Source of the DNA: Planctomycetota bacterium
GTDB lineage: Bacteria > Planctomycetota > UBA1135 > UBA2386
Reading direction: 5' to 3'
Length of the DNA: 64,000 bases
Assembly: GCA_016872675.1 (NCBI GenBank)
Contig: VGZG01000006.1
Span: 1-64,000 of the forward strand
Below are positions 1-64,000 of the stretch, one piece after another. A program made the translations under genes and the position numbers. Numbering within the stretch: position 1 is the first letter of the stretch; every line of letters begins with the position of its first letter. Under the pieces are notes generated by a model that worked only from the letters and a program-made list of their open reading frames with translations, was not told the origin of the DNA and searched no databases.

Positions 1-317
1 TCGACGCCGGCGCGCGGGTTGCCGGCGGGGTCGATGACGCGGCCGCGGACCATCACCGTCGCGACGGACGCGGCCGGCGACGGCGCCGCCTCGGTGCGCT
101 TGCCGTCGTCGCCGACCACCAAGGCCGCCGCCGGATCGACGACCGCGCCTTGCGACGTCACCAGCGGTGCTGGCGTCGACGTCGGCGTGGTCGCGGTGTT
201 GGCGCCCGGCTCGACCGGACCGCCGACGGGAACCGGCGCGGTCGTGCGCGCGAGCGCCAGCCAGATGGAACCGCCGACCATGGCGGCGAGGAGGAGGACG
301 AGGACCTTGGCGTTCAT
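1..317 (-). CDS. Secreted protein with carboxypeptidase-regulatory-like domain, N-terminal part only
   Basis: The ATG at 315-317 opens a minus-strand frame that runs off the left edge without a stop. The first residues, MNAKVLVLLLAAMVGGSIWL, form a signal peptide or membrane anchor. A Pro/Thr/Ala-rich linker of about 60 residues follows, and then RGRVIDPAGNPRAGV, the usual opening of a carboxypeptidase-regulatory-like (CarboxypepD_reg) beta-sandwich. In that family the domain is an Ig-like module of extracellular proteins. Only about 105 residues are visible, so any enzymatic domain lies outside the window. It is divergent from the aminopeptidase gene, with 129 bases between the starts. The coding call rests on the signal peptide, the linker composition and the domain opening. 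Confidence 0.72.
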   Translation of the reverse strand, partial: MNAKVLVLLLAAMVGGSIWLALARTTAPVPVGGPVEPGANTATTPTSTPAPLVTSQGAVVDPAAALVVGDDGKRTEAAPSPAASVATVMVRGRVIDPAGNPRAGV

Positions 318-446
318 CGCGGTGGGCAGAGGGCGCGCCACGACGCAACGCGGCGCGGCGGAACTCCGAGGTCGCGAGGGTACCCGCCCGGCTGCGCACC
401 TCCACCCATGCGTCGACGCCGACCGCGCCCTACGCTGCCCGGGCTC

Positions 447-1859
447 ATGCCGAACCACGTCCACTGCCAGCGCCGCCGCGCCGAGCTCCTTGCCGCCATC
501 GACACCCCCGTGCTGCTGATGGCGGGCGGATGGATCTCGCGCAACTACCCGGCCAACTGGAGCCCCTTCCGCGCCGACAGCACGTTCCTGTTCTTCTTCG
601 CGCACCCGGAGCCCAACGCTGCGGCGCTGTTCGACCCGAAGGACAAGTCGGTGACGCTGTTCCTCGACGAGCGCACGGCGACCGATGCGCTGTGGCACGG
701 CACCGTGCCCGGCTTCGCCGAGATCAGGAAGCTGACCGGCGTGACCGCGGTCGAAAAGCGCGCCGATCTCGCGGCGATCGCGCGCAAGAAGCTCGGCAAG
801 CGCGCCGCGCGCACCATCGCCGTGCCCGACCCGCGCGCGACCGCCGAGGCGCTGGCGATCACCGGCGAGCATCTAGACTTCTACGACACCACCAAGTGCG
901 GCGACCCGGCGCTGATCGCGGCCGTCGCACGCCTGCGCAACCACCGCAGCCCCGAGGAACTCGCCGAGATGCGACTCGCCGTCGCGGTCACGCGCGAGGC
1001 CCACGTCGGCGCGATGGCGAGAACGCGGCCCGGCGTGCGCGAACAGGAGCTGGTCGGCGTCGTCGAAGGCGCGTTCGCGCGGCATGGCTGCGTGCCGGCG
1101 TACAACAACATCCTGTCGGTGCGCGGCGAGGTGCTGCACAACCACGCCCACGGCAACGTCCTGCACGACACCGACCTCGTGCTGCTCGACGCCGGCGCCG
1201 AGCGCCCGAGCGGCTGGTGCGCCGACGTCACGCGCACGTGGCCGGCGAGCGGCGTGTTCGGGGTCGAAGCGCGCGAGGTCTACGACATCGTGCTCGCGGC
1301 CGAGAAGGCGGCCATCGACGCCGTGCGACCCGGAGTGCGCTACCGCGACCTGCACATGCTCGCCGCCCGCACGCTGGCCGATGGCCTCGTGCAGATGGGC
1401 CTGCTGCGCGGCAAGGTCGACGACCTCGTCGAGAAGGGCGCGCACGCGGTGTTCTACCCGCACGGCACCGGGCATCTGCTCGGCATCGACGTGCACGACA
1501 TGGAGGCCTTCGGCGACCAGGTCGGCTACGGCCCGGGCCGCGTGCGCAGCCAGCAGTTCGGCCTCGGCTACCTGCGCATGGACCTCGACCTGGAGCCGGG
1601 CATGTGCTTCACGATCGAGCCGGGCATCTACTTCGTGCCGGCGATTCTGCGCGACGCCGCCTTCCGCAAGCAGTGGAAGGGCATGGTCGACTTCGCGCGC
1701 GCCGAAATGTTCCTCGGCATGCACGGCGGCCGCGGCTTCGGCGGCGTCCGCATCGAGGACGACGTGCTATGCACTGAGACCGGCCACGAAGTGCTCAGCG
1801 CGTCGGTGCCGAAGGAGCGCGCGGCCGTCGAAGCGCTGGTCGGCAGCGCCGCGGGTTGA
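447..1859 (+). CDS. Xaa-Pro aminopeptidase, peptidase family M24 (PepP type)
   Basis: The protein is 470 residues with the two-part layout of PepP: an N-terminal creatinase-like domain (about 1-160) and a C-terminal pita-bread fold. PepP enzymes remove the first residue from peptides that have proline second, using two metal ions. The metal-binding segments are all visible: LLDAG (Asp248), CADVTRTWP (Asp260), HGTGHLLGIDVHD near residue 340, TIEPGIYF and GVRIEDDV. The open frame continues upstream to 150, but the ATG at 447 gives the family length, and everything before it is compositionally a shadow of the divergent gene. The stop overlaps the start of the EI24 gene, so the two are probably co-transcribed. 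Specificity for Xaa-Pro is taken from the family. Confidence 0.93.
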   Translation: MPNHVHCQRRRAELLAAIDTPVLLMAGGWISRNYPANWSPFRADSTFLFFFAHPEPNAAALFDPKDKSVTLFLDERTATDALWHGTVPGFAEIRKLTGVTAVEKRADLAAIARKKLGKRAARTIAVPDPRATAEALAITGEHLDFYDTTKCGDPALIAAVARLRNHRSPEELAEMRLAVAVTREAHVGAMARTRPGVREQELVGVVEGAFARHGCVPAYNNILSVRGEVLHNHAHGNVLHDTDLVLLDAGAERPSGWCADVTRTWPASGVFGVEAREVYDIVLAAEKAAIDAVRPGVRYRDLHMLAARTLADGLVQMGLLRGKVDDLVEKGAHAVFYPHGTGHLLGIDVHDMEAFGDQVGYGPGRVRSQQFGLGYLRMDLDLEPGMCFTIEPGIYFVPAILRDAAFRKQWKGMVDFARAEMFLGMHGGRGFGGVRIEDDVLCTETGHEVLSASVPKERAAVEALVGSAAG

Positions 1860-2530
1860 GCGTGCTCGGCTCGCTGTTTAGAGCCTTCGGCGACCTGCTG
1901 GCGTCGCGCGTCGCCGGGATCGTCGGCGCGTGCGTCGCGCTCGGCGTCGCCTGCTTCGCCGGCGTCTGGTGGGGCCTCGACGCGATGCTCGTCGGCTGGT
2001 TCGGCTACAGCGCCGAGACCGCGCCGTGGTGGCTCGCGTGGCTCGGCGGCTCGGCCGTCGTGCTGTTGGCGTGGTTCACCTTCCCGATGGTCGCGGGCGC
2101 GTTCGTCGGGCTGTTCCTCGAACGCATCGCGCGCGTCGTCGAAGCGCGCCACTACCCCGGGCTGCCGCCGGCGAAGGGCCTGCCGTTCGGCGCGGCGCTG
2201 CGAGCCGGCGTGCGTTTCCTGCTGCTGGTCGTCGCGATCAACGTCGCGCTGCTGGTCTTCGGCCTGCTGCCGGCGCTGTATCCGTTCGCGTGGTTGCTCG
2301 GCAACGGCTGGCTGCTCGGCCGCGAGCACTTCGAACTCGTCGCGCTGCGCCGACTCGACGCCGCCGCGGCGCGCGCGCTGCGGCGGCGGCACCGCGTTGC
2401 GCTGCTGTTCGGCGGCTGCGCGCTGGCTGGCCTGTCGCTCGTGCCGCTGCTCAACTTCGTCGCGCCCGTGCTCGGCGTCGCGTTCTTCGTGCATCGTGCG
2501 GCGGCGTGGTCGACGCCGGCGCGCGGCTAG
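1856..2530 (+). CDS. EI24-domain integral membrane protein (CysZ-like)
   Basis: 224 residues with four or more strongly hydrophobic segments: near 18-45, 58-85, 118-150 (including the turn FGLLPALYPFAWLLGNGWLLG) and 180-205. The segments GWLLGREHFELVALRRL, RRRHRVALLFGG and LNFVAPVLGVAFFVH match the EI24 family, which includes the sulfate permease CysZ. Members of unknown function are common in bacteria, and nothing nearby suggests sulfate uptake, so I do not assign a substrate. The frame opens with TTG at 1856, overlapping the aminopeptidase stop. A GTG two codons later (1862) is an equally good start. The short overlap suggests translational coupling. Confidence 0.8.
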   Translation: MSVLGSLFRAFGDLLASRVAGIVGACVALGVACFAGVWWGLDAMLVGWFGYSAETAPWWLAWLGGSAVVLLAWFTFPMVAGAFVGLFLERIARVVEARHYPGLPPAKGLPFGAALRAGVRFLLLVVAINVALLVFGLLPALYPFAWLLGNGWLLGREHFELVALRRLDAAAARALRRRHRVALLFGGCALAGLSLVPLLNFVAPVLGVAFFVHRAAAWSTPARG

Positions 2531-2697
2531 CGGCGCGACGGCGCGCTTGGATTCGTTGGACAGGTCGGTGATGTGCAGGATCCAGGTCTTGGTTGCACCT
2601 CGGCGGAGCCCGATCGCCGCCGAGGGACCCACCCCGCCACGGGCCGTTTGGCCACCCCGCGTCGGACGCACTGCGACGCGGGCTGTACCGTGCGGCG

Positions 2698-3558
2698 ATG
2701 TCCGCGCCACCCGTCCTGCCGCCCGCGCCGCGCGATGTGCCGTGGCTGCTTCGCCTCGCCCTGCAGACGCGCGGCGGGCTGGCGCTCGCCGGCTGGCTCG
2801 TCCTCGGCTTCGGTGGCGCGATGGCGCTGGTCTTCGGCAGTTTCGCCGAGCCGTGGAGCGATCCGTTCGGCGACGGGGCGCAGGCGAACGCGCGCGTTGT
2901 CGCGACCGAGGCCACGAGCGTGCGCGTCAACTCGCAGCGCGTGCACGCTGTGCGCTTCGAGTGGCAGTCCGACGGCGCGCCGCAGCACGGGACGTCGTAC
3001 CTCGAGGGCCAGCCGCCAGTCATCGGCGCAACGCTCGTCGTGCGCTGGCTGCCGGGCCCGCCGCCGCGCGCATGCGCCATCGGCATGCGCGCAGCGCCGC
3101 TGCCGCGCTGGGCGCGGCTGACGCTCGCGATCCCGCTTGTCGGCCTGGGCCTGCTCGTCGCCGCGAAGATCCGCGGCCTGCGCCATGTGCGCTTGCTGCG
3201 CGATGGCCTGCCGGCGCGTGGCGTCTGCACGGCGAAGCGCGCGACGGCCGGCAAGGTCAACGGCCGCCGGGTCCAGGCGCTGACGTTCCGCTTCATCGAC
3301 GCGCGCGGCCGCGAACACACGACGGAGGTGCGCACGCACCGCGTCGATCCGCTGCTCGACGAAGCCGAGGAGCTGCTGCTCTACGACCCCGTCGACGGAC
3401 GCGCCGTGCTGTGGGACGCCCTGCCGCTGCGACCGCTGCCTGACGGCGGCACGGGCTTCGCAGCGCCGACGACGGCAGAGTTCGCGGCCGGGCTGGTGGC
3501 GCCGACAATCGCCGCCGTGGCGTTGGCGATTGGTCAGGCGATCGCCGACGCCGGCTGA
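2698..3558 (+). CDS. DUF3592-like membrane protein
   Basis: About 286 residues. The start chosen is the ATG in the codons for MSAPPVLPP. The frame extends further upstream, but that part is Arg/Pro-rich shadow sequence. One membrane segment lies near 27-47 (ALAGWLVLGFGGAMALVFG) and a second near 140-160. Between them is a short beta-rich stretch beginning ANARVVATEATSVRVNSQRV, repeated in form after the second helix as RGVCTAKRATAGKVNGRRV. This pattern, in which each membrane segment is followed by a small strand-rich module, is typical of DUF3592 proteins, whose function is unknown. The last 30 residues are again hydrophobic. The stop lies 3 bases from the convergent dehydratase gene. Confidence 0.68.
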   Translation: MSAPPVLPPAPRDVPWLLRLALQTRGGLALAGWLVLGFGGAMALVFGSFAEPWSDPFGDGAQANARVVATEATSVRVNSQRVHAVRFEWQSDGAPQHGTSYLEGQPPVIGATLVVRWLPGPPPRACAIGMRAAPLPRWARLTLAIPLVGLGLLVAAKIRGLRHVRLLRDGLPARGVCTAKRATAGKVNGRRVQALTFRFIDARGREHTTEVRTHRVDPLLDEAEELLLYDPVDGRAVLWDALPLRPLPDGGTGFAAPTTAEFAAGLVAPTIAAVALAIGQAIADAG

Positions 3559-3561
3559 ACG

Positions 3562-4497
3562 TCAGCGCGGCAGCCAGGCAAAGTCGGTGTTGCCGCCGCT
3601 GAGCACCATGCCGATGCGCTTGCCGCGCACGTCGTCGCCGAGCGCGCGGATCGCAGCGAGGACCGACGCCGAGCCTGGCTCGACGACGAGCTTCATGCGC
3701 TCCAAGAACCAGCGCGCGCCGTCGGCCATCGCGTCCTCGCCGACGGTGACGATGCAGACGCGGTGCTGCTGCAGCAGCGCGAAGTTGGGTTCGCCGAGCG
3801 CGGTCAGCAGGCAGTCGGCCCAGGTCTTCGGGTTCTCGACGCGCGGTTGGCGCACGCCGGTCGCCAGCGAACGCGCGGCGTCGTCGACGGCCTTGGGCTC
3901 GGCGCCGAGCATCCAGGCGTCGGGCCGCAGCGCGCGCACGACGACCGCCGTGCCGGCGCACAGGCCGCCGCCGCCGACCGGCACGATGACGACGTCGAGG
4001 TCGGGCACGTCCGCGAGCAGCTCGAGCGCGGCGGTGCCCTGGCCGGCGATCACGTGCGGGTGCTCGAACGGGTGCACCATCGTCATGCCGCGCTCCTGCG
4101 CGAGCCGCGCGCTCGTCGCGTCGCGCTCGGCGGCCTTGCACAGCACCACCTCGGCGCCGTAGCCGCGCACGGCGGCGATCTTCACCTTCGGCGCGCTGTC
4201 CGGCATCACCACCACGCAGGCGACGCCGCGGGCGCGCGCCGCCCACGCCAGCGCCGCGCCGTGGTTGCCGCTGCTGTGCGTGATCACACCGCGGCGCGCC
4301 GCCGCCTCGTCCATCGCCATCACCGCGTTGCAGGCGCCGCGCGCCTTGAAGGCGCCGACCTTCTGCAGGTTTTCCGGCTTGAGGAACACGCGCGCGCCGA
4401 GTTCGGCGTCGAGGGTGGCGCTGGTCAGCGTCGGCGTGCGGTGCACGTGACCGGCGATGCGCGCGGCGGCGGCACGGACGTCGTCGAGGGTCGTCAC
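3562..4497 (-). CDS. PLP-dependent threonine/serine dehydratase or serine racemase family enzyme
   Basis: 311 residues, fold-type II PLP enzyme. Visible motifs are VGAFKARGA around the Schiff-base lysine, SSGNHG for the substrate carboxylate, VPVGGGGLCAG for the PLP phosphate, and VLSGGNTDF near the end. The family deaminates threonine or serine to 2-oxo acids, or racemises serine. The length and the absence of a C-terminal ACT regulatory domain fit the catabolic dehydratase/serine racemase group rather than biosynthetic IlvA. The start is a GTG at 4497. The open frame continues 48 codons upstream, but that portion overlaps the terminator hairpin and the end of the next gene and is not homologous to the family. 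It is convergent with the DUF3592-like gene. Confidence 0.9.
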   Translation of the reverse strand: MTTLDDVRAAAARIAGHVHRTPTLTSATLDAELGARVFLKPENLQKVGAFKARGACNAVMAMDEAAARRGVITHSSGNHGAALAWAARARGVACVVVMPDSAPKVKIAAVRGYGAEVVLCKAAERDATSARLAQERGMTMVHPFEHPHVIAGQGTAALELLADVPDLDVVIVPVGGGGLCAGTAVVVRALRPDAWMLGAEPKAVDDAARSLATGVRQPRVENPKTWADCLLTALGEPNFALLQQHRVCIVTVGEDAMADGARWFLERMKLVVEPGSASVLAAIRALGDDVRGKRIGMVLSGGNTDFAWLPR

Positions 4498-4530
4498 GGC
4501 GCCGACGATAGCAATGCGGCCCGGAAACGG

Positions 4531-4555
4531 CGCGGGGGCCGCTCGGGCCCCCGCG
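4531..4555 (-). terminator. Hairpin terminator after the glycosidase gene
   Basis: A perfect 10-bp stem (4531-4540 with 4546-4555) with a 5-base loop lies 24 bases beyond the minus-strand stop at 4580. The stem is all G/C. No long T run follows, which is common in very GC-rich genomes. It also lies just upstream of the dehydratase start, so it separates the two transcription units. Confidence 0.6.
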
Positions 4556-4579
4556 TCTTCCGGTCGATCCGGCAACCGA

Positions 4580-6709
4580 TCAGTGCGGCTGCACGCGCAG
4601 GCGACCGTTCTTGCGGTCGACGTCGAACAGCTTGTTGCCAAGCGGCATGCCCGTCAGCTTGAAGTCGATCGCCTCGCCGATCGGGTCGTCCTGCACCTCG
4701 CCGTAACGGATAGCGAAGCCGCAGGCGATGCGGAAGATGTTGTCGAGCACGAACGCGTTGAGGTGCAGGTTGACGCCGCGATAGCGCGAGCCGATGCCCG
4801 TCTCCGGGCTGTAGTGCTCAAAGCTGCTCGCCGTCTCGACGCCTTCGCACGCGCCGCTGAGCATCGACACGGTCTTCTTCAGCAGTTCGTTGGCGAGCTT
4901 CTGCGCGCGCTTGTTGCCGCGCTCGGCCCAGTAGGTCAGGCCCTCAAGGATGTGCGTGTTGATGACCGGCCAGACGCGGCCGTTCCACGGGCAGTTCTTG
5001 CGCGTGCCCTTCCAGCGGCCTGCCCCGTCGAAGGTCGAGTCACTGACCGAGATGCTCGGGACCGGGTACTTGGTCCAGAACTCCTCGCGGCTCGACAGCG
5101 TGTCGAGCATGCGGTCAACCTGCTTCTGGTTGGGGATGTCCGTCGCCAGCGGGTAGAAGCCGACAGCCGCCTTGACGTTGGTCTTGCGGCGGTTGTCGGG
5201 GTCGAGGTCCATGAAGAGCCCCGCCTTCTCGTCCCACATCTTCTTGCGGATCGTGTCCAGGGTGACCTCGGCCTCCGCCTGGAAGCGGTTGGCCATCGCC
5301 TTCTCCTGGATCTCCTCGGCGACCTTGTAGAGCCACTTCACCATCCGGTAGCGGAACACCGACGCGTCGATGCCCTTGAGCCGGAACTGCTCGGTGAACT
5401 CGATGGCGCGGTCGGCCTTGTCGTCGATCACCGTGTAGCGGCGCGAAAACTCCTGGCCGGCCTCGAAGTGGTTGACGATGTCCGTCAGGCCGCTGCCCTC
5501 GGGGTCGCGGTTGTTGGCGAGCCACTTCACGTAGCGCTGCATCGACATCAGCACCGCCTTCTTCGTCGCCTTGTCCGGGTGGATGGCGTCGAGGGACTCG
5601 AAGCCGCCGCCCCAGTCGGCGTGGAAGAAGTCGTTCGGGTCCGTGCCGGTCATGAAGACGCGGCCCGGGACCTGGCCGTTGTGGTGGATGTTGTCGAAGA
5701 ACGTCTTCAGGCAGCCGCGCGCGAGCGTCGGGTCCTGCAGCCAGCGCGCCTCGCGCATCATCGCCGGCGTGCTGAACGCCGACGGCTGGTGGAACTGGCC
5801 GTTGCCCTCGCAGACCGCGGCCGAGCCGAACAAGCCGGCGCCGTGCGGTTGGCGCAAGTAGTACAGCAGCTCGAAGCGATGCTTGACGACGCGCTCGAGC
5901 TCCTTGTTGTCGCAGTGGAGCTTCGGGACCTTGTCCCAGAACGACGCCCAGCCAACCTCGTCCTTGCCGTCGGGTCGACGGGCGCGGAAGTTGATGCCCT
6001 TGCCCTTGAAGATGATGTTGGCTTCGAAGCGGTGGTTCGCCTTGCCGCCGACCTTCAGCGCGACCGGGCGAAACAGGCCGGCGTAGACGCGCGAGCCGGC
6101 GATGATCGGGCTCGGCTTCTCCATCGGGCGCTTGGCGCGCGGCGTCGGCAGCAGCTCGTACTCGAACCAGGGCGTCTCCTCGAAGTCCGGCCGATCGCTG
6201 CCGCCCTCGGCGAAGAACGCCTGCAGACAGCGCGCGCCCTTGCTGTCGGGGCTGTTGTAGTGGATGTCGGCGGGCACCTCGGACTTGTTGCCGTCTTTGA
6301 GCAGGCGGCGGATGCGGAAGCTGTCGCCCTCGAGCGACACCGGCTCGCCGTCCGGATCGGTCGTCGTCCACTGCACGACGGTGATCTCGCGATCGAGCTT
6401 GCCGCCGTTGACCAACTCGAGCTCGCTGACGAAGCGGTCGTCCTGCGCGACGAAGCGCTTCTCGACGACCTTCAGGCCGCCCGGTTCGTCGAACGTCGCG
6501 GTGGCGCGACCGCCTTCGACGGTGAGACCGCGGAACTGCATCGCCAGCGGCTTGCCCCTCTCCAGGAACGACAGGAAGTAGACGGACGGCACCGTGGCGT
6601 TGCTGATGCAGGCCTCGTCCGCGAAGCCGGGGTGCTCGGCGAAGCGGGGGAAGCGGGGCGCATAGAGGCAATAGCCACCGGCCAGCGCGTACTTTTTCTT
6701 CTGAATCAT
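4580..6709 (-). CDS. MGH1-like / GH63-like glycoside hydrolase
   Basis: 709 residues with no signal peptide (it starts MIQKKKYALAGGY), so probably cytoplasmic. The first 270 residues are strand-rich (for example DREITVVQWTTTDPDGEPVS). The remainder has the helical signature of an (alpha/alpha)6 barrel, with segments such as RFELLYYLRQPHGAGLFGS, WLQDPTLARGCLKTFF, KNCPWNGRVWPVINTHILEG and FEHYSPETGIGSRYRG. The last two match the C-terminal catalytic half of GH63 / mannosylglycerate-hydrolase-like and glycogen-debranching-like families. A role in cleaving an intracellular alpha-linked oligosaccharide is inferred; the substrate cannot be told. It has its own terminator and a long structured 5' region. 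Confidence 0.78.
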   Translation of the reverse strand: MIQKKKYALAGGYCLYAPRFPRFAEHPGFADEACISNATVPSVYFLSFLERGKPLAMQFRGLTVEGGRATATFDEPGGLKVVEKRFVAQDDRFVSELELVNGGKLDREITVVQWTTTDPDGEPVSLEGDSFRIRRLLKDGNKSEVPADIHYNSPDSKGARCLQAFFAEGGSDRPDFEETPWFEYELLPTPRAKRPMEKPSPIIAGSRVYAGLFRPVALKVGGKANHRFEANIIFKGKGINFRARRPDGKDEVGWASFWDKVPKLHCDNKELERVVKHRFELLYYLRQPHGAGLFGSAAVCEGNGQFHQPSAFSTPAMMREARWLQDPTLARGCLKTFFDNIHHNGQVPGRVFMTGTDPNDFFHADWGGGFESLDAIHPDKATKKAVLMSMQRYVKWLANNRDPEGSGLTDIVNHFEAGQEFSRRYTVIDDKADRAIEFTEQFRLKGIDASVFRYRMVKWLYKVAEEIQEKAMANRFQAEAEVTLDTIRKKMWDEKAGLFMDLDPDNRRKTNVKAAVGFYPLATDIPNQKQVDRMLDTLSSREEFWTKYPVPSISVSDSTFDGAGRWKGTRKNCPWNGRVWPVINTHILEGLTYWAERGNKRAQKLANELLKKTVSMLSGACEGVETASSFEHYSPETGIGSRYRGVNLHLNAFVLDNIFRIACGFAIRYGEVQDDPIGEAIDFKLTGMPLGNKLFDVDRKNGRLRVQPH

Positions 6710-7128
6710 TCCGGGGTCCCGGTGCGGGGGAGGTCATCCCCCTGGGGCTGCAGATGTCCGTTGCGCTCGACGGCATCCCCGGTCGCTGCAGCTGGCATTC
6801 ACTAAGTTGCTTGTTCTTAGGATGTTGCGCTTATGCTAGCCGTCGCGATCGGGCTCCGCTCATACGGTGACTCCGTACGAATCACGAGCTTCCGGGGCCA
6901 TAATCACGACGGGTGGGGTGCAGTCAAGGTCTTTCCCTCGCACCGCCCACCCCTTTGGGCAGGCGCCAAGGAGTCTGCGCCGCGGGACGCGCGCCGATCC
7001 GGCGCCTAGATGCGCGGGTAGGGCGAAGCCGACGACCGCCGGCGGATCGGTGGAGCCACCGAAGATCGGCGGCGAGCCCCGGACACGAAGATCCCCAACG
7101 AGGGAGTGGCCTGCCGCGGCGCAGACTC
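6710..7128. other. Non-coding 419-bp region rich in dyad symmetries
   Basis: There is no convincing gene between the glycosidase start and the pseudouridine synthase stop. The region holds the 162-bp inverted-repeat element (separate entry). It also holds a hairpin TCGGTGG..CCACCGA near 7046-7063, a stem between GGGTGGGGTGC near 6911 and GCACC..CCACCC near 6945, a small dyad TACGG..CCGTA near 6863-6879, and an AT-richer stretch around 6795-6840 that could carry the glycosidase promoter on the minus strand. It may be a leader RNA or small RNA, but I recognise no known RNA family. Confidence 0.5.
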
Positions 7129-7130
7129 CT
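6969..7130. repeat. 162-bp element with perfect 17-bp terminal inverted repeats
   Basis: AGGAGTCTGCGCCGCGG at 6969-6985 is the exact reverse complement of 7114-7130. The right arm overlaps the stop codon of the pseudouridine synthase gene by two bases. The 128-base interior contains further hairpins, so the whole could fold as one multibranched RNA. The size and perfect ends also resemble a miniature inverted-repeat element, but I see no target-site duplication at the flanks and no second copy in the window. Confidence 0.55.
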
Positions 7131-7947
7131 AGCTGGCCGCCGGACCAGGGTCGTTCACCGGCGTCCGGGGCGCCTGCCGCAACCGCTCGAGCGCCGCGGC
7201 GAGCGCTGGTGGCAGCGGGTCGACGAGTTCGAGCGGCGCGCCGGTGCGTGGGTGGCGCAGCACGACGCGCTGCAGGTGCAGGAACAGCCGATCGAGGCCG
7301 AAGCGCTCGCGGAACAGCGCGTTGATGCGGCCCTTGCCGTGCGTCGTGTCGCCGAGCACGTGGCGGCCGCAGTGGTTGGCGTGCCGCCGGATCTGGTGGT
7401 AGCGGCCGCTGTGCAGCAGGCACTGCACCAGCGCGCAACGGTCGAACTCCTCCACCACCGCGAAGTCGGTGCGACACGCGCGCGCCACGTCCTTGTCGTC
7501 GTGCAGCGGCCGGTCGCACGTCCACTGCGCGCCGAGCGCGGCGTCGTGGCCCGGATAGCGCATCAGCGCGACGTACTCCTTGCGCGCGTCCGGCGCTGCG
7601 AGCGCTTCCTGCAGCGCGGCGGCCGCACGGCGCGAGAAGCCGAACAGCAGGATGCCCGACGTCGCCCGGTCGAGGCGATGGAACGGATAGAGGTGCTTCT
7701 GCAGCTGGTCGCGCACCGTCTGCAGCGCGGCTGGCGCCGTCGGATGGTGCTCGTCGCGGTGCACGAGCAGGCCGCTCGGCTTGCTGACGGCGACGAAGTC
7801 CTCGTCGAGGAAGAGCACCGGCAGCGGCGGGTGCGTCTCGCCAATCAGCGCAGGGGCGGTGGCGCCATCGCCGATCGACGGCGCGGCGCGCGGCGCGTGG
7901 TTGGTGTCCGGATCTTCCGGCACGGGCGCTGGCAGCAGGTCCGACAT
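7129..7947 (-). CDS. RluA-family pseudouridine synthase, TruC-like
   Basis: 272 residues from the ATG at 7947. The catalytic motif HRLDRATSGILLF places the nucleophile at Asp93. Other family blocks are LDEDFVAVSKPSGLLVHRDE, the GRYHQIRRHANHCGRHVLGD segment and DRLFLHLQRVVLRHP. The spacing VRDQLQKHLYPFHRLDR is closest to TruC, which makes pseudouridine 65 in some tRNAs. Other RluA members that modify 23S rRNA are possible, so the exact target is uncertain. The N-terminal 40 residues are a Pro/Ala-rich extension without family similarity. It is divergent from the ligase gene with 109 bases between the starts. Confidence 0.88.
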   Translation of the reverse strand: MSDLLPAPVPEDPDTNHAPRAAPSIGDGATAPALIGETHPPLPVLFLDEDFVAVSKPSGLLVHRDEHHPTAPAALQTVRDQLQKHLYPFHRLDRATSGILLFGFSRRAAAALQEALAAPDARKEYVALMRYPGHDAALGAQWTCDRPLHDDKDVARACRTDFAVVEEFDRCALVQCLLHSGRYHQIRRHANHCGRHVLGDTTHGKGRINALFRERFGLDRLFLHLQRVVLRHPRTGAPLELVDPLPPALAAALERLRQAPRTPVNDPGPAAS

Positions 7948-8056
7948 CGGGGCAACGATTGGAGCCGCGCCGGCAATGGCGCACAACCACCGCGCGACGC
8001 CGCCGCGCACGACGGCAACCGGCGACAACGACGCCGGCGCGCGCTACACCGTCGCC

Positions 8057-9577
8057 GTGAACGTCTTCGACTTCCTCGCCGACGCCGCGCGACGCCACGG
8101 CGCCACCGCCGGCCTGCGCCAGGACCGCCGCGTCGTCGACTACGCCACCGCCGAGCGCCTCGCGCGCCAGCTGGCCGGCGCGCTGCACGCGCGCGGCGTG
8201 CAACCCGGCGACCGCGTCGGCGTGCTGATGCACAACGAGCTCGACCACCTGCTCGCGTACTTCGGCGTCGCCGCCGCCGGCGCGATCCTGGTCTCGCTCA
8301 ACACCCGCCTGTCCGTCGGCGAGCAGGCCAACATCCTTCGCCACGCTGGCGCGGTGGCGCTGCTGCACGACGCCGCCCATGACGGCCGCGCCGCCAAACT
8401 CGTCGCCGCGCTTGCCGGCGCACTGCCGCACGGCGCCCTGCGCACCACCGACGCGCTCGCCGCCGGCGCGCCGCTGCCGCACCCGCTGCCGCTCGCCGCC
8501 GCCGACGAGCCCGCGCACTTCTACTACACCAGCGGCACGACCGGCGCGCCGAAGGGCGTCGTGCTCACCCACCGCAACGTCGGCACGCACGCGCGCGCGG
8601 CCGCGCAGGAACTCGGCCTGTCGGCGACCGACACCTGGGCGCACATCGCGCCGATGTTCCACCTCGCCGACGCGTGGGCGACGTTCGCGATCACCGCCGT
8701 CGGCGGCCAGCACGTCTTTTTGCCGAGCTTCACGCCCGAAGCGGCGCTCGACCTGCTCGTCCGCGAGCGCGTCACCATCACCAACCTCGTGCCGACCATG
8801 CTCAACCTCATGGTCAAGGCGCCGGGCGCTAGCGATCGCCGCTACGCGCTGCGCGCGATGCTCAGCGGCGGCGCGCCGATCGCGCCCGACGTCGTGCGCC
8901 GGATCCTGGCGACATTCCGCTGCGACTACGTGCAGACGTACGGCATGACCGAGACCAGCCCGTACCTCACGCTCAGCCTGCTGACGCCGGCCGTGCAGAC
9001 GCTGCCGCCCGACGAGCAGCTGCGCATGAAGTGCAAGACCGGCCGGCCGTTCCTCGGCGTCACGCTCGAAGTCGTCGACGACGCCGGTGCGCCGGTGACG
9101 AACGACGGCGTCGCCGTCGGCGAGATCCGCGTCAAAGGCGCCACCGTCACGCCCGGCTACTGGCACAACCCAGAGGCCACCGCCGCGGCGTTCGACCGCG
9201 ACGGCTTTTTGCGCACCGGCGACCTCGCGACGATCGATGCCTACGGCTACGTCGACATCGTCGATCGCAAGAAGGACGTCATCAAGACCGGCGGCGAGGC
9301 CGTCTACTCGGTCGAGGTCGAGAACGTGCTGTACGCGCACCCCGCGACGCTCGAATGCGCCGTCTTCGGCCTGCCCGACCCGCACTGGGGCGAGCGCGTC
9401 GTCGCCGCCGTCGTGCTGCGCCCGGGCACGACCGCGACCGCCGAAGAACTGATCGCCTTCTGCAAGGCGCGCATCGCCCACTACAAGGCGCCGAAGGAGG
9501 TTCGCTTCCTCGACGCGCTGCCGCGCACGGGCTCGGGCAAGATCATCAAGAAGGCGCTGCGCGACGCGGCGCGGTGA
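8057..9577 (+). CDS. AMP-dependent synthetase/ligase (fatty acyl-CoA synthetase type)
   Basis: 506 residues starting at a GTG; upstream codons in the same phase are shadow sequence. The protein has all hallmarks of the ANL superfamily: the phosphate-binding loop YYTSGTTGAPKGVVLTH, the adenine-side motif YGMTETSP, the hinge region RTGDLATIDAYGYVDIVDRKKDVIKTGGEAV, and a C-terminal lysine motif GSGKIIKKAL. These enzymes adenylate a carboxylic acid and transfer it to CoA. The length and the hinge sequence fit medium- or long-chain fatty acid ligases, as in beta-oxidation. No other fatty-acid gene is adjacent. The substrate is not determinable from the sequence. Confidence 0.92.
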   Translation: MNVFDFLADAARRHGATAGLRQDRRVVDYATAERLARQLAGALHARGVQPGDRVGVLMHNELDHLLAYFGVAAAGAILVSLNTRLSVGEQANILRHAGAVALLHDAAHDGRAAKLVAALAGALPHGALRTTDALAAGAPLPHPLPLAAADEPAHFYYTSGTTGAPKGVVLTHRNVGTHARAAAQELGLSATDTWAHIAPMFHLADAWATFAITAVGGQHVFLPSFTPEAALDLLVRERVTITNLVPTMLNLMVKAPGASDRRYALRAMLSGGAPIAPDVVRRILATFRCDYVQTYGMTETSPYLTLSLLTPAVQTLPPDEQLRMKCKTGRPFLGVTLEVVDDAGAPVTNDGVAVGEIRVKGATVTPGYWHNPEATAAAFDRDGFLRTGDLATIDAYGYVDIVDRKKDVIKTGGEAVYSVEVENVLYAHPATLECAVFGLPDPHWGERVVAAVVLRPGTTATAEELIAFCKARIAHYKAPKEVRFLDALPRTGSGKIIKKALRDAAR

Positions 9578-9607
9578 GCGGCCCGCCACCGGCACAGCGT
9601 GTTCGCC

Positions 9608-10648
9608 TCACCGATGCTCGCGCTCCAGATGCGCGCGCAGCGGGTCCGCGCCGAAGTCCCGCTCTTCGTCGCGCCAGACGACGTGCACGTGGTTGGCGTC
9701 GTTCTGCGTGTTGTCGTACTCGATCGCGAACGTGACCCCCTGCACGCGCCAGTAGTGGCCTTCGCCGCGGCGTTCGCCGCCCATCCACGCGAAGCACAGC
9801 GTCGGCCGCTGGCCCGCATAGCGCGCCAGCTCGGCGTCGGCGAACTCGGGCCGCAGGTTGCGCACGACGGCCTCGACGAGCCGCCACAGCAGCGCCTGCT
9901 GGCGTGCGTCCATCGCGGTGGCGTTGAGTCCCTTCGGCGGGCCGAGCGCGTCGGCGGCGGCCGCGGGGCCGAGGAGCACGTCGGGCGGGGCCTTCGGCGC
10001 GAGGATCGCCGAGACGCGCTGGTCGGCGGTCAGCGTCGCGAACAGTTCGCGCGCGAGGTCTTCCTCGGCGGCGAGCACGCGTTCGCCGGCGCGTTCGCCA
10101 TCGCGGCGTTCGTGCGGGTTGCTGCCGAGGAAGTGCGGCGTCGCGCCGACGAGGCGGCCGTCGAGGAAGGTGAAGTGCAGCGAGACGTGGTGGCCCTGCA
10201 CGCGCACGGCGAACAGGCCGCGCGGCGCGATGTCGCCGCAGACGAGCATGGCGTAGCGGCGCGGGTCGCGGTGGCTGGCGTCGCGGCCGCCCTGCGACTC
10301 GAGCGCGCGCAGCAGGTCCTCGAGCTGCACGATCGCGAGCGTCTTGCGCAGGCCTTCGGTCCCGAGCAGCGCGCGCAGCAGCGCCCGCATCGCCGCGTCG
10401 GCCGTCGGCGACAGGTCGCCGAACTCGACGCCGGCGTAGCGTCCGGGCACGAACGCCCACTGCGTGCGCTCGCGGTCGTCGAACGGGCGCGCCGCCGCCG
10501 TGCGCTGGGCCGGCGTCAGCGCGGCGACGAAGTCCTGGGTGCGCGCGGCGACGGCGGCGACGGCGTGGTCGATCGGCGGCGCGGGCGGCGCGCCGGCACA
10601 GGCGACGAGGAGCGGGACGCACGCGACGAGGGCTGGGACGCGCAGCAT
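9608..10648 (-). CDS. DUF3500 lipoprotein
   Basis: 346 residues. It starts MLRVPALVACVPLLVACAG, a signal peptide with a lipobox-like LVAC, so it is probably lipid-anchored outside the cytoplasmic membrane. The body matches DUF3500: WAFVPGRYAGVEFGDLS, LEDLLRALES, RRYAMLVCGDIAP, VQGHHVSLHFTFLDGRLVG and the terminal TQNDANHVHVVWRDEERDFG. The family is found in secreted proteins of planctomycetes and others; its function is unknown. The conserved His residues (GHH, NHVH) suggest a metal or catalytic site, which is an inference. It is convergent with the ligase gene, with 30 bases between the two stops, and lies 126 bases downstream of the amidohydrolase stop. Confidence 0.82.
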   Translation of the reverse strand: MLRVPALVACVPLLVACAGAPPAPPIDHAVAAVAARTQDFVAALTPAQRTAAARPFDDRERTQWAFVPGRYAGVEFGDLSPTADAAMRALLRALLGTEGLRKTLAIVQLEDLLRALESQGGRDASHRDPRRYAMLVCGDIAPRGLFAVRVQGHHVSLHFTFLDGRLVGATPHFLGSNPHERRDGERAGERVLAAEEDLARELFATLTADQRVSAILAPKAPPDVLLGPAAAADALGPPKGLNATAMDARQQALLWRLVEAVVRNLRPEFADAELARYAGQRPTLCFAWMGGERRGEGHYWRVQGVTFAIEYDNTQNDANHVHVVWRDEERDFGADPLRAHLEREHR

Positions 10649-10774
10649 CCCGCCGACAATACGCGGCGGCGGCGGCGCGGCGCACGCACCGGCTTCGTAC
10701 CATGCCCGCCCCACCGGACAGACGTGGTCCCGCACCATGACCGGATGCAGTGGAACGTCGCCAGCAAGGCGCGC

Positions 10775-12040
10775 TCAGCGACCATCGCGCCGCAGCCACA
10801 GCTCGTCGCCTTCGCGCACGACCGCGCGCACCTGCCGCAGTGCGCCGATGTCGACCAGCGGATCGGCGCCGAGCACGACGAAACCGCAGCGGGCGCCCTT
10901 GCGCACGACGCCGAGATCCGCGGCGCCGAGCACGCCGGCGGCGACGGTCGTAGCGCTCGCCAGCGCCTGTGCTGGCGTCATGCCGTAGGCGACCATCAGT
11001 TCGAGCTCGCGGGCGTTGTCGCCGTGGCGGAACACGCCGACGTCGCTGCCACAGCCGATGGTCACGCCGGCGGCGAGCGCGCGCTGGAAGCCGGCCTTGG
11101 CGGCGTTGAGCCGATCGACGATCGGGCCCTTGCGGCCGGCCTGCAGCACGATCGCCTCGTTGGCGGCGAGGCACGGCACCAGCACGACGGCGCGCTCGCG
11201 CATCGCGCGCAGCGTCGCCTCCGACGCGCCGCCGCCGTGTTCGATGGTGCGCGCGCCGGCGAGGACCGCGCGGCGGATGCCTTCGTCGGTCGTCGCGTGC
11301 GCGGCGACCGGCAGGCCAGCCTTGGTCGCTTCGTCGACCAACGCCGCCAGCTCGTCGAGCGCAAACGTCGGCTCGGCGGCGCCGCCCTTCTGCTTGCGGT
11401 AGTCGGCGTAGACCTTGATCCACTGCGCGCCGGCGGCGGCCTGCGCGCGCACCGCGTCGCGGATCTCGGCCTCGCCCTCGACCGTCTGCGCGCCCTTCGG
11501 CACGGCGGGATCGTCGGGCGACGGCCCGTACCAGCCGCGGCGTACGATCGCGCGCGTGCTCGCCCAGATCCGCGGGCCGGTCGCGAGGCCCTCGGCGATC
11601 GCGCGCTGCAGCGCCACGTCGGCGAAGCCAGCGCCCTCGGTGCCGAGGTCGCGGACGGCGACGAAGCCCGCCCAGAGCGTGTCGATCCCGTGCACGCGCG
11701 CGCGCAGCGTGCGCAGCTCGGTCGTCTCGCGCAGGACCTGGTCGTCCCACGCCATCTGGTCGTAGGGCTTGAGCAGCAGGTGCGTGTGCAGGTCGATCAG
11801 CCCCGGGATCACCCACGCGTCGCCGAAGTCGCGGTCGACGGCTTCGTGCTTGCTCGCCGGCTCGATGGCGACGATGTCGCTCAGCAGCGTCACGACGACG
11901 ATGTCCTCGCGCCACGAACGGCCGTCCTCGGCGAGCAGGCGCTTGCAACGCCAAGTGCCGGGCCGCTGCGCATTCGCCGTCCCCGCCAGCACAGCCAGCG
12001 CGCCGCACGCGAGCAGCACCATCGTGCGCGCGCTGTTCAC
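10775..12040 (-). CDS. Secreted metal-dependent amidohydrolase (imidazolonepropionase/prolidase-like)
   Basis: 421 residues from a GTG at 12040 that overlaps the preceding stop by four bases (GTGA). An ATG six codons later (12022) would give the same signal peptide MVLLACGALAVLAGTANA. The amidohydrolase TIM-barrel motifs are in order: VIPGLIDLHTHLL (HxH), WIKVYADY, AHATTDEG, TIEHGGG and GCGSDVG. The barrel is followed by a terminal strand region VRKGARCGFVVLGADPL. Members of this subfamily hydrolyse cyclic amides or Xaa-Pro dipeptides. The signal peptide places this one outside the cytoplasm. The substrate is unknown. It is translationally coupled to the SGNH hydrolase upstream. Confidence 0.87.
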   Translation of the reverse strand: MNSARTMVLLACGALAVLAGTANAQRPGTWRCKRLLAEDGRSWREDIVVVTLLSDIVAIEPASKHEAVDRDFGDAWVIPGLIDLHTHLLLKPYDQMAWDDQVLRETTELRTLRARVHGIDTLWAGFVAVRDLGTEGAGFADVALQRAIAEGLATGPRIWASTRAIVRRGWYGPSPDDPAVPKGAQTVEGEAEIRDAVRAQAAAGAQWIKVYADYRKQKGGAAEPTFALDELAALVDEATKAGLPVAAHATTDEGIRRAVLAGARTIEHGGGASEATLRAMRERAVVLVPCLAANEAIVLQAGRKGPIVDRLNAAKAGFQRALAAGVTIGCGSDVGVFRHGDNARELELMVAYGMTPAQALASATTVAAGVLGAADLGVVRKGARCGFVVLGADPLVDIGALRQVRAVVREGDELWLRRDGR

Positions 12041-13107
12041 TTCACCGCCTCGCGCAGCGTCGGCAGCAGCGCGTCGGCGACGACTTCGTGACCACGCGCC
12101 GTCAGGTGAATGTCCTTGGCGAAGTACGTCGCCGCGGCGTCCTCGCGCGCGAGCAGCGGCAGCGTCGACACGAACGGCGCGCCCAGCTGCGCGCACTCGC
12201 CGGCCAGCCAGCCGTGCAGCTCGCACGCGCCGGCCTTGGCCTCCTCGCGCGTCGGGATCGCGGCGACGACCAGCGCGCCGCCCTGCGCGCGCACGGTCGC
12301 GGCGACGTCGGCGAGCAGCTTGCTCATCACGAGTCGCCGGTCGGCGGCCGGGATCGCCATGCGTTCGCCGGCCTCGAGCGCCTCGAGCTCGCGCCACTTG
12401 GCCGGCAGCCACAGGTTCTTGTGCAGCGAGCGGTACAGCGCGCTGTGCTCGTACAGCCACAGCGACCCCGGCGCTGGCATCAGGAAGCGCTCGAACCGGC
12501 CCGCCGGCGCCTGCGGCTCGATCCGCACCGCGCCGTCCATGACAAGCGCGTACGGCCGCGGCCCGAGTCCGGCGAAGTACGGCATCAGGTTGTCCTGCAG
12601 GTCGTTGTCGTACACCGTCAGCACGACGACGTCGGGCCGCCAGGCCGCCAGCTGCTCGGGCAGCGCCAGCAGCGTCTGCAGCGTCGAATAGCCGCCGACG
12701 GCAGCGTTCCAGCACTCGACGCCGGGCAGAGCGCGTTCGAGCCGGCGGCTGAACAACTGGTCGTCGTCGACCTGCGAGCCCTCGGTGAACGAGTCGCCGA
12801 CAAACAGGAACCGGCGGCTGCCTGGCTGGCGCGGCTCGGCGTGCGGCGTCGCGCGCAGGCCGCGCGCGTCGGTGCGGAACAGCGCCGTGCCGCCGCCTTC
12901 GACGTCGAGCTCGCGCTCGATCCCAGCGGCGTGCGTCCAGCCGAGCCTGGCGTCGATCCGGTACAGCGCCGGCGTCGCGCGCGCCGTCCACAGCGCCAAC
13001 CCGGCTTCGGCGATGACGAGCGCCACCAGCAGCACGCAGGCCACGGCCAGCAGCCGCACGGCGATGCGGCGGCGGACGGGCGACGGCGAAGACAAAGGCG
13101 AGGCCAC
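12037..13107 (-). CDS. SGNH/GDSL-family hydrolase, membrane-anchored
   Basis: 356 residues. After a basic start there is one membrane segment (AVRLLAVACVLLVALVIAEAG, residues about 16-36), leaving the catalytic domain outside the membrane. The block I motif FLFVGDSFTEGSQVDDD carries the Ser nucleophile, WNAAVGGYSTLQ supplies the oxyanion Gly region, VVVLTVYDNDLQDN resembles block III, and DIHLTARGHEVVADAL gives the Asp/His pair. The family includes esterases and O-acetyl-group hydrolases acting on surface polysaccharides, so a role in envelope polymer modification is possible but inferred. Its stop overlaps the amidohydrolase start by four bases. Confidence 0.88.
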   Translation of the reverse strand: MASPLSSPSPVRRRIAVRLLAVACVLLVALVIAEAGLALWTARATPALYRIDARLGWTHAAGIERELDVEGGGTALFRTDARGLRATPHAEPRQPGSRRFLFVGDSFTEGSQVDDDQLFSRRLERALPGVECWNAAVGGYSTLQTLLALPEQLAAWRPDVVVLTVYDNDLQDNLMPYFAGLGPRPYALVMDGAVRIEPQAPAGRFERFLMPAPGSLWLYEHSALYRSLHKNLWLPAKWRELEALEAGERMAIPAADRRLVMSKLLADVAATVRAQGGALVVAAIPTREEAKAGACELHGWLAGECAQLGAPFVSTLPLLAREDAAATYFAKDIHLTARGHEVVADALLPTLREAVK

Positions 13108-13153
13108 GGGACGAGCGAGTCATCGTATCCCGCGCGCCGGCGATGGAAACGAC

Positions 13154-13180
13154 GGGGGCCGCGCAGTCCGCGCGGCCCCC
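13154..13180 (-). terminator. Strong hairpin terminator after the lamin-tail gene
   Basis: A perfect 11-bp G/C stem (13154-13164 with 13170-13180) with a 5-base loop lies 30 bases past the minus-strand stop at 13211. It is followed on that strand by GTCGTTTCC, a short T-containing tail. Confidence 0.68.
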
Positions 13181-13210
13181 GGTCGACGTCAAGCTTCGGA
13201 CGCGGCGCGA

Positions 13211-15010
13211 TCAGCTGTTGCCGATCGTGAGCTGCGCGCCGCCCGAGCTGCCCAGCGGCAGCGCGTACGGCAGCGTGAAGTCGAGGTCGAAGTACTGTGT
13301 CGCGACCTGCGTGCCGATCAGCGCGTTGGCCGGCGGCAGCGGGAACGCATAGCTCGCCGTGCCCGTCGAGCTGTTGAACATCGCCGCCGTGACGGTCGGG
13401 TTGGCGTACAGCAGCAGCGCCGGCTGCGCGCCCGGCAGCGGCGTGCCCGGCAGCAGCGCGCCGATGTCCAGCGCGACGATGCTGATGCCGTTCGGGAGCA
13501 GGTTGCTGCCGTTGATCGACAGCGCGGCGTTGCCGACCGACGGCGTGCCCGTGACCGTGATCGCCGGGGTGCCAGCGCTCGTCGGCGAGCCCGTGCCGCT
13601 GTAGCTCACGCTCGACGCGGCGGCGCCGTAGATCTCCAGGCGGTCGATGTACATGCCGGCGAGGTTCGGGTTCGACGAGACGCACTCGCGGTACTGCAGA
13701 TACACCGCGCCCGTGCGCACCGTGCATGTGCCGGTGAAGCGCTGGCCGTCGTCGACGCCGTACGTGCCGCCGAAGTTGGCGACGAAGTTGCCGTTGTCGA
13801 CGCGCAGGCGCAGGCGCTGCCAGCCGTCATTGACGCCCGGCGTGGCCGTGATCGGGCCGGCGAGGACCGTGAACGGCGCCGTCGTGCCGCCGCCGTTGGC
13901 GTCGACGAGGTAGATCTTGGTCTCCGTCGCGCTGACGTAGGCCATCCAGACGAGGCCCGTGGCCACCGGCGCGGTGTTCAGCGTCGTGGCGCAAAGGCTC
14001 GTCTGCGCGAAGTAGTTGCCCGGGACGTCGGTGGCCGTGGCGTACGAGTTGGTCGTGCCGGCGACGCCGAACGCCCACGACTCGCCCTGGCCGGCCAGCG
14101 CGGCGAGCGCCGGGTTGCTGCCGGTGACGTAGACGTAGACCTCGGCGTTGAAGCTGCTGCCCAGGACGACGTTCGGCTGGACGACGTTGCCGCCGCCGGT
14201 CGGGTCCTGGATGCGCGCGATGTTGCCGCCCTGCGGCGACGCCGGGTATGCGCGGGTCGTCTGCACCGGCGGCACGGTCGTCGTCTGCGCGATCACGACC
14301 GAGGCCGGAGCGAAGATCTGCGCGCTGAGGAACGTGTGGCTGGCGTTGCCGACGATCGAGCCGACGGCGCCGTCGCAGTTCTCGACGAACGACAGCGGCA
14401 GGTTCTGCGTCGTGCCGTTGGCGGCGCCAGGCGTCCAGCCCATCAACACGAAGTCGTTGCTGTTGACGTTGGTGTCCCAACCGTCGACGCGGCGCTGCGG
14501 CGTCATCAGGCCCTGCGGCAGGAAGCCGGCGGCGTCGAACAGGAGGAACTGGCCCCACAGGCCGTGGCCTTCGAGCCACGCCGGAACCGCTGCGGTCCAC
14601 GTCTTGTAGCTCCAGACGACGGCATCGATCACCGCGCCGGTCGTGTCGCGCAGCGTGATGCCGTCGGACTCCGTGTTCTCCAGCACGATGCCGGGCAGCG
14701 CGCCGGTGACGATGAAGTTGACGTTCGGCACGGCGGTCTGGCCGACGACCAGGATCTGGCCCGCGGCCATGATCGTGCCGGCCGGGAAGGTGAACACGCC
14801 ATTGGCGGCCGAGGCCGCGGTGCCTTCCTCGCCGTTCAGCGTCCAACCGGAGATGTCGATCGGCGCGCCGCTGCGGTTGTAGATCTCGACGAACTCGAGG
14901 TTGTCGGTGCCCGAGTCGTCATTGCTGTATTCGTTGATGACAACCGGCGCCGTCGAGGTGCCGGGGCCTTGCGGCGCGAATGCGAGGACGGAAGCGAGGG
15001 TGAGCAGCAT
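13211..15010 (-). CDS. Secreted lamin-tail-domain protein with planctomycete-type C-terminal tail
   Basis: 599 residues. A signal peptide (MLLTLASVLAFAPQ) is followed at about 20-130 by a lamin-tail domain: VVINEYSNDDSG, LEFVEIYNRSGAPIDISGWTL and VENTESDGITLRD-like strands ending VVWSYKTW. Residues about 210-480 look like a concanavalin/laminin-G-like beta-sandwich (SFVENCDGAVGS...GTYGVDDGQRFTG...YIDRLEIYG). The last 110 residues, beginning GTGSPTSAGTPAITVTG, form the repeat-like beta module seen on several secreted proteins here. Such proteins are thought to be cell-surface or sorted by the C-terminal module. The substrate or partner is unknown. It follows the beta-helix gene by about 200 bases and ends in a strong terminator. 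Confidence 0.82.
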   Translation of the reverse strand: MLLTLASVLAFAPQGPGTSTAPVVINEYSNDDSGTDNLEFVEIYNRSGAPIDISGWTLNGEEGTAASAANGVFTFPAGTIMAAGQILVVGQTAVPNVNFIVTGALPGIVLENTESDGITLRDTTGAVIDAVVWSYKTWTAAVPAWLEGHGLWGQFLLFDAAGFLPQGLMTPQRRVDGWDTNVNSNDFVLMGWTPGAANGTTQNLPLSFVENCDGAVGSIVGNASHTFLSAQIFAPASVVIAQTTTVPPVQTTRAYPASPQGGNIARIQDPTGGGNVVQPNVVLGSSFNAEVYVYVTGSNPALAALAGQGESWAFGVAGTTNSYATATDVPGNYFAQTSLCATTLNTAPVATGLVWMAYVSATETKIYLVDANGGGTTAPFTVLAGPITATPGVNDGWQRLRLRVDNGNFVANFGGTYGVDDGQRFTGTCTVRTGAVYLQYRECVSSNPNLAGMYIDRLEIYGAAASSVSYSGTGSPTSAGTPAITVTGTPSVGNAALSINGSNLLPNGISIVALDIGALLPGTPLPGAQPALLLYANPTVTAAMFNSSTGTASYAFPLPPANALIGTQVATQYFDLDFTLPYALPLGSSGGAQLTIGNS

Positions 15011-15209
15011 GTGGCGAGATCTCCAGGGGAAACGGCGAGGGCGCGCATCAATGCACGCGGCGTGTGGCAGAGAGTAGCGCCAACAGATAATCCGCCAAGT
15101 CAGCCAGGGCGCTCAAGATTGCGGCGCGACGCAATCGACAGCCCTCCGCGGGAACTCGGCGGCGCGAAGCGCACGACGGGCCCGGAGCGCGCCGATGGGC
15201 AGTCCTTGG

Positions 15210-16874
15210 TCAGCGCAGCACAAAGCGCTGCGGCGGCGGCAGCTGCAGCCACGGCGCCACAGCGCCGGCGGGCAGGACCAAGAGGTGCGCGACGAGGTCG
15301 GTGCCGACGAAGGCCGTCGACGCCGGGATCAGCCATGCCAGCGACTGCTGCGCGAAGTAGACGCCGGGGAACAGCGCGTACGAGCCGAGGTCGAAGTAGA
15401 CGCGCAGCGTCGGCGTCAGCGACGCCGGCGCCGGCGCGGTGTAACCCAGCGCGAACACGCCGGCGAGGCCGGCCGGCAGGTCGGCCTGGAAGCTGACGGT
15501 CGTGCCGACCTGCGGATCCGCGGGCGCGATCGTCATGCTGCCGAGCTGCGGCGCGACGAGCGCGTTCGCCTGCGTCACGTGCGCGCCGGCGTTGGCGGCG
15601 AAGCTGTCGACGAGCTGCAGCGGCGCGGCGGCGGCGCCCTGCAGCGAGCCGCCGACGAAGCACGACTGCGCGACCGCGATCGGGCCGCTGCCGAGCGTCG
15701 AGACCGCGCAGCCGTCGAAGCGCGACTCGGTGACGACCAGCGCCTGCGTCGGCGAGGTCGCCAGCGTCACCGCTCCGTTCTTGCAGCGCGCGTTGCGCAG
15801 CTCCAGCGGTTGCGGCGCGGCGCCACCAGCGAGCTGCACGAGGCCTTCGGCCGTCAGCTCGGAGACCTCGCCGAAGACCGCGTGCCCGGGGTCGCCGAGC
15901 GCGAGCGCGATGCCGCCGGCGGTTGCGTGCAGGTCCCAGCCACGCAGGACCGCCCACGTCGCGCCTGTCGGGTGGCCGACGATCTGGGCGCAGTCGGCGC
16001 TGCGCACGCGCACGTGGTCGCCTTCGACGTAGACCTGCCGGCCCAAGGGCACCGAGAGGCGCGTGATCAGGATGCCTCGCGTCGATGCGTCGATGTCCAC
16101 GCGGTCGAACGTGAAGCGCGAGAAGCCGCCGGCGCCGAGCGTGGCCCAGAAGCCCCAGACGGCGCCCACGATCTCGACGTCGTGGAGTTCGTAGATCCCG
16201 CTGCGGCCCGCCGCCATCTCCTGCGTCTGGAAGGCGAGCGGTACGTTGACGAAGCGGCAGCGATCGAGCACGGCCCGCCCGGGCGCGTTGGGGATCGAGC
16301 CGGTGACGTTGACGCCGAACGTCGCCTGGCCATCGAATCGCACGTTCTGCAGCGACAGGCCCGCCTGCCCGGTGACGTCGGTCTGCGTCACGTCGAGGCC
16401 GTAGGGCCCGCCGAGCAGCGCGATGTCCTGCATGCTGAACGAGTTGGACGGCACGCGCAGGCCGTGCGTGATGCCCGGGCCGCTGAAGTCGAAGACCACC
16501 TGGTCGCCGAAGCCCTTGATCAGCAGGCCGAACGGCGTGTTGAGGATCGGCGCGAGGTCCTGCTGGATCGTGATGACCGGCGTGTTCGCGGCGTCGATGT
16601 CGATCCAGGTGACGTCCGACGTGCCGCCGGTGCCCGGGATCAGGCTCAGCTGCGCCGCCTCGGTCGCCGACAGTTGCGCCGGCAGCAGCGTGCCGTTGTG
16701 CAGCAGGATCGCTTCGTTGAGCGACAGCAGGTTGTCGCCGAGCATGCCGTGCGAGTTCGCGTCGTTGACGAAGGCGATCGCGTGGAACGACGGCGGGCCG
16801 CCCGCCGGCGCGCCGCCGCCGCCCGCGGCGAGGGCCGCGGCGGCGCACAGCAGGCTGGCGGGGGCGACGGTCAT
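15210..16874 (-). CDS. Secreted beta-helix-like protein, paralogue of the 19326-20984 gene
   Basis: 554 residues with a signal peptide (MTVAPASLLCAAAALAAGG). The opening SHGMLGDNLLSLNEAILLHNGTLLPAQLS is plainly related to SHGTVGDNLLSLDEAIRVANGALMPAMLS of the plus-strand gene at 19326. Such LLSLxEAI openings precede right-handed parallel beta-helix repeats in many planctomycete secreted proteins. The middle (about 100-420) shows the short alternating strands of such a helix (for example GLSLQNVRFDGQATFGVNV, LELRNARCKNGAVTL). The last 100 residues form a separate beta module ending WLQLPPPQRFVLR. It starts 7 bases after the choice-of-anchor-B gene, so the two form an operon. The function is unknown; a role in binding or displaying polymers is only a guess. 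Confidence 0.72.
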   Translation of the reverse strand: MTVAPASLLCAAAALAAGGGGAPAGGPPSFHAIAFVNDANSHGMLGDNLLSLNEAILLHNGTLLPAQLSATEAAQLSLIPGTGGTSDVTWIDIDAANTPVITIQQDLAPILNTPFGLLIKGFGDQVVFDFSGPGITHGLRVPSNSFSMQDIALLGGPYGLDVTQTDVTGQAGLSLQNVRFDGQATFGVNVTGSIPNAPGRAVLDRCRFVNVPLAFQTQEMAAGRSGIYELHDVEIVGAVWGFWATLGAGGFSRFTFDRVDIDASTRGILITRLSVPLGRQVYVEGDHVRVRSADCAQIVGHPTGATWAVLRGWDLHATAGGIALALGDPGHAVFGEVSELTAEGLVQLAGGAAPQPLELRNARCKNGAVTLATSPTQALVVTESRFDGCAVSTLGSGPIAVAQSCFVGGSLQGAAAAPLQLVDSFAANAGAHVTQANALVAPQLGSMTIAPADPQVGTTVSFQADLPAGLAGVFALGYTAPAPASLTPTLRVYFDLGSYALFPGVYFAQQSLAWLIPASTAFVGTDLVAHLLVLPAGAVAPWLQLPPPQRFVLR

Positions 16875-16881
16875 GCGCAGC

Positions 16882-19125
16882 TCACGGCGCCGAACGGCAG
16901 CTGCGGAACCGCAGGCCGGCGCTGGCCGACAGCAGGCCGCCGGGCGAGCCGCTGTCGAGGCCGAAGGCCTGCGCGTAGATGAACACGTTGTCGAGCGCCG
17001 GCGAGCCCGGCACCACGAACGGCCATGACGCCGCGCCGGTCGCGGTCGTCGGCGCCAGCGGGAGCGAGGCGCCGACCGGCCCGACGAGCAGTTGCACGCC
17101 GAGCACCGGCACGTTGGCGTCCTGCAGGTTGAGGGCCAGGATGCCGAAGCTGTTGCCGAGCAGGTTGGCGCCCTGCAGCTGGATGGTCGTGCCGAGCACG
17201 GCCGGCGCCGAGGCGTCGAGCGTCGGGATGATGCCGCCCGTGCCCGGCGTGCCGACGCCGTAGCTCGTCGCCGGCGCCGCGTCGTGCAGCGTGACCAGCG
17301 CGACGTCGTCGATCTGCCAGCCGCCGGCGGCGTTGCTGGCGTCGGTGACGAGTTCGAAGCGGATGACGGCGTTGGTCGCGGTGTTCAGGATCGACGAGAC
17401 GTCGTAGTCCATCCACTGCCACTCGGTGTCGTAGAGCGCGCCCGACGACGTCCACACCGGCGTGCCGTTGACGACCACGCGCGCGTTGTCGTTGTTGACC
17501 ACCGACAGGAAGCGACGGAACTGCAGGCGCAGGCCCTGGCGGCCGTTGGTCGGGATCGACGGCGACTGCAGGAAGCTGTTCTGGTTGTTGGCGTAGGCGC
17601 CGTTGAAGGTCGTGCCGCCGAGGTCGTTGCCGCGGACCGTGTTGCCCGACGTCGCCTTCAGCGGGTCCTGCCAACCGAACGCCGACGAGAAGCCGGCGCG
17701 GCCGCGCGGCTGGCCGAGCTGCCAGTCGCTCGCGGTGCCGCCGGTGGTCCAGCCGACCGAGGCCTCGAAGTCGTCGCTCCAGCGCACGACGCACTGGCCG
17801 ACCAGGAAGCGGTTCTCGTCGGTGCGCGGGCTACGGCGCGCCGCCTTGTTGTCGACGGCGTCGATGTGGTACTCGACCTGCGTCACGGCGTTCTGCGCCG
17901 GGATCTGCGCCGAGTACTGGCCGGGGACGAGCGTCGGCTGCATGACGACCGACTGCTGGGCGCCGCCGTTGAGCTTGTAGCGCAGCGTCGCCGACTGGAT
18001 CGCGTTGCTGCTCGTCAGGTTGGCGGTCACCGTGTACGGCGTCGACTCCTGCGTGGTGTCGGCGAGCGGCGTGTGCGCGATGGCGAGGTCGGTGAAACTC
18101 GGCTTCAGCACGTACAGGCCGGTGGCGCGGTCGCTGATGTAGACGTTGCCCGACGGCAGGTACGGGAAGCACCCCCACGCGCCGTTGTAGCCGCCGGACG
18201 CGCCCGGCCAGGTGTCGTACGACGCCACCACGACCGGCGTGCTCGGGTCGCTGAAGTCGACGGCCTGGTAACCCTCGGTGTACCAGGCGACGTGCGCGAT
18301 GTTGCCGATGATGTACGCGTTGTGCGGGACCGTGCGCGGATCCATCGTCATCTGGCTGATCGGGACCGGCGCGGCCTTGTTGGTCGTGTCGTAGAAGCGG
18401 ATCAGCGAGCCGTCGCGCTCGTCGGTGGTGACCGTGATGTTGCTGTTGGCGGTCGGCCACGCGTTGTGACAGAACGCGGACGGCGTCAGCGAGTCGCTGA
18501 TCGTCGTCGGCGGCCACGTGTTGACGTTCCAGATGCGGAAGATCCCCGTGTAGATCATCGCGCCGTAGCCGACGCCGTTCTCGATCGTCAGGTCGTGGAA
18601 GTAGTTGCTGGTGCCGCTCGGCGCCGCATAGCCGATGAACGGCGGGTTGGCGGGATTGGCGGCGGCGTCGTAGACCGCGACGCCGTTGTTGGTGCCGACG
18701 ACGTAGATGCGGCCCGTGCCCATGTCGACGCCGAGGTTGTGGGCGTTGCCGTGGTTGGCGGCGCCGACGATGCCGAGGCTGGTCGGCGCGTCGGGATTGG
18801 TCAGGTCGAGCACGAGGAAGCCGGCGGCGGCCTCCGTCGTGACGTACGCGTACGTGCCGTAGGTGCGGACCTCACGCCATGTCGACGCCGCCCACGGGAA
18901 GTAGCCGCGCTCGACCGGCGCGCTGCCATTGGTGCAGTCGATGACGGCGACGCCGGTCGTCGTGCCGAGCAGCGCGTACTCCTTGCCGTTGGGGGCGACG
19001 TAGCCCCACATGCCGCTGTACGGCGCGTGCTGGTCGAGGTTGGACAGCAGTTGGCATTGATAGCCTTGGGCGGCGAGAGTCGCCGTGGCGACGGCGAGGG
19101 TGAGCGTGCGAGCGATGCAGGTCAT
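16882..19125 (-). CDS. Secreted choice-of-anchor-B family protein (LVIVP-type beta-propeller)
   Basis: 747 residues from the ATG at 19125, which opens a signal peptide (MTCIARTLTLAVATATLAAQ). Residues about 20-340 carry propeller blades with the typical phrases YVAPNGKEYALLGTTTGVAV, WREVRTYGTYAYVTTEA, GNAHNLGVDMGTGRIYVVGT, FCHNAWPTANSNITVTTDE and CFPYLPSGNVYISDRATGLYV. The His pairs in HNAW and PHNAY are characteristic of the choice-of-anchor-B family. After this come Ig-like strands (350-450), a CUB-like jelly roll (about 455-640: FEASVGWTTGGTASDWQLG...IRFELVTDASNAAGGWQIDDV) and the C-terminal tail beginning YGVGTPGTGG. It is probably exported and surface-located. It leads an operon with the beta-helix gene. 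Confidence 0.85.
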   Translation of the reverse strand: MTCIARTLTLAVATATLAAQGYQCQLLSNLDQHAPYSGMWGYVAPNGKEYALLGTTTGVAVIDCTNGSAPVERGYFPWAASTWREVRTYGTYAYVTTEAAAGFLVLDLTNPDAPTSLGIVGAANHGNAHNLGVDMGTGRIYVVGTNNGVAVYDAAANPANPPFIGYAAPSGTSNYFHDLTIENGVGYGAMIYTGIFRIWNVNTWPPTTISDSLTPSAFCHNAWPTANSNITVTTDERDGSLIRFYDTTNKAAPVPISQMTMDPRTVPHNAYIIGNIAHVAWYTEGYQAVDFSDPSTPVVVASYDTWPGASGGYNGAWGCFPYLPSGNVYISDRATGLYVLKPSFTDLAIAHTPLADTTQESTPYTVTANLTSSNAIQSATLRYKLNGGAQQSVVMQPTLVPGQYSAQIPAQNAVTQVEYHIDAVDNKAARRSPRTDENRFLVGQCVVRWSDDFEASVGWTTGGTASDWQLGQPRGRAGFSSAFGWQDPLKATSGNTVRGNDLGGTTFNGAYANNQNSFLQSPSIPTNGRQGLRLQFRRFLSVVNNDNARVVVNGTPVWTSSGALYDTEWQWMDYDVSSILNTATNAVIRFELVTDASNAAGGWQIDDVALVTLHDAAPATSYGVGTPGTGGIIPTLDASAPAVLGTTIQLQGANLLGNSFGILALNLQDANVPVLGVQLLVGPVGASLPLAPTTATGAASWPFVVPGSPALDNVFIYAQAFGLDSGSPGGLLSASAGLRFRSCRSAP

Positions 19126-19246
19126 GGTGGTGTGAGCGCGCGAGGGCAGCAGTGCGAGCGAGCGACTGGCGAGGGCGAACGCGCGCAGAATCGTAGGTGA
19201 AGCCTGCGTACTGGCAACCCGCTGCGGCGCATACGACCAAGGCAAT

Positions 19247-19261
19247 GTCCCACGGTGGGAC
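19247..19261. promoter_or_regulatory. 15-bp palindrome between divergent secreted-protein genes
   Basis: GTCCCACGGTGGGAC is a perfect dyad (7-bp arms, one central base). It sits between the minus-strand start at 19125 and the plus-strand start at 19326. Its position fits an operator for one or both genes, but I recognise no regulator for it. Confidence 0.3.
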
Positions 19262-19325
19262 GGACTGCCGCGTGCACTACGGCCGACGACGGTAGACTTC
19301 TGGGCGCCACCCCGCCCGCACCACC

Positions 19326-20984
19326 ATGCTCGCGTTCCTCTTTCCGCTGCTGCTCGCGCAGGGCCCCGGCCCTGGGCTGACCGCCACCGTCAACGATCCC
19401 CAGTCCCATGGCACGGTCGGCGACAATCTGCTGTCGCTCGACGAAGCCATCCGTGTCGCCAACGGCGCGCTGATGCCCGCGATGCTCTCGCCCGCCGAAC
19501 AGGCGCGCATCACCGGCTCCGGCGCGATGGTCGGCACGATCGTCGTCGACCAGATGATCACGCCGATGATCATGCTGCAGGCGCCGCTCAGCGACCTGAC
19601 CGGCATGGGCATGGGCCATCACGTCGAGGTCATAGGCATGCACATGCCGATGCCCGGCATGTCGATGCTGCCGGTGATCCTGGGCGGCGCGCAGCCGCGC
19701 GTGTTCACGCTGCGCACGCACGACTGCGGCATCCACGGCCTGCGCATCGTCGGCGGCCAGGTCGGCGTCGACGCCAAGATGACGATGGCGACCGCCATTG
19801 GCATGCCGATGGCCGAGGTCATGGACTGCGAACTGGTCGGCCAGACCGTCGCCGGCGTCAAGGCGCACGGCGTCGGCATGGACGAGTCGATGCTGATGCT
19901 CGAGCACGTGAGCTTCGCCAACATGCCGCTCGGCATCCTGATCGACGACCAGGTCCAGGGCGGCGAGACGATGGTCGAGGCTGAGCACTGCGCCATGGAC
20001 GGCGTGCAGCTCGGCTGCCGCGTGCTCGAGGGCGGCGTCGGCGCCCGCATGTCGATGCTGTACTGGTTCCGCAGCACGTTCACCAACGGCGTGACCTTCA
20101 GCGAGAAGCGCCGCGTGCCGACCAGCACGCAGCAGTTCATGTACCGCATCGTGCACTCCGACCTCGTGTGCACGGGCAACGTGCTGGACGTCGAGGGCGG
20201 CCCCAACGGCCTGACGATGTTGCACCACCACCACGGTGACTTCGTCGCCGGCGCCGGCCAGAAGGCGTTCTGGGTGTGGCCGCGCACGGCCGAGTTCGAC
20301 ATCCACGGCAGCGAGATGACGTTCGTCGGCGACGTCGCCGTGACCGCCAACCTCGCGTCGATGCGCGTCTGGCAGCAGAACAACGTCTTCCGCAACGGCA
20401 CGGTCACCTACGACGTCGACGGCGCGCTGCCTAACCTCTACTGGAACCGCTTCGAGAACTGCGCGCTGGTCGTGCCGGCCGCGGCCCGCTCGCCGGTCGC
20501 GCTGCGCCAGTGCGAGTTCGCCAACACGACCGTCAACGGCGCGTCTTTCCTGGCGCCGGTGACCATGCAGGGCTGCTTCCGCAGCGGCGGCTCGATGACC
20601 GGCTTCGCCAGCGAGAGCAATCCCGCGCCCGGCCGCTTCCTCGGCGAAGGCACGGTGTCGCCGGCCGATCCGATGCTCGGCGCCAACCTGACGTTCTCGA
20701 CCGACCTGCCGGCCGGCGTCATGGCGATGTGGGACATCGCGTTCTGCTACGCGCGGCCGACGACGACGATGGAGCCGGTGCGCTACTACGGCGACCCCAA
20801 CAACGTCGCGATCCTGCCGGGACTCGCCACCGGCCAGACGACCACGGTCATCGCCATCCCGACCACCGCGGCGCTCGTCGGCATGGAGTTCTACGGCCAG
20901 TTGGTCGCGTTCCCGGTGTCGGGCCAGCCGTGGATGCCGCCGTACCACCTGCCGCGCGGCCAGCGCATCACGCCGCGGATGTGA
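19326..20984 (+). CDS. Methionine-rich secreted beta-helix-like protein
   Basis: 552 residues with a short signal peptide (MLAFLFPLLLAQGPG). The opening is homologous to the minus-strand protein at 15210-16874. What sets it apart is the very high Met content, concentrated in the first 260 residues: GMGMGHHVEV, GMHMPMPGMSMLP, KMTMATAIGMPMAEVMD and DESMLMLEH, plus the cluster HHHH near residue 300. Met/His clusters of this form are known in extracytoplasmic copper-binding proteins, so a metal-binding role is conceivable but unproven. The C-terminal 110 residues form the same beta module as the paralogue. A copy of its last 36 codons survives as a fragment at 22861-22963. Confidence 0.76.
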   Translation: MLAFLFPLLLAQGPGPGLTATVNDPQSHGTVGDNLLSLDEAIRVANGALMPAMLSPAEQARITGSGAMVGTIVVDQMITPMIMLQAPLSDLTGMGMGHHVEVIGMHMPMPGMSMLPVILGGAQPRVFTLRTHDCGIHGLRIVGGQVGVDAKMTMATAIGMPMAEVMDCELVGQTVAGVKAHGVGMDESMLMLEHVSFANMPLGILIDDQVQGGETMVEAEHCAMDGVQLGCRVLEGGVGARMSMLYWFRSTFTNGVTFSEKRRVPTSTQQFMYRIVHSDLVCTGNVLDVEGGPNGLTMLHHHHGDFVAGAGQKAFWVWPRTAEFDIHGSEMTFVGDVAVTANLASMRVWQQNNVFRNGTVTYDVDGALPNLYWNRFENCALVVPAAARSPVALRQCEFANTTVNGASFLAPVTMQGCFRSGGSMTGFASESNPAPGRFLGEGTVSPADPMLGANLTFSTDLPAGVMAMWDIAFCYARPTTTMEPVRYYGDPNNVAILPGLATGQTTTVIAIPTTAALVGMEFYGQLVAFPVSGQPWMPPYHLPRGQRITPRM

Positions 20985-21008
20985 GCGTGGCCCGGAGCGG
21001 CGCGCGCG

Positions 21009-22610
21009 TCAGCGCGCCGCGACCACGATCCCGACGCCGTTGGTCAGCGCCAGGAAGCCGAGCAACGGTCCGGCAGCGACGATCTGTGCCGCCTGCCAGG
21101 TGACCGCCGTGCCATCGAGCGCCAGCGCGTTGGGAATGGCGAACGGCGCCACTGTCTGGCCGCCGGCATTGGCGACGTACGCGCCGTGCATCACGAAGCC
21201 GGCGTCGACGTAGCGGAAGCAGCCGGGCGCCACGGCCGCGTTGTCGGCGCCAAGCGAGGCGAACACCACGACCGGCGCGCCGCCGGCGCCCTGCACCGTG
21301 AAGCCAAACGCGGCGTTGGGGATCAACGGCAGGCCGTTGGCGTACAGGACCGGCGCCGGCGCGCCGCAGCCAGCGCCGATCGTCGACACGCTGACGAGCC
21401 CTCTCGGGACGGGCGACGCGACGACGACGGCGAGGGCGCCCGGGCCGATGCGCGCCTGGTCCAGCGCGACCGCGCCGGTGACCGGCGCGACGTCGGCGTC
21501 GAAGCCAAAGTTGTAGATGTTGTTCCAGTTGAGCGGATTCGTGGCCGGCGCAGTGAAGACCAGCTCGGCGCCGACGCGGCTCACGATCCACTGGTCGAGC
21601 GGGTCGTCGTTGGGATCGCGGAAAGAGACGTTGGTCACGCTCGTGGCCGGGTTGCACGGGATACGCAGCGTCGCCGCGCCGCGGTTGTTGTCGAGGTTGT
21701 GCACCGCGTACTCGTAGCGCCACGTCGTCGGGCCGACCTGCGCCACTTTGGCGGCGACGTAGAAGTGGCCGTCGTCGCCGCCGTTGCGCGCATGGTTGAG
21801 CGTCGCATCCGCCCACTTCGACAGCACGGTGCCGGGCTGAAACACCGCTGGATTGGCAAACGTCCACGTCGTGCCGTTCCACGTCGGCACGATCTCGCGG
21901 TGGCCGGTGTTGTTCAGGTGCAGGTTGCCGTCCTCGCCGGCGACGACGATGTGGCAGCACATCCACTTGCGGCCAGCGGCGAGCAGGTCCTGCTCCCTGA
22001 GCGTCACGCGGTTCTTGACCAGGTCGGCGGCGAACGCCGGCGCGGTCCCCGACAGCGAACGCACGCCGTCCTGGTTGGCGGGCGGGCCGACGTCAGGCTC
22101 GCCGCGATCGAAGTAGCTGCCGACCGGCGCCCAGACGCCGGTCCAAGGGTCAATCTCGCTCGCCGGCGCGAGGTAGTTGCGGTTGGCGTTCGTCGTGGCG
22201 CCGTAGGTGTCGGTGCAGTTGACGCGCAGGCCTGTGCCGGTCGTCTGGCAGGTGCCGCCGCAGGTGCTCGCCGTGTTGGCGGCGCCGAAGGCGTGCTTCA
22301 CGTACGTGGTTGCATCGTTGGTGATCTGCTCGAAGCGGCCGTTGCTCTCGCGCACGACCATCATCGCGAACATCGGATGATTGGGGTTCATCGGCGCCGT
22401 CCACTGGATCGGCACGATGCCCGGATTGCACATCGTGTAGCTGTACGACATGCCGATCTCACCGTTGGGATGCGCGGCGCCGCGGCGGCCGAAGTAGGTC
22501 GGACTGGCGTTGTTGGTAAGGCTGCCGTCGAGGCCCGGGATGACGTTGGCCTGGGCGGAGAGCGGCGCGCACGACAATGCGGCGGCCGTGACGAGGATGT
22601 GGTTGCGCAT
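21009..22610 (-). CDS. Secreted protein of unknown function
   Basis: 533 residues from the ATG at 22610; earlier in-phase ATGs at 22622 and 22643 would add 4 or 11 residues. The signal peptide is MRNHILVTAAALSCAPLSAQ. I do not recognise the first 390 residues. They contain several Cys (CTDTYG, CGGTCQTTG, WMCCHIVV) and a His-rich stretch (GHREIVPTWNG...NHARNGGDDGHFYVA). The final 130 residues, starting VSTIGAGCGAPAPVLYANGLP and ending ALTNGVGIVVAAR, are a GxGC-type C-terminal beta module like that of the other secreted proteins here. It is convergent with the Met-rich gene, 24 bases apart. The coding call rests on a clean signal peptide and codon periodicity. Confidence 0.7.
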   Translation of the reverse strand: MRNHILVTAAALSCAPLSAQANVIPGLDGSLTNNASPTYFGRRGAAHPNGEIGMSYSYTMCNPGIVPIQWTAPMNPNHPMFAMMVVRESNGRFEQITNDATTYVKHAFGAANTASTCGGTCQTTGTGLRVNCTDTYGATTNANRNYLAPASEIDPWTGVWAPVGSYFDRGEPDVGPPANQDGVRSLSGTAPAFAADLVKNRVTLREQDLLAAGRKWMCCHIVVAGEDGNLHLNNTGHREIVPTWNGTTWTFANPAVFQPGTVLSKWADATLNHARNGGDDGHFYVAAKVAQVGPTTWRYEYAVHNLDNNRGAATLRIPCNPATSVTNVSFRDPNDDPLDQWIVSRVGAELVFTAPATNPLNWNNIYNFGFDADVAPVTGAVALDQARIGPGALAVVVASPVPRGLVSVSTIGAGCGAPAPVLYANGLPLIPNAAFGFTVQGAGGAPVVVFASLGADNAAVAPGCFRYVDAGFVMHGAYVANAGGQTVAPFAIPNALALDGTAVTWQAAQIVAAGPLLGFLALTNGVGIVVAAR

Positions 22611-22618
22611 GGTGTGGC

Positions 22619-22843
22619 TCATGCCTGCAAAGCGGCGCAGCATACTTGCTCGCCCACGGCTTGCCGCAGGCTACGGAGCCGATAACCGCCAAAGTTGCGC
22701 AAGGCGTCGCTTCTTGCCTCGAGCCAGGCCTTGGCATCCGGCGCGGCATCGCGCGGCATCTGGTCGACTACGACGAGCGCGCCGCGGTCACGCAATGGCG
22801 CGATGGCCGCCGGCGAGCGCGCCGACGAGGCCGGCGCGAAGCC
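22619..22843 (-). pseudogene. C-terminal remnant of a GT39-like glycosyltransferase
   Basis: On the minus strand, PLRDRGALVVVDQMP and the following residues through GGYRLRSLR align without gaps over most of their length to the last 48 residues of the intact glycosyltransferase at 22983-24524 (PLRDRGARVVVDQTP ... KLYRLRSYR). A weaker match (NGFAP to DGFTP) extends slightly further. Everything N-terminal to this is missing, so it is a dead fragment from a second copy. The reading frame closes at 22619, just before the start of the secreted-protein gene. Confidence 0.72.
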
Positions 22844-22860
22844 GTTTCGGCCCTCGTCCG

Positions 22861-22963
22861 CATGATGTTCCACGGCCAGTCGGTCGCGTTCCCGCAGGCC
22901 GGCCAGCCGTGGATGCCGCCGTGCCACCAGCCGCGCGGCCAGCGCAGCACGCCGCGGATGTGA
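22861..22963 (+). pseudogene. C-terminal remnant of the Met-rich beta-helix-like gene
   Basis: The DNA from 22861 to 22969 matches 20882-20990 at roughly 98 of 109 positions, including the stop codon and the first bases beyond it. The encoded end, GQPWMPPCHQPRGQRSTPRM, mirrors GQPWMPPYHLPRGQRITPRM of the intact gene. No upstream part of the gene is present; the fragment abuts the glycosyltransferase remnant on the opposite strand. The similarity at the DNA level indicates a fairly recent duplication followed by deletion. Confidence 0.85.
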
Positions 22964-22982
22964 GCGTGGCGGGGTCCGCGCT

Positions 22983-24524
22983 TCAGCGCACCCTGTAGGA
23001 CCTCAGCCGGTAGAGCTTGCGGCCGGCGACGTGGCGCACGGCGTCGCTGTTGAACTCGAGCCAGAGCTTGGCCGCCGCCGGCGTGTCGTCCGGCGTCTGG
23101 TCGACGACGACGCGCGCGCCGCGATCGCGCAGCGGCGTGAGGGCATCCGGCGTGAAGCCGTCCTTGGCCAGCGCGAAGCCGTGCCGGCGCGCGTGGTAGA
23201 CGACGATCGGGTCCTCGAAGTTGGTGCGCCGCCGCCAGTACGGGTCGAAGCCCTCCCGGTAGCTGCGCACGACGATGCGCTCGCCGCCCGGCGTCCATTC
23301 GCGGATCACGGCGCCGAGTTCGTCGAGGCCAGGCGCGAGGCAGGACTGCCGCTGCGCGCGCTCGTCGACGAGCTGCGCCACGGCCGTCGCCGCCAACGCG
23401 ACGACGAACGCGATGCGCAACGTCCGGCCCGCGACCAGCGGCCACGCGCGGCCGACGAGCCACGCGCCGGCGACCGCCGCGAACACGTGGTAATGCGGGC
23501 CGATGCCCCAGTGCACGCTGTAGCGCAGCGTGCCGACGAGGCCGCAGCCCACCGTCAGCAGCAGCGCGAGGTCGGCGCGATCGAGCCGCCGGCGCACGGC
23601 GAGCACGACCAGCGCCAGCGCGCCGCTCCACGCGAGGCCGTAGCGCAGCGTCGTCAGCGCGAGCGACAGCCAGTGGTCGAGGTTGTGCAGGCTGCGCAGC
23701 GTCGGGAACTTCGTCTCGCCGCCGGACACGACGCCGAAGGTCAGGCCGGTCTCCGCGTGCAGCGCGACGGCATGCGCGAGCCAGCCGGCGACGACGGCCA
23801 GCACGAGCCCCCACGACAGCCACAGCCGCAGGTCACGCAGTCGCCGCGGCGCCAGCAACGCCGCCCACAGGAACTGCAGCATGCCGACCTGCAGCGCCGT
23901 CGGCTTGGTCAGGCAGGCGAGCGCCGTGCACAGCGTCGCCGCCGCCAGCGCGCCGCCGCGGCCGGAGCCCAGGTAGCGCACGAACGCGAGCAGGCCGAGC
24001 AGCGCCCACGCCGTGCTGAACGCATCGGGCATGACGCGCGCACCGAACAGGAAGGCGTGACCGCCGGCGAGGAACGCGCACGCGCCGGCGAGCGCGCCAA
24101 CCGGGCCGGCGCGCGCTTCGAGCAATCGGTGCAGCGCCCACGCCGCGACCAGCATCGACGCCAGCGACAGCAACCGGCCGGGAACCTCCGACTCGCCGAA
24201 CGCGCGCATCGCCAGCGCGATCGCCGCCTGGTACAGCGGGAACTCGCACTCGACGGCGCCGTCGGTGTCGCCGCGCCAGTCGACGCGCGGCCGCAGCAGG
24301 TCGAAGTCCTCGAATGCGAGGTTGCGCGCGATCGCCTGCGTGTCGGTCTCGCGCCAACTGCCGCCGATGCCCATCGGCACGGCGAGCAGCACGAGCAGCG
24401 CCCAGGCGGCGAGCGCCGCCATCAGCGCGCGACGGCCGCGCGCCAATGCTACAGCGTCGGGCGCCGGCGCGTCGGCCCACAGGGTGGGCGGCGCTCTTTC
24501 GCTGGCGACGGTCGGCGTGGTCAT
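22983..24524 (-). CDS. GT39-like membrane glycosyltransferase
   Basis: 513 residues with about ten hydrophobic segments. After the first membrane helix comes the acidic luminal loop typical of GT-C enzymes (GGSWRETDTQAIARNLAFED), then LEFPLYQ-type sequence (CEFPLYQAAIALAMRAFGES) and FLTKPTAL-like CLTKPTALQVG. This matches the PMT/ArnT-like family, which transfers sugars from polyprenyl-phosphate carriers outside the membrane. The soluble C-terminal 110 residues (from GLDELGAVIREWTPGGERI) end LYRLRSYRVR. The acceptor is unknown. It lies 77 bases downstream of the ECF sigma gene and could be read from the same transcript. Confidence 0.82.
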   Translation of the reverse strand: MTTPTVASERAPPTLWADAPAPDAVALARGRRALMAALAAWALLVLLAVPMGIGGSWRETDTQAIARNLAFEDFDLLRPRVDWRGDTDGAVECEFPLYQAAIALAMRAFGESEVPGRLLSLASMLVAAWALHRLLEARAGPVGALAGACAFLAGGHAFLFGARVMPDAFSTAWALLGLLAFVRYLGSGRGGALAAATLCTALACLTKPTALQVGMLQFLWAALLAPRRLRDLRLWLSWGLVLAVVAGWLAHAVALHAETGLTFGVVSGGETKFPTLRSLHNLDHWLSLALTTLRYGLAWSGALALVVLAVRRRLDRADLALLLTVGCGLVGTLRYSVHWGIGPHYHVFAAVAGAWLVGRAWPLVAGRTLRIAFVVALAATAVAQLVDERAQRQSCLAPGLDELGAVIREWTPGGERIVVRSYREGFDPYWRRRTNFEDPIVVYHARRHGFALAKDGFTPDALTPLRDRGARVVVDQTPDDTPAAAKLWLEFNSDAVRHVAGRKLYRLRSYRVR

Positions 24525-24601
24525 CGCCTCACGATAGCGCGCGGCCGCGACGAATTGGACCGACGCGACGCGCGCCGGCGCGCGCAGCCGGCGGCAGCGA
24601 G

Positions 24602-25249
24602 TCAGCCGCCGATCGAAAGCGTGTCGCCTAAGCCGCGGCTGCGCAGCTTGACCAGCAGGCGCGCCTGCGCGGCCGCGCAAGCCTGCCGCGCAGTCTCCTC
24701 GGACGAGTAACCTAGCGCTTCGGCGATCACGGGAAACGTCGAGCCTTCGAGCAGGCGCAGTTCGAGCAGGCGCCGCTGCCGCTCAGGCAATTCGGCCAGC
24801 GCGTCGCGCACGAGCGATGCGCGCTCGCCAAGCGACGCGGCCAGCGTCGGCGTCGGCTCGCGGTTGTCGGCCGCGACGGCGGCGAGGCCCTGCGTCGGCT
24901 CGACCGCCTGCTTGCGACCGTCGCGGCGCGCGGCTTCGTGGAAACGAACGGCGTCGAGCAACCGGTGGCGCACCAGCGTGCTGAGGTAGGCGTAGAATGG
25001 CTCGGGGCCAACGAAGCTGGTGTCGGCGAGGTCGCGCACGACCGCGGCGAGCACTTCGTGCACAACGTCGTGCGTGCTGAACAGCGGCATCATCCAGCGG
25101 TGCTTCTGCCGGAAATCGCGCTCGAGGTCGCGGTGCACGAGCCGCTGCACCGGCTCGTAGCAGTGCGACACTAAGCGCTCCTTCGCCGCCGCATCGCCGG
25201 CCGCCGCAGCGACAATCGCCGCGCTCAGTTCGTCCCACGCCAACCTCAC
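24602..25249 (-). CDS. ECF-type RNA polymerase sigma factor
   Basis: 215 residues from a GTG at 25249 whose bases overlap the upstream stop (GTGA). The open frame extends to 25609, but the extra part is a shadow of the upstream gene. Region 2 lies at about 25-110 (LVSHCYEPVQRLVHRDLERD ... DVVHEVLAAVVRDL, YAYLSTLVRHRLLDAVRFHE) and region 4 at about 145-205 (ALAELPERQRRLLELRLLEG, then helix-turn-helix FPVIAEALGYSSEETARQ). The spacing and the long region 2 fit planctomycete ECF sigma factors that work with Ser/Thr kinases. No anti-sigma gene is adjacent. It is translationally coupled to a secreted protein gene and shares a likely transcript with a kinase. Confidence 0.87.
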   Translation of the reverse strand: MRLAWDELSAAIVAAAAGDAAAKERLVSHCYEPVQRLVHRDLERDFRQKHRWMMPLFSTHDVVHEVLAAVVRDLADTSFVGPEPFYAYLSTLVRHRLLDAVRFHEAARRDGRKQAVEPTQGLAAVAADNREPTPTLAASLGERASLVRDALAELPERQRRLLELRLLEGSTFPVIAEALGYSSEETARQACAAAQARLLVKLRSRGLGDTLSIGG

Positions 25250-26697
25250 AGGTTCACCTGCACCGGCCAGGCCTCCGCGATCGCCGTGAAGCCAGCGTCG
25301 ATCGCCGCCCAGCGGAAAGTCAGCATCTGGCCGGTCAGCGCGTAGCTGATCGGAATCGCAAAGCTGTAGCCGATCGGATCGCCGGGCACGGCCGGCGCCG
25401 TGTTGCGCACCCGGATCGGGCCGAGCGGGATCAGCGTCAGGTCGTTGCCGACGGTCGCGTACAGCACGGCGATGCCGGGCGTGACGCCAGTCAGGGGCGG
25501 CCAGCCAACCATCCAAGTGTCGAACCACGGTTGGCCAAGCGTGCAGCGACGGAACGCCGTGGCGTTGATCGACGGCGTGCCGAGCAGGCCCGATCGCGGC
25601 AGGCCGCACGAGCTGCCGAAGTCGTCACCGCCCGGCGGCACGCCGCCATTCGTGCTGATGCTCGGGTCGAGCGTACAGATGGCGTCGACGTCGTCGTTCT
25701 GGCCCTTGCCGACCACGTTACTGACATTCGCGCCGTCCTGCCTCTTGAGCGGCACGGCGGCGCCCCCGTCGGCCGACATGTCGACGTAGAGGAACTGATC
25801 ACGCGCCGTGCCGACACACGAGAACAGCAGCTTGTTGGCCGCGGCGTCGACGGCGAGGCCGTCGATGTCCTCGTTCTGCTCGAGGCCGAGGTCGTACCAG
25901 AAGCGGAACACGCTTGGCGCCCCCCACGGCGCCGTCGTGCTGGCGCGCGAGACCCTGAGGATGTTGGCGCCGCTCGGCACGGTGCTCGCCGTGCTGCCCC
26001 ACCAGAACGACGGCACGAGGCCCGCCGTGGCGCTGGAAACGGTGAAGTAGATCGTCTGCGCCGTGCCGACGAGCGGGCCGAAGCCGGGCTCGATCGTCGT
26101 CAGGGTCCCCTGGTCGCGTCCGAGCATCAGCGGGAAGTCGACGGCATCGACCTCGGCGCCCGCCGGCAGGCCGAGTTCGGCGCGCGAATGGCTGCGCTCG
26201 GTGCGACCGATGAGCTGCGGCGGATAGGCGCTGCCGGGGAGAACCCACGAGAACAGCGCGCTACCAATGCTGCCGAGCGCCGCTTCCTGCGCGATGCGCG
26301 AACCGGCGACACCAGTCGCCCCTTGCTTGAGCGAGAACGAGATCAGGCCCCAGGCGTTGGGCGGCACCGCCAGCTGGCCGCTGCTGTCGGCGAGGATCTC
26401 GTCGCGACCGAGGCTGATGTCGTCGATGTCGAGCTGCGCCGCGCCGTTCCACTGCGCCAGGATCGTCTTCAGGTCGGGCTGCGTCTGCGGGCTCGGGAGC
26501 GCGACGGTCGGCGCCAGCGTGAAGCCGTTGCGGTGCACGCGCGTCTCGGCGTCCGCGCTGCCGGCGAGACCGCCGTCGATCAGCACGGCGGTCGCCGCAC
26601 CAGCGAGGGGGCCGCGGGACTCGTTGACTCCCTGTGCAGCAGCCGGAGCCGCGGCACACGCAGCGAAGAGGACGGCGTAGTTGGAACGGATGGCCAT
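25246..26697 (-). CDS. Secreted protein of unknown function, coupled to the ECF sigma factor
   Basis: 483 residues from the ATG at 26697 (in-phase ATG at 26730 is less likely). The signal peptide is MAIRSNYAVLFAACAAAPAAAQ. I recognise no named domain. The phrases IDDISLGRDEILADSSGQLAV, GLISFSLKQGATGVAGSRIAQ, NEDIDGLAVDAAANKLLFSCVG and VVGKGQNDDVDAICTLDP suggest a repeat of beta strands, such as a propeller-like or large sandwich protein. The end (GYSFAIPISYALTGQMLTFRWAAID) resembles the C-terminal modules of the neighbouring secreted proteins. It is placed between the kinase and the sigma gene, its stop overlaps the sigma start, and it may be an output or sensor of that pathway (inference). 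Confidence 0.7.
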   Translation of the reverse strand: MAIRSNYAVLFAACAAAPAAAQGVNESRGPLAGAATAVLIDGGLAGSADAETRVHRNGFTLAPTVALPSPQTQPDLKTILAQWNGAAQLDIDDISLGRDEILADSSGQLAVPPNAWGLISFSLKQGATGVAGSRIAQEAALGSIGSALFSWVLPGSAYPPQLIGRTERSHSRAELGLPAGAEVDAVDFPLMLGRDQGTLTTIEPGFGPLVGTAQTIYFTVSSATAGLVPSFWWGSTASTVPSGANILRVSRASTTAPWGAPSVFRFWYDLGLEQNEDIDGLAVDAAANKLLFSCVGTARDQFLYVDMSADGGAAVPLKRQDGANVSNVVGKGQNDDVDAICTLDPSISTNGGVPPGGDDFGSSCGLPRSGLLGTPSINATAFRRCTLGQPWFDTWMVGWPPLTGVTPGIAVLYATVGNDLTLIPLGPIRVRNTAPAVPGDPIGYSFAIPISYALTGQMLTFRWAAIDAGFTAIAEAWPVQVNL

Positions 26698-26764
26698 GCG
26701 AGAGTCCGTCAGCGTACCAGTCGCCGCCAATCCGTGGGACGAACCTAAAATTTCGCCGTACGAA

Positions 26765-29329
26765 TCAGCGGAACGGCTTCAGCCCGGCATCGATCTCGTC
26801 GCTCATCCGCCGCTGGAAAACCTTGTCGCCGTCGGCCTTCTGGCGCGCCAGTTGGCGGACGATCGCCGCCAACCACGCGGTCTGCGCGGCATCGAGCCCG
26901 CCAGGCGGCATCAGGAAGGCGAGGTTGGCCAGCTGGTAGGCGCTGCTGGGATCGGCGAGCAGCGTGCGCGCGAACGGCACCAACGCCGCCTGCGGCCGGT
27001 CCTCCAGCAACGCGACGGAGATCGCGCGCCGCTGCTGCGCCTCGGCCGTCGCGCGTACGGCGAGCGCCTCGTCGTACGCGGTCACCGAGCGCGCCGCCGC
27101 CGCCTGCGACGCGGCGACGTCGCTGCCGCGCAGCGCCAGCGCCTCGGCCTGCGCGATCGAACCCAGCAGATCCGGTAGTTTCCACGCCTCGCCGCGCAGG
27201 CCGGTCTTCTCCAGGCCTTCGGCGAACTTGTAGGCGCCGGCGAAGTCGCCGCGGGCGCGGAGCAGTTGCGCCAACGTGAAGCGCGTGTTCCAGGCGAATG
27301 GCCGCACGCGCAGCGCCTGCTGCAGGTAATGCTCGGCGCCGGCGAGATCGTCCAGGCGCAAGTGCGCGACGCCCAGGTTCTGGTACGGCCCGTGGCGGTC
27401 GGGACGCAGCGCCAGCGACGCCTTTAACTCGGGGATCGCCGCGCGGTAGTCGCGGCGCATCATCAGCGCGACGCCGCGCATGGCGCAGGTGCGCGCCGTA
27501 CTGCCGCCGTACAACGCTTCGAGCGCGACCGTCTCGTCGTACAGCTGCTTGATCGTCGCCGCCTGCTCCTCGCCGCTGCGCTGTTCACCAAGCGCTGCCA
27601 GCGCGAACAGCCGGCCGTCGCGCGCTGGCATGTAGGCGTCGGCGGCGCGCGCGAACAGCGCATCGGCGCGCTCGGCGAAGCCCGCGACATCGCTGAGGCG
27701 CAGTTCATGGTAGCCGGCGACGAAGCACTCCGGCGGCGACTGTGGCGCCGGCAGGCCGGCGGTGTCGATCGCCTTGGCGCCGGCGCGCGCCGGATCGGCG
27801 GCGGCGTAGCGGGCCGCGAGCGCCTGCAGGTACGGGCTGTCGCCGCGCGCCGCGAGCACGGCGAAGTCGTCGACGGCGCCGTCGCGGTCGCCGAGGTCCT
27901 GGCGCAGGCAGGCGCGGAACAGCCGCGCCGGCAGGTCATCGGGATCGAGCGCCAGCAACTGGTCGAGCAGGCCGATGCCGGTGCGGTGCTCGCCCTGCAG
28001 CGCGCCGAGGATGCGTTCGTCGGGCCAGCCTTCGATCGCCAGCAGCGACGGCAGAGTCGCGTAGAGGCCGCGCTGCGCGCTGGCGCGCGCCTCCGCACGC
28101 TCGGTCACCAACACGGGCGCGACGGATCCGCCGACAATAAGCAGCAGCGCCGCGGCGAGCGTAGCGATCGGCTTCGCCGGCGCGCGCCGCCACGCGCGCA
28201 GCCGCCGGCTAAGCGCGCTGATCGGCCGCGCGGTGACCGGCAGGTGCTGTAGGAAGGCGTCGAGGTCAGCGGCGAGCGCGCTCGCCGTGGCGTAGCGGCG
28301 CTCCGGCTGCCTCTCGAGGCAGCGCTCGACGATGGCGACGAGATCGCGCGGCAGGCCCGGCCGCAGTTGGGCGAGCGGCGCCGGGTCGGACGTCTGTAGC
28401 GCGGCGAACACCTGCGCGATCTCGCCCTCGTACGGCGTGCGGCCGGCGAGCAGGTGGTAGAGCGTCGCGCCAAGGCCGTAGATGTCGAGCGACGGCTTCG
28501 CCTCGCCGACGCCACCGGCGCACAGCTGCTCGGGCGCCATGTACCAGGGCGTGCCGAGCGTCGTCTGCGTCGCCGTGAGCTTCTCGGCGGCATGGTGCGC
28601 GGCGATGCCGAAGTCGAGCATCACCGGTCGGCCCGTGCGATCGACGAAGACGTTGGACGGCTTGACGTCACGGTGCACGAGCCCGTGCTCGTGCGCCGCG
28701 CCGAGGCCGAGCGACAACTCGCGCACCCAGCGCGCGCACAAGCGCGGCCATGTCAAGTCCGCCGGCTGCGGCCCGCACACTGCCGCGACGGCCGCCATCG
28801 GCGCCTCGCCGTCGTCGATGCGCCGCAGCAGAGTCGCGAGCGACGTGCCTTCGAGCAACTCCATGACGAGGTACTGCACGCCTTCAGGCGTGCGACCGCG
28901 GTCGAATACGGCGACGACGTTGGGGTGCTGCAGCATCGCCAGCGCCTCGGCCTCGCGCTGGAAGCGCGGCTCGGCGGCGGCGTCGCGGAACATCCGCGCG
29001 TCGAGAATCTTGATCGCGACGCTGCGCCGGAGTTCCTGGTCCTCACCGCGGTAGACGACGCCCATCGCGCCGCGGCCGAGACACGACGCGAGCTTGTAGC
29101 GGCCGGCGAGCAGCGCCCCCTGCAGCGGGTCCTCGCCCAGGGCCGCCTGCTGCAACTGCGGCAGCTGCCGCTGCATGCCGAGCAATTCGGCGACGACACT
29201 GGCGAGGTGCGGCTGCTCGGCGCACAGCGCCGCCGGATCGACTGCTTCGCCGGCGTCGAGGCGCGCGATACCGCGCGCGACGAGGTCGACGAGGGACTCG
29301 GTTTCTCGAGGATCGCGCGCGAGACTCAC
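26765..29329 (-). CDS. Membrane Ser/Thr protein kinase with TPR-like extracytoplasmic tail
   Basis: 854 residues from a GTG at 29329. The kinase domain spans about 78-365: Gly loop LGRGAMGVVYRGE, Lys107 in VAIKIL, HRDVKPSN (Asp221), DFGIA (Asp239) and TLGTPWYMAPEQL. A transmembrane helix follows at about 388-408 (IATLAAALLLIVGGSVAPVLV). The remaining 440 residues are helical pairs of TPR type (for example AAIPELKASLALRPDRHGPYQNLG, AEHYLQQALRVRPFAWNTRF) on the far side of the membrane. All catalytic residues are present, so it is probably active. This Hanks-type layout is typical of planctomycete signal transduction. It heads the gene run kinase, secreted protein, ECF sigma. Confidence 0.93.
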   Translation of the reverse strand: MSLARDPRETESLVDLVARGIARLDAGEAVDPAALCAEQPHLASVVAELLGMQRQLPQLQQAALGEDPLQGALLAGRYKLASCLGRGAMGVVYRGEDQELRRSVAIKILDARMFRDAAAEPRFQREAEALAMLQHPNVVAVFDRGRTPEGVQYLVMELLEGTSLATLLRRIDDGEAPMAAVAAVCGPQPADLTWPRLCARWVRELSLGLGAAHEHGLVHRDVKPSNVFVDRTGRPVMLDFGIAAHHAAEKLTATQTTLGTPWYMAPEQLCAGGVGEAKPSLDIYGLGATLYHLLAGRTPYEGEIAQVFAALQTSDPAPLAQLRPGLPRDLVAIVERCLERQPERRYATASALAADLDAFLQHLPVTARPISALSRRLRAWRRAPAKPIATLAAALLLIVGGSVAPVLVTERAEARASAQRGLYATLPSLLAIEGWPDERILGALQGEHRTGIGLLDQLLALDPDDLPARLFRACLRQDLGDRDGAVDDFAVLAARGDSPYLQALAARYAAADPARAGAKAIDTAGLPAPQSPPECFVAGYHELRLSDVAGFAERADALFARAADAYMPARDGRLFALAALGEQRSGEEQAATIKQLYDETVALEALYGGSTARTCAMRGVALMMRRDYRAAIPELKASLALRPDRHGPYQNLGVAHLRLDDLAGAEHYLQQALRVRPFAWNTRFTLAQLLRARGDFAGAYKFAEGLEKTGLRGEAWKLPDLLGSIAQAEALALRGSDVAASQAAAARSVTAYDEALAVRATAEAQQRRAISVALLEDRPQAALVPFARTLLADPSSAYQLANLAFLMPPGGLDAAQTAWLAAIVRQLARQKADGDKVFQRRMSDEIDAGLKPFR

Positions 29330-29437
29330 GGGGCGCTAGTGTACCGCTGTGCCGCAGCCGAGCGCGCGGTCGTTACGGGTTCGCGTCGGCCGCAGCCTCG
29401 GCGCGACGCGGCGGGCGACAGCAGCGCGCTCACGCGC

Positions 29438-30526
29438 TCAGCGGATCGTCGCCGCGCCGCCGTTCGAGAGCGACAGCAGCGCGCCGAACTCGAGCGCCTG
29501 GTTGTAGAGCTGGAAGCCCGACAACGCCGGGTTGTTGGGGATCGGCAGGCTCCACATCGCCATGCCGCCGCCGCCGAGGAAGTCGACGAGGTCCGGGCTG
29601 GCGAGCGCCGTGCAGCCGGGCACGAACTCGGGCAGCGGCAGCGGCACGTTGAGCTGCGCGATGCCGGTCAGCATGAACGGCAGGCCCGGCCCGAGGTTGC
29701 CGACGTGCAGCATGAACGTGCCGCCGATCGCCGGCAGGCTGCCGAGCGCAAGCGTCACCGTGCCGCAGCCGGCGCCGTACGACGACCACGTCGGCGACAC
29801 GTCGCGGATCTGGAACGCCGTCAGGTGGGACCGCAGCGAATTGGCCGCGAGCGGGTGCGAGCCCTGCACCAGCAGCCACAGCTGGTCGGTCGCGGTCGTG
29901 CGCGTGAACGCGCCGGTGCAGTGCGAGCCGAACACGGCGTCCGCGCCGCCGAGCGCCGGGTTGTTGTCGGGGTCGCCGTCGAGCGGCGCCGACAGCGGAC
30001 CCTGCAGCAGCGTGCCGAGGTTGGTCGCCTCGCCGCCGGCGAGCGTCACCGCGCCGATCGCCGAGCTAAGCGTCATCGCGCGGTCATAGAGCGCCGACAT
30101 GCCGTTGCCGAGCCGCTGGTCGGTGAACCAGCACTGGATCTCGTACGTGCGGCCAACGGTCAGCGGCGCGAGATTGTCGATGCGGATCGCGCCCCAGCCG
30201 GTCGGATTGCTCGGCGTCGTGGCGCTGGTCGCGCGCGCCGACGACAGCAGCAGGTCGAAGCCCGCGTCGCCGGTGGTCGATCCGTTCATCGCCAGCGTCG
30301 ACGCGTTGGTCCACCCGATCGGCGCGAACGCGCCAACGAACTGCACACCGTGAACGAGCGGCGACTGGGCCGCGGTCGCGGAGTGCAGGTTGCGCGCGAC
30401 GACGAGCGTGCCGTTGGTGTTGACGTCGGTGACGGCAAGGGTCGGCAGGACCGGCCCCCAGGCGATGGTCTGGGCAAAGGCCGGCGCGGCGAGCAGCGCA
30501 GCGGCAAACAGGGAGTGGAGGTTCAT
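29438..30526 (-). CDS. Secreted protein of unknown function with C-terminal beta module
   Basis: 362 residues from the ATG at 30526 with a clear signal peptide (MNLHSLFAAALLAAPAFAQ). Residues 20-225 look like one beta-sandwich (TLVVARNLHSATAAQSP, GWGAIRIDNLAPLTVGRTYE, IQCWFTDQRLGNGMSALYDR), perhaps a carbohydrate-binding-like or PEP-CTERM-like fold. The last 120 residues carry the shared C-terminal module: SYGAGCGTVTLALGSLPAIGG, LPEFVPGCTALASPDL and PIPNNPALSGFQLYNQALEF. That module occurs on most large exported proteins in this window and may serve sorting or surface attachment. No catalytic motif is evident. It is divergent from the protease gene. Confidence 0.74.
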   Translation of the reverse strand: MNLHSLFAAALLAAPAFAQTIAWGPVLPTLAVTDVNTNGTLVVARNLHSATAAQSPLVHGVQFVGAFAPIGWTNASTLAMNGSTTGDAGFDLLLSSARATSATTPSNPTGWGAIRIDNLAPLTVGRTYEIQCWFTDQRLGNGMSALYDRAMTLSSAIGAVTLAGGEATNLGTLLQGPLSAPLDGDPDNNPALGGADAVFGSHCTGAFTRTTATDQLWLLVQGSHPLAANSLRSHLTAFQIRDVSPTWSSYGAGCGTVTLALGSLPAIGGTFMLHVGNLGPGLPFMLTGIAQLNVPLPLPEFVPGCTALASPDLVDFLGGGGMAMWSLPIPNNPALSGFQLYNQALEFGALLSLSNGGAATIR

Positions 30527-30857
30527 AAACGGGAGCAAGCGTTGGCGCGGCAAGCCCAGAGCCGGTGGCGCGGGCGAGAGAAGTTGCCGGCCGGACCGAC
30601 CGCGAGGTGGGCGACGGAATCTGCCGGACAAGGCGCAGTAGCCTACCTTACTCGCCGAGGCTGCGGTCGGCGCCGTGGCGCACAGCTGCGGCCACGGCCG
30701 GTGCCGACAATAATGTACGCCGCAAGCTGTTTCCGTACAACAACTTAGAGCACTCTCAAGAAGCGACGATCGCCACCTTGGGAGCGTTGCAGCCATCCCG
30801 CTGGAGCCAATAGGCCGGGACTTCCCCGCGCCGCGACCATTTCCCTCCAAGCTGATC
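30527..30857. promoter_or_regulatory. 331-bp divergent promoter region
   Basis: No gene is supported here. The region separates the divergent starts of a secreted protein and the protease. An inverted repeat TGTACG-N14-CGTACA (30714-30719 and 30734-30739) lies in a locally AT-richer patch and has the spacing of a dimeric regulator's operator. I cannot assign -35/-10 elements with confidence. Confidence 0.35.
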
Positions 30858-33800
30858 ATGAACCGCTCCTCGCTCTTCACCCTCGGCGTCGCCGCGGGCC
30901 TCTCGCTGATCGCTCGTTCCGTCGCGCAGGCCGATGGCACGGGCCCGATCGTTCCCGGCAATCCGCAGGTCGCCCTGCAGTACGGCACGTTCGACCCCAA
31001 GGTCGGCACACTGCCGATCCCGGCCGTTCTCCGGGCCGGCGCCGACACCCGCCTGTGGATCGTGCAGTTCCACGGCGCGCCGACCGACGACGACCGCGCC
31101 GCACTGAAGGCGCTCGGCGTCGCCGTGCACGGCTACCTGCCGCACACCTGCCATCTCGTGCGCATGGACGGCGCCGCCGTCCGCGCCGTCGGCGCGCTGC
31201 CCGCGGTGCGCTGGGTCGGCGCGTACGAGCCCGCCTACCGGCTGGAGACCGCGCTGCTCGAAGCGCTCGCCAACGGCGTGCAGCTCGGCAAAGCCCGCTA
31301 CAACCTCGTCGTCGCCGACAAGCGCACGCAGAAGGGCGCGCTGGCGGCGAAGATCGAGGCCTTCGGTGGCACGGTCGTCGACCGCCAGGAGATGGGCCTG
31401 CTGCTGATCGCCGAGCTCGACGGCGCGCAACTCGCCGCCGCGGCCCGCTGCGACGAGGTGCTGTGGATCGATCGCTGGACCGAGCCCGGCGCGGACATGA
31501 ACAACGCCCGCATCCAGGGCGGCGCCAACGCCATCGAGACCGCGGCCGGCTACACGGGCATCGGCGTGCGCGGCCACGTGTACGAAGGCGTCGAGCCGAC
31601 GCATCCGGACTTCACCACCGCGCTGGTCAACGTGCGCAGCGGCGGCACGCAGCAGCGCCACGGCCACTGCACCGCCGGCATCGTGTTCGGCAACGGCACG
31701 AGCAACGCCAGCGCGCGCGGCATGGCCCCGGACGCGGTCGGCTTCTACACCAACTACACGACGGTGACGGCCGGCTTCTCGCGCAACGCCGTCATCAACG
31801 AGGTCGTCAACACGCACAACTGCATGTTCACGACCGCGTCGTGGGGCGCCGGCGTGACCACCGCGTACACCGCCGACTCGGCCGACGCCGACGACATCGT
31901 GTTCGACCACCGCATCCCGTGGACGAACAGCATGTCGAACCAGGGCAACCAGTTCGCGCGCCCCCAGGCCTGGGCCAAGAACGTCATCTCGATCGGCGCC
32001 GTGCAGCACTTCAACAACAGCAACCCGGCCGACGACTCGTGGGCCGCAGGCTCGGGCTCGATCGGCCCGGCGGCCGACGGCCGCATGAAGCCGGACCTGT
32101 GCGCCTACTACGACAGCGTGTGGACGTCGGACCTGAGCGTCGGCCTCGCCAACAACGACCCGACGGCCCCGGGCACGACCGGCGGCTACAACAACGTCGC
32201 GGATCCGGCCGGCCAGTCGACGACGAACTTCGGCGGCACGTCGGCGGCGACGCCGATCGTCGCGGGCCACAACGCCCTCGCGATCCAGATGTACACGGAC
32301 CACCTGTTCAGCAACGCGCCGCGCGTGGTCGGCGGCAGCCGCTTCGCGAACCGCCCGTACGCGCAGACGCTGAAGGCGCTGATGATCACGGGCGCCGACC
32401 AGTACACGATGACCGCGGCGGACAACCGCCGCGAGCACGTCGGCTGGGGCTTCCCCAACCTCAACACGCTGCTGACGCGCAAGGACCGCTTCACGATCGT
32501 CGCCGAGGACGCGCCGATCACGCAGGGCGGCACGCACAGCTACCAGGTCAACGTGCTCGCCGGCGAGACCTCGCTGAAGGTCTGCATGACGTACCTCGAT
32601 CCGGCCGGCAATCCCGCCGCCGCGCTCGACCGCGTCAACGACCTGACGCTGCGCGTGATCGCGCCCGACGGCACGTCGTACTGGGGCAACGTCGGCCTCA
32701 AGGGCGCGGCGCAGACGCGCTTCAGCGCCGTCGGCGGCGCCGCGGACACGATTGACACCGTCGAGTGCGTGATGCTGCAAAACCCGCTGGCCGGCACGTG
32801 GACCGTCGAGGTCACCGCGCCGACCGTGACGCAGGACGCGCACATCGCGACCGCGGCGACCGACGCGACCTACGCGCTGGTCGTCAACGGCGGCACGCGC
32901 CTCTACGGCTCGGGCTGCGCCCGCTACATCCCCGACGTCAGCCCGACGGCCGCCACCGGCAACTACTGGCCCTTCGGCGGCAATTCGAAGTCGGAGCTCA
33001 CCACGTTCTTCACCGGCGGCAACTTCGGCGCGTCGGGCGGCGCGGTCTACTTCAACGTGACCGCCGCTGCGAGCGTCTGGATCGGCGGCCTCGATCTCAA
33101 CACCACGGCGCCGGCGGGCCAGGAGCTGCGCCTCGACGTCTTCCGCACCAACCTCGGCGTGTCGCACGTCGGCAACGAGACCAACCCGGCCTCGTGGCTG
33201 CCGCTGACCGCTGGCAAGGGCGTGTCCGCCGGCCCGGACGCGCCGAGCCGCATCAACTTCGCCGAACCGTTCTTCCTGCCAGTCGGCACGTACGGCCTCG
33301 CGATCGACGCGACCAACTTCGCGCACGGCTACACCAACGGCGACGGCAGCAACCAGAACCATGCGCTGGGCGCGCTGTCGCTGGCCGCCGGTTCGGCCAG
33401 CAACGCCGGCTTCGCCGGCTTTGTCTTCTCGCCGCGCGTCGCCAACGTCACGCTGCTGCACCGCTACGACAACGGGCTCGGCACGAACATGCGCTGGCAG
33501 ACGATCGTCCGCCGCGCCGAGCTCGGCGCCCTCGGCGTGATCCGCAGCCTCGCCTTCGCGCCGGAGGTCGACGGCCGCCACTGGAACAGCAACCTGATGG
33601 TGCGCATGAGCCACGTCGCCAGCGGATACGCGCTGTCGCCCAACTTCGCCGCCAACATGCCGGGGCCGATCACGACGCTGAGCAGCAACAACTACAGCTT
33701 CGACATGACGCAGGACCAGTGGACCGAGATCGGCCTGCAGACGCCGTTTCTCTACAACGGCGTCGACGATGTCGTCGTCGAGGTGATCGCCCAGGGCAAC

Positions 33801-34328
33801 TGGCAGACGGTCGACGGCCAATTCGCCCGCTCCAACGAGCCGCGCGTCTACGCCATCAACTGGACCGGCGCCGCGCCGGCGATGGCAACCGGCGTTGACA
33901 ACTTGTCGGTGCGCCTGCGCCTGGGCTTTGGCTGCAGCACGGTGAACGAGCACGGCGCCAGCTGCGGCTCGCTGGAGGCGATGCACTTCGGCAACGGCAA
34001 CCGCGGCGGGACGTTCTTCTTCTATACGACCGGCGCGCCGGCGAGCAGCATCGCGGTGCTGGCGCTCGGCCTGACCAACGGCCCGCCCCTGCCGCTGTCG
34101 CTGACGCCCTTCGGCTGGACGAACTGCGTCGCCTACCAGGACGCGACCACGACGTCGACCGTCGCGACCAGCGCGGTCGGCGTCGGCACCTTCGCGCTGG
34201 CGATCCCCAACAACCCGGCGCTCGACGGCACGACGGTCTTCGGCCAGTGGCTGACGCTGGACGCCACCGAGCCGGGCCTGCTGACCTTCTCGGGGCAGAC
34301 CCGCGTGATGATCGGCACCGCGCCCTGA
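30858..34328 (+). CDS. Large secreted subtilisin-family (S8) protein with altered Asp segment
   Basis: 1156 residues. A signal peptide (MNRSSLFTLGVAAGLSLIAR) is followed by a propeptide-like region (60-210: LWIVQFHGAPTDDDRAALKA) and the S8 domain (about 215-560). His268 is in RHGHCTAGIVFGNG, the oxyanion Asn is in NSMSNQGNQ, and Ser462 is in FGGTSAATPIVAGHNA. Where subtilases have V-x-D-x-G before THPDF, this protein reads HVYEGVEPTHPDF, so the catalytic Asp is replaced by Tyr/Glu243. Residues 560-680 resemble a P-domain-like sandwich (VCMTYLDPAGNPA). Two more strand-rich regions and the C-terminal module (FGCSTVNEHGASCG ... PNNPALDGTTVFGQW) follow. It could be a protease with Glu in the triad or a non-catalytic surface protein. 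Confidence 0.85.
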   Translation: MNRSSLFTLGVAAGLSLIARSVAQADGTGPIVPGNPQVALQYGTFDPKVGTLPIPAVLRAGADTRLWIVQFHGAPTDDDRAALKALGVAVHGYLPHTCHLVRMDGAAVRAVGALPAVRWVGAYEPAYRLETALLEALANGVQLGKARYNLVVADKRTQKGALAAKIEAFGGTVVDRQEMGLLLIAELDGAQLAAAARCDEVLWIDRWTEPGADMNNARIQGGANAIETAAGYTGIGVRGHVYEGVEPTHPDFTTALVNVRSGGTQQRHGHCTAGIVFGNGTSNASARGMAPDAVGFYTNYTTVTAGFSRNAVINEVVNTHNCMFTTASWGAGVTTAYTADSADADDIVFDHRIPWTNSMSNQGNQFARPQAWAKNVISIGAVQHFNNSNPADDSWAAGSGSIGPAADGRMKPDLCAYYDSVWTSDLSVGLANNDPTAPGTTGGYNNVADPAGQSTTNFGGTSAATPIVAGHNALAIQMYTDHLFSNAPRVVGGSRFANRPYAQTLKALMITGADQYTMTAADNRREHVGWGFPNLNTLLTRKDRFTIVAEDAPITQGGTHSYQVNVLAGETSLKVCMTYLDPAGNPAAALDRVNDLTLRVIAPDGTSYWGNVGLKGAAQTRFSAVGGAADTIDTVECVMLQNPLAGTWTVEVTAPTVTQDAHIATAATDATYALVVNGGTRLYGSGCARYIPDVSPTAATGNYWPFGGNSKSELTTFFTGGNFGASGGAVYFNVTAAASVWIGGLDLNTTAPAGQELRLDVFRTNLGVSHVGNETNPASWLPLTAGKGVSAGPDAPSRINFAEPFFLPVGTYGLAIDATNFAHGYTNGDGSNQNHALGALSLAAGSASNAGFAGFVFSPRVANVTLLHRYDNGLGTNMRWQTIVRRAELGALGVIRSLAFAPEVDGRHWNSNLMVRMSHVASGYALSPNFAANMPGPITTLSSNNYSFDMTQDQWTEIGLQTPFLYNGVDDVVVEVIAQGNWQTVDGQFARSNEPRVYAINWTGAAPAMATGVDNLSVRLRLGFGCSTVNEHGASCGSLEAMHFGNGNRGGTFFFYTTGAPASSIAVLALGLTNGPPLPLSLTPFGWTNCVAYQDATTTSTVATSAVGVGTFALAIPNNPALDGTTVFGQWLTLDATEPGLLTFSGQTRVMIGTAP

Positions 34329-34337
34329 GGCGCGGTG
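34316..34337 (+). terminator. Hairpin terminator spanning the protease stop codon
   Basis: A perfect 9-bp stem, CACCGCGCC (34316-34324) with GGCGCGGTG (34329-34337), closes a CTGA tetraloop that contains the TGA stop. It is followed directly by the T-rich run TTCGCTCTTTCTTT, the classic layout of a factor-independent terminator. Confidence 0.75.
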
Positions 34338-34772
34338 TTCGCTCTTTCTTTCGCCGCGGCGGCGATCGGCAGCGGAGGGCTGCCGGTCGTCGCCGCGGCG
34401 GACTTTGCGGCGAGCGCGTTGGCGACGAACTACGCCGCGGACGACGAGCGCGCGGCGCCGGGGCGCGACGCTGACATGGCTGACTGCCGACAAGTCGGCG
34501 TCGCCGCTCGCACTGGCCAACCGCGTGACGTCGCAGCTGTCGGCGTACAGACGGGCAGCGGCGGAACCCGGCCACGTCCCCGGCGTCAGGACCGGCGGCG
34601 ACACCGTTGGAGCGAGGTCGAGCCGGAACCCGCCGCCGCGCCGCCCGTGGGCGCTGCGTTCGGGCGATAGCACAACGCAGGGCATCCCATGATAAGGCGC
34701 GCCGGTCGCCGCTTTCGCTGCTCGCCGTCCGTATGCTCTGTCGCGCGCCAATTCCGGCGCCCACGGAGCCCT
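34338..34772. other. 435-bp region without a supported gene
   Basis: The plus-strand frame at 34335-34670 starts with a hydrophobic stretch but soon becomes Arg/Pro-rich and lacks normal codon periodicity, so I do not call it. The stretch lies between a terminator and the thioredoxin-like selenoprotein gene and must hold that gene's promoter. A GGAG sequence at 34765-34768 is a plausible ribosome-binding site for the ATG at 34773. Confidence 0.4.
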
Positions 34773-35636
34773 ATGAACCGTCCCATCGTCGCCCTCGCCG
34801 CGCTATGCACCGCGGCCTGGGCCCTAGCCCAGGATCCTGCGCCGACCGCGGCCCCGAAGCGCCTGAGCGTCGTCGCCGACGCGCTCGCCGCGGCGAAGCT
34901 CGAGAACAAGCGTGTGCTGGTCCACTGGCTCGGCGACGGCGAAGCCGGCGCCGCGATCGGCAAGGCGCTCAAGCGCGCACCGCTGAGCCGACAGTTGCTT
35001 TACGAGTTCATGCAGGCGCCGCTGGCCTCGGCCGACGACGCCAAGGCGTTCGGTCTCGGCGACGCGCCCGCACTCGCCGTGCTCGACGCCGATGGCAAGC
35101 AGCTGGCCGCGTTCGCCGCCACGGACCTCGCGCCGTTCGACGCCGGCAAGCTGGCCGAGCAGTTGAAGGCGCATCACGCCGCGCCGCTCGACGCGCAGGC
35201 GTTGCTCGACGCTGCGTTCGCTGCGGCCAAGAAGGACGGCAAGCGCGTGTTCGTTCACTTCGACGCGCCGTGGTGAGGCTGGTGCAAAGTGCTCGAGGAG
35301 TTCCTCGGGCGACCTGAAGTGCACAAGCGCATGCAGCTCGACTACGTCGTGCTCGAGCTCGACACCGACCGCATGACCCACGGCAAGGCGATCTACGACC
35401 GCATGAAGGCGGGTCGCAACGGCGGCCTGCCGTGGCTGATCGTTGTCGACAACGCCGGCAAGGAGCTGATCACCGGCATCGGACCCAAGGGCAACATCGG
35501 CGCGCCAGTGCAACCCGAGGAGTGCGAGCACTTCGTCGCCATGCTGCGCGCGACGAAGCAGCGTCTGACCGACGACGACGTGGCGACGATCGCCGCCGAG
35601 CTCGAAGCGCACGCCAAGTCAAAGCGCCGCAAGTGA
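34773..35636 (+). CDS. Candidate selenoprotein: secreted two-domain thioredoxin-like protein with UGWC active site
   Basis: The frame from ATG 34773 meets a TGA at 35274-35276 and continues in the same phase to 35636. Read through, it gives 287 residues with the TGA as residue 168. The signal peptide is MNRPIVALAALCTAAWALAQ. Residues 25-125 form a degenerate thioredoxin-like domain lacking the Cys pair (VLVHWLGDGEAG). Residues 140-287 form a second one: KRVFVHFDAPW-U-GWCKVLEEFL, with cis-Pro in GGLPWLIVVDNAGKEL. The TGA falls exactly on the first Cys of a CGWC motif, the usual place for selenocysteine, and a SECIS-like hairpin follows at 35291. The alternative is a TGC-to-TGA mutation or sequencing error. 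Its stop overlaps the next start (GTGA). Confidence 0.83.
35291..35310 (+). promoter_or_regulatory. Bacterial SECIS-like hairpin downstream of the UGA codon
   Basis: GCTCGAGG (35291-35298) pairs with CCTCGGGC (35303-35310), eight pairs including one G-U, around the loop AGUU. An outer stem GTGCA/TGCAC (35282-35286 with 35320-35324) can enclose it. The loop begins 22 bases after the UGA and has G among its first two bases. This fits the published general description of bacterial SECIS elements: a hairpin inside the coding region, with the loop some 16-37 bases downstream and a G at the start of the loop. Confidence 0.62.
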
Positions 35637-37168
35637 CGCCGGCCACGCGCGCCGTCGCCGCCGCCGTCGCCCTCTGCTGCTGGCTCGGCCGCGCGATGTG
35701 GCCCGGCGAAATCGACGCCGGCAACCTCGGCCTTGCGCTCGGCGGCTTCGCGCCGGTGGCGCACCACCCGCAGCCGCCGGGCTACCTGTTCCACGTCGTG
35801 CTCGGCAAGGTCTTCGCTGCCTTGGTCGGCGACGCCCACCGCGGGCTCGCGCTGCAGGCGGCGGTCACCGCCGGTCTCGGCGCGCTCGCCATCGCGGCCT
35901 TGGCGCGGCGGTGCCTTGGCGGCGGACTCGCGCCGTGGCTCGCGCTTGCAATCGGCTGCACGCCGGTCGTGCTCTACATGGGCGGCGACGCGCTCAGTGG
36001 CATCGACGCGCTCGGGCTCGGCGCGCTCGCCACGCTGCTGCTCGTGCGCGCGGCCGGCGGTGAAGGGCGCGCGTTCGCAGCGGCGTCGCTGCTGCTCGGC
36101 CTCGCCGGCGGCTTCCGTCCCGACGTGACGATCCTGCTCGCCGTCGCGTGGCTCGTCGCCGCGCGGCCCTACGGCTGGGCCCAGCGCGCCGGCGGCGCCG
36201 TACTGCTGCTCGTCGGCGCGCTGACGTGGCTCTTGTTGACGGTCATCGCGTGCGGCGGCGTCGGACCGTTGGTCGCCGCGTGCGGCTACGTGCAGCCGAT
36301 CCTCGACCGCGAGGCGCTGTGGCGCGACGGCACGCTCGAACGCCAGGCCGCGACCTTGTGGCGCATCGGCTGGGCCGTGCTGCTCGGCGGCGGGCCGGCG
36401 CTGGCGTTTGGCCTGTGCCTGTGGCCGCTGCGGCGCGCCGCGGTGGCGCAGGCCCTGCCGGTCGCGACGCGCGCCGTGCTGCACGCCGCCGCGTGGCCGC
36501 CGCTGCTGCTGCTGGCGCTGACGTTCTGCCACAAGAAGGCGTACCTCTTCGCCGCGCTGCCAGCGCTCGCCGTGCTCGCCGCCGCGTCGTGGCGCTCGTT
36601 GCTGCGCGAACGCGCGGTCGCCGCGCTGCACGCCGTCGGCGCCGCGGCGGGCCTGCTGGCGTGGCTGCTGCTGCCAGCGGCTACCTCGCGGCAAGCCGAC
36701 GCCGACGGCTTCGGCCGCGCGCACGAAGCGCTGCCGTGGCTGGATCGCCTGTCATGGCAGCCGCTCGAGCACACGCTCGCGTCGCGCCGCGCGATGGACG
36801 CGCGCTACGACGAACTCGCTCACCAGATCCGGCGCGCACACGAGCAAGGCCAGCGCGTCGCCGTCGTCAGCCACCCGCCCGACCCGATCGACCTGCGGCC
36901 ACTCGGCCTGATGGCGCCCGCCATCACCGTCGTCGAGCTCGACGGCACACCCGGCGCGTGGCGCCGCGTCCGTATTGGCAAGGGCGCGAGCGAACACGTG
37001 ATCGCGCCCGACGGTGACGGCCGCGTCGCCGTCGACGCCGACGTCGTCATCGCCTGCGTCGGCTGGGACAAGGCCTGGGCGGCGCAGCTACAGCAGGCCG
37101 GCGCGCAGTTGGTGATGGCGGCGCCGACGGTGGTGTTCGCGATCGCGAACGGGCCCGTGCGCTGGTGA
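35633..37168 (+). CDS. GT-C type membrane glycosyltransferase-like protein
   Basis: 511 residues from a GTG overlapping the selenoprotein stop, so probably translated together with it. The first membrane helix is followed by a short acidic loop GEIDAGNLGLALGGFAPVAHHPQPPGYLFHV. The acidic residues followed by a PPGY motif are typical of GT-C enzymes, which move sugars from lipid carriers on the outer face of the membrane. About ten helices follow (for example RAGGAVLLLVGALTWLLLTV). The C-terminal 130 residues are soluble and include VAVVSHPPDPIDLRPLGL and VDADVVIACVGWDKAWAAQL. The overall architecture is like the GT39-like protein at 22983, but there is no close sequence match. The sugar and acceptor are unknown. 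Confidence 0.72.
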   Translation: MTPATRAVAAAVALCCWLGRAMWPGEIDAGNLGLALGGFAPVAHHPQPPGYLFHVVLGKVFAALVGDAHRGLALQAAVTAGLGALAIAALARRCLGGGLAPWLALAIGCTPVVLYMGGDALSGIDALGLGALATLLLVRAAGGEGRAFAAASLLLGLAGGFRPDVTILLAVAWLVAARPYGWAQRAGGAVLLLVGALTWLLLTVIACGGVGPLVAACGYVQPILDREALWRDGTLERQAATLWRIGWAVLLGGGPALAFGLCLWPLRRAAVAQALPVATRAVLHAAAWPPLLLLALTFCHKKAYLFAALPALAVLAAASWRSLLRERAVAALHAVGAAAGLLAWLLLPAATSRQADADGFGRAHEALPWLDRLSWQPLEHTLASRRAMDARYDELAHQIRRAHEQGQRVAVVSHPPDPIDLRPLGLMAPAITVVELDGTPGAWRRVRIGKGASEHVIAPDGDGRVAVDADVVIACVGWDKAWAAQLQQAGAQLVMAAPTVVFAIANGPVRW

Positions 37169-37229
37169 GGTCGCGGCGGCGGCGCGCCCACGCAGGCTGG
37201 CCGCAGCGGAGCCTGCTGCCACGCACCCC

Positions 37230-38684
37230 TCACCCGCCCGCGAACAACCCCATCGCCTTCTTCGCCGTCATCGCCACACCCCAGCCGAGCGGCGCGAGCA
37301 CCAGACCCCACGTCGCGGCGAGCAGCGCCCATGGCTTGGGCGCCGGGGTGACGACGACGTCGCCCAGCGCCCGCGTCGCTCCCGCCGCCATCCGCGCGCG
37401 CGGCACCAACGCATTGGCGACGAAGCCCACGGCGAGCAGCGCGACGAGCGCGTACAGCACCGCCGAATAGGCGTCGGCAGGCTGCACGCCGGCGGCGACC
37501 TGCGCCTCCCGCGCATAGGTCACCGCGCTCGGGCCAGCGATCGCGGCGAGCGACCACGCCGTCAGCAGGCGGCCGTGGATCGCGCCGACCTGCACGGTGC
37601 CGAACAAATCGCGCAGGTACGCCGGCACGGTCGCAAAGCCGCCGCCGTACATGCTGAGGATGACGCAGCTCGCCAGCACGAACAGGCCCTGCGCGTCCCA
37701 CGCCGCGCTCGCCGGCAGCAGCGCGTACAGCGCCATGCCAAGCCCGAGGTAGAGCGCGTACGTGGCCTTGCGACCGAGCCGGTCCGACGCCGACGACCAG
37801 ACGAAGCGGCCGACGAGGTTGAACAGGCTGATCAGTCCGACGAAGCCGGCGGCGGCGTCGGGGCTGGCGGCGAACATCTCCTGCATCATCGGCGAGGCCA
37901 TGCCGAGCACGCCGATGCCGGCGGTGACGTTGGCGAACAGCACGATCCACACGAGCCAGAACGGCTTGGTGCGGATCGCCTCGGCCGCGGTCATGCCTTC
38001 GCTGCTGGCCGCCATCGCGCCCGCCGGCGCGAAGCCGGGCGGCGGCACGCGCACGAGCGCGGCGCCAAACGCCATCAGCGCGCCATAGATCACGCCCATC
38101 GCGACGAACGTCTGCCAGATGCCTGGCACGCCCGGCGCGCGGAACGCCGCCATCAGTTCCATGGCGAGCGGCGAGCCAACCATCGCGCCGCCGCCAAACC
38201 CCATGATCGCGAGCCCAGTCGCCATGCCGGGCCGATCAGGAAACCACTTGAGCAGCGTCGAGACCGGCGCAATGTAGCCAAGCCCGAGGCCCACTCCGCC
38301 GAGCCCGCCGTAGCCGAGCAGCAGCAGCGGCAGCGAGTGCCACGCGACGCCGAGCGCAGCCACGAGGAAGCCGCCGCCAAAGCAGCACGCCGCGGCGGCC
38401 ATCGTCTTGCGCGGGCCGATGCGTTCGACCCACGGACCGAACACGGCCGCCGACAAGCCGAGGCAGAAGAACGCCAGATTGAACGTCCAAATCGTGGCCG
38501 ACATCGGCCAATCACCGGCCGCCGGCGCGTCGCCGCCGAGCAACTGCGTCAGCGGCTTGTTGAACACGCTGAACGCATACGCCTGCCCGATCGACAGATG
38601 CACGGCGAGCGCGGCGGGCGGCACGAGCCAGCGCGACCAGCCGGGGCTTGCGACGGTGCGAACGCGGTCGAGGCAGGCGAACAC
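37230..38684 (-). CDS. MFS transporter, oxalate/formate antiporter (OFA) type
   Basis: 484 residues from a GTG at 38684, with twelve membrane segments. The first helix region VHLSIGQAYAFSVFNKPLT, the loop ERIGPRKTMAAAACCFGGGF, KWFPDRPGMATGLAIMGFGGGAMV and KPFWLVWIVLFANVTAGIGV are characteristic of the OxlT-like OFA family. Members exchange small carboxylates across the cytoplasmic membrane. Substrate cannot be read from the sequence. In-frame codons upstream of 38684 lack membrane character, which is why the later start is preferred. It is convergent with the GT-C gene and divergent from the GIDE-LemA gene. Confidence 0.87.
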   Translation of the reverse strand: MFACLDRVRTVASPGWSRWLVPPAALAVHLSIGQAYAFSVFNKPLTQLLGGDAPAAGDWPMSATIWTFNLAFFCLGLSAAVFGPWVERIGPRKTMAAAACCFGGGFLVAALGVAWHSLPLLLLGYGGLGGVGLGLGYIAPVSTLLKWFPDRPGMATGLAIMGFGGGAMVGSPLAMELMAAFRAPGVPGIWQTFVAMGVIYGALMAFGAALVRVPPPGFAPAGAMAASSEGMTAAEAIRTKPFWLVWIVLFANVTAGIGVLGMASPMMQEMFAASPDAAAGFVGLISLFNLVGRFVWSSASDRLGRKATYALYLGLGMALYALLPASAAWDAQGLFVLASCVILSMYGGGFATVPAYLRDLFGTVQVGAIHGRLLTAWSLAAIAGPSAVTYAREAQVAAGVQPADAYSAVLYALVALLAVGFVANALVPRARMAAGATRALGDVVVTPAPKPWALLAATWGLVLAPLGWGVAMTAKKAMGLFAGG

Positions 38685-38960
38685 GCAGCGCAGTCTAGTC
38701 GTCCGCGCCGCCCCACAAGCGCGCCAGGTTGCGGTAGCTGGCGTCGAACGCCGACAGCATCGAAATCCGCGGCGCAAAGTGGTCGTCGCCGCGATGACGC
38801 CGAGGTCGTCGCGGCGTGCCATCGCGTCGGCGAAGGATGCGAAGCCGGCGCGGGTTTCGAACTACAGGCGCACGGCGCGCGCAGGCCCGGTCGCGGCGAC
38901 GGCGCGCCACGGGCAAACCCCGTCTTGTCCGCAGGCGCCGCGCGCGGTCCGATCCCGCCC

Positions 38961-40184
38961 ATGCTCGCCGCGCTGACGCCCGAGGAGATCGCCGCCATCG
39001 TGCTCGGCGTCGGCGTGCTCGCGGGCTGGGGCTTCGCGACAGCGATGCGCCGCCGCGATCACACGACCTTCGTGCTGGCGCGCGCGCCGCAGCTGCCGGT
39101 GCGCGCGCTCGCGGCGCACGACGACGCGTGGCTGCGCGGCGAAGTGCGCTCGCCGTCGCCGTTGCGGTGCCCGTGGTTCGACGTGCGCTGCGTCGCCTAT
39201 CACTACGAGATCGAGAAGAAGGTCACGCGCATCGTCAAGGACAGCAACGGCAAGACGCGCACCGAGGAGAGCTGGGAGTCCGAGTACACCGAGTCGAACA
39301 CGGTCGACTTCGACCTGCACGATGGCGAGACCGTACGCGTCGCGCTGTGCGAAGGCAGCAACGAGGCAATGGAGTCGACGGGCACGGACTACGAAGGCTC
39401 GCGCCGCCGCCACTCCGCCACCGTGCTGCCACTCGGCGCGACCGTCAGCGCGCTCGGCGTGCTGCGCGACGACCGCACCTTCGGGCCAATGGCCGAAGTG
39501 CCGCTGATCGTCACGCCGGCGACGCGCGAGCAGCGCGTGCGCTCGTCGGCCAACAGCGAGAACTGGTTCTTCTTCTTCGCGATGTTCTTCCCATGGGCCG
39601 GGCTCACGGTCGCCGCGGCGCTGGCGCAGAACGCGCGCGTCTGGCAGGACTGGCTCGTGCCGGCGGCGATCGGCCTGCTCGCAGTCGTCCCGCAATGGTG
39701 GCTGCTGACGCACAACCGGCTGATCCGCCTGCGGCAACAGGTGAAGACGGCGCAGAAGCAGGCGGGCGTCGAGTTGGCGATGCGCGCCGACCTCGTGCCC
39801 AACCTCGTCGGCGTCGTGCGGGCCTACGCCGAGCACGAACGCGAGCTCCTGGAGCGACTCGCGGCGATCCGCGTCGGCGACGACCTCGACCGCGAGGTGC
39901 GCGAGGAACGCGCCACAGCGGCGACGGCTCGATCCGTACTGCTGCTGCACGAGCGCCATCCGGAGCTGCGCGCCGACACGCTGTACCGCGATCTGCACGA
40001 ACGCCTGTGGGCGATCGAGGAGAAGATCGCCCACGCGCGCAGTTTCTACAACGACATCGTGACCGAGTGGAACGACCGCATCGCGCAGTTCCCGTCGTCG
40101 ATGGTCGCTGGCCTGTGCCGCTACGCCGAAGCGCCGCTGTTCGCCGCCGAGATCGACGAGAAGCTGCCGCCGCGGTTGTCCTGA
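38961..40184 (+). CDS. GIDE-domain / LemA-domain fusion membrane protein
   Basis: 407 residues. It begins with one membrane helix (EIAAIVLGVGVLAGWGFATAM), then a GIDE-like domain (about 35-190: TFVLARAPQLPVRALAAHDD, FDVRCVAYHYEIEKKVTRIV and TVRVALCEGSN). In eukaryotes this domain is found in mitochondrial E3 ligases of the MUL1 type. Two membrane helices follow at about 200-245. The last 155 residues are a LemA domain with coiled helices (NRLIRLRQQVKTAQKQAGVELAMRADLVPNLVGVVRAYAEHE). Such fusions are known in bacteria; their function is unknown, with links to envelope quality control proposed for LemA. The ATG follows the codons for RGPIPP and gives a membrane-first protein. Confidence 0.83.
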   Translation: MLAALTPEEIAAIVLGVGVLAGWGFATAMRRRDHTTFVLARAPQLPVRALAAHDDAWLRGEVRSPSPLRCPWFDVRCVAYHYEIEKKVTRIVKDSNGKTRTEESWESEYTESNTVDFDLHDGETVRVALCEGSNEAMESTGTDYEGSRRRHSATVLPLGATVSALGVLRDDRTFGPMAEVPLIVTPATREQRVRSSANSENWFFFFAMFFPWAGLTVAAALAQNARVWQDWLVPAAIGLLAVVPQWWLLTHNRLIRLRQQVKTAQKQAGVELAMRADLVPNLVGVVRAYAEHERELLERLAAIRVGDDLDREVREERATAATARSVLLLHERHPELRADTLYRDLHERLWAIEEKIAHARSFYNDIVTEWNDRIAQFPSSMVAGLCRYAEAPLFAAEIDEKLPPRLS

Positions 40185-40283
40185 GGCTGCGCCGCGCTCA
40201 TGTGTCGTCGATCAGGTTGGTGGGCATGGCGAGGGTCGCCGTGCGCACGCTAACGTTTGCCGCGAACGTCCACACGAACTCCA

Positions 40284-40793
40284 ATGCGCCATCCGCTCTT
40301 CGCCGGCTTCGTCGCCTTCGCCGCCCTCGTCGCCGCCTGCTCGTCGATCGAGACGCCCGCGACGCCGTCCGCCCCCGCCACCCCGAACCAGCCGTCGACC
40401 GACGTCGTCCCCGCCGCGCCGACTGCGGCCGCCGCCACCGCGATCGCGACGACCAACGACGCCAAGCCGAAGAACCTCAAGTCGGCGATGAAGGGCATCG
40501 AGGACGACTGGAAGCTCATCGAGAAGGGCCTCGCAGCCGCGACCCCGGAGCTGCCGGCGATGGCCAAGGCCGCCGAACGCGTCGCCGCGGTGATGAAGCT
40601 CGGCTACGACCCGTTCGAGGACAAGGAAGTGCCGAACTTCGCGCAGCTCGCGCGCGAGTCGGAAGCGGCGTTCGTCGACCTCGCCAAGAAGGCTGCCGCC
40701 GGCGACGCCGCCGGCGTCAAGGCGATGGCCAAGACGCTGCAGCCACAGCACTGCGCGCGCTGCCACGACGCATACGAGGAAGTGCACGGCTGA
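40284..40793 (+). CDS. Cytochrome c'-like monoheme lipoprotein
   Basis: 169 residues. MRHPLFAGFVAFAALVAACSS is a signal peptide ending in a lipobox (LVAAC), so the protein is probably a lipoprotein. A Pro/Ala/Thr linker runs to about residue 60, followed by four helices (LKSAMKGIEDDWKLIEKGLA, LPAMAKAAERVAAVMKLG, FAQLARESEAAFVDLAKKAA, AGVKAMAKTLQ). One heme-binding CARCH sits near the very C-terminus (HCARCHDAYEEVHG). This arrangement, a helical bundle with the heme motif on the last helix, is that of class II cytochromes (c'/c556). The axial ligand is not identifiable, so electron transfer and gas binding are both possible. Confidence 0.82.
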   Translation: MRHPLFAGFVAFAALVAACSSIETPATPSAPATPNQPSTDVVPAAPTAAAATAIATTNDAKPKNLKSAMKGIEDDWKLIEKGLAAATPELPAMAKAAERVAAVMKLGYDPFEDKEVPNFAQLARESEAAFVDLAKKAAAGDAAGVKAMAKTLQPQHCARCHDAYEEVHG

Positions 40794-40896
40794 GCCGCGC
40801 AAGCGCCCGGCAAAGTCGTGCCCAGGGCCTGACTCACCCGGGTTGGCCGCCGTCGCAGCCACGGCACCGCACGTCCCGCGCCAGCGCGGCGCAGCG

Positions 40897-43767
40897 TCAG
40901 CCGACGGTCGCGCGCAGCGTCTCCGTCAGCAGCTCCACTCCGAACGGCTTGTAGAGCTGCGCCGCGAAGGCGAGCTCGTCGAGCTCGTCCTGATCCGCCT
41001 TGTCGGTGAAGCCGCTGGCCAGAACGACCGGCAGCTGGGGCGCGACGCGGCGAATCTCGCGCGTCAGTTCGAGGCCATCCATGCCCGGCATGTGCAGGTC
41101 GGTGATGACGAGCGCGATCTGCTTCTGCGGATCGCGCAGGATCGCCAGCGCCGTGGCGCCATCGGCCGCGACCTCGGCAGTAAAACCGAGCACGATCAGT
41201 AGGCGCTTCACGACGTTGCGCACGATCGGCTCGTCATCGACGAGCAGCACAGTCTGGCCCTGGCCGCGATACGGCTCGGCGACGCACGACGGGATCTCCT
41301 TGATCGCCATGCCATCGACGCCCGCCGGCAGGTAGACGGTGAAGGTCGAGCCTTGGCCGACCTGCGATTGCACGCGCATGAAACCGCCGTGGCTGCGCAC
41401 GATGCCGAGCGTCGTCGACAGGCCCAGGCCCGTGCCCTGCTCGGGGCTCTTGGTGCTGAAGAAGGGCTCGAAGATGCGATCGATCAGTTCCGGCGCAATG
41501 CCCACTCCGGTGTCGAGGATGCGCACGCGCACATGCGCGCCAGGCTTGCCGTCGCCGAGCGCGGCGACGTCGGCAGCGGTCAAGTCCTCGCGCACGACCT
41601 CGACAGCCATCTGGCCGCCTTGCGGCATCGCGTCGCGCGCGTTGACGCAGAGGTTGAGCAGCACCTGGTGCAGCTGTGTCGAGTCGCCGACGATCGCCGG
41701 CGCCACCGGATCGCAGGCGAAGTGCAGCTGGATGTTCTTGGGGAACGTGCTCTTGACGATGCGTCCGAGCTCGGCGAGCAAGATCTGCGGCCGCACCGGG
41801 ACGCGCTTGCCATCGACGCCCCTGGCGAACGTCAGCAGCTGTTGCACCATGGAACCGCCGCGGCGGGCGCTCGCCTCCATCAGGTCGACGAGATCGGCCG
41901 ACTCGGGGTGGCGTTCGCGCAGCAGGCCGGTGGCGAGCAGGATCGGGGCAATCGAGTTGTTGACGTCGTGAGCGACGCCGCCGGCGAGCGTGCCGATGCT
42001 CTCAAGGCGCTGCGCGCGCAGGCTGCGTCTCTGCGCCTCGCGGTGCTCGGTGATGTCCTGGCCAACAGCGATGACGCCGACGATGTTGCCACCGGCGTCG
42101 CGCCGGGCGCTGGCGCTTAGCAGCAGGTGCACGGCGCCGCCGTCCTTCGCGCGCAGCGGGAACTCAAAGTTGGGCGCGCCCTTGCCGGCTAGCGCGTTTG
42201 CGAATGCGCCGATCACCGTGCTGCGGCTTTCGGCGTCGCCGAAGTCGGACAGCCGGCGGCCCATGGCTTCGCTGCGCTTGTAGCCCGTCAGGCGTTCGGC
42301 GCAGGCGTTCCAGACGTTGATGCGGCAGTGGATGTCCTCGCCGACGATCGGCGCGTTGGCCGTCTCGAGGATGCGACGCAGATCCTCGGCCACGGCCTCG
42401 GCGGCTTGCTCGGCGATGCGCCGGTCGTGCACGTCGATGCAGCAGCCGACGAGCTCGAACGGCTTGCCGTCCTGGCCGCGCATCAGCGTGTAGTCGTCGC
42501 GGAACCAACGGTAGCTGCCGTTGGGCAGACGGAATCGGTACTCGTAGGAGGCCGCGCCATCGCGCACCGCCTGCTGCATCGCCGCCTTGCCGCCGCCCTG
42601 ATCGTCGGGGTGCAAGTGTTCGATCCAGAACGTCGGGTTGGTCAAGTACTTCTCGGTCGGGTACCCGAGCTGCATCTCGATGTTGGGGCTGACAAAGGTC
42701 GACCGGAAGTCGCCGCCCGCGTCGCAGGCGAACATGACTGCCGACACCGACGTCATCATGTATCCCAACCGCTGTTCGGCGGCCGCCATCTGGCGCGTGC
42801 GCTGCTCGACGCGGCGCTCGAGTTCGGCGTTGAGCTGCTGTAGCTCGCGCTCGACGGCGATTCGGCGCTCGTTCTCGAGGTAGATCAGCACGATCGCTGC
42901 GACCGTCATGCCGAACTCCTCTTCGTCGCGCGTCCAGGCGCGCACTTTGCCGACGTGCTCGCAGCAGAGCACGCCCACGACGTCCTCGCCCAGCCGCAGC
43001 GGCAGGTCGAGCATCGAGTTGATGCCGTACAGGCTGAGGTAGCCCTTGGAGAAGCTGGAGGTCGCCGGGTGCGTATGCGCGTCGTCGGCGCGCACCGGCT
43101 GCTTGCTGTCGATCGCCTCGAAGTACGCCGGGTGGTCGTCGCGATGCAGCACCATCGCGGTCTTGCCCTGCGAGACGCCGTCGATGCAGATCTCATCGCA
43201 GGCGATGCGCTGACGCATCGGGTCGAGCAGCCAGATGCTGGCGCGGGCGACGCCGAGCGCCTGCCCCACCTGCTGCGTCACCAGTTCGAGGAACTTGCGC
43301 CGGCCGCGGTTCATGTTGCCGCGCAGGATCGACAGCACCGAGTGAAACATGCGGCGCTCTTCGCGCAATTGCGCTGCAGCAGCATCGATGTGCGGGTTGG
43401 ACAACATCTCGCGGAACACGCCGCGCGCCGCGATCGGCACGCCGCTCTCGAAAGCGATTGTCACCTTGCCTTCGAGGCGCACCATCTCGCCGGACTTGGT
43501 GACGTAGATCGTCATCGTCGCGCCCAACTCTTCTCCGGAGAGCAGGCGCTTGAGGTGGCGCATGCAGCACTCGCGACTCTCCGGGTGAATGATCTCGGAG
43601 ATGTTCCGGCCCTCTACCTCCGCCAAGGTGTAGCCCAGCCGTTCGAGCCACTTGCGATTGACGAAGCGGATAGTGCCGTCCGGCAGGACGCTCTGCACGA
43701 GGTCGCTGACGCCGTCGAAGAGGTCGCGCAGCGAGGTGACGTCGAGGGCGAGGGCTTCGGTATTCAT
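40897..43767 (-). CDS. Soluble hybrid sensor histidine kinase (PAS-GAF-PAS-PAS-HisKA-HATPase-REC)
   Basis: 956 residues from the ATG at 43767. Domains in order: PAS about 12-125; GAF about 160-300 (including GVLCCEHVGKVRAWTRDE); a coiled segment 300-335; PAS about 340-450 (WIEHLHPDD, EYRFRLPNGSYRWFRDDYT); PAS about 465-580; HisKA with His600 in LAGGVAHDVNNSIAPIL; HATPase 680-815 with N box LLNLCVNARDAM, G1 DTGVGI, F box FEPFFSTK and G2 GTGLGLST; and a receiver 838-950 with Asp890 in LVITDLHMPG. No membrane segment, so cytoplasmic. The receiver at the end makes it a phosphorelay-type kinase whose further partner is not in this window. GAF and PAS could sense redox or small ligands. Confidence 0.95.
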   Translation of the reverse strand: MNTEALALDVTSLRDLFDGVSDLVQSVLPDGTIRFVNRKWLERLGYTLAEVEGRNISEIIHPESRECCMRHLKRLLSGEELGATMTIYVTKSGEMVRLEGKVTIAFESGVPIAARGVFREMLSNPHIDAAAAQLREERRMFHSVLSILRGNMNRGRRKFLELVTQQVGQALGVARASIWLLDPMRQRIACDEICIDGVSQGKTAMVLHRDDHPAYFEAIDSKQPVRADDAHTHPATSSFSKGYLSLYGINSMLDLPLRLGEDVVGVLCCEHVGKVRAWTRDEEEFGMTVAAIVLIYLENERRIAVERELQQLNAELERRVEQRTRQMAAAEQRLGYMMTSVSAVMFACDAGGDFRSTFVSPNIEMQLGYPTEKYLTNPTFWIEHLHPDDQGGGKAAMQQAVRDGAASYEYRFRLPNGSYRWFRDDYTLMRGQDGKPFELVGCCIDVHDRRIAEQAAEAVAEDLRRILETANAPIVGEDIHCRINVWNACAERLTGYKRSEAMGRRLSDFGDAESRSTVIGAFANALAGKGAPNFEFPLRAKDGGAVHLLLSASARRDAGGNIVGVIAVGQDITEHREAQRRSLRAQRLESIGTLAGGVAHDVNNSIAPILLATGLLRERHPESADLVDLMEASARRGGSMVQQLLTFARGVDGKRVPVRPQILLAELGRIVKSTFPKNIQLHFACDPVAPAIVGDSTQLHQVLLNLCVNARDAMPQGGQMAVEVVREDLTAADVAALGDGKPGAHVRVRILDTGVGIAPELIDRIFEPFFSTKSPEQGTGLGLSTTLGIVRSHGGFMRVQSQVGQGSTFTVYLPAGVDGMAIKEIPSCVAEPYRGQGQTVLLVDDEPIVRNVVKRLLIVLGFTAEVAADGATALAILRDPQKQIALVITDLHMPGMDGLELTREIRRVAPQLPVVLASGFTDKADQDELDELAFAAQLYKPFGVELLTETLRATVG

Positions 43768-44034
43768 GCGACGAGGGGCCCGGCAGGGAGTTGGCGGACA
43801 CGCAGCGCGTGCGAAGTGACAACGCACGGTACCGCGTTGGCCGCAGGGCGAACTTCGCACAACCGCCCAGTCGGCGAAGGCGATGTGCGGGGTCGATCGC
43901 GATCAGACAGCGGGCGACGCCGGCGCGTTCACAGCGGACAATGCTCGCTTCAAGACGCTACGAAGCAACGGCTTGCAGGCGGAGCCGAGAACGAGCGTGC
44001 ATCCGGCGTCACGGCGCCGACGAAGCCCGGCCGC

Positions 44035-44637
<603 letters not shown>

Positions 44638-44740
44638 TTGCTCGCCACGTAGCGCACGCCATCGCCGGCTCCAGCACGCTGTGGGCGACAATCCCGGCGA
44701 ACGCGAACCACAGCGCGCGCGGCGCCACGCCGACCCGCGC

Positions 44741-47065
<2,325 letters not shown>

Positions 47066-47146
47066 TCAAAGGGAATCGCCCGCGGCCCGACCAACGTGCG
47101 GCGGCGACAACTGGCAGGATGCCGGCGGCGGCCGCATCCTTGCGCC

Positions 47147-48313
47147 ATGGCCGAGCCCACTGCGAACCGCCTGCCGCGCGCCGTCTTCGCGCTCGGCGCC
47201 GTGTCGCTGCTCACCGACGTCGCCAGCGAGCTGATCGTGCCGCTGCTGCCCCTGCTGCTGGCGCAGGTCGGCGGCAGCATGGTGCACCTCGGCTTGCTGC
47301 AGGGCATCAGCGAAGGCGCGGTGTCGCTGCTCAAGCTGGCGAGCGGCTGGCTGTCGGACCGACAGCGGCGGCGCAAGCCGTGGATGATCGCCGGCTATGG
47401 CGTGTCGGCGCTGCTGCGGCCGCTGTTCGCGGTCGTCGGTTCGCCGTGGACGATGGCGGCGGTGCGCGCCGGCGACCGCGTCGGCAAGGGCCTGCGCAGC
47501 GCCCCGCGCGATGCGTTGCTCGCCGACCTCGTCGACGCCGGCCAACGCGGCGCCGCGTATGGCGTGCAGCGCGCGATGGACCACGCCGGCGCGCTGCTCG
47601 GCGCGCTGCTGGCGGCGGCGCTGCTCGCGCTCGGCGTCGAGCTGCGCGCCGTCTTCGCGCTGGCGCTGATCCCGGGGCTGCTCGGCGTCGCCGTGCTGGT
47701 GCGCTTCGTGCCGGAGCGCGCGAAGGAATCGGATGGCGCATCGCGCGCGAGCGACCCGCCCGGGGCCACGCGGCGGTTGCTGCCGTTCCTGCTGGTCGCG
47801 GCGCCGTCGGCCGTCGCGGCGAGCGTCGACCTGTTCGCGTTGATGCGCGCGCGCGAACTCGGCGTCGCCGACGCCATGCTGCCGCTGCTGTGGGCCGCGC
47901 TGCACGTCGTGCGCTCGGCGCTCGCCGCGCCGCTCGGCCGGCTGTCGGACCGCTTCGGCCGGCGCCGCATGCTCGCGCTCGGCCTGCTGCTGCACGCGCT
48001 CGTGCTCGTCGCCTTCGCCGACGTGCGGCACGCGGCGTGGCTGTGGCCGGCGTTCCTCGGCCTCGGCCTGCACGCCGCCTGCACGGAGGGCGCCGAACGC
48101 GGCCTCGTCGCCGACCTCACCGGCGCGCACAAACGCGGCCGCGCGTTCGGGCTGTATCACGCGGTGCAGGGCGTCGCGGCGTTCGCCGGCCCGATCGGGC
48201 TCGGTGCGCTGTGGCAGGCGCACGGCGCGTCCACGGCGTTCCATGCAGCGGCCGGGGCGGCGGGGTTGGCGTTGGCGATGTTGCCGTTCGTCGGGCGGCG
48301 GCGGGTTGGCTGA
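47147..48313 (+). CDS. MFS transporter
   Basis: 388 residues from the ATG at 47147; the open frame reaches far upstream but only as a shadow of the isocitrate dehydrogenase gene. The first helix region AVSLLTDVASELIVPLLPLLLA is the sequence pattern of a widespread but poorly characterised MFS family whose members typically begin TDVSSEMIYPLLPLFL. Twelve membrane segments are apparent, with the loop motif GWLSDRQRRRKPW between helices 2 and 3 and LGRLSDRFGRRRMLALG in the second half. Direction and substrate are unknown; export of a small molecule is common in the superfamily. It ends 69 bases before the E1 gene. Confidence 0.86.
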   Translation: MAEPTANRLPRAVFALGAVSLLTDVASELIVPLLPLLLAQVGGSMVHLGLLQGISEGAVSLLKLASGWLSDRQRRRKPWMIAGYGVSALLRPLFAVVGSPWTMAAVRAGDRVGKGLRSAPRDALLADLVDAGQRGAAYGVQRAMDHAGALLGALLAAALLALGVELRAVFALALIPGLLGVAVLVRFVPERAKESDGASRASDPPGATRRLLPFLLVAAPSAVAASVDLFALMRARELGVADAMLPLLWAALHVVRSALAAPLGRLSDRFGRRRMLALGLLLHALVLVAFADVRHAAWLWPAFLGLGLHAACTEGAERGLVADLTGAHKRGRAFGLYHAVQGVAAFAGPIGLGALWQAHGASTAFHAAAGAAGLALAMLPFVGRRRVG

Positions 48314-48382
48314 TCGGTCGGCCGCCGCGCCATCATCCGCCGTGCCCCGACGCGTCGGCGTCCGTAAGATCCCGCGCCCTGC

Positions 48383-50658
<2,276 letters not shown>

Positions 50659-50662
<4 letters not shown>

Positions 50663-51666
50663 GCAAGCCCACCGCCGTCCTGTTCTGCCCCGGCCGCGGC
50701 TCGTACGGCAAGGACGAGCTCGGCTTCGTCGGCCGCACGATCCGCCCCGGTCCCATAGCCGACGCGCTCGCCGCGTGCGACGACTGGCGCCGGTCGCAGA
50801 GCCGCCCGACGCTCACCGAGGTCGACGGCGCGGAGAAGTACCGGCCCGGCCTGCACCTCGACGGCGAGAACGCCGCCGAGCTGATCTACTTCGGCGCGAT
50901 GGCGCACGCCGAGCGGCTGCGCGAGCGCTACGACGTCGTCGCCGTCGCCGGCAACTCGCTCGGCTGGTACACGGCGCTGCCAGCGAGCGGCGCGCTCGAC
51001 CCGACGTCGGGCTGGCGCCTCGTCGCGACGATGGCCGCGCTGCAGAAGCAGGTCGTCGGCGGGCAGGTGCTGATGACCAACGTCGACGACGACTGGCGGC
51101 TCAACCTGGAACTGCGCGTCGCGACGCAGGCGGTCGTGCAGGCGCTGCGCGATCGCGGCGACGAGACCTTCTGCGACTTCAGCATCCGCCTCGGCGGCCA
51201 CGAAGTGCTCGCCGGCACCGAGGCGGCGGTCACCGCGCTGCTCACCCATCTGCCCAAGGTGAAGATCGGCGAGCGCGAGTTCCCGTTCCGCCTCGCCGGC
51301 CACGGCCCGTTCCACACGCGACTGTGCGCCGAGACGGCGCGGCGGTCGGCCGAACTGCTGGCCGACCTGCCGATGACGACGCCGCGCTGCCACCTGATCG
51401 ATGGCTTCGGCAACGTGCACTCGCCGTGGTCGGCCGATCCGCGCGAGCTGCTGCGCTACACGACGACCGAGCAGGTGCTGGAGACGTTCGACTTCACCGC
51501 CTGCATCCGCACGGCGATGCGCGAGTTCCAGCCCGACGTGCTGCTGTGCGCGGGCCCAGGCAGCTCGCTGCGCGCGCCGGTCGGCCACACGGTGATCGCG
51601 GAAGGCTGGCGCAGCATCGCCGACAAGGCGTCGCTGTTCGCGGCCAACCTCGTGCGCACCGACTGA
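50659..51666 (+). CDS. FabD-like acyltransferase coupled to the E1 gene
   Basis: 335 residues starting in the ATGA overlap with the E1 stop. The nucleophile motif is AVAGNSLGWYTAL (Ser100), in the position of the GHSxG elbow of malonyl-CoA:ACP transacylase. The catalytic His region is FRLAGHGPFHTRLC, and LCAGPGSSL near the end matches the terminal loop of the family. The Arg that grips a malonyl carboxylate in FabD is not clearly identifiable, so it may move a non-malonyl acyl group. The coupling to a 2-oxoacid dehydrogenase E1 is unusual. A joint role in making or loading a starter acyl unit is inferred only. Confidence 0.78.
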
Positions 51667-51687
51667 CGGCGCGCAGCGCGGCCGCGA

Positions 51688-52869
51688 TCAGCGGCCGACG
51701 ACGAACTCCTTGATGGAGCCGAGCCGCATGCTGGCCGACGACGTCGGCGCGGCAGGCTGCAGCGCGAATTCCATCCCGACGACGGCTGACGTGTTTGGCA
51801 CGTGGATATATGCGTCGAGGCGGTCGACGTCCGGCACGACGCTCACGATCCAGGTGAAAGCCTGGCTGGGATCGAGCAGCAGGGTGCCAAGGATGGTCGG
51901 CACGCCGAGCGTCGCAGTCGGGCCGGCGATGATTATGCCGTCGCCGGACTCCGCCGCGACGGAGACGCGCGCCGTGGCGCCGGGGACGAGCGCGCCGGCC
52001 GCCCAGATCCGCGGATGCGCGATGTCCTGCTCGATGGCTACGACTTGCGGGTCGGCAAGCACCGACGGGCCAAGGCACTGCTCGAGCGCGTCCACGTCGA
52101 CGTCGAGGAAGTGGCGGAAGAAGCCGACGGATATGTCGGACGAGCGCGTGAAGTCAGACGTCGCGCCGGACATGCCCGCGATCGAGAAGTGGTCCGCGTG
52201 CGCGTCCAGGCGCACCATGAACTTGATCGGGGAACTCGCGGAGACCCCTGCAAGGTACGGCTGCGCGTGCTGCCAGTAGGGCGTCAACATGTCGCCGTCG
52301 CCGACGACGCAACCAATTGGCACCGTGATCGCCGTCGCGGCGTTGCCGACTGGCGCAGCCGGCGCGAAGCCGAAGGCGCAGCGGATCTGCGGATTCTGCG
52401 CGACGACAAAGGCCATCGTGCCGCCACCCATGCTGTGGCCGGCGACGCCGATGCGCGACAGGTCGAACGCGCCATGGAACGGGCCGTTGGCTGTGGCGTT
52501 CGCCACAGCGATGGCACCAAGGTTGGCGTGCGCGTCGTGGCTGAGGGTGACGTAGTTCCAGATGCCAGTGTCGGGCGCGACGACGATGAAGCCTTGGCGC
52601 GCCCACTCCACGCAGAGCGTCGGATAGTCGCGGCCCATGAACGACCAACCATGCAGGAACAGCAGCACGGGCCAGCCGCCCTTGTTCGGCAGCACCGGCG
52701 CGTTGTGGCCCTGAACCGTCGATGGGTAGAAGACGCGCGTAAAGAGCGTCGGCGAACCTTGGCCCGTCGTGTTCGGCCACGCGACGTCGCGACTCGCAAC
52801 GAGCGGGAGCGGATAGGTCTGCGCGAGAACGGTTGAGGTGAGCAGCGCGATGGCGACGAGAGTTCGCAT
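51688..52869 (-). CDS. Secreted alpha/beta hydrolase (chlorophyllase/dienelactone-hydrolase-like)
   Basis: 393 residues from the ATG at 52869, with signal peptide MRTLVAIALLTSTVLAQ. The hydrolase domain spans about 18-275: oxyanion region LLFLHGWSFMGRDYPTL, nucleophile elbow VAGHSMGGGTMAF (Ser), VVGDGDMLTP containing the likely acid, and DAHADHFSIAG with the likely catalytic His. This layout is that of the PET-hydrolase/chlorophyllase-like esterases. The last 115 residues are a strand-rich module like those of the other exported proteins (ARVSVAAESGDGIIIAG ... NTSAVVGMEFALQPA). The substrate is probably an ester but cannot be named. It is convergent with the FabD-like gene. Confidence 0.86.
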   Translation of the reverse strand: MRTLVAIALLTSTVLAQTYPLPLVASRDVAWPNTTGQGSPTLFTRVFYPSTVQGHNAPVLPNKGGWPVLLFLHGWSFMGRDYPTLCVEWARQGFIVVAPDTGIWNYVTLSHDAHANLGAIAVANATANGPFHGAFDLSRIGVAGHSMGGGTMAFVVAQNPQIRCAFGFAPAAPVGNAATAITVPIGCVVGDGDMLTPYWQHAQPYLAGVSASSPIKFMVRLDAHADHFSIAGMSGATSDFTRSSDISVGFFRHFLDVDVDALEQCLGPSVLADPQVVAIEQDIAHPRIWAAGALVPGATARVSVAAESGDGIIIAGPTATLGVPTILGTLLLDPSQAFTWIVSVVPDVDRLDAYIHVPNTSAVVGMEFALQPAAPTSSASMRLGSIKEFVVGR

Positions 52870-53074
52870 GGTCGAGGCTCCGAGGTATGGTGAGAACGTA
52901 ACCGCGCGCCGCAGGCTAACAAGACACGCCTGGGGCACGCGCGCAGGAACGAGACCGCCTCTGTGCGGCGGAGCGTATCCACCATCCCGACGGGCCGCGC
53001 GATCCTGCGCGCAAAGATCTCGCGCGGCCACGCCCCGATGGTCCGCCGAGCGATCGGTCAAGCCGACCGGTCGG

Positions 53075-53341
53075 TCAGGCCTTGATGTGCTTGCTGACCA
53101 GCTTGGTCATCTCGAACATCGTGACGACAGCCTTGCCGCCAAAGAGAGGCCTGAGCTTGTCATCGGCCTTGATGTTCGTCTTGACCTTGGTGTCCTGCAG
53201 GCCGTTCTTCTTGATGTACTCCCAGAGCTTCTTGGTGATCTGCCCGCGCGGCAGCGGCGCGCTGCCGACGATCACGGCGAGCGCCTCGTCGGGCTGGACG
53301 GGCTTCATGAGGGCGGGATTGACCTTCTTCTTGGCTGCCAT
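53075..53341 (-). CDS. SWIB/MDM2-domain protein
   Basis: 88 residues from the ATG at 53341. After a basic start (MAAKKKVNPA) the whole protein is a SWIB domain: LPRGQITKKLWEYIKKNGLQ, TNIKADDKLRPLFGGKAVVTMFEMTKLVSKHI. In eukaryotes the SWIB/MDM2 fold is part of chromatin remodelling complexes. Small free-standing bacterial versions are known in Chlamydiae and some other bacteria and are presumed DNA-associated. Lysine-rich N-terminal residues would suit DNA binding. The frame extends upstream to 53494, but that part is Arg/Pro-rich and not family-like. It stands alone, 190 bases from the DinB gene. Confidence 0.92.
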   Translation of the reverse strand: MAAKKKVNPALMKPVQPDEALAVIVGSAPLPRGQITKKLWEYIKKNGLQDTKVKTNIKADDKLRPLFGGKAVVTMFEMTKLVSKHIKA

Positions 53342-53530
53342 CGGATTCTCGATCGGTAGGGATACGCAGGGTGCCGGCGACGACGCAACACGCGCTGCAC
53401 CAGCCCTGCAGGTGCCCGGATGATGGCGGGGAAAAGCCCGTCCGCAAGCCTCGAAACGGCCATTTGCGCCCTTCGACGGGAATCGCGGCGGCAACAGGCG
53501 CAGGCGCGAACCGACCGGTGACCGCCGAAA

Positions 53531-54046
53531 TCAGCCGATTCCGTACCTTTCCCGCAACACGGCGAGGTGGTGCATCTCGTGCCCGGCCGTGATCCAGAGC
53601 AGGCTGCGCACGGTCGCCGGCTTGCCGTTGGCGAGGCCGCGGCGCGTCCAGGCGAGCGCGTCGAAACCGCGGAACAACGCCAGCGTCGCGGCGCGCACGG
53701 CGGCGAACTCGGCGACGACATCGGCGAGATGGCGGCCGTCGCTGCCGTCGTTGGCGGCGTACAGGTCCTCGTCGAACGGCGGCAGCGACGCCATCTCGCC
53801 GCGCGCAATGCACATGGCCCGGTAGCAGAACAGCCGCTCGCCGTCGCAGACGTGCTGCCAGACGCGCTTTACCGTCCACTTGCCGGGCGCGTAGGCGAAT
53901 GCGCCCCGATCGGCCGGCACGCGCGCCAGCAGCGCGCAGGTGGCAGCGGCTTGGCGCGCAAGATGGGCCAGAACATCGCCATCCGGCACGCGGTCGACGT
54001 AGCCCTGGAAGTGCGGCGCGTACTCACTGGGGTCGGGTCGCTGCAT
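53531..54046 (-). CDS. DinB-superfamily protein
   Basis: 171 residues. The four-helix DinB/YfiT fold is indicated by FAYAPGKWTVKRVWQHVCDGERLFCYRA, with the first metal-ligand His in WQHV, and by LLWITAGHEMHHLAVLRERYG, which supplies His ligands at the end. The family binds a divalent metal and includes thiol transferases and many members of unknown function. It is the last gene of a three-gene operon, 11 bases after the pentaheme cytochrome. The ATG at 54046 is chosen because the frame before it is Arg-rich shadow. Confidence 0.88.
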   Translation of the reverse strand: MQRPDPSEYAPHFQGYVDRVPDGDVLAHLARQAAATCALLARVPADRGAFAYAPGKWTVKRVWQHVCDGERLFCYRAMCIARGEMASLPPFDEDLYAANDGSDGRHLADVVAEFAAVRAATLALFRGFDALAWTRRGLANGKPATVRSLLWITAGHEMHHLAVLRERYGIG

Positions 54047-54057
54047 GGCCGTCTCGC

Positions 54058-55671
54058 TCAGCTCTCGCCGCGGCCAGCCGTCGCGACTGTCTCGGGCGTC
54101 TTGTCGGCGGCGTCGTACCAGCCGACGAAGCGCTTCGCCTGCTCGGCTTCGAGCCCGCGCAGCGCGTCGACCCACGCCGGCGGCACCGCCTGGTAGCGCA
54201 GCGTCGCGCGCACTTCGCAGGGTCCGTCGCCCGGCGGCAGCGGCACGCGGAACGCCGCGACGTCGCCGCCGGCCGCGAAGTCGGCGTCGCCGTCGACGCC
54301 GATCGGCGCAGTGGCGTCGGCGTGCGGGCCATCCTTGCGCCAGCCGCGCGGCAAGAGCCGCGTGTCCTTGCGCTTGCTGGTCATCTTGGTGAGGTGCGTC
54401 GTCGGCGCGCCGTCCGGCCCGGCGGCCACCATCTCGTAGACGACGGCCTCGCTCGCCTTGGTGACGACCGCCGGATGCGCGATCGCGAGCTCGTCGCCGA
54501 CGCCGCGGATGCGGCCCTGGTCGTCGTGCGCGCCGCTCTCGAATATGGTCTCGCCGCCGCGCCGCACCTGCACGTGCAGCCACGCGCGCCGCGCCGGATA
54601 GCCGGTGGGGAACTTGTGGCCCGTCAGGTTCTCGACCTTGACGCCGAACGCGAGCGCGCCGCCGTCGCGGACGAGCGGCGTGATCTCCAGCCGCGCGGTC
54701 GCCTCGGCGAGCTGTTGCTTGGTCGCCGCGATCGTGCGGTCAAACTGCGCCGGCTCGGCCAGCACGTCGAGCGCTTCGCGGTGGTCGCGCAGCAGGCCGA
54801 GCACGAAGGCGTTGCCGCCGACGAAGCCATGCACGGCGTAGCCCTCGCGCTCGGGGATGCGGAAGTCGAACCCCATCGGGTTGCGTGCGATGCGCGTCGG
54901 CGCGCTGCGCGGCATGTGGCACTGCTGGCAGGTGCGGGTCGCCGCCGGGTCGGCCCCCTTGCGCTCGTCGCTGAATTCGCTGTTGCGCCACTCCAGGTAC
55001 GGCGTCTGTTCCTTGAACGGCACGCCCTGGTGCTCGGTCGTCAGCGTGTGGCACGTCGCGCACAGCGCCGACTGCTGCACGTGCGGGCCGTGCATGGGCG
55101 TGTAATTCACGTGCATCTGCATCGGCCGCGTCACGACGTTGGCGAACGGGCCGAAGATGCGGCGGTCCTTGTTGAACGTCGGCCGGCCGGTGAACGACTC
55201 CTCCTTGCCGAAGTTGGCGCCGTCCATCAGGTGGCAGACGGTGCACGAGACGCCGTCGTCGGCGAACACGTCGGCGGTGGCGTCGGCGAGCCGGGGCGCT
55301 GGCTTGCCAGCGAGCACGTTCTCGTAGTGCAGCATCGGCGCATGACACCGCAGGCAGAGTTCCTGCGCTTGCTCGCCCACCGCCGCCGTCTCCTTCTGCA
55401 ATTGGGCGTGGAAGTAGGGGTCGCGGAACGAATTCGCCATCATCGTCGCCTGCCATGTGGCGTACGGCGACACGTCCTCGTCCACGGCGTCACGCATCGC
55501 CTTGGCGCCGACCGCCGTCAGGTGGCAAACCGCGCACTGGTCGGACGTCGTGAACATGTCGTTGCTGGGCGGGTCGCCGGCGGCCGCTGGGCCGATGACG
55601 CCGTCGTCCATGGACGACGAGACGCACAACACGGAGGCGAGCCAGGTCGGAGCGACGCAACGAAACAGCAT
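54058..55671 (-). CDS. Exported pentaheme cytochrome c
   Basis: 537 residues with a signal peptide (MLFRCVAPTWLASVLCVSSS). Five CXXCH heme sites lie at residues 46-50, 106-110, 143-147, 204-208 and 248-252. The second half (about 320-500) is a beta-rich domain with VKVENLTGHKFPTGYPARRAW, a phrase shared with the plus-strand cytochrome at 59335. The heme-binding half resembles the cytochrome c554/NrfB-like and related multiheme families, so an electron-transfer role outside the membrane is likely. The partner is unknown. It sits in an operon between a serine hydrolase (12 bases upstream) and DinB (11 bases downstream). Confidence 0.87.
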   Translation of the reverse strand: MLFRCVAPTWLASVLCVSSSMDDGVIGPAAAGDPPSNDMFTTSDQCAVCHLTAVGAKAMRDAVDEDVSPYATWQATMMANSFRDPYFHAQLQKETAAVGEQAQELCLRCHAPMLHYENVLAGKPAPRLADATADVFADDGVSCTVCHLMDGANFGKEESFTGRPTFNKDRRIFGPFANVVTRPMQMHVNYTPMHGPHVQQSALCATCHTLTTEHQGVPFKEQTPYLEWRNSEFSDERKGADPAATRTCQQCHMPRSAPTRIARNPMGFDFRIPEREGYAVHGFVGGNAFVLGLLRDHREALDVLAEPAQFDRTIAATKQQLAEATARLEITPLVRDGGALAFGVKVENLTGHKFPTGYPARRAWLHVQVRRGGETIFESGAHDDQGRIRGVGDELAIAHPAVVTKASEAVVYEMVAAGPDGAPTTHLTKMTSKRKDTRLLPRGWRKDGPHADATAPIGVDGDADFAAGGDVAAFRVPLPPGDGPCEVRATLRYQAVPPAWVDALRGLEAEQAKRFVGWYDAADKTPETVATAGRGES

Positions 55672-55683
55672 GCGCGGCGGACT

Positions 55684-56898
55684 CTACCGCGGGGGCCCGA
55701 ACACGGCGCGGGCAATGGCGCGGCCAGCGGCGTCGAGGAACGGATCGGCGACGTCTTCGTAGCCGTACCGGTCGTCGTTCAGCACGCCGTCGGCGTTGGT
55801 GTAAAGCGTGATCGCCAGGAAGAACGCGCGGCCGTCGCGGCCATCGACGACATACGCGTTCTCGGTCGAGAAGCCGTAGGCGCGACCGATCTTGTCGTAG
55901 ACGCGCAACTTGTCGGCGGGCACGACGTCGCGGACGCCGCGCAGCACGAACTTACAGGCGTGGTCGGGCGTCTTCGCCGGGTCGTACTTGGGGTTGGCGG
56001 ACTCGCGCGGCAACTCGCCGAGCGCCTGCACGAGGAAGCGCCGGTGCGCGCGCGAGAGATCGGGGAAGCCACGCTTGCCGAGCACGACATCGGGTCGCAT
56101 CACCGCGACGAGCACGTCCTGCAGGTCGTCGAGCGCGATCGCGTTCTTCTGCGCGAACGACATCGGCCCGTCGACGCGCTCGCCGCCTTGCATCGACGCC
56201 GTGCCGACGTCGAGCTCCGTCCAGCCGTCGTTGGCGAGGCCGATGCCGGCTTCGCGCGCCGGGAACACCATGTCGCCGACGCAGACCTCGCGCGTCTGCC
56301 GGTTCTCGGCCGGCGTGCGCGCCTCGGACAGCCGGTGCCACAGCCGCGCCGACGCGAAGCCGGCTTCCCACATGCGGCGGTTGACGCCGTCCTGGCCGAG
56401 CAACTCGACGCAGTGGTTGTGCGCGGCGTTGTCGCTGACGAGCACGAGCTTGCGCAGCAGGTGCCGGAACGTGAGCGGCCCGCCGTCGACGTCGGTCGCG
56501 TCGGCGGCGATCGGTTCGTCGCCGGCGAAGCGCGCGCCGATCACCACCGGCGCGTCGAGCGTCACTGACGGATCGCGCACAGCCGCGTCCTGCAGCGCCA
56601 GCAGCGCGCCGACGGCGGCGCAGAGCTTGATCGAACTCGCAGGATAGAAGTACTGCTGCGGGTCGCCGAGCCGGCTCTTCGCCAGCCGGGGCTGCTTGGC
56701 CAGCGGATCGACGAACTCGGCGAGCACGATCTGCAGGCGATGCTCCTTGGCGCGGTCGAGCACTGTCGCGCACGCAGGCTCGGTGCGCAGGATCGCCGCG
56801 AGGTCGCGCGGCACAGCGCCGGCAGGTGACGGCGACGGCGCGGCGGCCGGCGACTGCGGCAACGCAACGACGAGGCACAGCAGCGCGACAATCGGCAT
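55684..56898 (-). CDS. Exported serine hydrolase of the class A beta-lactamase fold
   Basis: 404 residues from the ATG at 56898 with signal peptide MPIVALLCLVVALPQSPAAA. The active-site motif FYPASSIKLCAAVGALLALQ gives SxxK (Ser88, Lys91). SDNAAHN is the SDN motif, and YDKIGRAYGF stands where KTG is expected. The long insert between them (about 120-330) and the altered third motif differ from true beta-lactamases, so antibiotic resistance should not be assumed. A role on peptidoglycan-like or other peptide substrates in the periplasm is more likely. It leads an operon with the pentaheme cytochrome. Its start lies 145 bases from the divergent RNA methyltransferase. Confidence 0.82.
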   Translation of the reverse strand: MPIVALLCLVVALPQSPAAAPSPSPAGAVPRDLAAILRTEPACATVLDRAKEHRLQIVLAEFVDPLAKQPRLAKSRLGDPQQYFYPASSIKLCAAVGALLALQDAAVRDPSVTLDAPVVIGARFAGDEPIAADATDVDGGPLTFRHLLRKLVLVSDNAAHNHCVELLGQDGVNRRMWEAGFASARLWHRLSEARTPAENRQTREVCVGDMVFPAREAGIGLANDGWTELDVGTASMQGGERVDGPMSFAQKNAIALDDLQDVLVAVMRPDVVLGKRGFPDLSRAHRRFLVQALGELPRESANPKYDPAKTPDHACKFVLRGVRDVVPADKLRVYDKIGRAYGFSTENAYVVDGRDGRAFFLAITLYTNADGVLNDDRYGYEDVADPFLDAAGRAIARAVFGPPR

Positions 56899-57042
56899 GG
56901 CGCGACGATAGCGCAGCCGCTCCGCCGGCGGCGACAGCTTCGCCGCGGCCCGCCCGACCCGACGACGCGGTCGCGAACCCCCGCCTTCGCCGCGAGGCGC
57001 CCCGCGCAACGCGGTCATCGCCGCCGTAGCATCCGCCGCCCC

Positions 57043-58254
57043 GTGCGCCCCCGCCGTGCCCAGCCAACGCCCGATCCCGACGCCACGCCAAAGTGCCGCC
57101 ACTTCGGCACGTGCGGCGGCTGCTCGCTGCTCGACCAACCGATCGCGTGGCAACTGCACGACAAGGTCGCCGCCGCCGAGAAGCTGCTCGCTCCCTACCT
57201 CGCCGGCCAGCGCATCGCGTTCGAGCAACCTGATCGCGCGCCGCGGCACTTCCGCACGCGCCTGCTCTACCCGGTGCGCTCCGACCGCGACGGCCTGCCG
57301 GTCGTCGGCATCTACGAGTTCCAGAGCCACAAGCTCGTGCGCATCGAGGAGTGCAAGACGCAGGACGTCTGGCTCACCGACCTCGGCAAGGCGATGGAGA
57401 CGATCCTGCGCGAGCAACGCGTGCAGCCGTACAGCCCGTCGAGCCAGCGCGGCGTCGCCAAGGCGGTGTGGGCGCGGCTCGCCAGCGGCACCGGCGAAGT
57501 GCTCGCCGGCGTGGTGACGCGGCCCGGCACGTTCCCGCAGGGCCCGGCGTTCGCCGAAGCGCTGACCAAGGCGGCCCGCGAACTGCCTTACGGTCGCTAC
57601 GCCCGCGAACTCGTCGGCGTCGTGCACTCGATCAGCGACCGCGACGACGAGTTCCTGCTCGGCGACCGGCACGTGCCGCTGCGCGGCCGCGACCACGTCG
57701 TCGACCGCCGCGACGACCTCGACTTCCGCGTCAGCGCCGGCAGCTTCTACCAGGTGCACGCCGGCGCCTCGGCGCTGCTGTACGCGCCGGCGATGACGCT
57801 GTGCGGCGACGTCAAGGGCCAGCGCATCGTCGACGGCTACGGCGGCGTCGGCGGCTTCGGCCTGCGGCTCGCGCGCCGCGGCGCTGCCGAGGTCACGATC
57901 GTCGAGGACAACGAAGCCGCGTGCCGCGACGCCGAGCACAACGCCAAGAAGAACGGCCTCGCCAACGCGCGCGTGCTGCCGCAGCCGTACGCGTCGGCGC
58001 AGCTCCCCGAGAAGCCGGACCTGCTCGTCGTCGACCCGCCGCGCGCCGGCCTCGGCGAGAAGGGCGTGCAGCGCACGCTGCGCAGCCAACCGCGCCGCAT
58101 CCTCTACGTCGCCTGCGCCGCCGACTCGCTGGCGCGCGACCTCGGCGCGCTGTGCGCGAACGGCTACCGCGTGACCGCGGCGCGACTGTGCGATCTGTTC
58201 CCGCACACCGAGCACGTGGAGCTGGTGGTGCGGCTGGAAGCGGCGGGCAGCTGA
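57043..58254 (+). CDS. TrmA/RlmD-type SAM-dependent RNA methyltransferase
   Basis: 403 residues from a GTG. Four Cys for an Fe-S cluster are visible: Cys18, Cys24 and Cys27 in CRHFGTCGGC, and Cys104 in RIEECKTQ. The SAM-binding region is RIVDGYGGVGGFGLRLARRG, followed by LLVVDPPRAGLGEKG and the catalytic Cys in ILYVACAADSLARDL. The family makes 5-methyluridine in 23S rRNA or tRNA. Which U is modified cannot be told from the sequence; the short N-terminal region lacking a TRAM domain is seen in some RlmCD and RlmD relatives. It is transcribed divergently from the serine hydrolase and has no operon partner. Confidence 0.92.
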   Translation: MRPRRAQPTPDPDATPKCRHFGTCGGCSLLDQPIAWQLHDKVAAAEKLLAPYLAGQRIAFEQPDRAPRHFRTRLLYPVRSDRDGLPVVGIYEFQSHKLVRIEECKTQDVWLTDLGKAMETILREQRVQPYSPSSQRGVAKAVWARLASGTGEVLAGVVTRPGTFPQGPAFAEALTKAARELPYGRYARELVGVVHSISDRDDEFLLGDRHVPLRGRDHVVDRRDDLDFRVSAGSFYQVHAGASALLYAPAMTLCGDVKGQRIVDGYGGVGGFGLRLARRGAAEVTIVEDNEAACRDAEHNAKKNGLANARVLPQPYASAQLPEKPDLLVVDPPRAGLGEKGVQRTLRSQPRRILYVACAADSLARDLGALCANGYRVTAARLCDLFPHTEHVELVVRLEAAGS

Positions 58255-58338
58255 GAACCCCGACGAGCAATCGTCGTGCGAGCGTTCGGCTTGCCCCTGG
58301 AGAGCGCCAGGGCAGCCGCGAAGAGCCTGGGCAATCGA

Positions 58339-59110
58339 TCAGATGGCGCGCAACGCCGCGAACACGCCCGCCAGCGGCAAGGCGCTGACGCCCTCGTCGA
58401 TCTCGTACTCGCGCGTGCCCGGATGGACGACGTACAGGCGGTCCAGCTCGAGCTCGGCCTTCGCGACCCGCATCGACTTCGTGATCTTCGGCGCGTCGTC
58501 GTACTTGCACTCGAAGCCGTTGAGCTTGCCGCCGCGCGGCACGACGAGATCCACCTCGGCGCCGGATGGCGAACCCCAGAAGCAGGCATCGCGCTCGGCG
58601 CCGAGCGCCTGGATCACGTGCTCCAGGGCGAAGCCTTCCCACGACAAGCCGAAGCGCGGATGCGCCATGACCTCGCCGCCATGGCGGAGCGCCAGCAATG
58701 CATGCAGGACGCCGCTGTCGCGCAGGTAGACCTTCGGCGTCTTCACCAGCCGCTTGCTGGTGTTGACGAACCACGGCGGCAAGCGACGGACCAGGAACGT
58801 GCCGGCAAGCACGTCGACGTACCGCGCCGCGGTCTTCTGGTCGACGCTGATGCCGCGCGCGAACTCGGAGGCGTTGAGCGGCCCGCCATGGCAGTGCGCG
58901 ATCATGGTCCAGAATCGAGCGGCGTCGCGGCTGAGGAAGGTCTCGATGAAGTCCTGCCGCCACGCGTAACTGGCCGCGTCGTCGACGGCGAGGAACGACC
59001 GCGGGAAGCCGCCGCGATGCCACAGTTGCTGCGCGGCGGACGCGCCGACCTCGTCGACGTCGAAGCCGCTGAGGTCGCCGGTCCCGTCCAACGGCCTGTT
59101 CGCGCTCAGC
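58339..59110 (-). pseudogene. C-terminal half of a DUF4143-type AAA ATPase
   Basis: The homologous part begins near TGDLSGFDVDEVGASAAQQL and runs to the stop at 58339, about 255 residues. It covers the DUF4143 core: LWHRGGFPRSFLAVDDAASY, FLSRDAARFWTMIAHCHGG, LNASEFARGISVDQKTAARY, KRLVKTPKVYLRDSGVLHAL and SWEGFALEHVIQAL, plus GAEVDLVVP. The N-terminal ATPase domain with the P-loop, normally about 130 residues, is missing; the upstream DNA encodes unrelated Arg-rich sequence. Intact family members are often found as plasmid/phage-related or toxin-antitoxin-like ATP-binding proteins. It is truncated and probably dead, though a short product remains possible. Confidence 0.8.
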
Positions 59111-59334
59111 CGCGCGTACGACTTCCGCGTCCGCTGACCGCGCGGCGGCAACGGCTGGTGACGGACGCCTGCTTGCGGGCGTGCGCTCGCCCGCAAAACG
59201 GACCGTGTCCCGCACCGGGACGGCGATGAGGAACCTCTCTCGGTCGGACCGCCCGACGCTTCCCGCCGACCGCCGATTGGTTACCCTTGCACAGGCTCCC
59301 CTAAAGCCTGCCCCTCGCTGCACCAACACGTCTA

Positions 59335-61668
59335 ATGCGTTTCGCCTTCGCCGCCACCGCTTGGGGTTCTTCTTCGCTCGCCCTAGTGCTGGCGAACGCC
59401 CTCTTCGCGCCGCCCAACGAAGTCCAACAACCCGGCACGCAGCCGCTGCAAGCGGCCCTGATGCCCGGTCCCGGCACGTGCGGCGGCTGCCACGGCTACT
59501 ACGACCAGGCGGTCGAGCCGACCGAGAACTGGATGGGCAGCATGATGGCCCACTCGGGACGCGACCCGCTGTTCTGGGCCGCGCTCGCCATCGCCGACAG
59601 CGACTTCCCCGGCGCTGGCAACTACTGCATCCGCTGCCACTCGCCGCGCGGCTGGCACGGTGGCCGCGCCAACACGACGGACGGCAGCAATCTCGACCCG
59701 ATGCAGGACCACGAGGGCATCGAGTGCTCGATCTGCCACAACATGGTCAACCCGGACGGCAGCGAGCACGCCGGCGTCCAGAGCGCGCCGTACGTCGCCA
59801 ACACCGGCGGCGCGACGCCTGAGGGCTTCTACGGCAGCGGCATGGGCGTGCTCGCCGGCAACGCCACGCGCTACGGCCCGTACAACAACGCCACGGCGGG
59901 CCACGCGTGGTCACAGTCGCTCTTCCACCGCAGCTCGGCGTTATGCGGCACGTGCCACGAGGTCAGCAACCCGCTGACCGGCGACCTCGCCGCCAACAAC
60001 GGCGCGCCGATCCCGCTCGCGCCGGGCAAGTTCGGCGGCACGCTCGGGTCGCCGCTCGCGGGCAAGGCCGCGTTCCAGAACCCGCCGTACAAATACGGCG
60101 TCGTCGAGCGCACCTACAGCGAGCACGTCGCCAGCGACCTGTCGACCACGCCGGTGAGCGCGTACGCGACGCTGCCTGCCGACATCCAGCGCGGCGCGAT
60201 CCAGCGCGTGCGCCAGCAGGCGCTGCTCGCCGGGCAGAACGGCAACCACGAAGACGGCACGACGCGCTTCTTCACCTGCCAGAGCTGCCACATGGAGCCG
60301 GTCGTCGGCGAAGGCGCGGCGTTCGGCATCGCGCCGTTGCGCTACGACCTGCCGCTGCACGACCTGACCGGCGGCAACACCTGGGCGCCGCAGGCGATCC
60401 AGTGGCTCGACGGCCAGACGCCGAGCCTGCTGCGCCTTGGCCAGGGCCTCACGCCGACGCAGACCGCGGCGATGAACCGCGGCGTGCTGCGCGCGCGCGC
60501 CTCGCTGCAGCGCGCCGCCGCGCTCGACGTCACCGGCAACACGCTGCGCGTCACCAACCTGACGGGCCACAAGCTGATCACCGGCTACCCCGAAGGCCGC
60601 CGGATGTGGCTGCGCACGACGTGGCGCAACGAGCAGAACAACGTGCTGCGCACGGACGGTGCCTACGGCCCGATCACGACCAACGTGCAGGGCACGAACC
60701 ACACGGTCAGCACGATCACCGACCCCAACGCGCGGGTCTACGAGACCAAGCTCGGCATCACGCAGGACTGGGCGCTGCAGCTGCTGCTGATGGGCGTCTC
60801 GCCGACGCTGCCGATCGCGTTCGACAAGGTCACCGGCCAGCCGACGCTGACGCTGGCGCAGCTGGCGACGCAGCCGAGCGGCAGCCTGCACGAGAGCTTC
60901 CACTTCATGCTCAACAACACGACGCTGAGCGACAACCGCATCCCGCCGTGGCGCATGCGCCGCGCCGACGCGACGGTGCGCAACGCGCTGCCGGAGCCGG
61001 CCAACCAATACGGCAACCCGGCCGCGAACGGCGTCTACAACCACTTCGACGACGTCCCGCTCGCGCCGCCCGCCGGCGCCACGCGCGCCGACGTCGAGCT
61101 GCTCTACCAGACGTCGAGCTGGGAGTACGTCCAGTTCCTGCGGCTCGCCAACCCGGGCACCAGCCCGTTCCTCGCCACCGCCGGCGTCGACGTGTTCAAC
61201 GCCTACCAAGCGACCGGCGGCAGCGCGCCGGAGGTCATGTCGACCGCGCGCTGGTGCAACCTGCCGGGCACCAACGAGGACCTCGTGCTGAAGACCGCCG
61301 TCAACAACGGCGCCTACGACGAGACCTGCGGCAAGGACGTCCGCGTCGGCGACACGATGAAGTTCGAGCTGACGAGCCCCAACGGCACGCACGCGTTCAG
61401 CGTCGCGGCGCTGGCGCTGCAGCTGCACGACCCGTGGGCCCCGCCGGTCGTGCTCGGCCTGCCCGGCCTGTGGCTCGACCACGCCGACGCCATGCTGACC
61501 ATCGTCGGCGTGCCCGCGACCGGCTGGAACTTCAGCCTGACGCTGCCGGCGATCGGCCAGAAGTTCCTGCGCTGGCAGGCGCTGGCGATCCCGCTGCTGC
61601 CGACGTCGCCGACGCCGGCCAACGGCCTGTTCATGCTGAGCAAGGCCTACGACTTCCGCGTGATGTGA
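59335..61668 (+). CDS. Exported pentaheme cytochrome c with C-terminal beta module
   Basis: 777 residues with a signal peptide (MRFAFAATAWGSSSLALVLA). Five CXXCH sites are at 49-53, 98-102, 131-135, 204-208 and 315-319. The beta domain (about 390-560) contains VTNLTGHKLITGYPEGRRMWL, almost the same phrase as in the minus-strand cytochrome at 54058, so the two are related though differently extended. The C-terminal 200 residues (ARWCNLPGTNEDLVL ... NGLFMLSKAYDFRVM) are a further strand-rich module. The large size and exported location suggest an extracytoplasmic or surface electron-transfer protein (inference). It is preceded by a 220-base gap in which the truncated DUF4143 gene ends and begins on the other strand. 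Confidence 0.86.
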   Translation: MRFAFAATAWGSSSLALVLANALFAPPNEVQQPGTQPLQAALMPGPGTCGGCHGYYDQAVEPTENWMGSMMAHSGRDPLFWAALAIADSDFPGAGNYCIRCHSPRGWHGGRANTTDGSNLDPMQDHEGIECSICHNMVNPDGSEHAGVQSAPYVANTGGATPEGFYGSGMGVLAGNATRYGPYNNATAGHAWSQSLFHRSSALCGTCHEVSNPLTGDLAANNGAPIPLAPGKFGGTLGSPLAGKAAFQNPPYKYGVVERTYSEHVASDLSTTPVSAYATLPADIQRGAIQRVRQQALLAGQNGNHEDGTTRFFTCQSCHMEPVVGEGAAFGIAPLRYDLPLHDLTGGNTWAPQAIQWLDGQTPSLLRLGQGLTPTQTAAMNRGVLRARASLQRAAALDVTGNTLRVTNLTGHKLITGYPEGRRMWLRTTWRNEQNNVLRTDGAYGPITTNVQGTNHTVSTITDPNARVYETKLGITQDWALQLLLMGVSPTLPIAFDKVTGQPTLTLAQLATQPSGSLHESFHFMLNNTTLSDNRIPPWRMRRADATVRNALPEPANQYGNPAANGVYNHFDDVPLAPPAGATRADVELLYQTSSWEYVQFLRLANPGTSPFLATAGVDVFNAYQATGGSAPEVMSTARWCNLPGTNEDLVLKTAVNNGAYDETCGKDVRVGDTMKFELTSPNGTHAFSVAALALQLHDPWAPPVVLGLPGLWLDHADAMLTIVGVPATGWNFSLTLPAIGQKFLRWQALAIPLLPTSPTPANGLFMLSKAYDFRVM

Positions 61669-61683
61669 CGACCCGGCGCCGTC

Positions 61684-61701
61684 GGGCGGCCCGCGCCGCC
61701 C
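61684..61701. terminator. Hairpin between convergent genes
   Basis: GGGCGGC (61684-61690) pairs with GCCGCCC (61695-61701) around a CCGC loop, in the 51-base gap between the stop of the cytochrome gene and the stop of the HEAT-repeat gene. It could end transcription in both directions. The stem is short (7 bp) and no T run is present. Confidence 0.4.
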
Positions 61702-61719
61702 GCGCGCCCAGCGCCTCGA

Positions 61720-63651
61720 TCACAGGATGTCGAGCACGCCGGTCGCGCCGTTGCTGAGCGTGTCGACCGGCATGGCGTAGTTGGCGTCGCGCGAGAGCGG
61801 CAGATTCCACGGCAGCGCGAAGCGCTCGCAGATGCCGCCGAGCGCCGCCGCCGCGAACGCACGGCCGAGCTTGGTCTGCGCCTCGTCCTTGGTCAGCGCG
61901 ACGAGCAGCGGGATGGCGCGGCGGTCGCCGATCTGGCCGATCGCGTTGGCGAGCGCCGCGAGCACGGCGACGCTCTCGCTGCGTTCGATCATCGCGACGA
62001 GCTTCTGGTTGGCCTCGACGTCGCCGAGCCGCCCGAGCCCGACCGCCGCCTGCTGCAGCACGAACGGCCGCCGCGCCGAGCGCTCGACGACTTCGTGCAG
62101 CAGCGGCGCCGCCGCCGGGTCGCCGAGCATCGCCAGCGCGACGCAGGCGTAGCCACCGAGCGTCTCCGTCGCCTCGTGCTCGCGTAGGAAGTCGCGCAGC
62201 GTCGGGAACGCCGGCTGCCAGCCGGTGAGGCCGATCGCGACGGCGAACGCGCCTTGCACCTCGACGTACGACGCCTCGCGCAGGTCGTCGACGAGCATGC
62301 GCGCGAGCGCTTCGTCCGGCGTGCCGGCGGCGGCCGACCGCGCGGCGATCAGGCCGAGCGCGAGCGCCAGCCACGGCCGCTCGAGGTTCTTGTTGGCGCG
62401 CTGCCACGTGGTCATCAACCATTTGCGGTTGTCGGCGCCGCCGATGCGACCGAGCGCCATCGTCGCGAACCGGCGCGCCAACCGGTCGACGCCCTTCTGC
62501 GCGTAGCCCTGCAGCGCGCGCGCGACGTCGGCGTCCTCGGGGCACTGATCGACCGGCATCCCGAGGATGCCGAGCGCGAGCGCGACCGACTGCAGCGCCG
62601 GATTGCTGCGGTCGAACCCGCGCGGGATCGCGCGCGGTTCGACGGTGACGTCCTGCGCATCGAGCAGGACCGCCGCGAACAGCGCCTTGCAGCGGCGGTG
62701 GATGGCGGAGTCGCCGCGGCCGAGCAGTCGACCGATGGCGACCGGCACGTGCGCGTCGCCGCGGCCTTCGTTGAGCAGGGCGAGCAGTTCGTCGACGCAC
62801 TGCCACGCCAGCCGGCGGTGCCGCGCCTGCGCCGGATCGACGAGCAGGCCGATCGCGTTCACGACGGCGACGCGCAGGTCGCGCGCCGCCTGCTTCTCGT
62901 CGAGCAGCGGCAGCAGCGCGTCGTGTACGGCGATCTTGACCGCCGGGTCGTCGGACTGGCGCGCCAGCAGACCGAGCCCGTAGGCCGCGAACGCGCGTGT
63001 GCGGTCCTCGACCTTCTCGCGCTCGCACAGCTTGCGGCCGGCGGGATCGTCGCGCAGCAGCGACAGCAGCAGCGGGACCGCTGCCGGCCGGCCGGCGACG
63101 CCGAGCGCGAGCGCGGCGGTCTCGCGCACTTCTTGGTCGTTGCGCGTTAGCCGTGCGGCGAGCAGGCCTTCGAGGTCGACGTCGTGCGGCGCGCGACCGA
63201 TCTTGGCGAGCGCCATCATGCACGCGGTCTGCACGTCACGATTGCGGTCCTTCTCCAGCAGCGCGACGAGCGCGGGCACGACGGTCTCGAGCACGTCGAT
63301 CGCGTTGGGCGCGAGCGTCTCGGCGCGCACGCCGCGGCGACGGCCCAGGTAGAAGTCGTCGGAACCTGTCATCGGGCCCGCGAGCGCGCCCGGTTGCGAC
63401 TGCACGAACGGGTCTTTGTTGAGTTCCCACCAGACCTGCCAACTCGCCTCTTCGGGGATCGTCGGCTGTGCGCCGGTGACGGGCGTGCCGGGGCCGGGCG
63501 TCGTCGGCACGGGCGTGCCGGGCGGCATCGGCACGCCGGGCATCGCCGGCGCGCCAGGCCCGCGGTACTGGCCGCCGTGAGCGGGCAGTGCGCCGGTGAG
63601 GACGCAGGCCGCGAACCACGGCACCAGCGACGACTTCGACGACAGCTGCAT
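61720..63651 (-). CDS. Exported HEAT-repeat protein
   Basis: 643 residues with a signal peptide (MQLSSKSSLVPWFAACVLTG) and a Pro/Gly/Thr-rich linker (AMPGVPMPPGTPVPTTPGP). From about residue 110 the sequence is a chain of HEAT-like helical pairs: VVPALVALLEKDRNRDVQTA, AAVPLLLSLLRDDP, AAPLLHEVVERSARRPFVLQ, AAVGLGRLGDVEANQKLVAM and RAIPLLVALTKDEAQTKLGR. At least a dozen repeats give an extended superhelix, used for protein-protein contacts. Partners are unknown. The terminal residues NGATGVLDIL are hydrophobic but not a membrane anchor. It is convergent with the pentaheme cytochrome and follows the partial gene at the right edge by 80 bases. Confidence 0.87.
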   Translation of the reverse strand: MQLSSKSSLVPWFAACVLTGALPAHGGQYRGPGAPAMPGVPMPPGTPVPTTPGPGTPVTGAQPTIPEEASWQVWWELNKDPFVQSQPGALAGPMTGSDDFYLGRRRGVRAETLAPNAIDVLETVVPALVALLEKDRNRDVQTACMMALAKIGRAPHDVDLEGLLAARLTRNDQEVRETAALALGVAGRPAAVPLLLSLLRDDPAGRKLCEREKVEDRTRAFAAYGLGLLARQSDDPAVKIAVHDALLPLLDEKQAARDLRVAVVNAIGLLVDPAQARHRRLAWQCVDELLALLNEGRGDAHVPVAIGRLLGRGDSAIHRRCKALFAAVLLDAQDVTVEPRAIPRGFDRSNPALQSVALALGILGMPVDQCPEDADVARALQGYAQKGVDRLARRFATMALGRIGGADNRKWLMTTWQRANKNLERPWLALALGLIAARSAAAGTPDEALARMLVDDLREASYVEVQGAFAVAIGLTGWQPAFPTLRDFLREHEATETLGGYACVALAMLGDPAAAPLLHEVVERSARRPFVLQQAAVGLGRLGDVEANQKLVAMIERSESVAVLAALANAIGQIGDRRAIPLLVALTKDEAQTKLGRAFAAAALGGICERFALPWNLPLSRDANYAMPVDTLSNGATGVLDIL

Positions 63652-63731
63652 GCAAAGCGTACAATAGCCAGTGCGGACGCAGCCGTCACAACGCGATGGC
63701 GCAGCGCCCGCAGCGCGACGACGCGTCCCGA

Positions 63732-64000
63732 TCAGAACCGCAGCGACACGGCCGGCGACCGGCCGAGTTCCGCGCTGCCGTCGGCGGCGACGAAGACGAT
63801 GCGCGCGAGCGCGACGTGACCGGCGAGCGCTGGCAACGCCGGCCACCGCAGCGCCGCGCGCGCCGGTCCTTGCGCCGGCGTCTCGGCAAACGTGCCCAGG
63901 CCGAGCTCCTGCCTCGGCGTCGCAGCGAGCACGACCGGCGCGCCGAGCTCCTGCCTCGGCGTCGCAGCGAGCACGACCGGCGCGGCCGGTCGCTGCAGCA
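63732..64000 (-). CDS. C-terminal part of an unrecognised protein with a 14-residue tandem repeat
   Basis: The minus-strand frame enters from the right edge and ends at 63732, so only about 89 residues are visible. It contains two exact copies of APVVLAATPRQELG, encoded by two identical 42-bp units, then AALRWPALPALAGHVALARIV and ends SPAVSLRF. I recognise no domain. The remaining text is hydrophobic strands, as at the end of a beta-rich protein. Coding potential is supported by the lack of stops and the in-frame repeat. It lies 80 bases upstream of the HEAT-repeat gene in the same direction. Confidence 0.6.
   Translation of the reverse strand, partial: LQRPAAPVVLAATPRQELGAPVVLAATPRQELGLGTFAETPAQGPARAALRWPALPALAGHVALARIVFVAADGSAELGRSPAVSLRF
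63901..63984. repeat. Perfect 42-bp tandem duplication
   Basis: The 42 bases 63901-63942 are repeated without any change at 63943-63984. The unit length is a multiple of three, so the duplication adds 14 residues to the partial protein without a frame change. A recent slippage or unequal-exchange event is the simplest cause; it may extend into a longer array beyond the window edge, but the last 16 bases of the window no longer match. Confidence 0.9.

Follow-up and report, generated by a model that had tools for sequence, protein, structure and literature searches.

An in-frame UGA at the active site of a planctomycete tandem thioredoxin-like protein, a predicted exported selenoprotein

Selenocysteine in DsbD-gamma-like domains

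A selenocysteine (Sec)-containing protein named 'Trx-like 2 (thiol disulfide interchange protein)', with a cd02953/DsbD-gamma-like domain and a UxxC motif, is part of the GOS selenoproteome (PMC2398784), and a UxxC 'Thiol:disulfide interchange protein' of family PF13098 has likewise been catalogued (PMC13188914). The planctomycete gene described here resembles Sec Trx-like 2 in having Sec for the first Cys of CxxC in a DsbD-gamma-like domain, the two being likened by motif, fold and description. They differ in that the Sec domain here follows a degenerate one in a tandem pair, or in some relatives forms the end of a TlpA fusion, cd02953 being compared by its description. On our reading, to which we give a probability of about 0.95 with the mechanism proposed below included, the gene encodes an exported two-domain thioredoxin-like selenoprotein. 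The in-frame UGA is almost certainly decoded as Sec, because the Sec machinery of the genome, the pairing of Sec and Cys homologues, the SECIS-like hairpin and the selection on the sequence after the TGA all agree. The apparent broken gene would then encode a redox protein of a known kind in a new form.

Among solved structures, the DsbD gamma domain and DsbH are the best matches, and the two halves of the profile each hit DsbD or DsbH chains. An identity with either was rejected on scores far below the NCBIfam cut-offs (27.7 bits against 330 for DsbD, NF001419; 20.8 against 190 for DsbH, NF043050); furthermore, the protein has no DsbD_TM match and no transmembrane part, and contains Sec instead of Cys. 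TsoB (NF045694), a rhodanese/DsbD fusion-like selenoprotein, is matched weakly by the Sec domain in its DsbD-like part, as it is by 29 of 30 family members, but the score of 23.5 bits against a cut-off of 805 excludes an identity; the rhodanese domain is lacking here and the TsoB motif in the catalogue is UxxxxU. The Trx7/PDZ (seleno)protein NF041199 is also a Thioredoxin_7 selenoprotein, catalogued with CxxU and a PDZ domain. It was rejected as well, the motif here being UxxC and no profile match being found at E 0.001, with weak matches in 5 of 30 relatives. Overall, no NCBIfam model reaches its cut-off for the protein, for the 30-member family or for the TlpA(UGPC)-Trx-Trx7(UGWC) fusions of related genomes. 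The Cys-containing tandem Thioredoxin_7 proteins of Planctomycetota have the same two domains and fall into the same family alignment, but each of their domains usually has CGWC, and a SECIS-like hairpin is usually lacking.

In the parts of the 2026 catalogue tables that could be consulted, neither the two-domain form nor the double-Sec TlpA-Trx-Trx7 fusions occur. Neither the 2026 review nor the deep-Sep paper mentions planctomycetes, and a literature search with partial journal coverage returned no text naming the family or planctomycete Sec thioredoxins. Sec-containing DsbD-gamma-like domains are thus known, while the tandem with an inactive first domain and the double-Sec TlpA fusions are absent from the tables consulted.

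The gene and its in-frame UGA

The window, that is the whole stretch of 64,000 nucleotides analysed, contains the following features.

34765..34768, + strand: possible ribosome-binding site GGAG, 4 nt 5' of the ATG at 34773 (sequence)
34773..35636, + strand: predicted selenoprotein gene, complete, 287 residues with Sec168 (reading frame, full-length homologues)
34773..34832, + strand: predicted signal peptide, MNRPIVALAALCTAAWALAQ (read from the sequence; disorder in the model)
34860..35177, + strand: first thioredoxin-fold domain, degenerate (AlphaFold2 pLDDT >90; alignment to Cys homologues)
35181..35564, + strand: second thioredoxin-fold domain, Pfam Thioredoxin_7 PF13899, residues 141-225 (profile, model, structures)
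35274..35276, + strand: UGA codon predicted to be read as selenocysteine, Sec168 of the UGWC motif (frame, homologue alignment)
35283..35285, + strand: codon of Cys171, the putative resolving Cys of UGWC (no variation among the 30 aligned family sequences)
35290..35311, + strand: SECIS-like hairpin UGCUCGAGG-AGUU-CCUCGGGCG, 9 bp with a 4-nt loop (folding, conservation, covariation)
35430..35432, + strand: codon of the cis-proline Pro220, GGLPW of the thioredoxin fold (invariant in the family alignment)
35633..37168, + strand: next gene, 511-residue polytopic membrane protein, whose GTG start overlaps the terminal TGA (ORF)

The TGA at 35274-35276 parts the upstream ORF, for which the ATG at 34773 is the best start, from a downstream open stretch ending at the final stop TGA (35634-35636). 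The first-pass annotation had described two frames in the same phase split at this codon, with the stop where a CxxC site has its first Cys, and both the coordinates and the reading were confirmed exactly. Translation with TGA as U yields 287 residues containing HFDAPWUGWCKVLEEFLG, in which the joined DAPW-U-GWC places residue 168 at the first Cys of the CGWC thioredoxin motif. The cis-Pro loop reported after the stop is also present (GGLPWLIV, with Pro220), and the downstream half indeed starts poorly: its earliest start codon is the GTG at 35289, already past the active site. The 3' end of the gene is plausible because the possible GTG start of the next gene at 35633 gives a 4-nt overlap with the terminal TGA. 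Antisense ORFs are common in the G+C-rich window, and long open frames alone are weak evidence. The frame is regarded as more than chance because homologues covering the full length, at 36-45% identity, have TGA or Cys aligned exactly with this codon. Standard annotation splits the gene at the TGA, by which the catalytic half is lost.

Domain architecture and fold

AlphaFold2, run on the family alignment, returns two thioredoxin domains with a mean pLDDT of 90.7 and with residues 1-22 disordered; together with the N-terminal sequence this suggests that the protein is exported. The first domain has no cysteines; at its CxxC position it reads LGDGEAG, where the Cys homologues read ANWCGWC. Since both domains carry CGWC or a similar site in Cys relatives, L031 among them, loss of the site is the simplest reading of the first domain here. 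A BLAST comparison of this domain with the rest of the protein gives a weak internal repeat (E 0.012), so it is the model and the Cys relatives that identify it as a degenerate thioredoxin.

The second domain matches PF13899 with 45.8 bits against a gathering cut-off of 27, and its nearest solved structures are 3fk8 (a Xylella disulfide isomerase), the DsbD C-terminal domain and DsbH. Comparison of the whole structure with the PDB gave single-domain or loose multi-domain PDI matches only. Trp167, Trp170 and cis-Pro220, which we take to be the rest of a normal thioredoxin active site, are invariant in the family alignment. As read from the sequence, Sec168-Gly-Trp-Cys171 is the only CxxC-type redox centre of the protein. 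The earlier description of a two-domain exported thioredoxin with a degenerate first and a Sec-containing second domain is thereby borne out by the model and the Cys relatives, with export predicted, and the family it had left without a name can now be described as tandem DsbD-gamma/Thioredoxin_7 proteins of Planctomycetota with Sec and Cys members.

Partial termination at Sec codons is generally known, and the first domain folds separately in the model. Both points would fit a UGA that is mostly a true stop, with a first domain ending at residue 167 as the main product and the Sec-containing full-length protein made only when selenium suffices. However, such a product would be a domain without an active site, and the cut, lying inside the second domain, would leave an incomplete fold, whereas the Cys homologues are one continuous protein. 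We consider predominant termination very improbable; it would in any case modify the reading as Sec and not replace it.

Sec and Cys relatives

Homologous loci, 150 in number, were gathered from relative genomes and from named genomes, mostly titled Planctomycetota, Phycisphaerae, Rhodopirellula and similar. At the position of Sec168, all but 2 of these carry either TGA (60 loci) or Cys (88 loci), the remaining 2 being without the residue. After removal of near-copies, the non-redundant set (n=114, mostly Planctomycetota) has 45 TGA and 69 Cys genes at this column; kinship among the sequences inflates these and all other relative counts and p-values. The error made by standard annotation at this locus would recur in dozens of planctomycete genomes. 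Between closely related TGA genes, most substitutions 3' of the TGA are at third codon positions (in one example 5, 1 and 20 at the first, second and third positions), which points to purifying selection on the sequence after the TGA.

Genomes with a tRNA-Sec hold 39 of 40 TGA loci and 24 of 28 Cys loci, counted over the loci from relative genomes. The difference is not significant (Fisher p 0.15) because most genomes with the Cys form also carry tRNA-Sec.

The SECIS-like hairpin

The hairpin at 35290-35311 begins 13 nt after the TGA, has its loop 22 nt after the UGA with G as the second loop nucleotide, and has an energy of -14.0 kcal/mol. Published limits for bacterial SECIS elements (bSECIS) are a loop of 3-9 nt, a stem of 4-16 bp, a G in the first two loop positions, a loop 16-37 nt after the UGA and an energy of at most -7.5 kcal/mol (PMC13188914), and the hairpin lies within every one of them. 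A hairpin inside these limits is found in 43 of 45 TGA genes versus 6 of 69 Cys genes. Compared with shuffled sequences, the fold energy of the single hairpin in the window is not exceptional (z -1.28), so the case for a SECIS element rests on conservation.

This conservation takes several forms. AGTT occurs 25-28 nt after the T of the TGA in 38 of 42 distinct TGA sequences, with a stem of 6-9 bp around it. At five of the eight core pairs, one or more sequences have compensatory replacements of both partners (as in L034, with GUUCCAGG/CCUGGAAC), and covariation as high as that observed was reached in 0 of 500 shuffles. Codon choice inside the hairpin is also strongly biased compared with the rest of the same genes: Gly is GGG in 26 of 27 cases (16% elsewhere), two Leu codons are CTC in 37/41 and 39/42 (36%), and Glu is GAG in 81/82 (63%). 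This synonymous constraint is confined to the hairpin in TGA genes. Furthermore, the spaced pattern TGA + TGY + GAGTTC has a single match in the whole genome, at this locus, and its reversed control has none.

The two TGA genes without a hairpin inside the limits are L059 and L075. In L059 the hairpin after the second TGA fails the energy limit. L075 has its TGA at UGWC and no convincing bSECIS; its element may be atypical, or the gene may be in decay.

If the TGA were a mutated Cys codon, or stood for TGC or TGT through a fault of sequencing or assembly, the gene would be a pseudogene or an artefact, and a single base does separate TGA from the Cys codons in what is a draft assembly of 182 contigs. 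Against this, the 45 non-redundant genes have TGA at the identical position across many genera and families with no other inactivation, they carry a hairpin that the Cys genes lack, and their sequence 3' of the TGA is under purifying selection; such a mutation or error is scarcely credible.

Sec machinery of the genome

A search of the genome recovered all four components of the Sec machinery above curated cut-offs: tRNA-Sec (72.7 bits against an Rfam gathering score of 47, with anticodon tca by ARAGORN), SelA (446.8 against 267.9), SelB (343.3 against 242.25) and SelD (350.6 against 125). The genes lie on contigs other than that of the window, in whose 64 kb an Rfam search gave no match and a tRNA search found none. 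On contig C131, selA (L019 32-1252) and selD (L019 1270-2298) are side by side, selD directly downstream, and selA ends with UGA, which works as a terminator there. Over the own genome and its relatives, tRNA-Sec was detected in 174 of 199 genomes. SelD is itself of the Sec type, with an in-frame TGA at L019 1300 (SGSGUAAK), the known Sec position of this protein.

Although any read-through would yield the same open frame, a genome-wide reassignment of UGA to Cys or Trp, or near-cognate suppression with no selenium involved, has next to nothing to recommend it, as UGA terminates both selA and the present gene (where the next start overlaps it), the tRNA-Sec is a true one by ARAGORN and Rfam, and the hairpin, pointless under reassignment, goes with the TGA. 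The reading of the UGA as Sec, proposed in the first-pass annotation, is instead supported by the machinery, the TGA/Cys homologues and the conserved hairpin.

Proposed mechanism

From these features we infer Sec insertion, export and a direction of catalysis, together with a possible reductant and a type of substrate. SelB and tRNA-Sec would decode the UGA at 35274-35276, steered by the stem-loop just downstream. The first thioredoxin domain, having no site, would probably be a scaffold or docking surface, and the DsbD-gamma-like second domain would bear the Sec168-Gly-Trp-Cys171 centre. In the cell envelope, the selenolate of Sec168 would attack a substrate disulfide, and Cys171 would resolve the mixed selenosulfide. 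Electrons to reduce the oxidised enzyme again might come from the genome's one DsbD/CcdA-type membrane protein (a DsbD_TM match of 82.6 bits). Because the protein is predicted to be exported, its most likely role is that of an envelope disulfide or selenosulfide reductase.

Double-Sec relatives and history of the Sec site

Longer versions of the gene, seen in one related family and in a few further genomes, have an additional TlpA/ResA-like domain at the upstream end, in which a second in-frame TGA (FWGTWUGPC) is found with its own hairpin-forming sequence. Double-TGA genes occur in 13 genomes of the relatives set, or at 21 loci including repeats from a second collection. Most encode TlpA, a degenerate thioredoxin and Trx7, so that in most members a catalytically dead thioredoxin domain stands between two Sec sites. 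The two architectures are as follows.

TlpA(UGPC)-degenerate Trx-Trx7(UxWC), two TGA, each with a hairpin-forming sequence: L023, L024, L027, L034, L035, L036, L038, L045, L056, L058
TlpA(UGPC) fused directly to Trx7 (U[GP]WC), two TGA: L069, L071, L080

L069 comes from the window's own genus. The AlphaFold2 model of the three-domain double-Sec form has a mean pLDDT of 89.0. The fusions hint that the planctomycete cell envelope has a reductant pathway based on selenium. It is possible, although on balance we doubt it, that the window gene is a short relative of a planctomycete two-Sec lineage (TlpA UGPC, Trx7 UGWC), in which the Sec sites could relay electrons along a single polypeptide in the envelope with the dead middle domain holding them, the relay being cut here to a scaffold and one Sec. 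Among variants, L082 (PWQDKC) and L086 (PFSGWS) have lost the C-terminal site to Gln and Ser, respectively, and keep the TGA of the TlpA domain; tRNA-Sec was looked for in the incomplete genome of L082 and not found. L059 has UGWC in both tandem thioredoxin domains.

A quick tree of the Sec domain, with half of its inner branches poorly supported, implies at least six changes between TGA and Cys, two of them forced by well-supported branches. The TGA genes with other hairpins (L059, L075, L077, L091) all fall among Cys genes, and in L077 and L091 the different hairpin passes the bSECIS limits. This placement and the different hairpins fit separate later gains of Sec. On this tree, Sec seems to have been gained or lost repeatedly, in some cases with the hairpin placed elsewhere, and the coexistence of many Sec and Cys members, with a tightly conserved SECIS, therefore offers a good natural test of the gain and loss of Sec and SECIS.

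Gene neighbourhood

In the ORFs flanking 22 loci, conserved partners were not found outside close relatives, and no conserved neighbour indicates a substrate. The 511-residue protein encoded at 35633-37168, whose start overlaps the end of the selenoprotein gene, has no match in Pfam. Upstream on the same strand, the window encodes a large secreted subtilase-like protein (Peptidase_S8, 30858-34328).

Follow-up and report, generated by a model that had tools for sequence, protein, structure and literature searches.

A putative SECIS hairpin behind the in-frame UGA of a thioredoxin-like gene in a Planctomycetota bacterium

In this study, a 64,000-nucleotide stretch of DNA from a Planctomycetota bacterium (contig VGZG01000006.1, positions 1 to 64,000; hereafter the window) was analyzed. 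A thioredoxin-like reading frame in the window contains an in-frame UGA, and a hairpin lies just downstream of it. The question is whether this UGA breaks the gene or is read as selenocysteine (Sec), and whether the hairpin is the bacterial selenocysteine insertion sequence (bSECIS) that would direct the reading. The coordinates of the features are listed in Table 1.

Table 1. Coordinates of the gene, its UGA and the hairpin elements (window positions unless a homologue is named).
Feature	Position	Strand	Remarks
Thioredoxin-like gene, putative selenoprotein	34773..35636	+	287 codons plus stop; one in-frame UGA, predicted to be read through
Putative Sec UGA codon	35274..35276	+	First Cys position of CxxC; homologues have TGA or TGC/TGT there
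Putative bSECIS upper hairpin	35291..35310	+	8-bp stem 35291-35298/35303-35310; ninth U-G pair 35290-35311
AGUU apical loop	35299..35302	+	Second base G (35300), then U
Outer stem, 5' arm GUGCA	35282..35286	+	Complements 35320-35324 here; not conserved
Outer stem, 3' arm UGCAC	35320..35324	+	Not conserved
Sec homologue regions without AGUU	L052:781-837, L058:597-653, L059:664-720, L071:663-719		

The gene with an in-frame UGA and its genome

The frame ran from ATG 34773, with GGAG a short distance 5' of it, to a UGA stop at 35634-35636, and its only in-frame stops were at 35274 and 35634. With the first UGA translated as Sec, the active site read APW-U-GWC (U-G-W-C). The second half of the protein matched Pfam Thioredoxin_7 (6.6e-12, above the cut-off), and DsbH (DUF255), Thioredoxin_2 and Thioredoxin were further matches above their cut-offs in the same half. 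The protein had a thioredoxin-like domain with Sec as the first Cys of CxxC, which is the arrangement of UxxC selenoproteins. The N-terminus appeared signal-peptide-like from its residues. A Pfam scan of the N-terminal half (34773-35243) gave no domain; this half resembled a degenerate thioredoxin domain without CxxC, and a second matching thioredoxin-like stretch was present in several homologues. Assignment to named NCBIfam selenoprotein families such as TsoB was rejected, the protein being below every curated cut-off (TsoB, 23.5 bits vs. a cut-off of 805; DsbD, 27.7 vs. 330).

There is a report of selenoproteins in Planctomycetes (PMC4807772), and UxxC thioredoxin and thiol:disulfide interchange selenoproteins are known (PF00085 and PF13098; PMC13188914). 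The window protein shares the thioredoxin fold with UxxC with them but differs in having U-G-W-C in its second half, a length of 287 residues, a secreted appearance and membership of a planctomycete family. No paper describing this thioredoxin-like selenoprotein family or its SECIS element was found in the open literature searched. A membrane protein gene at 35633-37168, without a Pfam match, has an apparent GTG start at 35633. The GTGA overlap of this start with the stop of the selenoprotein gene suggests coupled translation.

The same genome encoded a tRNA-Sec with anticodon UCA (72.7 bits), SelA (447 bits), SelB (343 bits) and SelD (344 bits). SelB had the SelB-specific beta-barrel and the C-terminal winged-helix domain SelB-wing_3. 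The genome therefore had the Sec machinery, including a SelB with a winged-helix C-terminus, that a bacterial SECIS calls for. SelA was present in 143 of the 154 genomes of the order. The selD of the same genome also contained an in-frame TGA (L048:1300-1302, G000:C131), in the context SGSG-U-AAKLPPG. It was followed by a different hairpin with a CGGGC loop at 26 nt; the fold was no better than that of shuffled sequences (z 0.64), and this candidate was therefore left out as support.

Geometry and distribution of the hairpin

The region 35288-35313 was folded alone with RNAfold. The minimum free energy (MFE) structure was an 8-bp hairpin extended by the ninth U-G pair, at -14.8 kcal/mol (z -3.8), and none of 200 shuffles was as good. 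The stem and the AGUU loop lay exactly where the preliminary description had placed them, and a stable hairpin near the UGA was predicted. Its further observations also held: the loop was 22 nt from the UGA, a G stood near the loop start (the second loop base), and the translation across the hairpin was KVLEEFLGR. When 35270-35330 was folded, the MFE structure consisted of the inner hairpin and the outer stem, at -24.8 kcal/mol (z -2.0).

In the published bSECIS model, the apical loop has 3-9 nt and the upper stem 4-16 bp (PMC13188914 Fig. 2A). At least one of the two first loop bases is G, with G or U usually next to it, 16-37 nt separate the UGA from the apical loop, and the MFE is at most -7.5 kcal/mol (PMC13188914). 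The window hairpin agreed with the model of that figure in loop and stem size (4 nt, 8-9 bp), loop G (second position, then U), spacing (22 nt) and MFE (below -7.5 kcal/mol), and also in its coding location directly after the UGA. Rfam gave no SECIS match at gathering or relaxed thresholds, and its few SECIS families omit some bacterial ones. In the E. coli fdhF SECIS, a hairpin likewise stands behind the UGA, and a G-U in the apical loop is the SelB contact. The window hairpin shares this position and the loop G-U but differs in stem sequence and loop, and no bulged U was identified in its stem.

The homologue search covered 154 genomes from the order and 392 from the phylum. In 57 homologues, TGA occupied precisely the codon of the first Cys of CxxC; 44 of these belong to the order and 13 to other parts of the phylum. 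TGC or TGT stood at the same codon in 90 distinct homologues, so the UGA was found at the Cys position of Cys homologues. The Cys set was assembled from 23 sequences of the order, 7 more of the phylum and 80 from further genome contigs, with 90 distinct after de-duplication; those with named records were nearly all from Planctomycetota. A related-loci search with the single protein as query found no relative. One homologue (G141:C219:9461-10033) was listed with an in-frame TAG.

The AGUU loop with at least six of the seven core pairs was found in 53 of the 57 Sec homologues and in 0 of the 90 Cys homologues. Within the order, 39 of 43 distinct Sec sequences combined the loop with 6-7 of the 7 core pairs; outside the order, the same held for 13 of 13. 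RNAalifold predicted exactly the seven core pairs from 39 aligned sequences. The hairpin seems to leave its mark on the protein as well, with LEEFLG in Sec forms and LEDWMA (mostly LEDWM) in Cys forms. In the best tree of the 147 homologues, the hairpin-bearing Sec genes formed few clades, with four changes. The association of UGA and hairpin on the tree came down to two independent pairs on well-supported branches, too few for significance. The contrast between Sec and Cys forms is confounded by descent, and the case therefore rests on the synonymous, pairing and compensatory tests.

Four Sec homologues (L052, L058, L059, and L071) had no AGUU hairpin and were located among Cys sequences in the tree. 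Three of them had other hairpins of the SECIS model, with loops GGA, GUU and UGGAU at 24-25 nt; the alternative hairpin of L058 fitted the model weakly. These four may be independent Cys-to-Sec changes that gained their own SECIS. A covariance model of the hairpin gave 40.9 bits at the window, whose sequence was among those used to build the model. The next match genome-wide, 29.8 bits and the only other strong one, was in a purD-like gene in the frame coding EEFLEG, with no UGA in range, and the same genome-wide search did not find the hairpin in a second selenoprotein gene. The purD-like match indicates that the hairpin shape alone is not diagnostic. What constitutes proof is the combination of a UGA at the catalytic Cys with the spacing and the constraint at the RNA level, not the hairpin alone.

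Separating RNA constraint from protein constraint

The codons of 44 Sec sequences were resampled 1000 times according to the codon usage of the individual gene, and the amino acids were kept unchanged. A total of 284 core pairs was observed, against an expected 209 ± 5.5 and a maximum of 229 among the resamples. In a column-wise synonymous test over about 50 codons, p ≤ 0.001 was confined in Sec genes to codons +6 to +11. The codon tests assume independent sequences, and since some sequences are close relatives, the p-values are approximate. Codons +6 to +11 are the six hairpin codons, covering arms and loop, and synonymous constraint was highest there. For example, GGG encoded 29 of 35 Gly at a hairpin codon, though GGC predominates elsewhere. 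Cys genes gave scattered single columns, including Leu at +6, and no block. The compared proteins are about 40-50% identical to that of the window, and synonymous sites should therefore be nearly saturated in most comparisons.

Compensatory changes were found in the stem. The arms were UUCCAGG/CCUGGAA in L030 and CUCGAAG/CUUCGAG in L050. The loop-closing G-C became A-U in L053 and L057, and the stem base C-G became U-A in L030, L066 and L069. The changes fell on separate branches. Two-sided changes occurred at 4 of 8 pairs, a number reached by 1 of 500 shuffles; since the stem hardly varies, the counts of covariation are modest. Pairing was 95.8% at the true stem and 32-62% in slid controls. 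Since some of the paired changes bring amino acid replacements (E to Q, E to K, L to F), it is apparently the RNA that leads. The RNA structure was under selection over and above that on the protein, as expected of a bacterial SECIS. The stem was conserved in Sec homologues with compensatory and synonymous constraint, and the synonymous and pairing tests bore out the double constraint on these codons proposed in the preliminary description.

The hairpin could be a by-product of protein conservation, if KVLEEFLGR is needed and its GC-rich codons happen to pair. The LEEFLG stretch is indeed conserved in Sec forms, and the purD-like gene illustrates that chance pairing can occur in stretches coding EEFL. 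However, none of the 1000 resamples with unchanged amino acids reached the observed pairing, codon choice was frozen at the hairpin codons only, and the amino acids changed to Q, K or F where the opposite arm changed to match. Moreover, the fold can do without LEEFL, since most Cys homologues have LEDWM. A by-product is therefore very improbable. A functional SECIS that takes in the outer 5-bp stem is also unlikely, though less so. The preliminary description had proposed this stem, and its complementarity is present and forms part of the MFE structure of the window's own sequence. Against it, all five outer pairs were found in 1 of 44 Sec homologues of the order, which is the window sequence itself, and most had 0-2. 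No synonymous constraint was found at codons +15/+16 of the 3' arm, and the RNAalifold prediction contained the inner seven pairs only. The inner hairpin of the preliminary description therefore stands, while the outer stem is probably chance in the window sequence.

The UGA itself could be a real stop arising from a nonsense mutation or sequencing error, with 35289-35636 a restart or pseudogene and the hairpin irrelevant. An internal GTG at 35289 would allow a restart. However, the same UGA stands at the same active-site codon in the 57 homologues from many genera, conservation spans both halves of the protein, and the possible GTG start of the next gene, overlapping the final stop, fits a live frame to 35636. 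There is very little room for this explanation. General reassignment of UGA in the lineage, for example to Trp or Gly, would also account for an in-frame UGA that is read through. It can be practically dismissed, since a gene almost always has a single UGA, located at the catalytic Cys, the selenoprotein gene and selD both end in TGA, and the tRNA with the UCA anticodon, SelA, SelB and SelD are present.

Predicted selenocysteine insertion and its significance

The hairpin is best read, with a probability of about 95%, as a bacterial SECIS for Sec insertion in a secreted thioredoxin-like protein; SelB binding and insertion are predicted from sequence. The hairpin at 35290-35311 would stand in the mRNA 22 nt behind the UGA. 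SelB, carrying Sec-tRNA(Sec) and GTP, would use its C-terminal winged helices to bind the upper stem and the AGUU loop. Since every part is present and the RNA is constrained, Sec is probably then inserted at UGA 35274. The product would be a thioredoxin-like oxidoreductase, secreted or periplasmic, whose active site is U-G-W-C; its redox function and export are predicted likewise.

The SECIS is a known kind of signal, which is here unusually well conserved. We give even odds to a broader proposal, in which one planctomycete thioredoxin-like selenoprotein family has retained a single sequence-conserved SECIS (CUCGAGG/CCUCGGG with AGUU) over several orders, this SECIS dictates the LEEFLG part of the protein, and the Sec genes of the Cys clade gained others independently.

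On the Sec reading, a gene that looks broken is in fact intact and encodes a selenoprotein. Given the occurrence of SelA across the order, automatic annotation of UGA as stop would truncate the gene in many of its genomes. The 57 Sec and 90 distinct Cys homologues form an unusually clean set for separating RNA constraint from protein constraint on the same codons, which is suitable for studying the gain of a SECIS during a Cys-to-Sec change.
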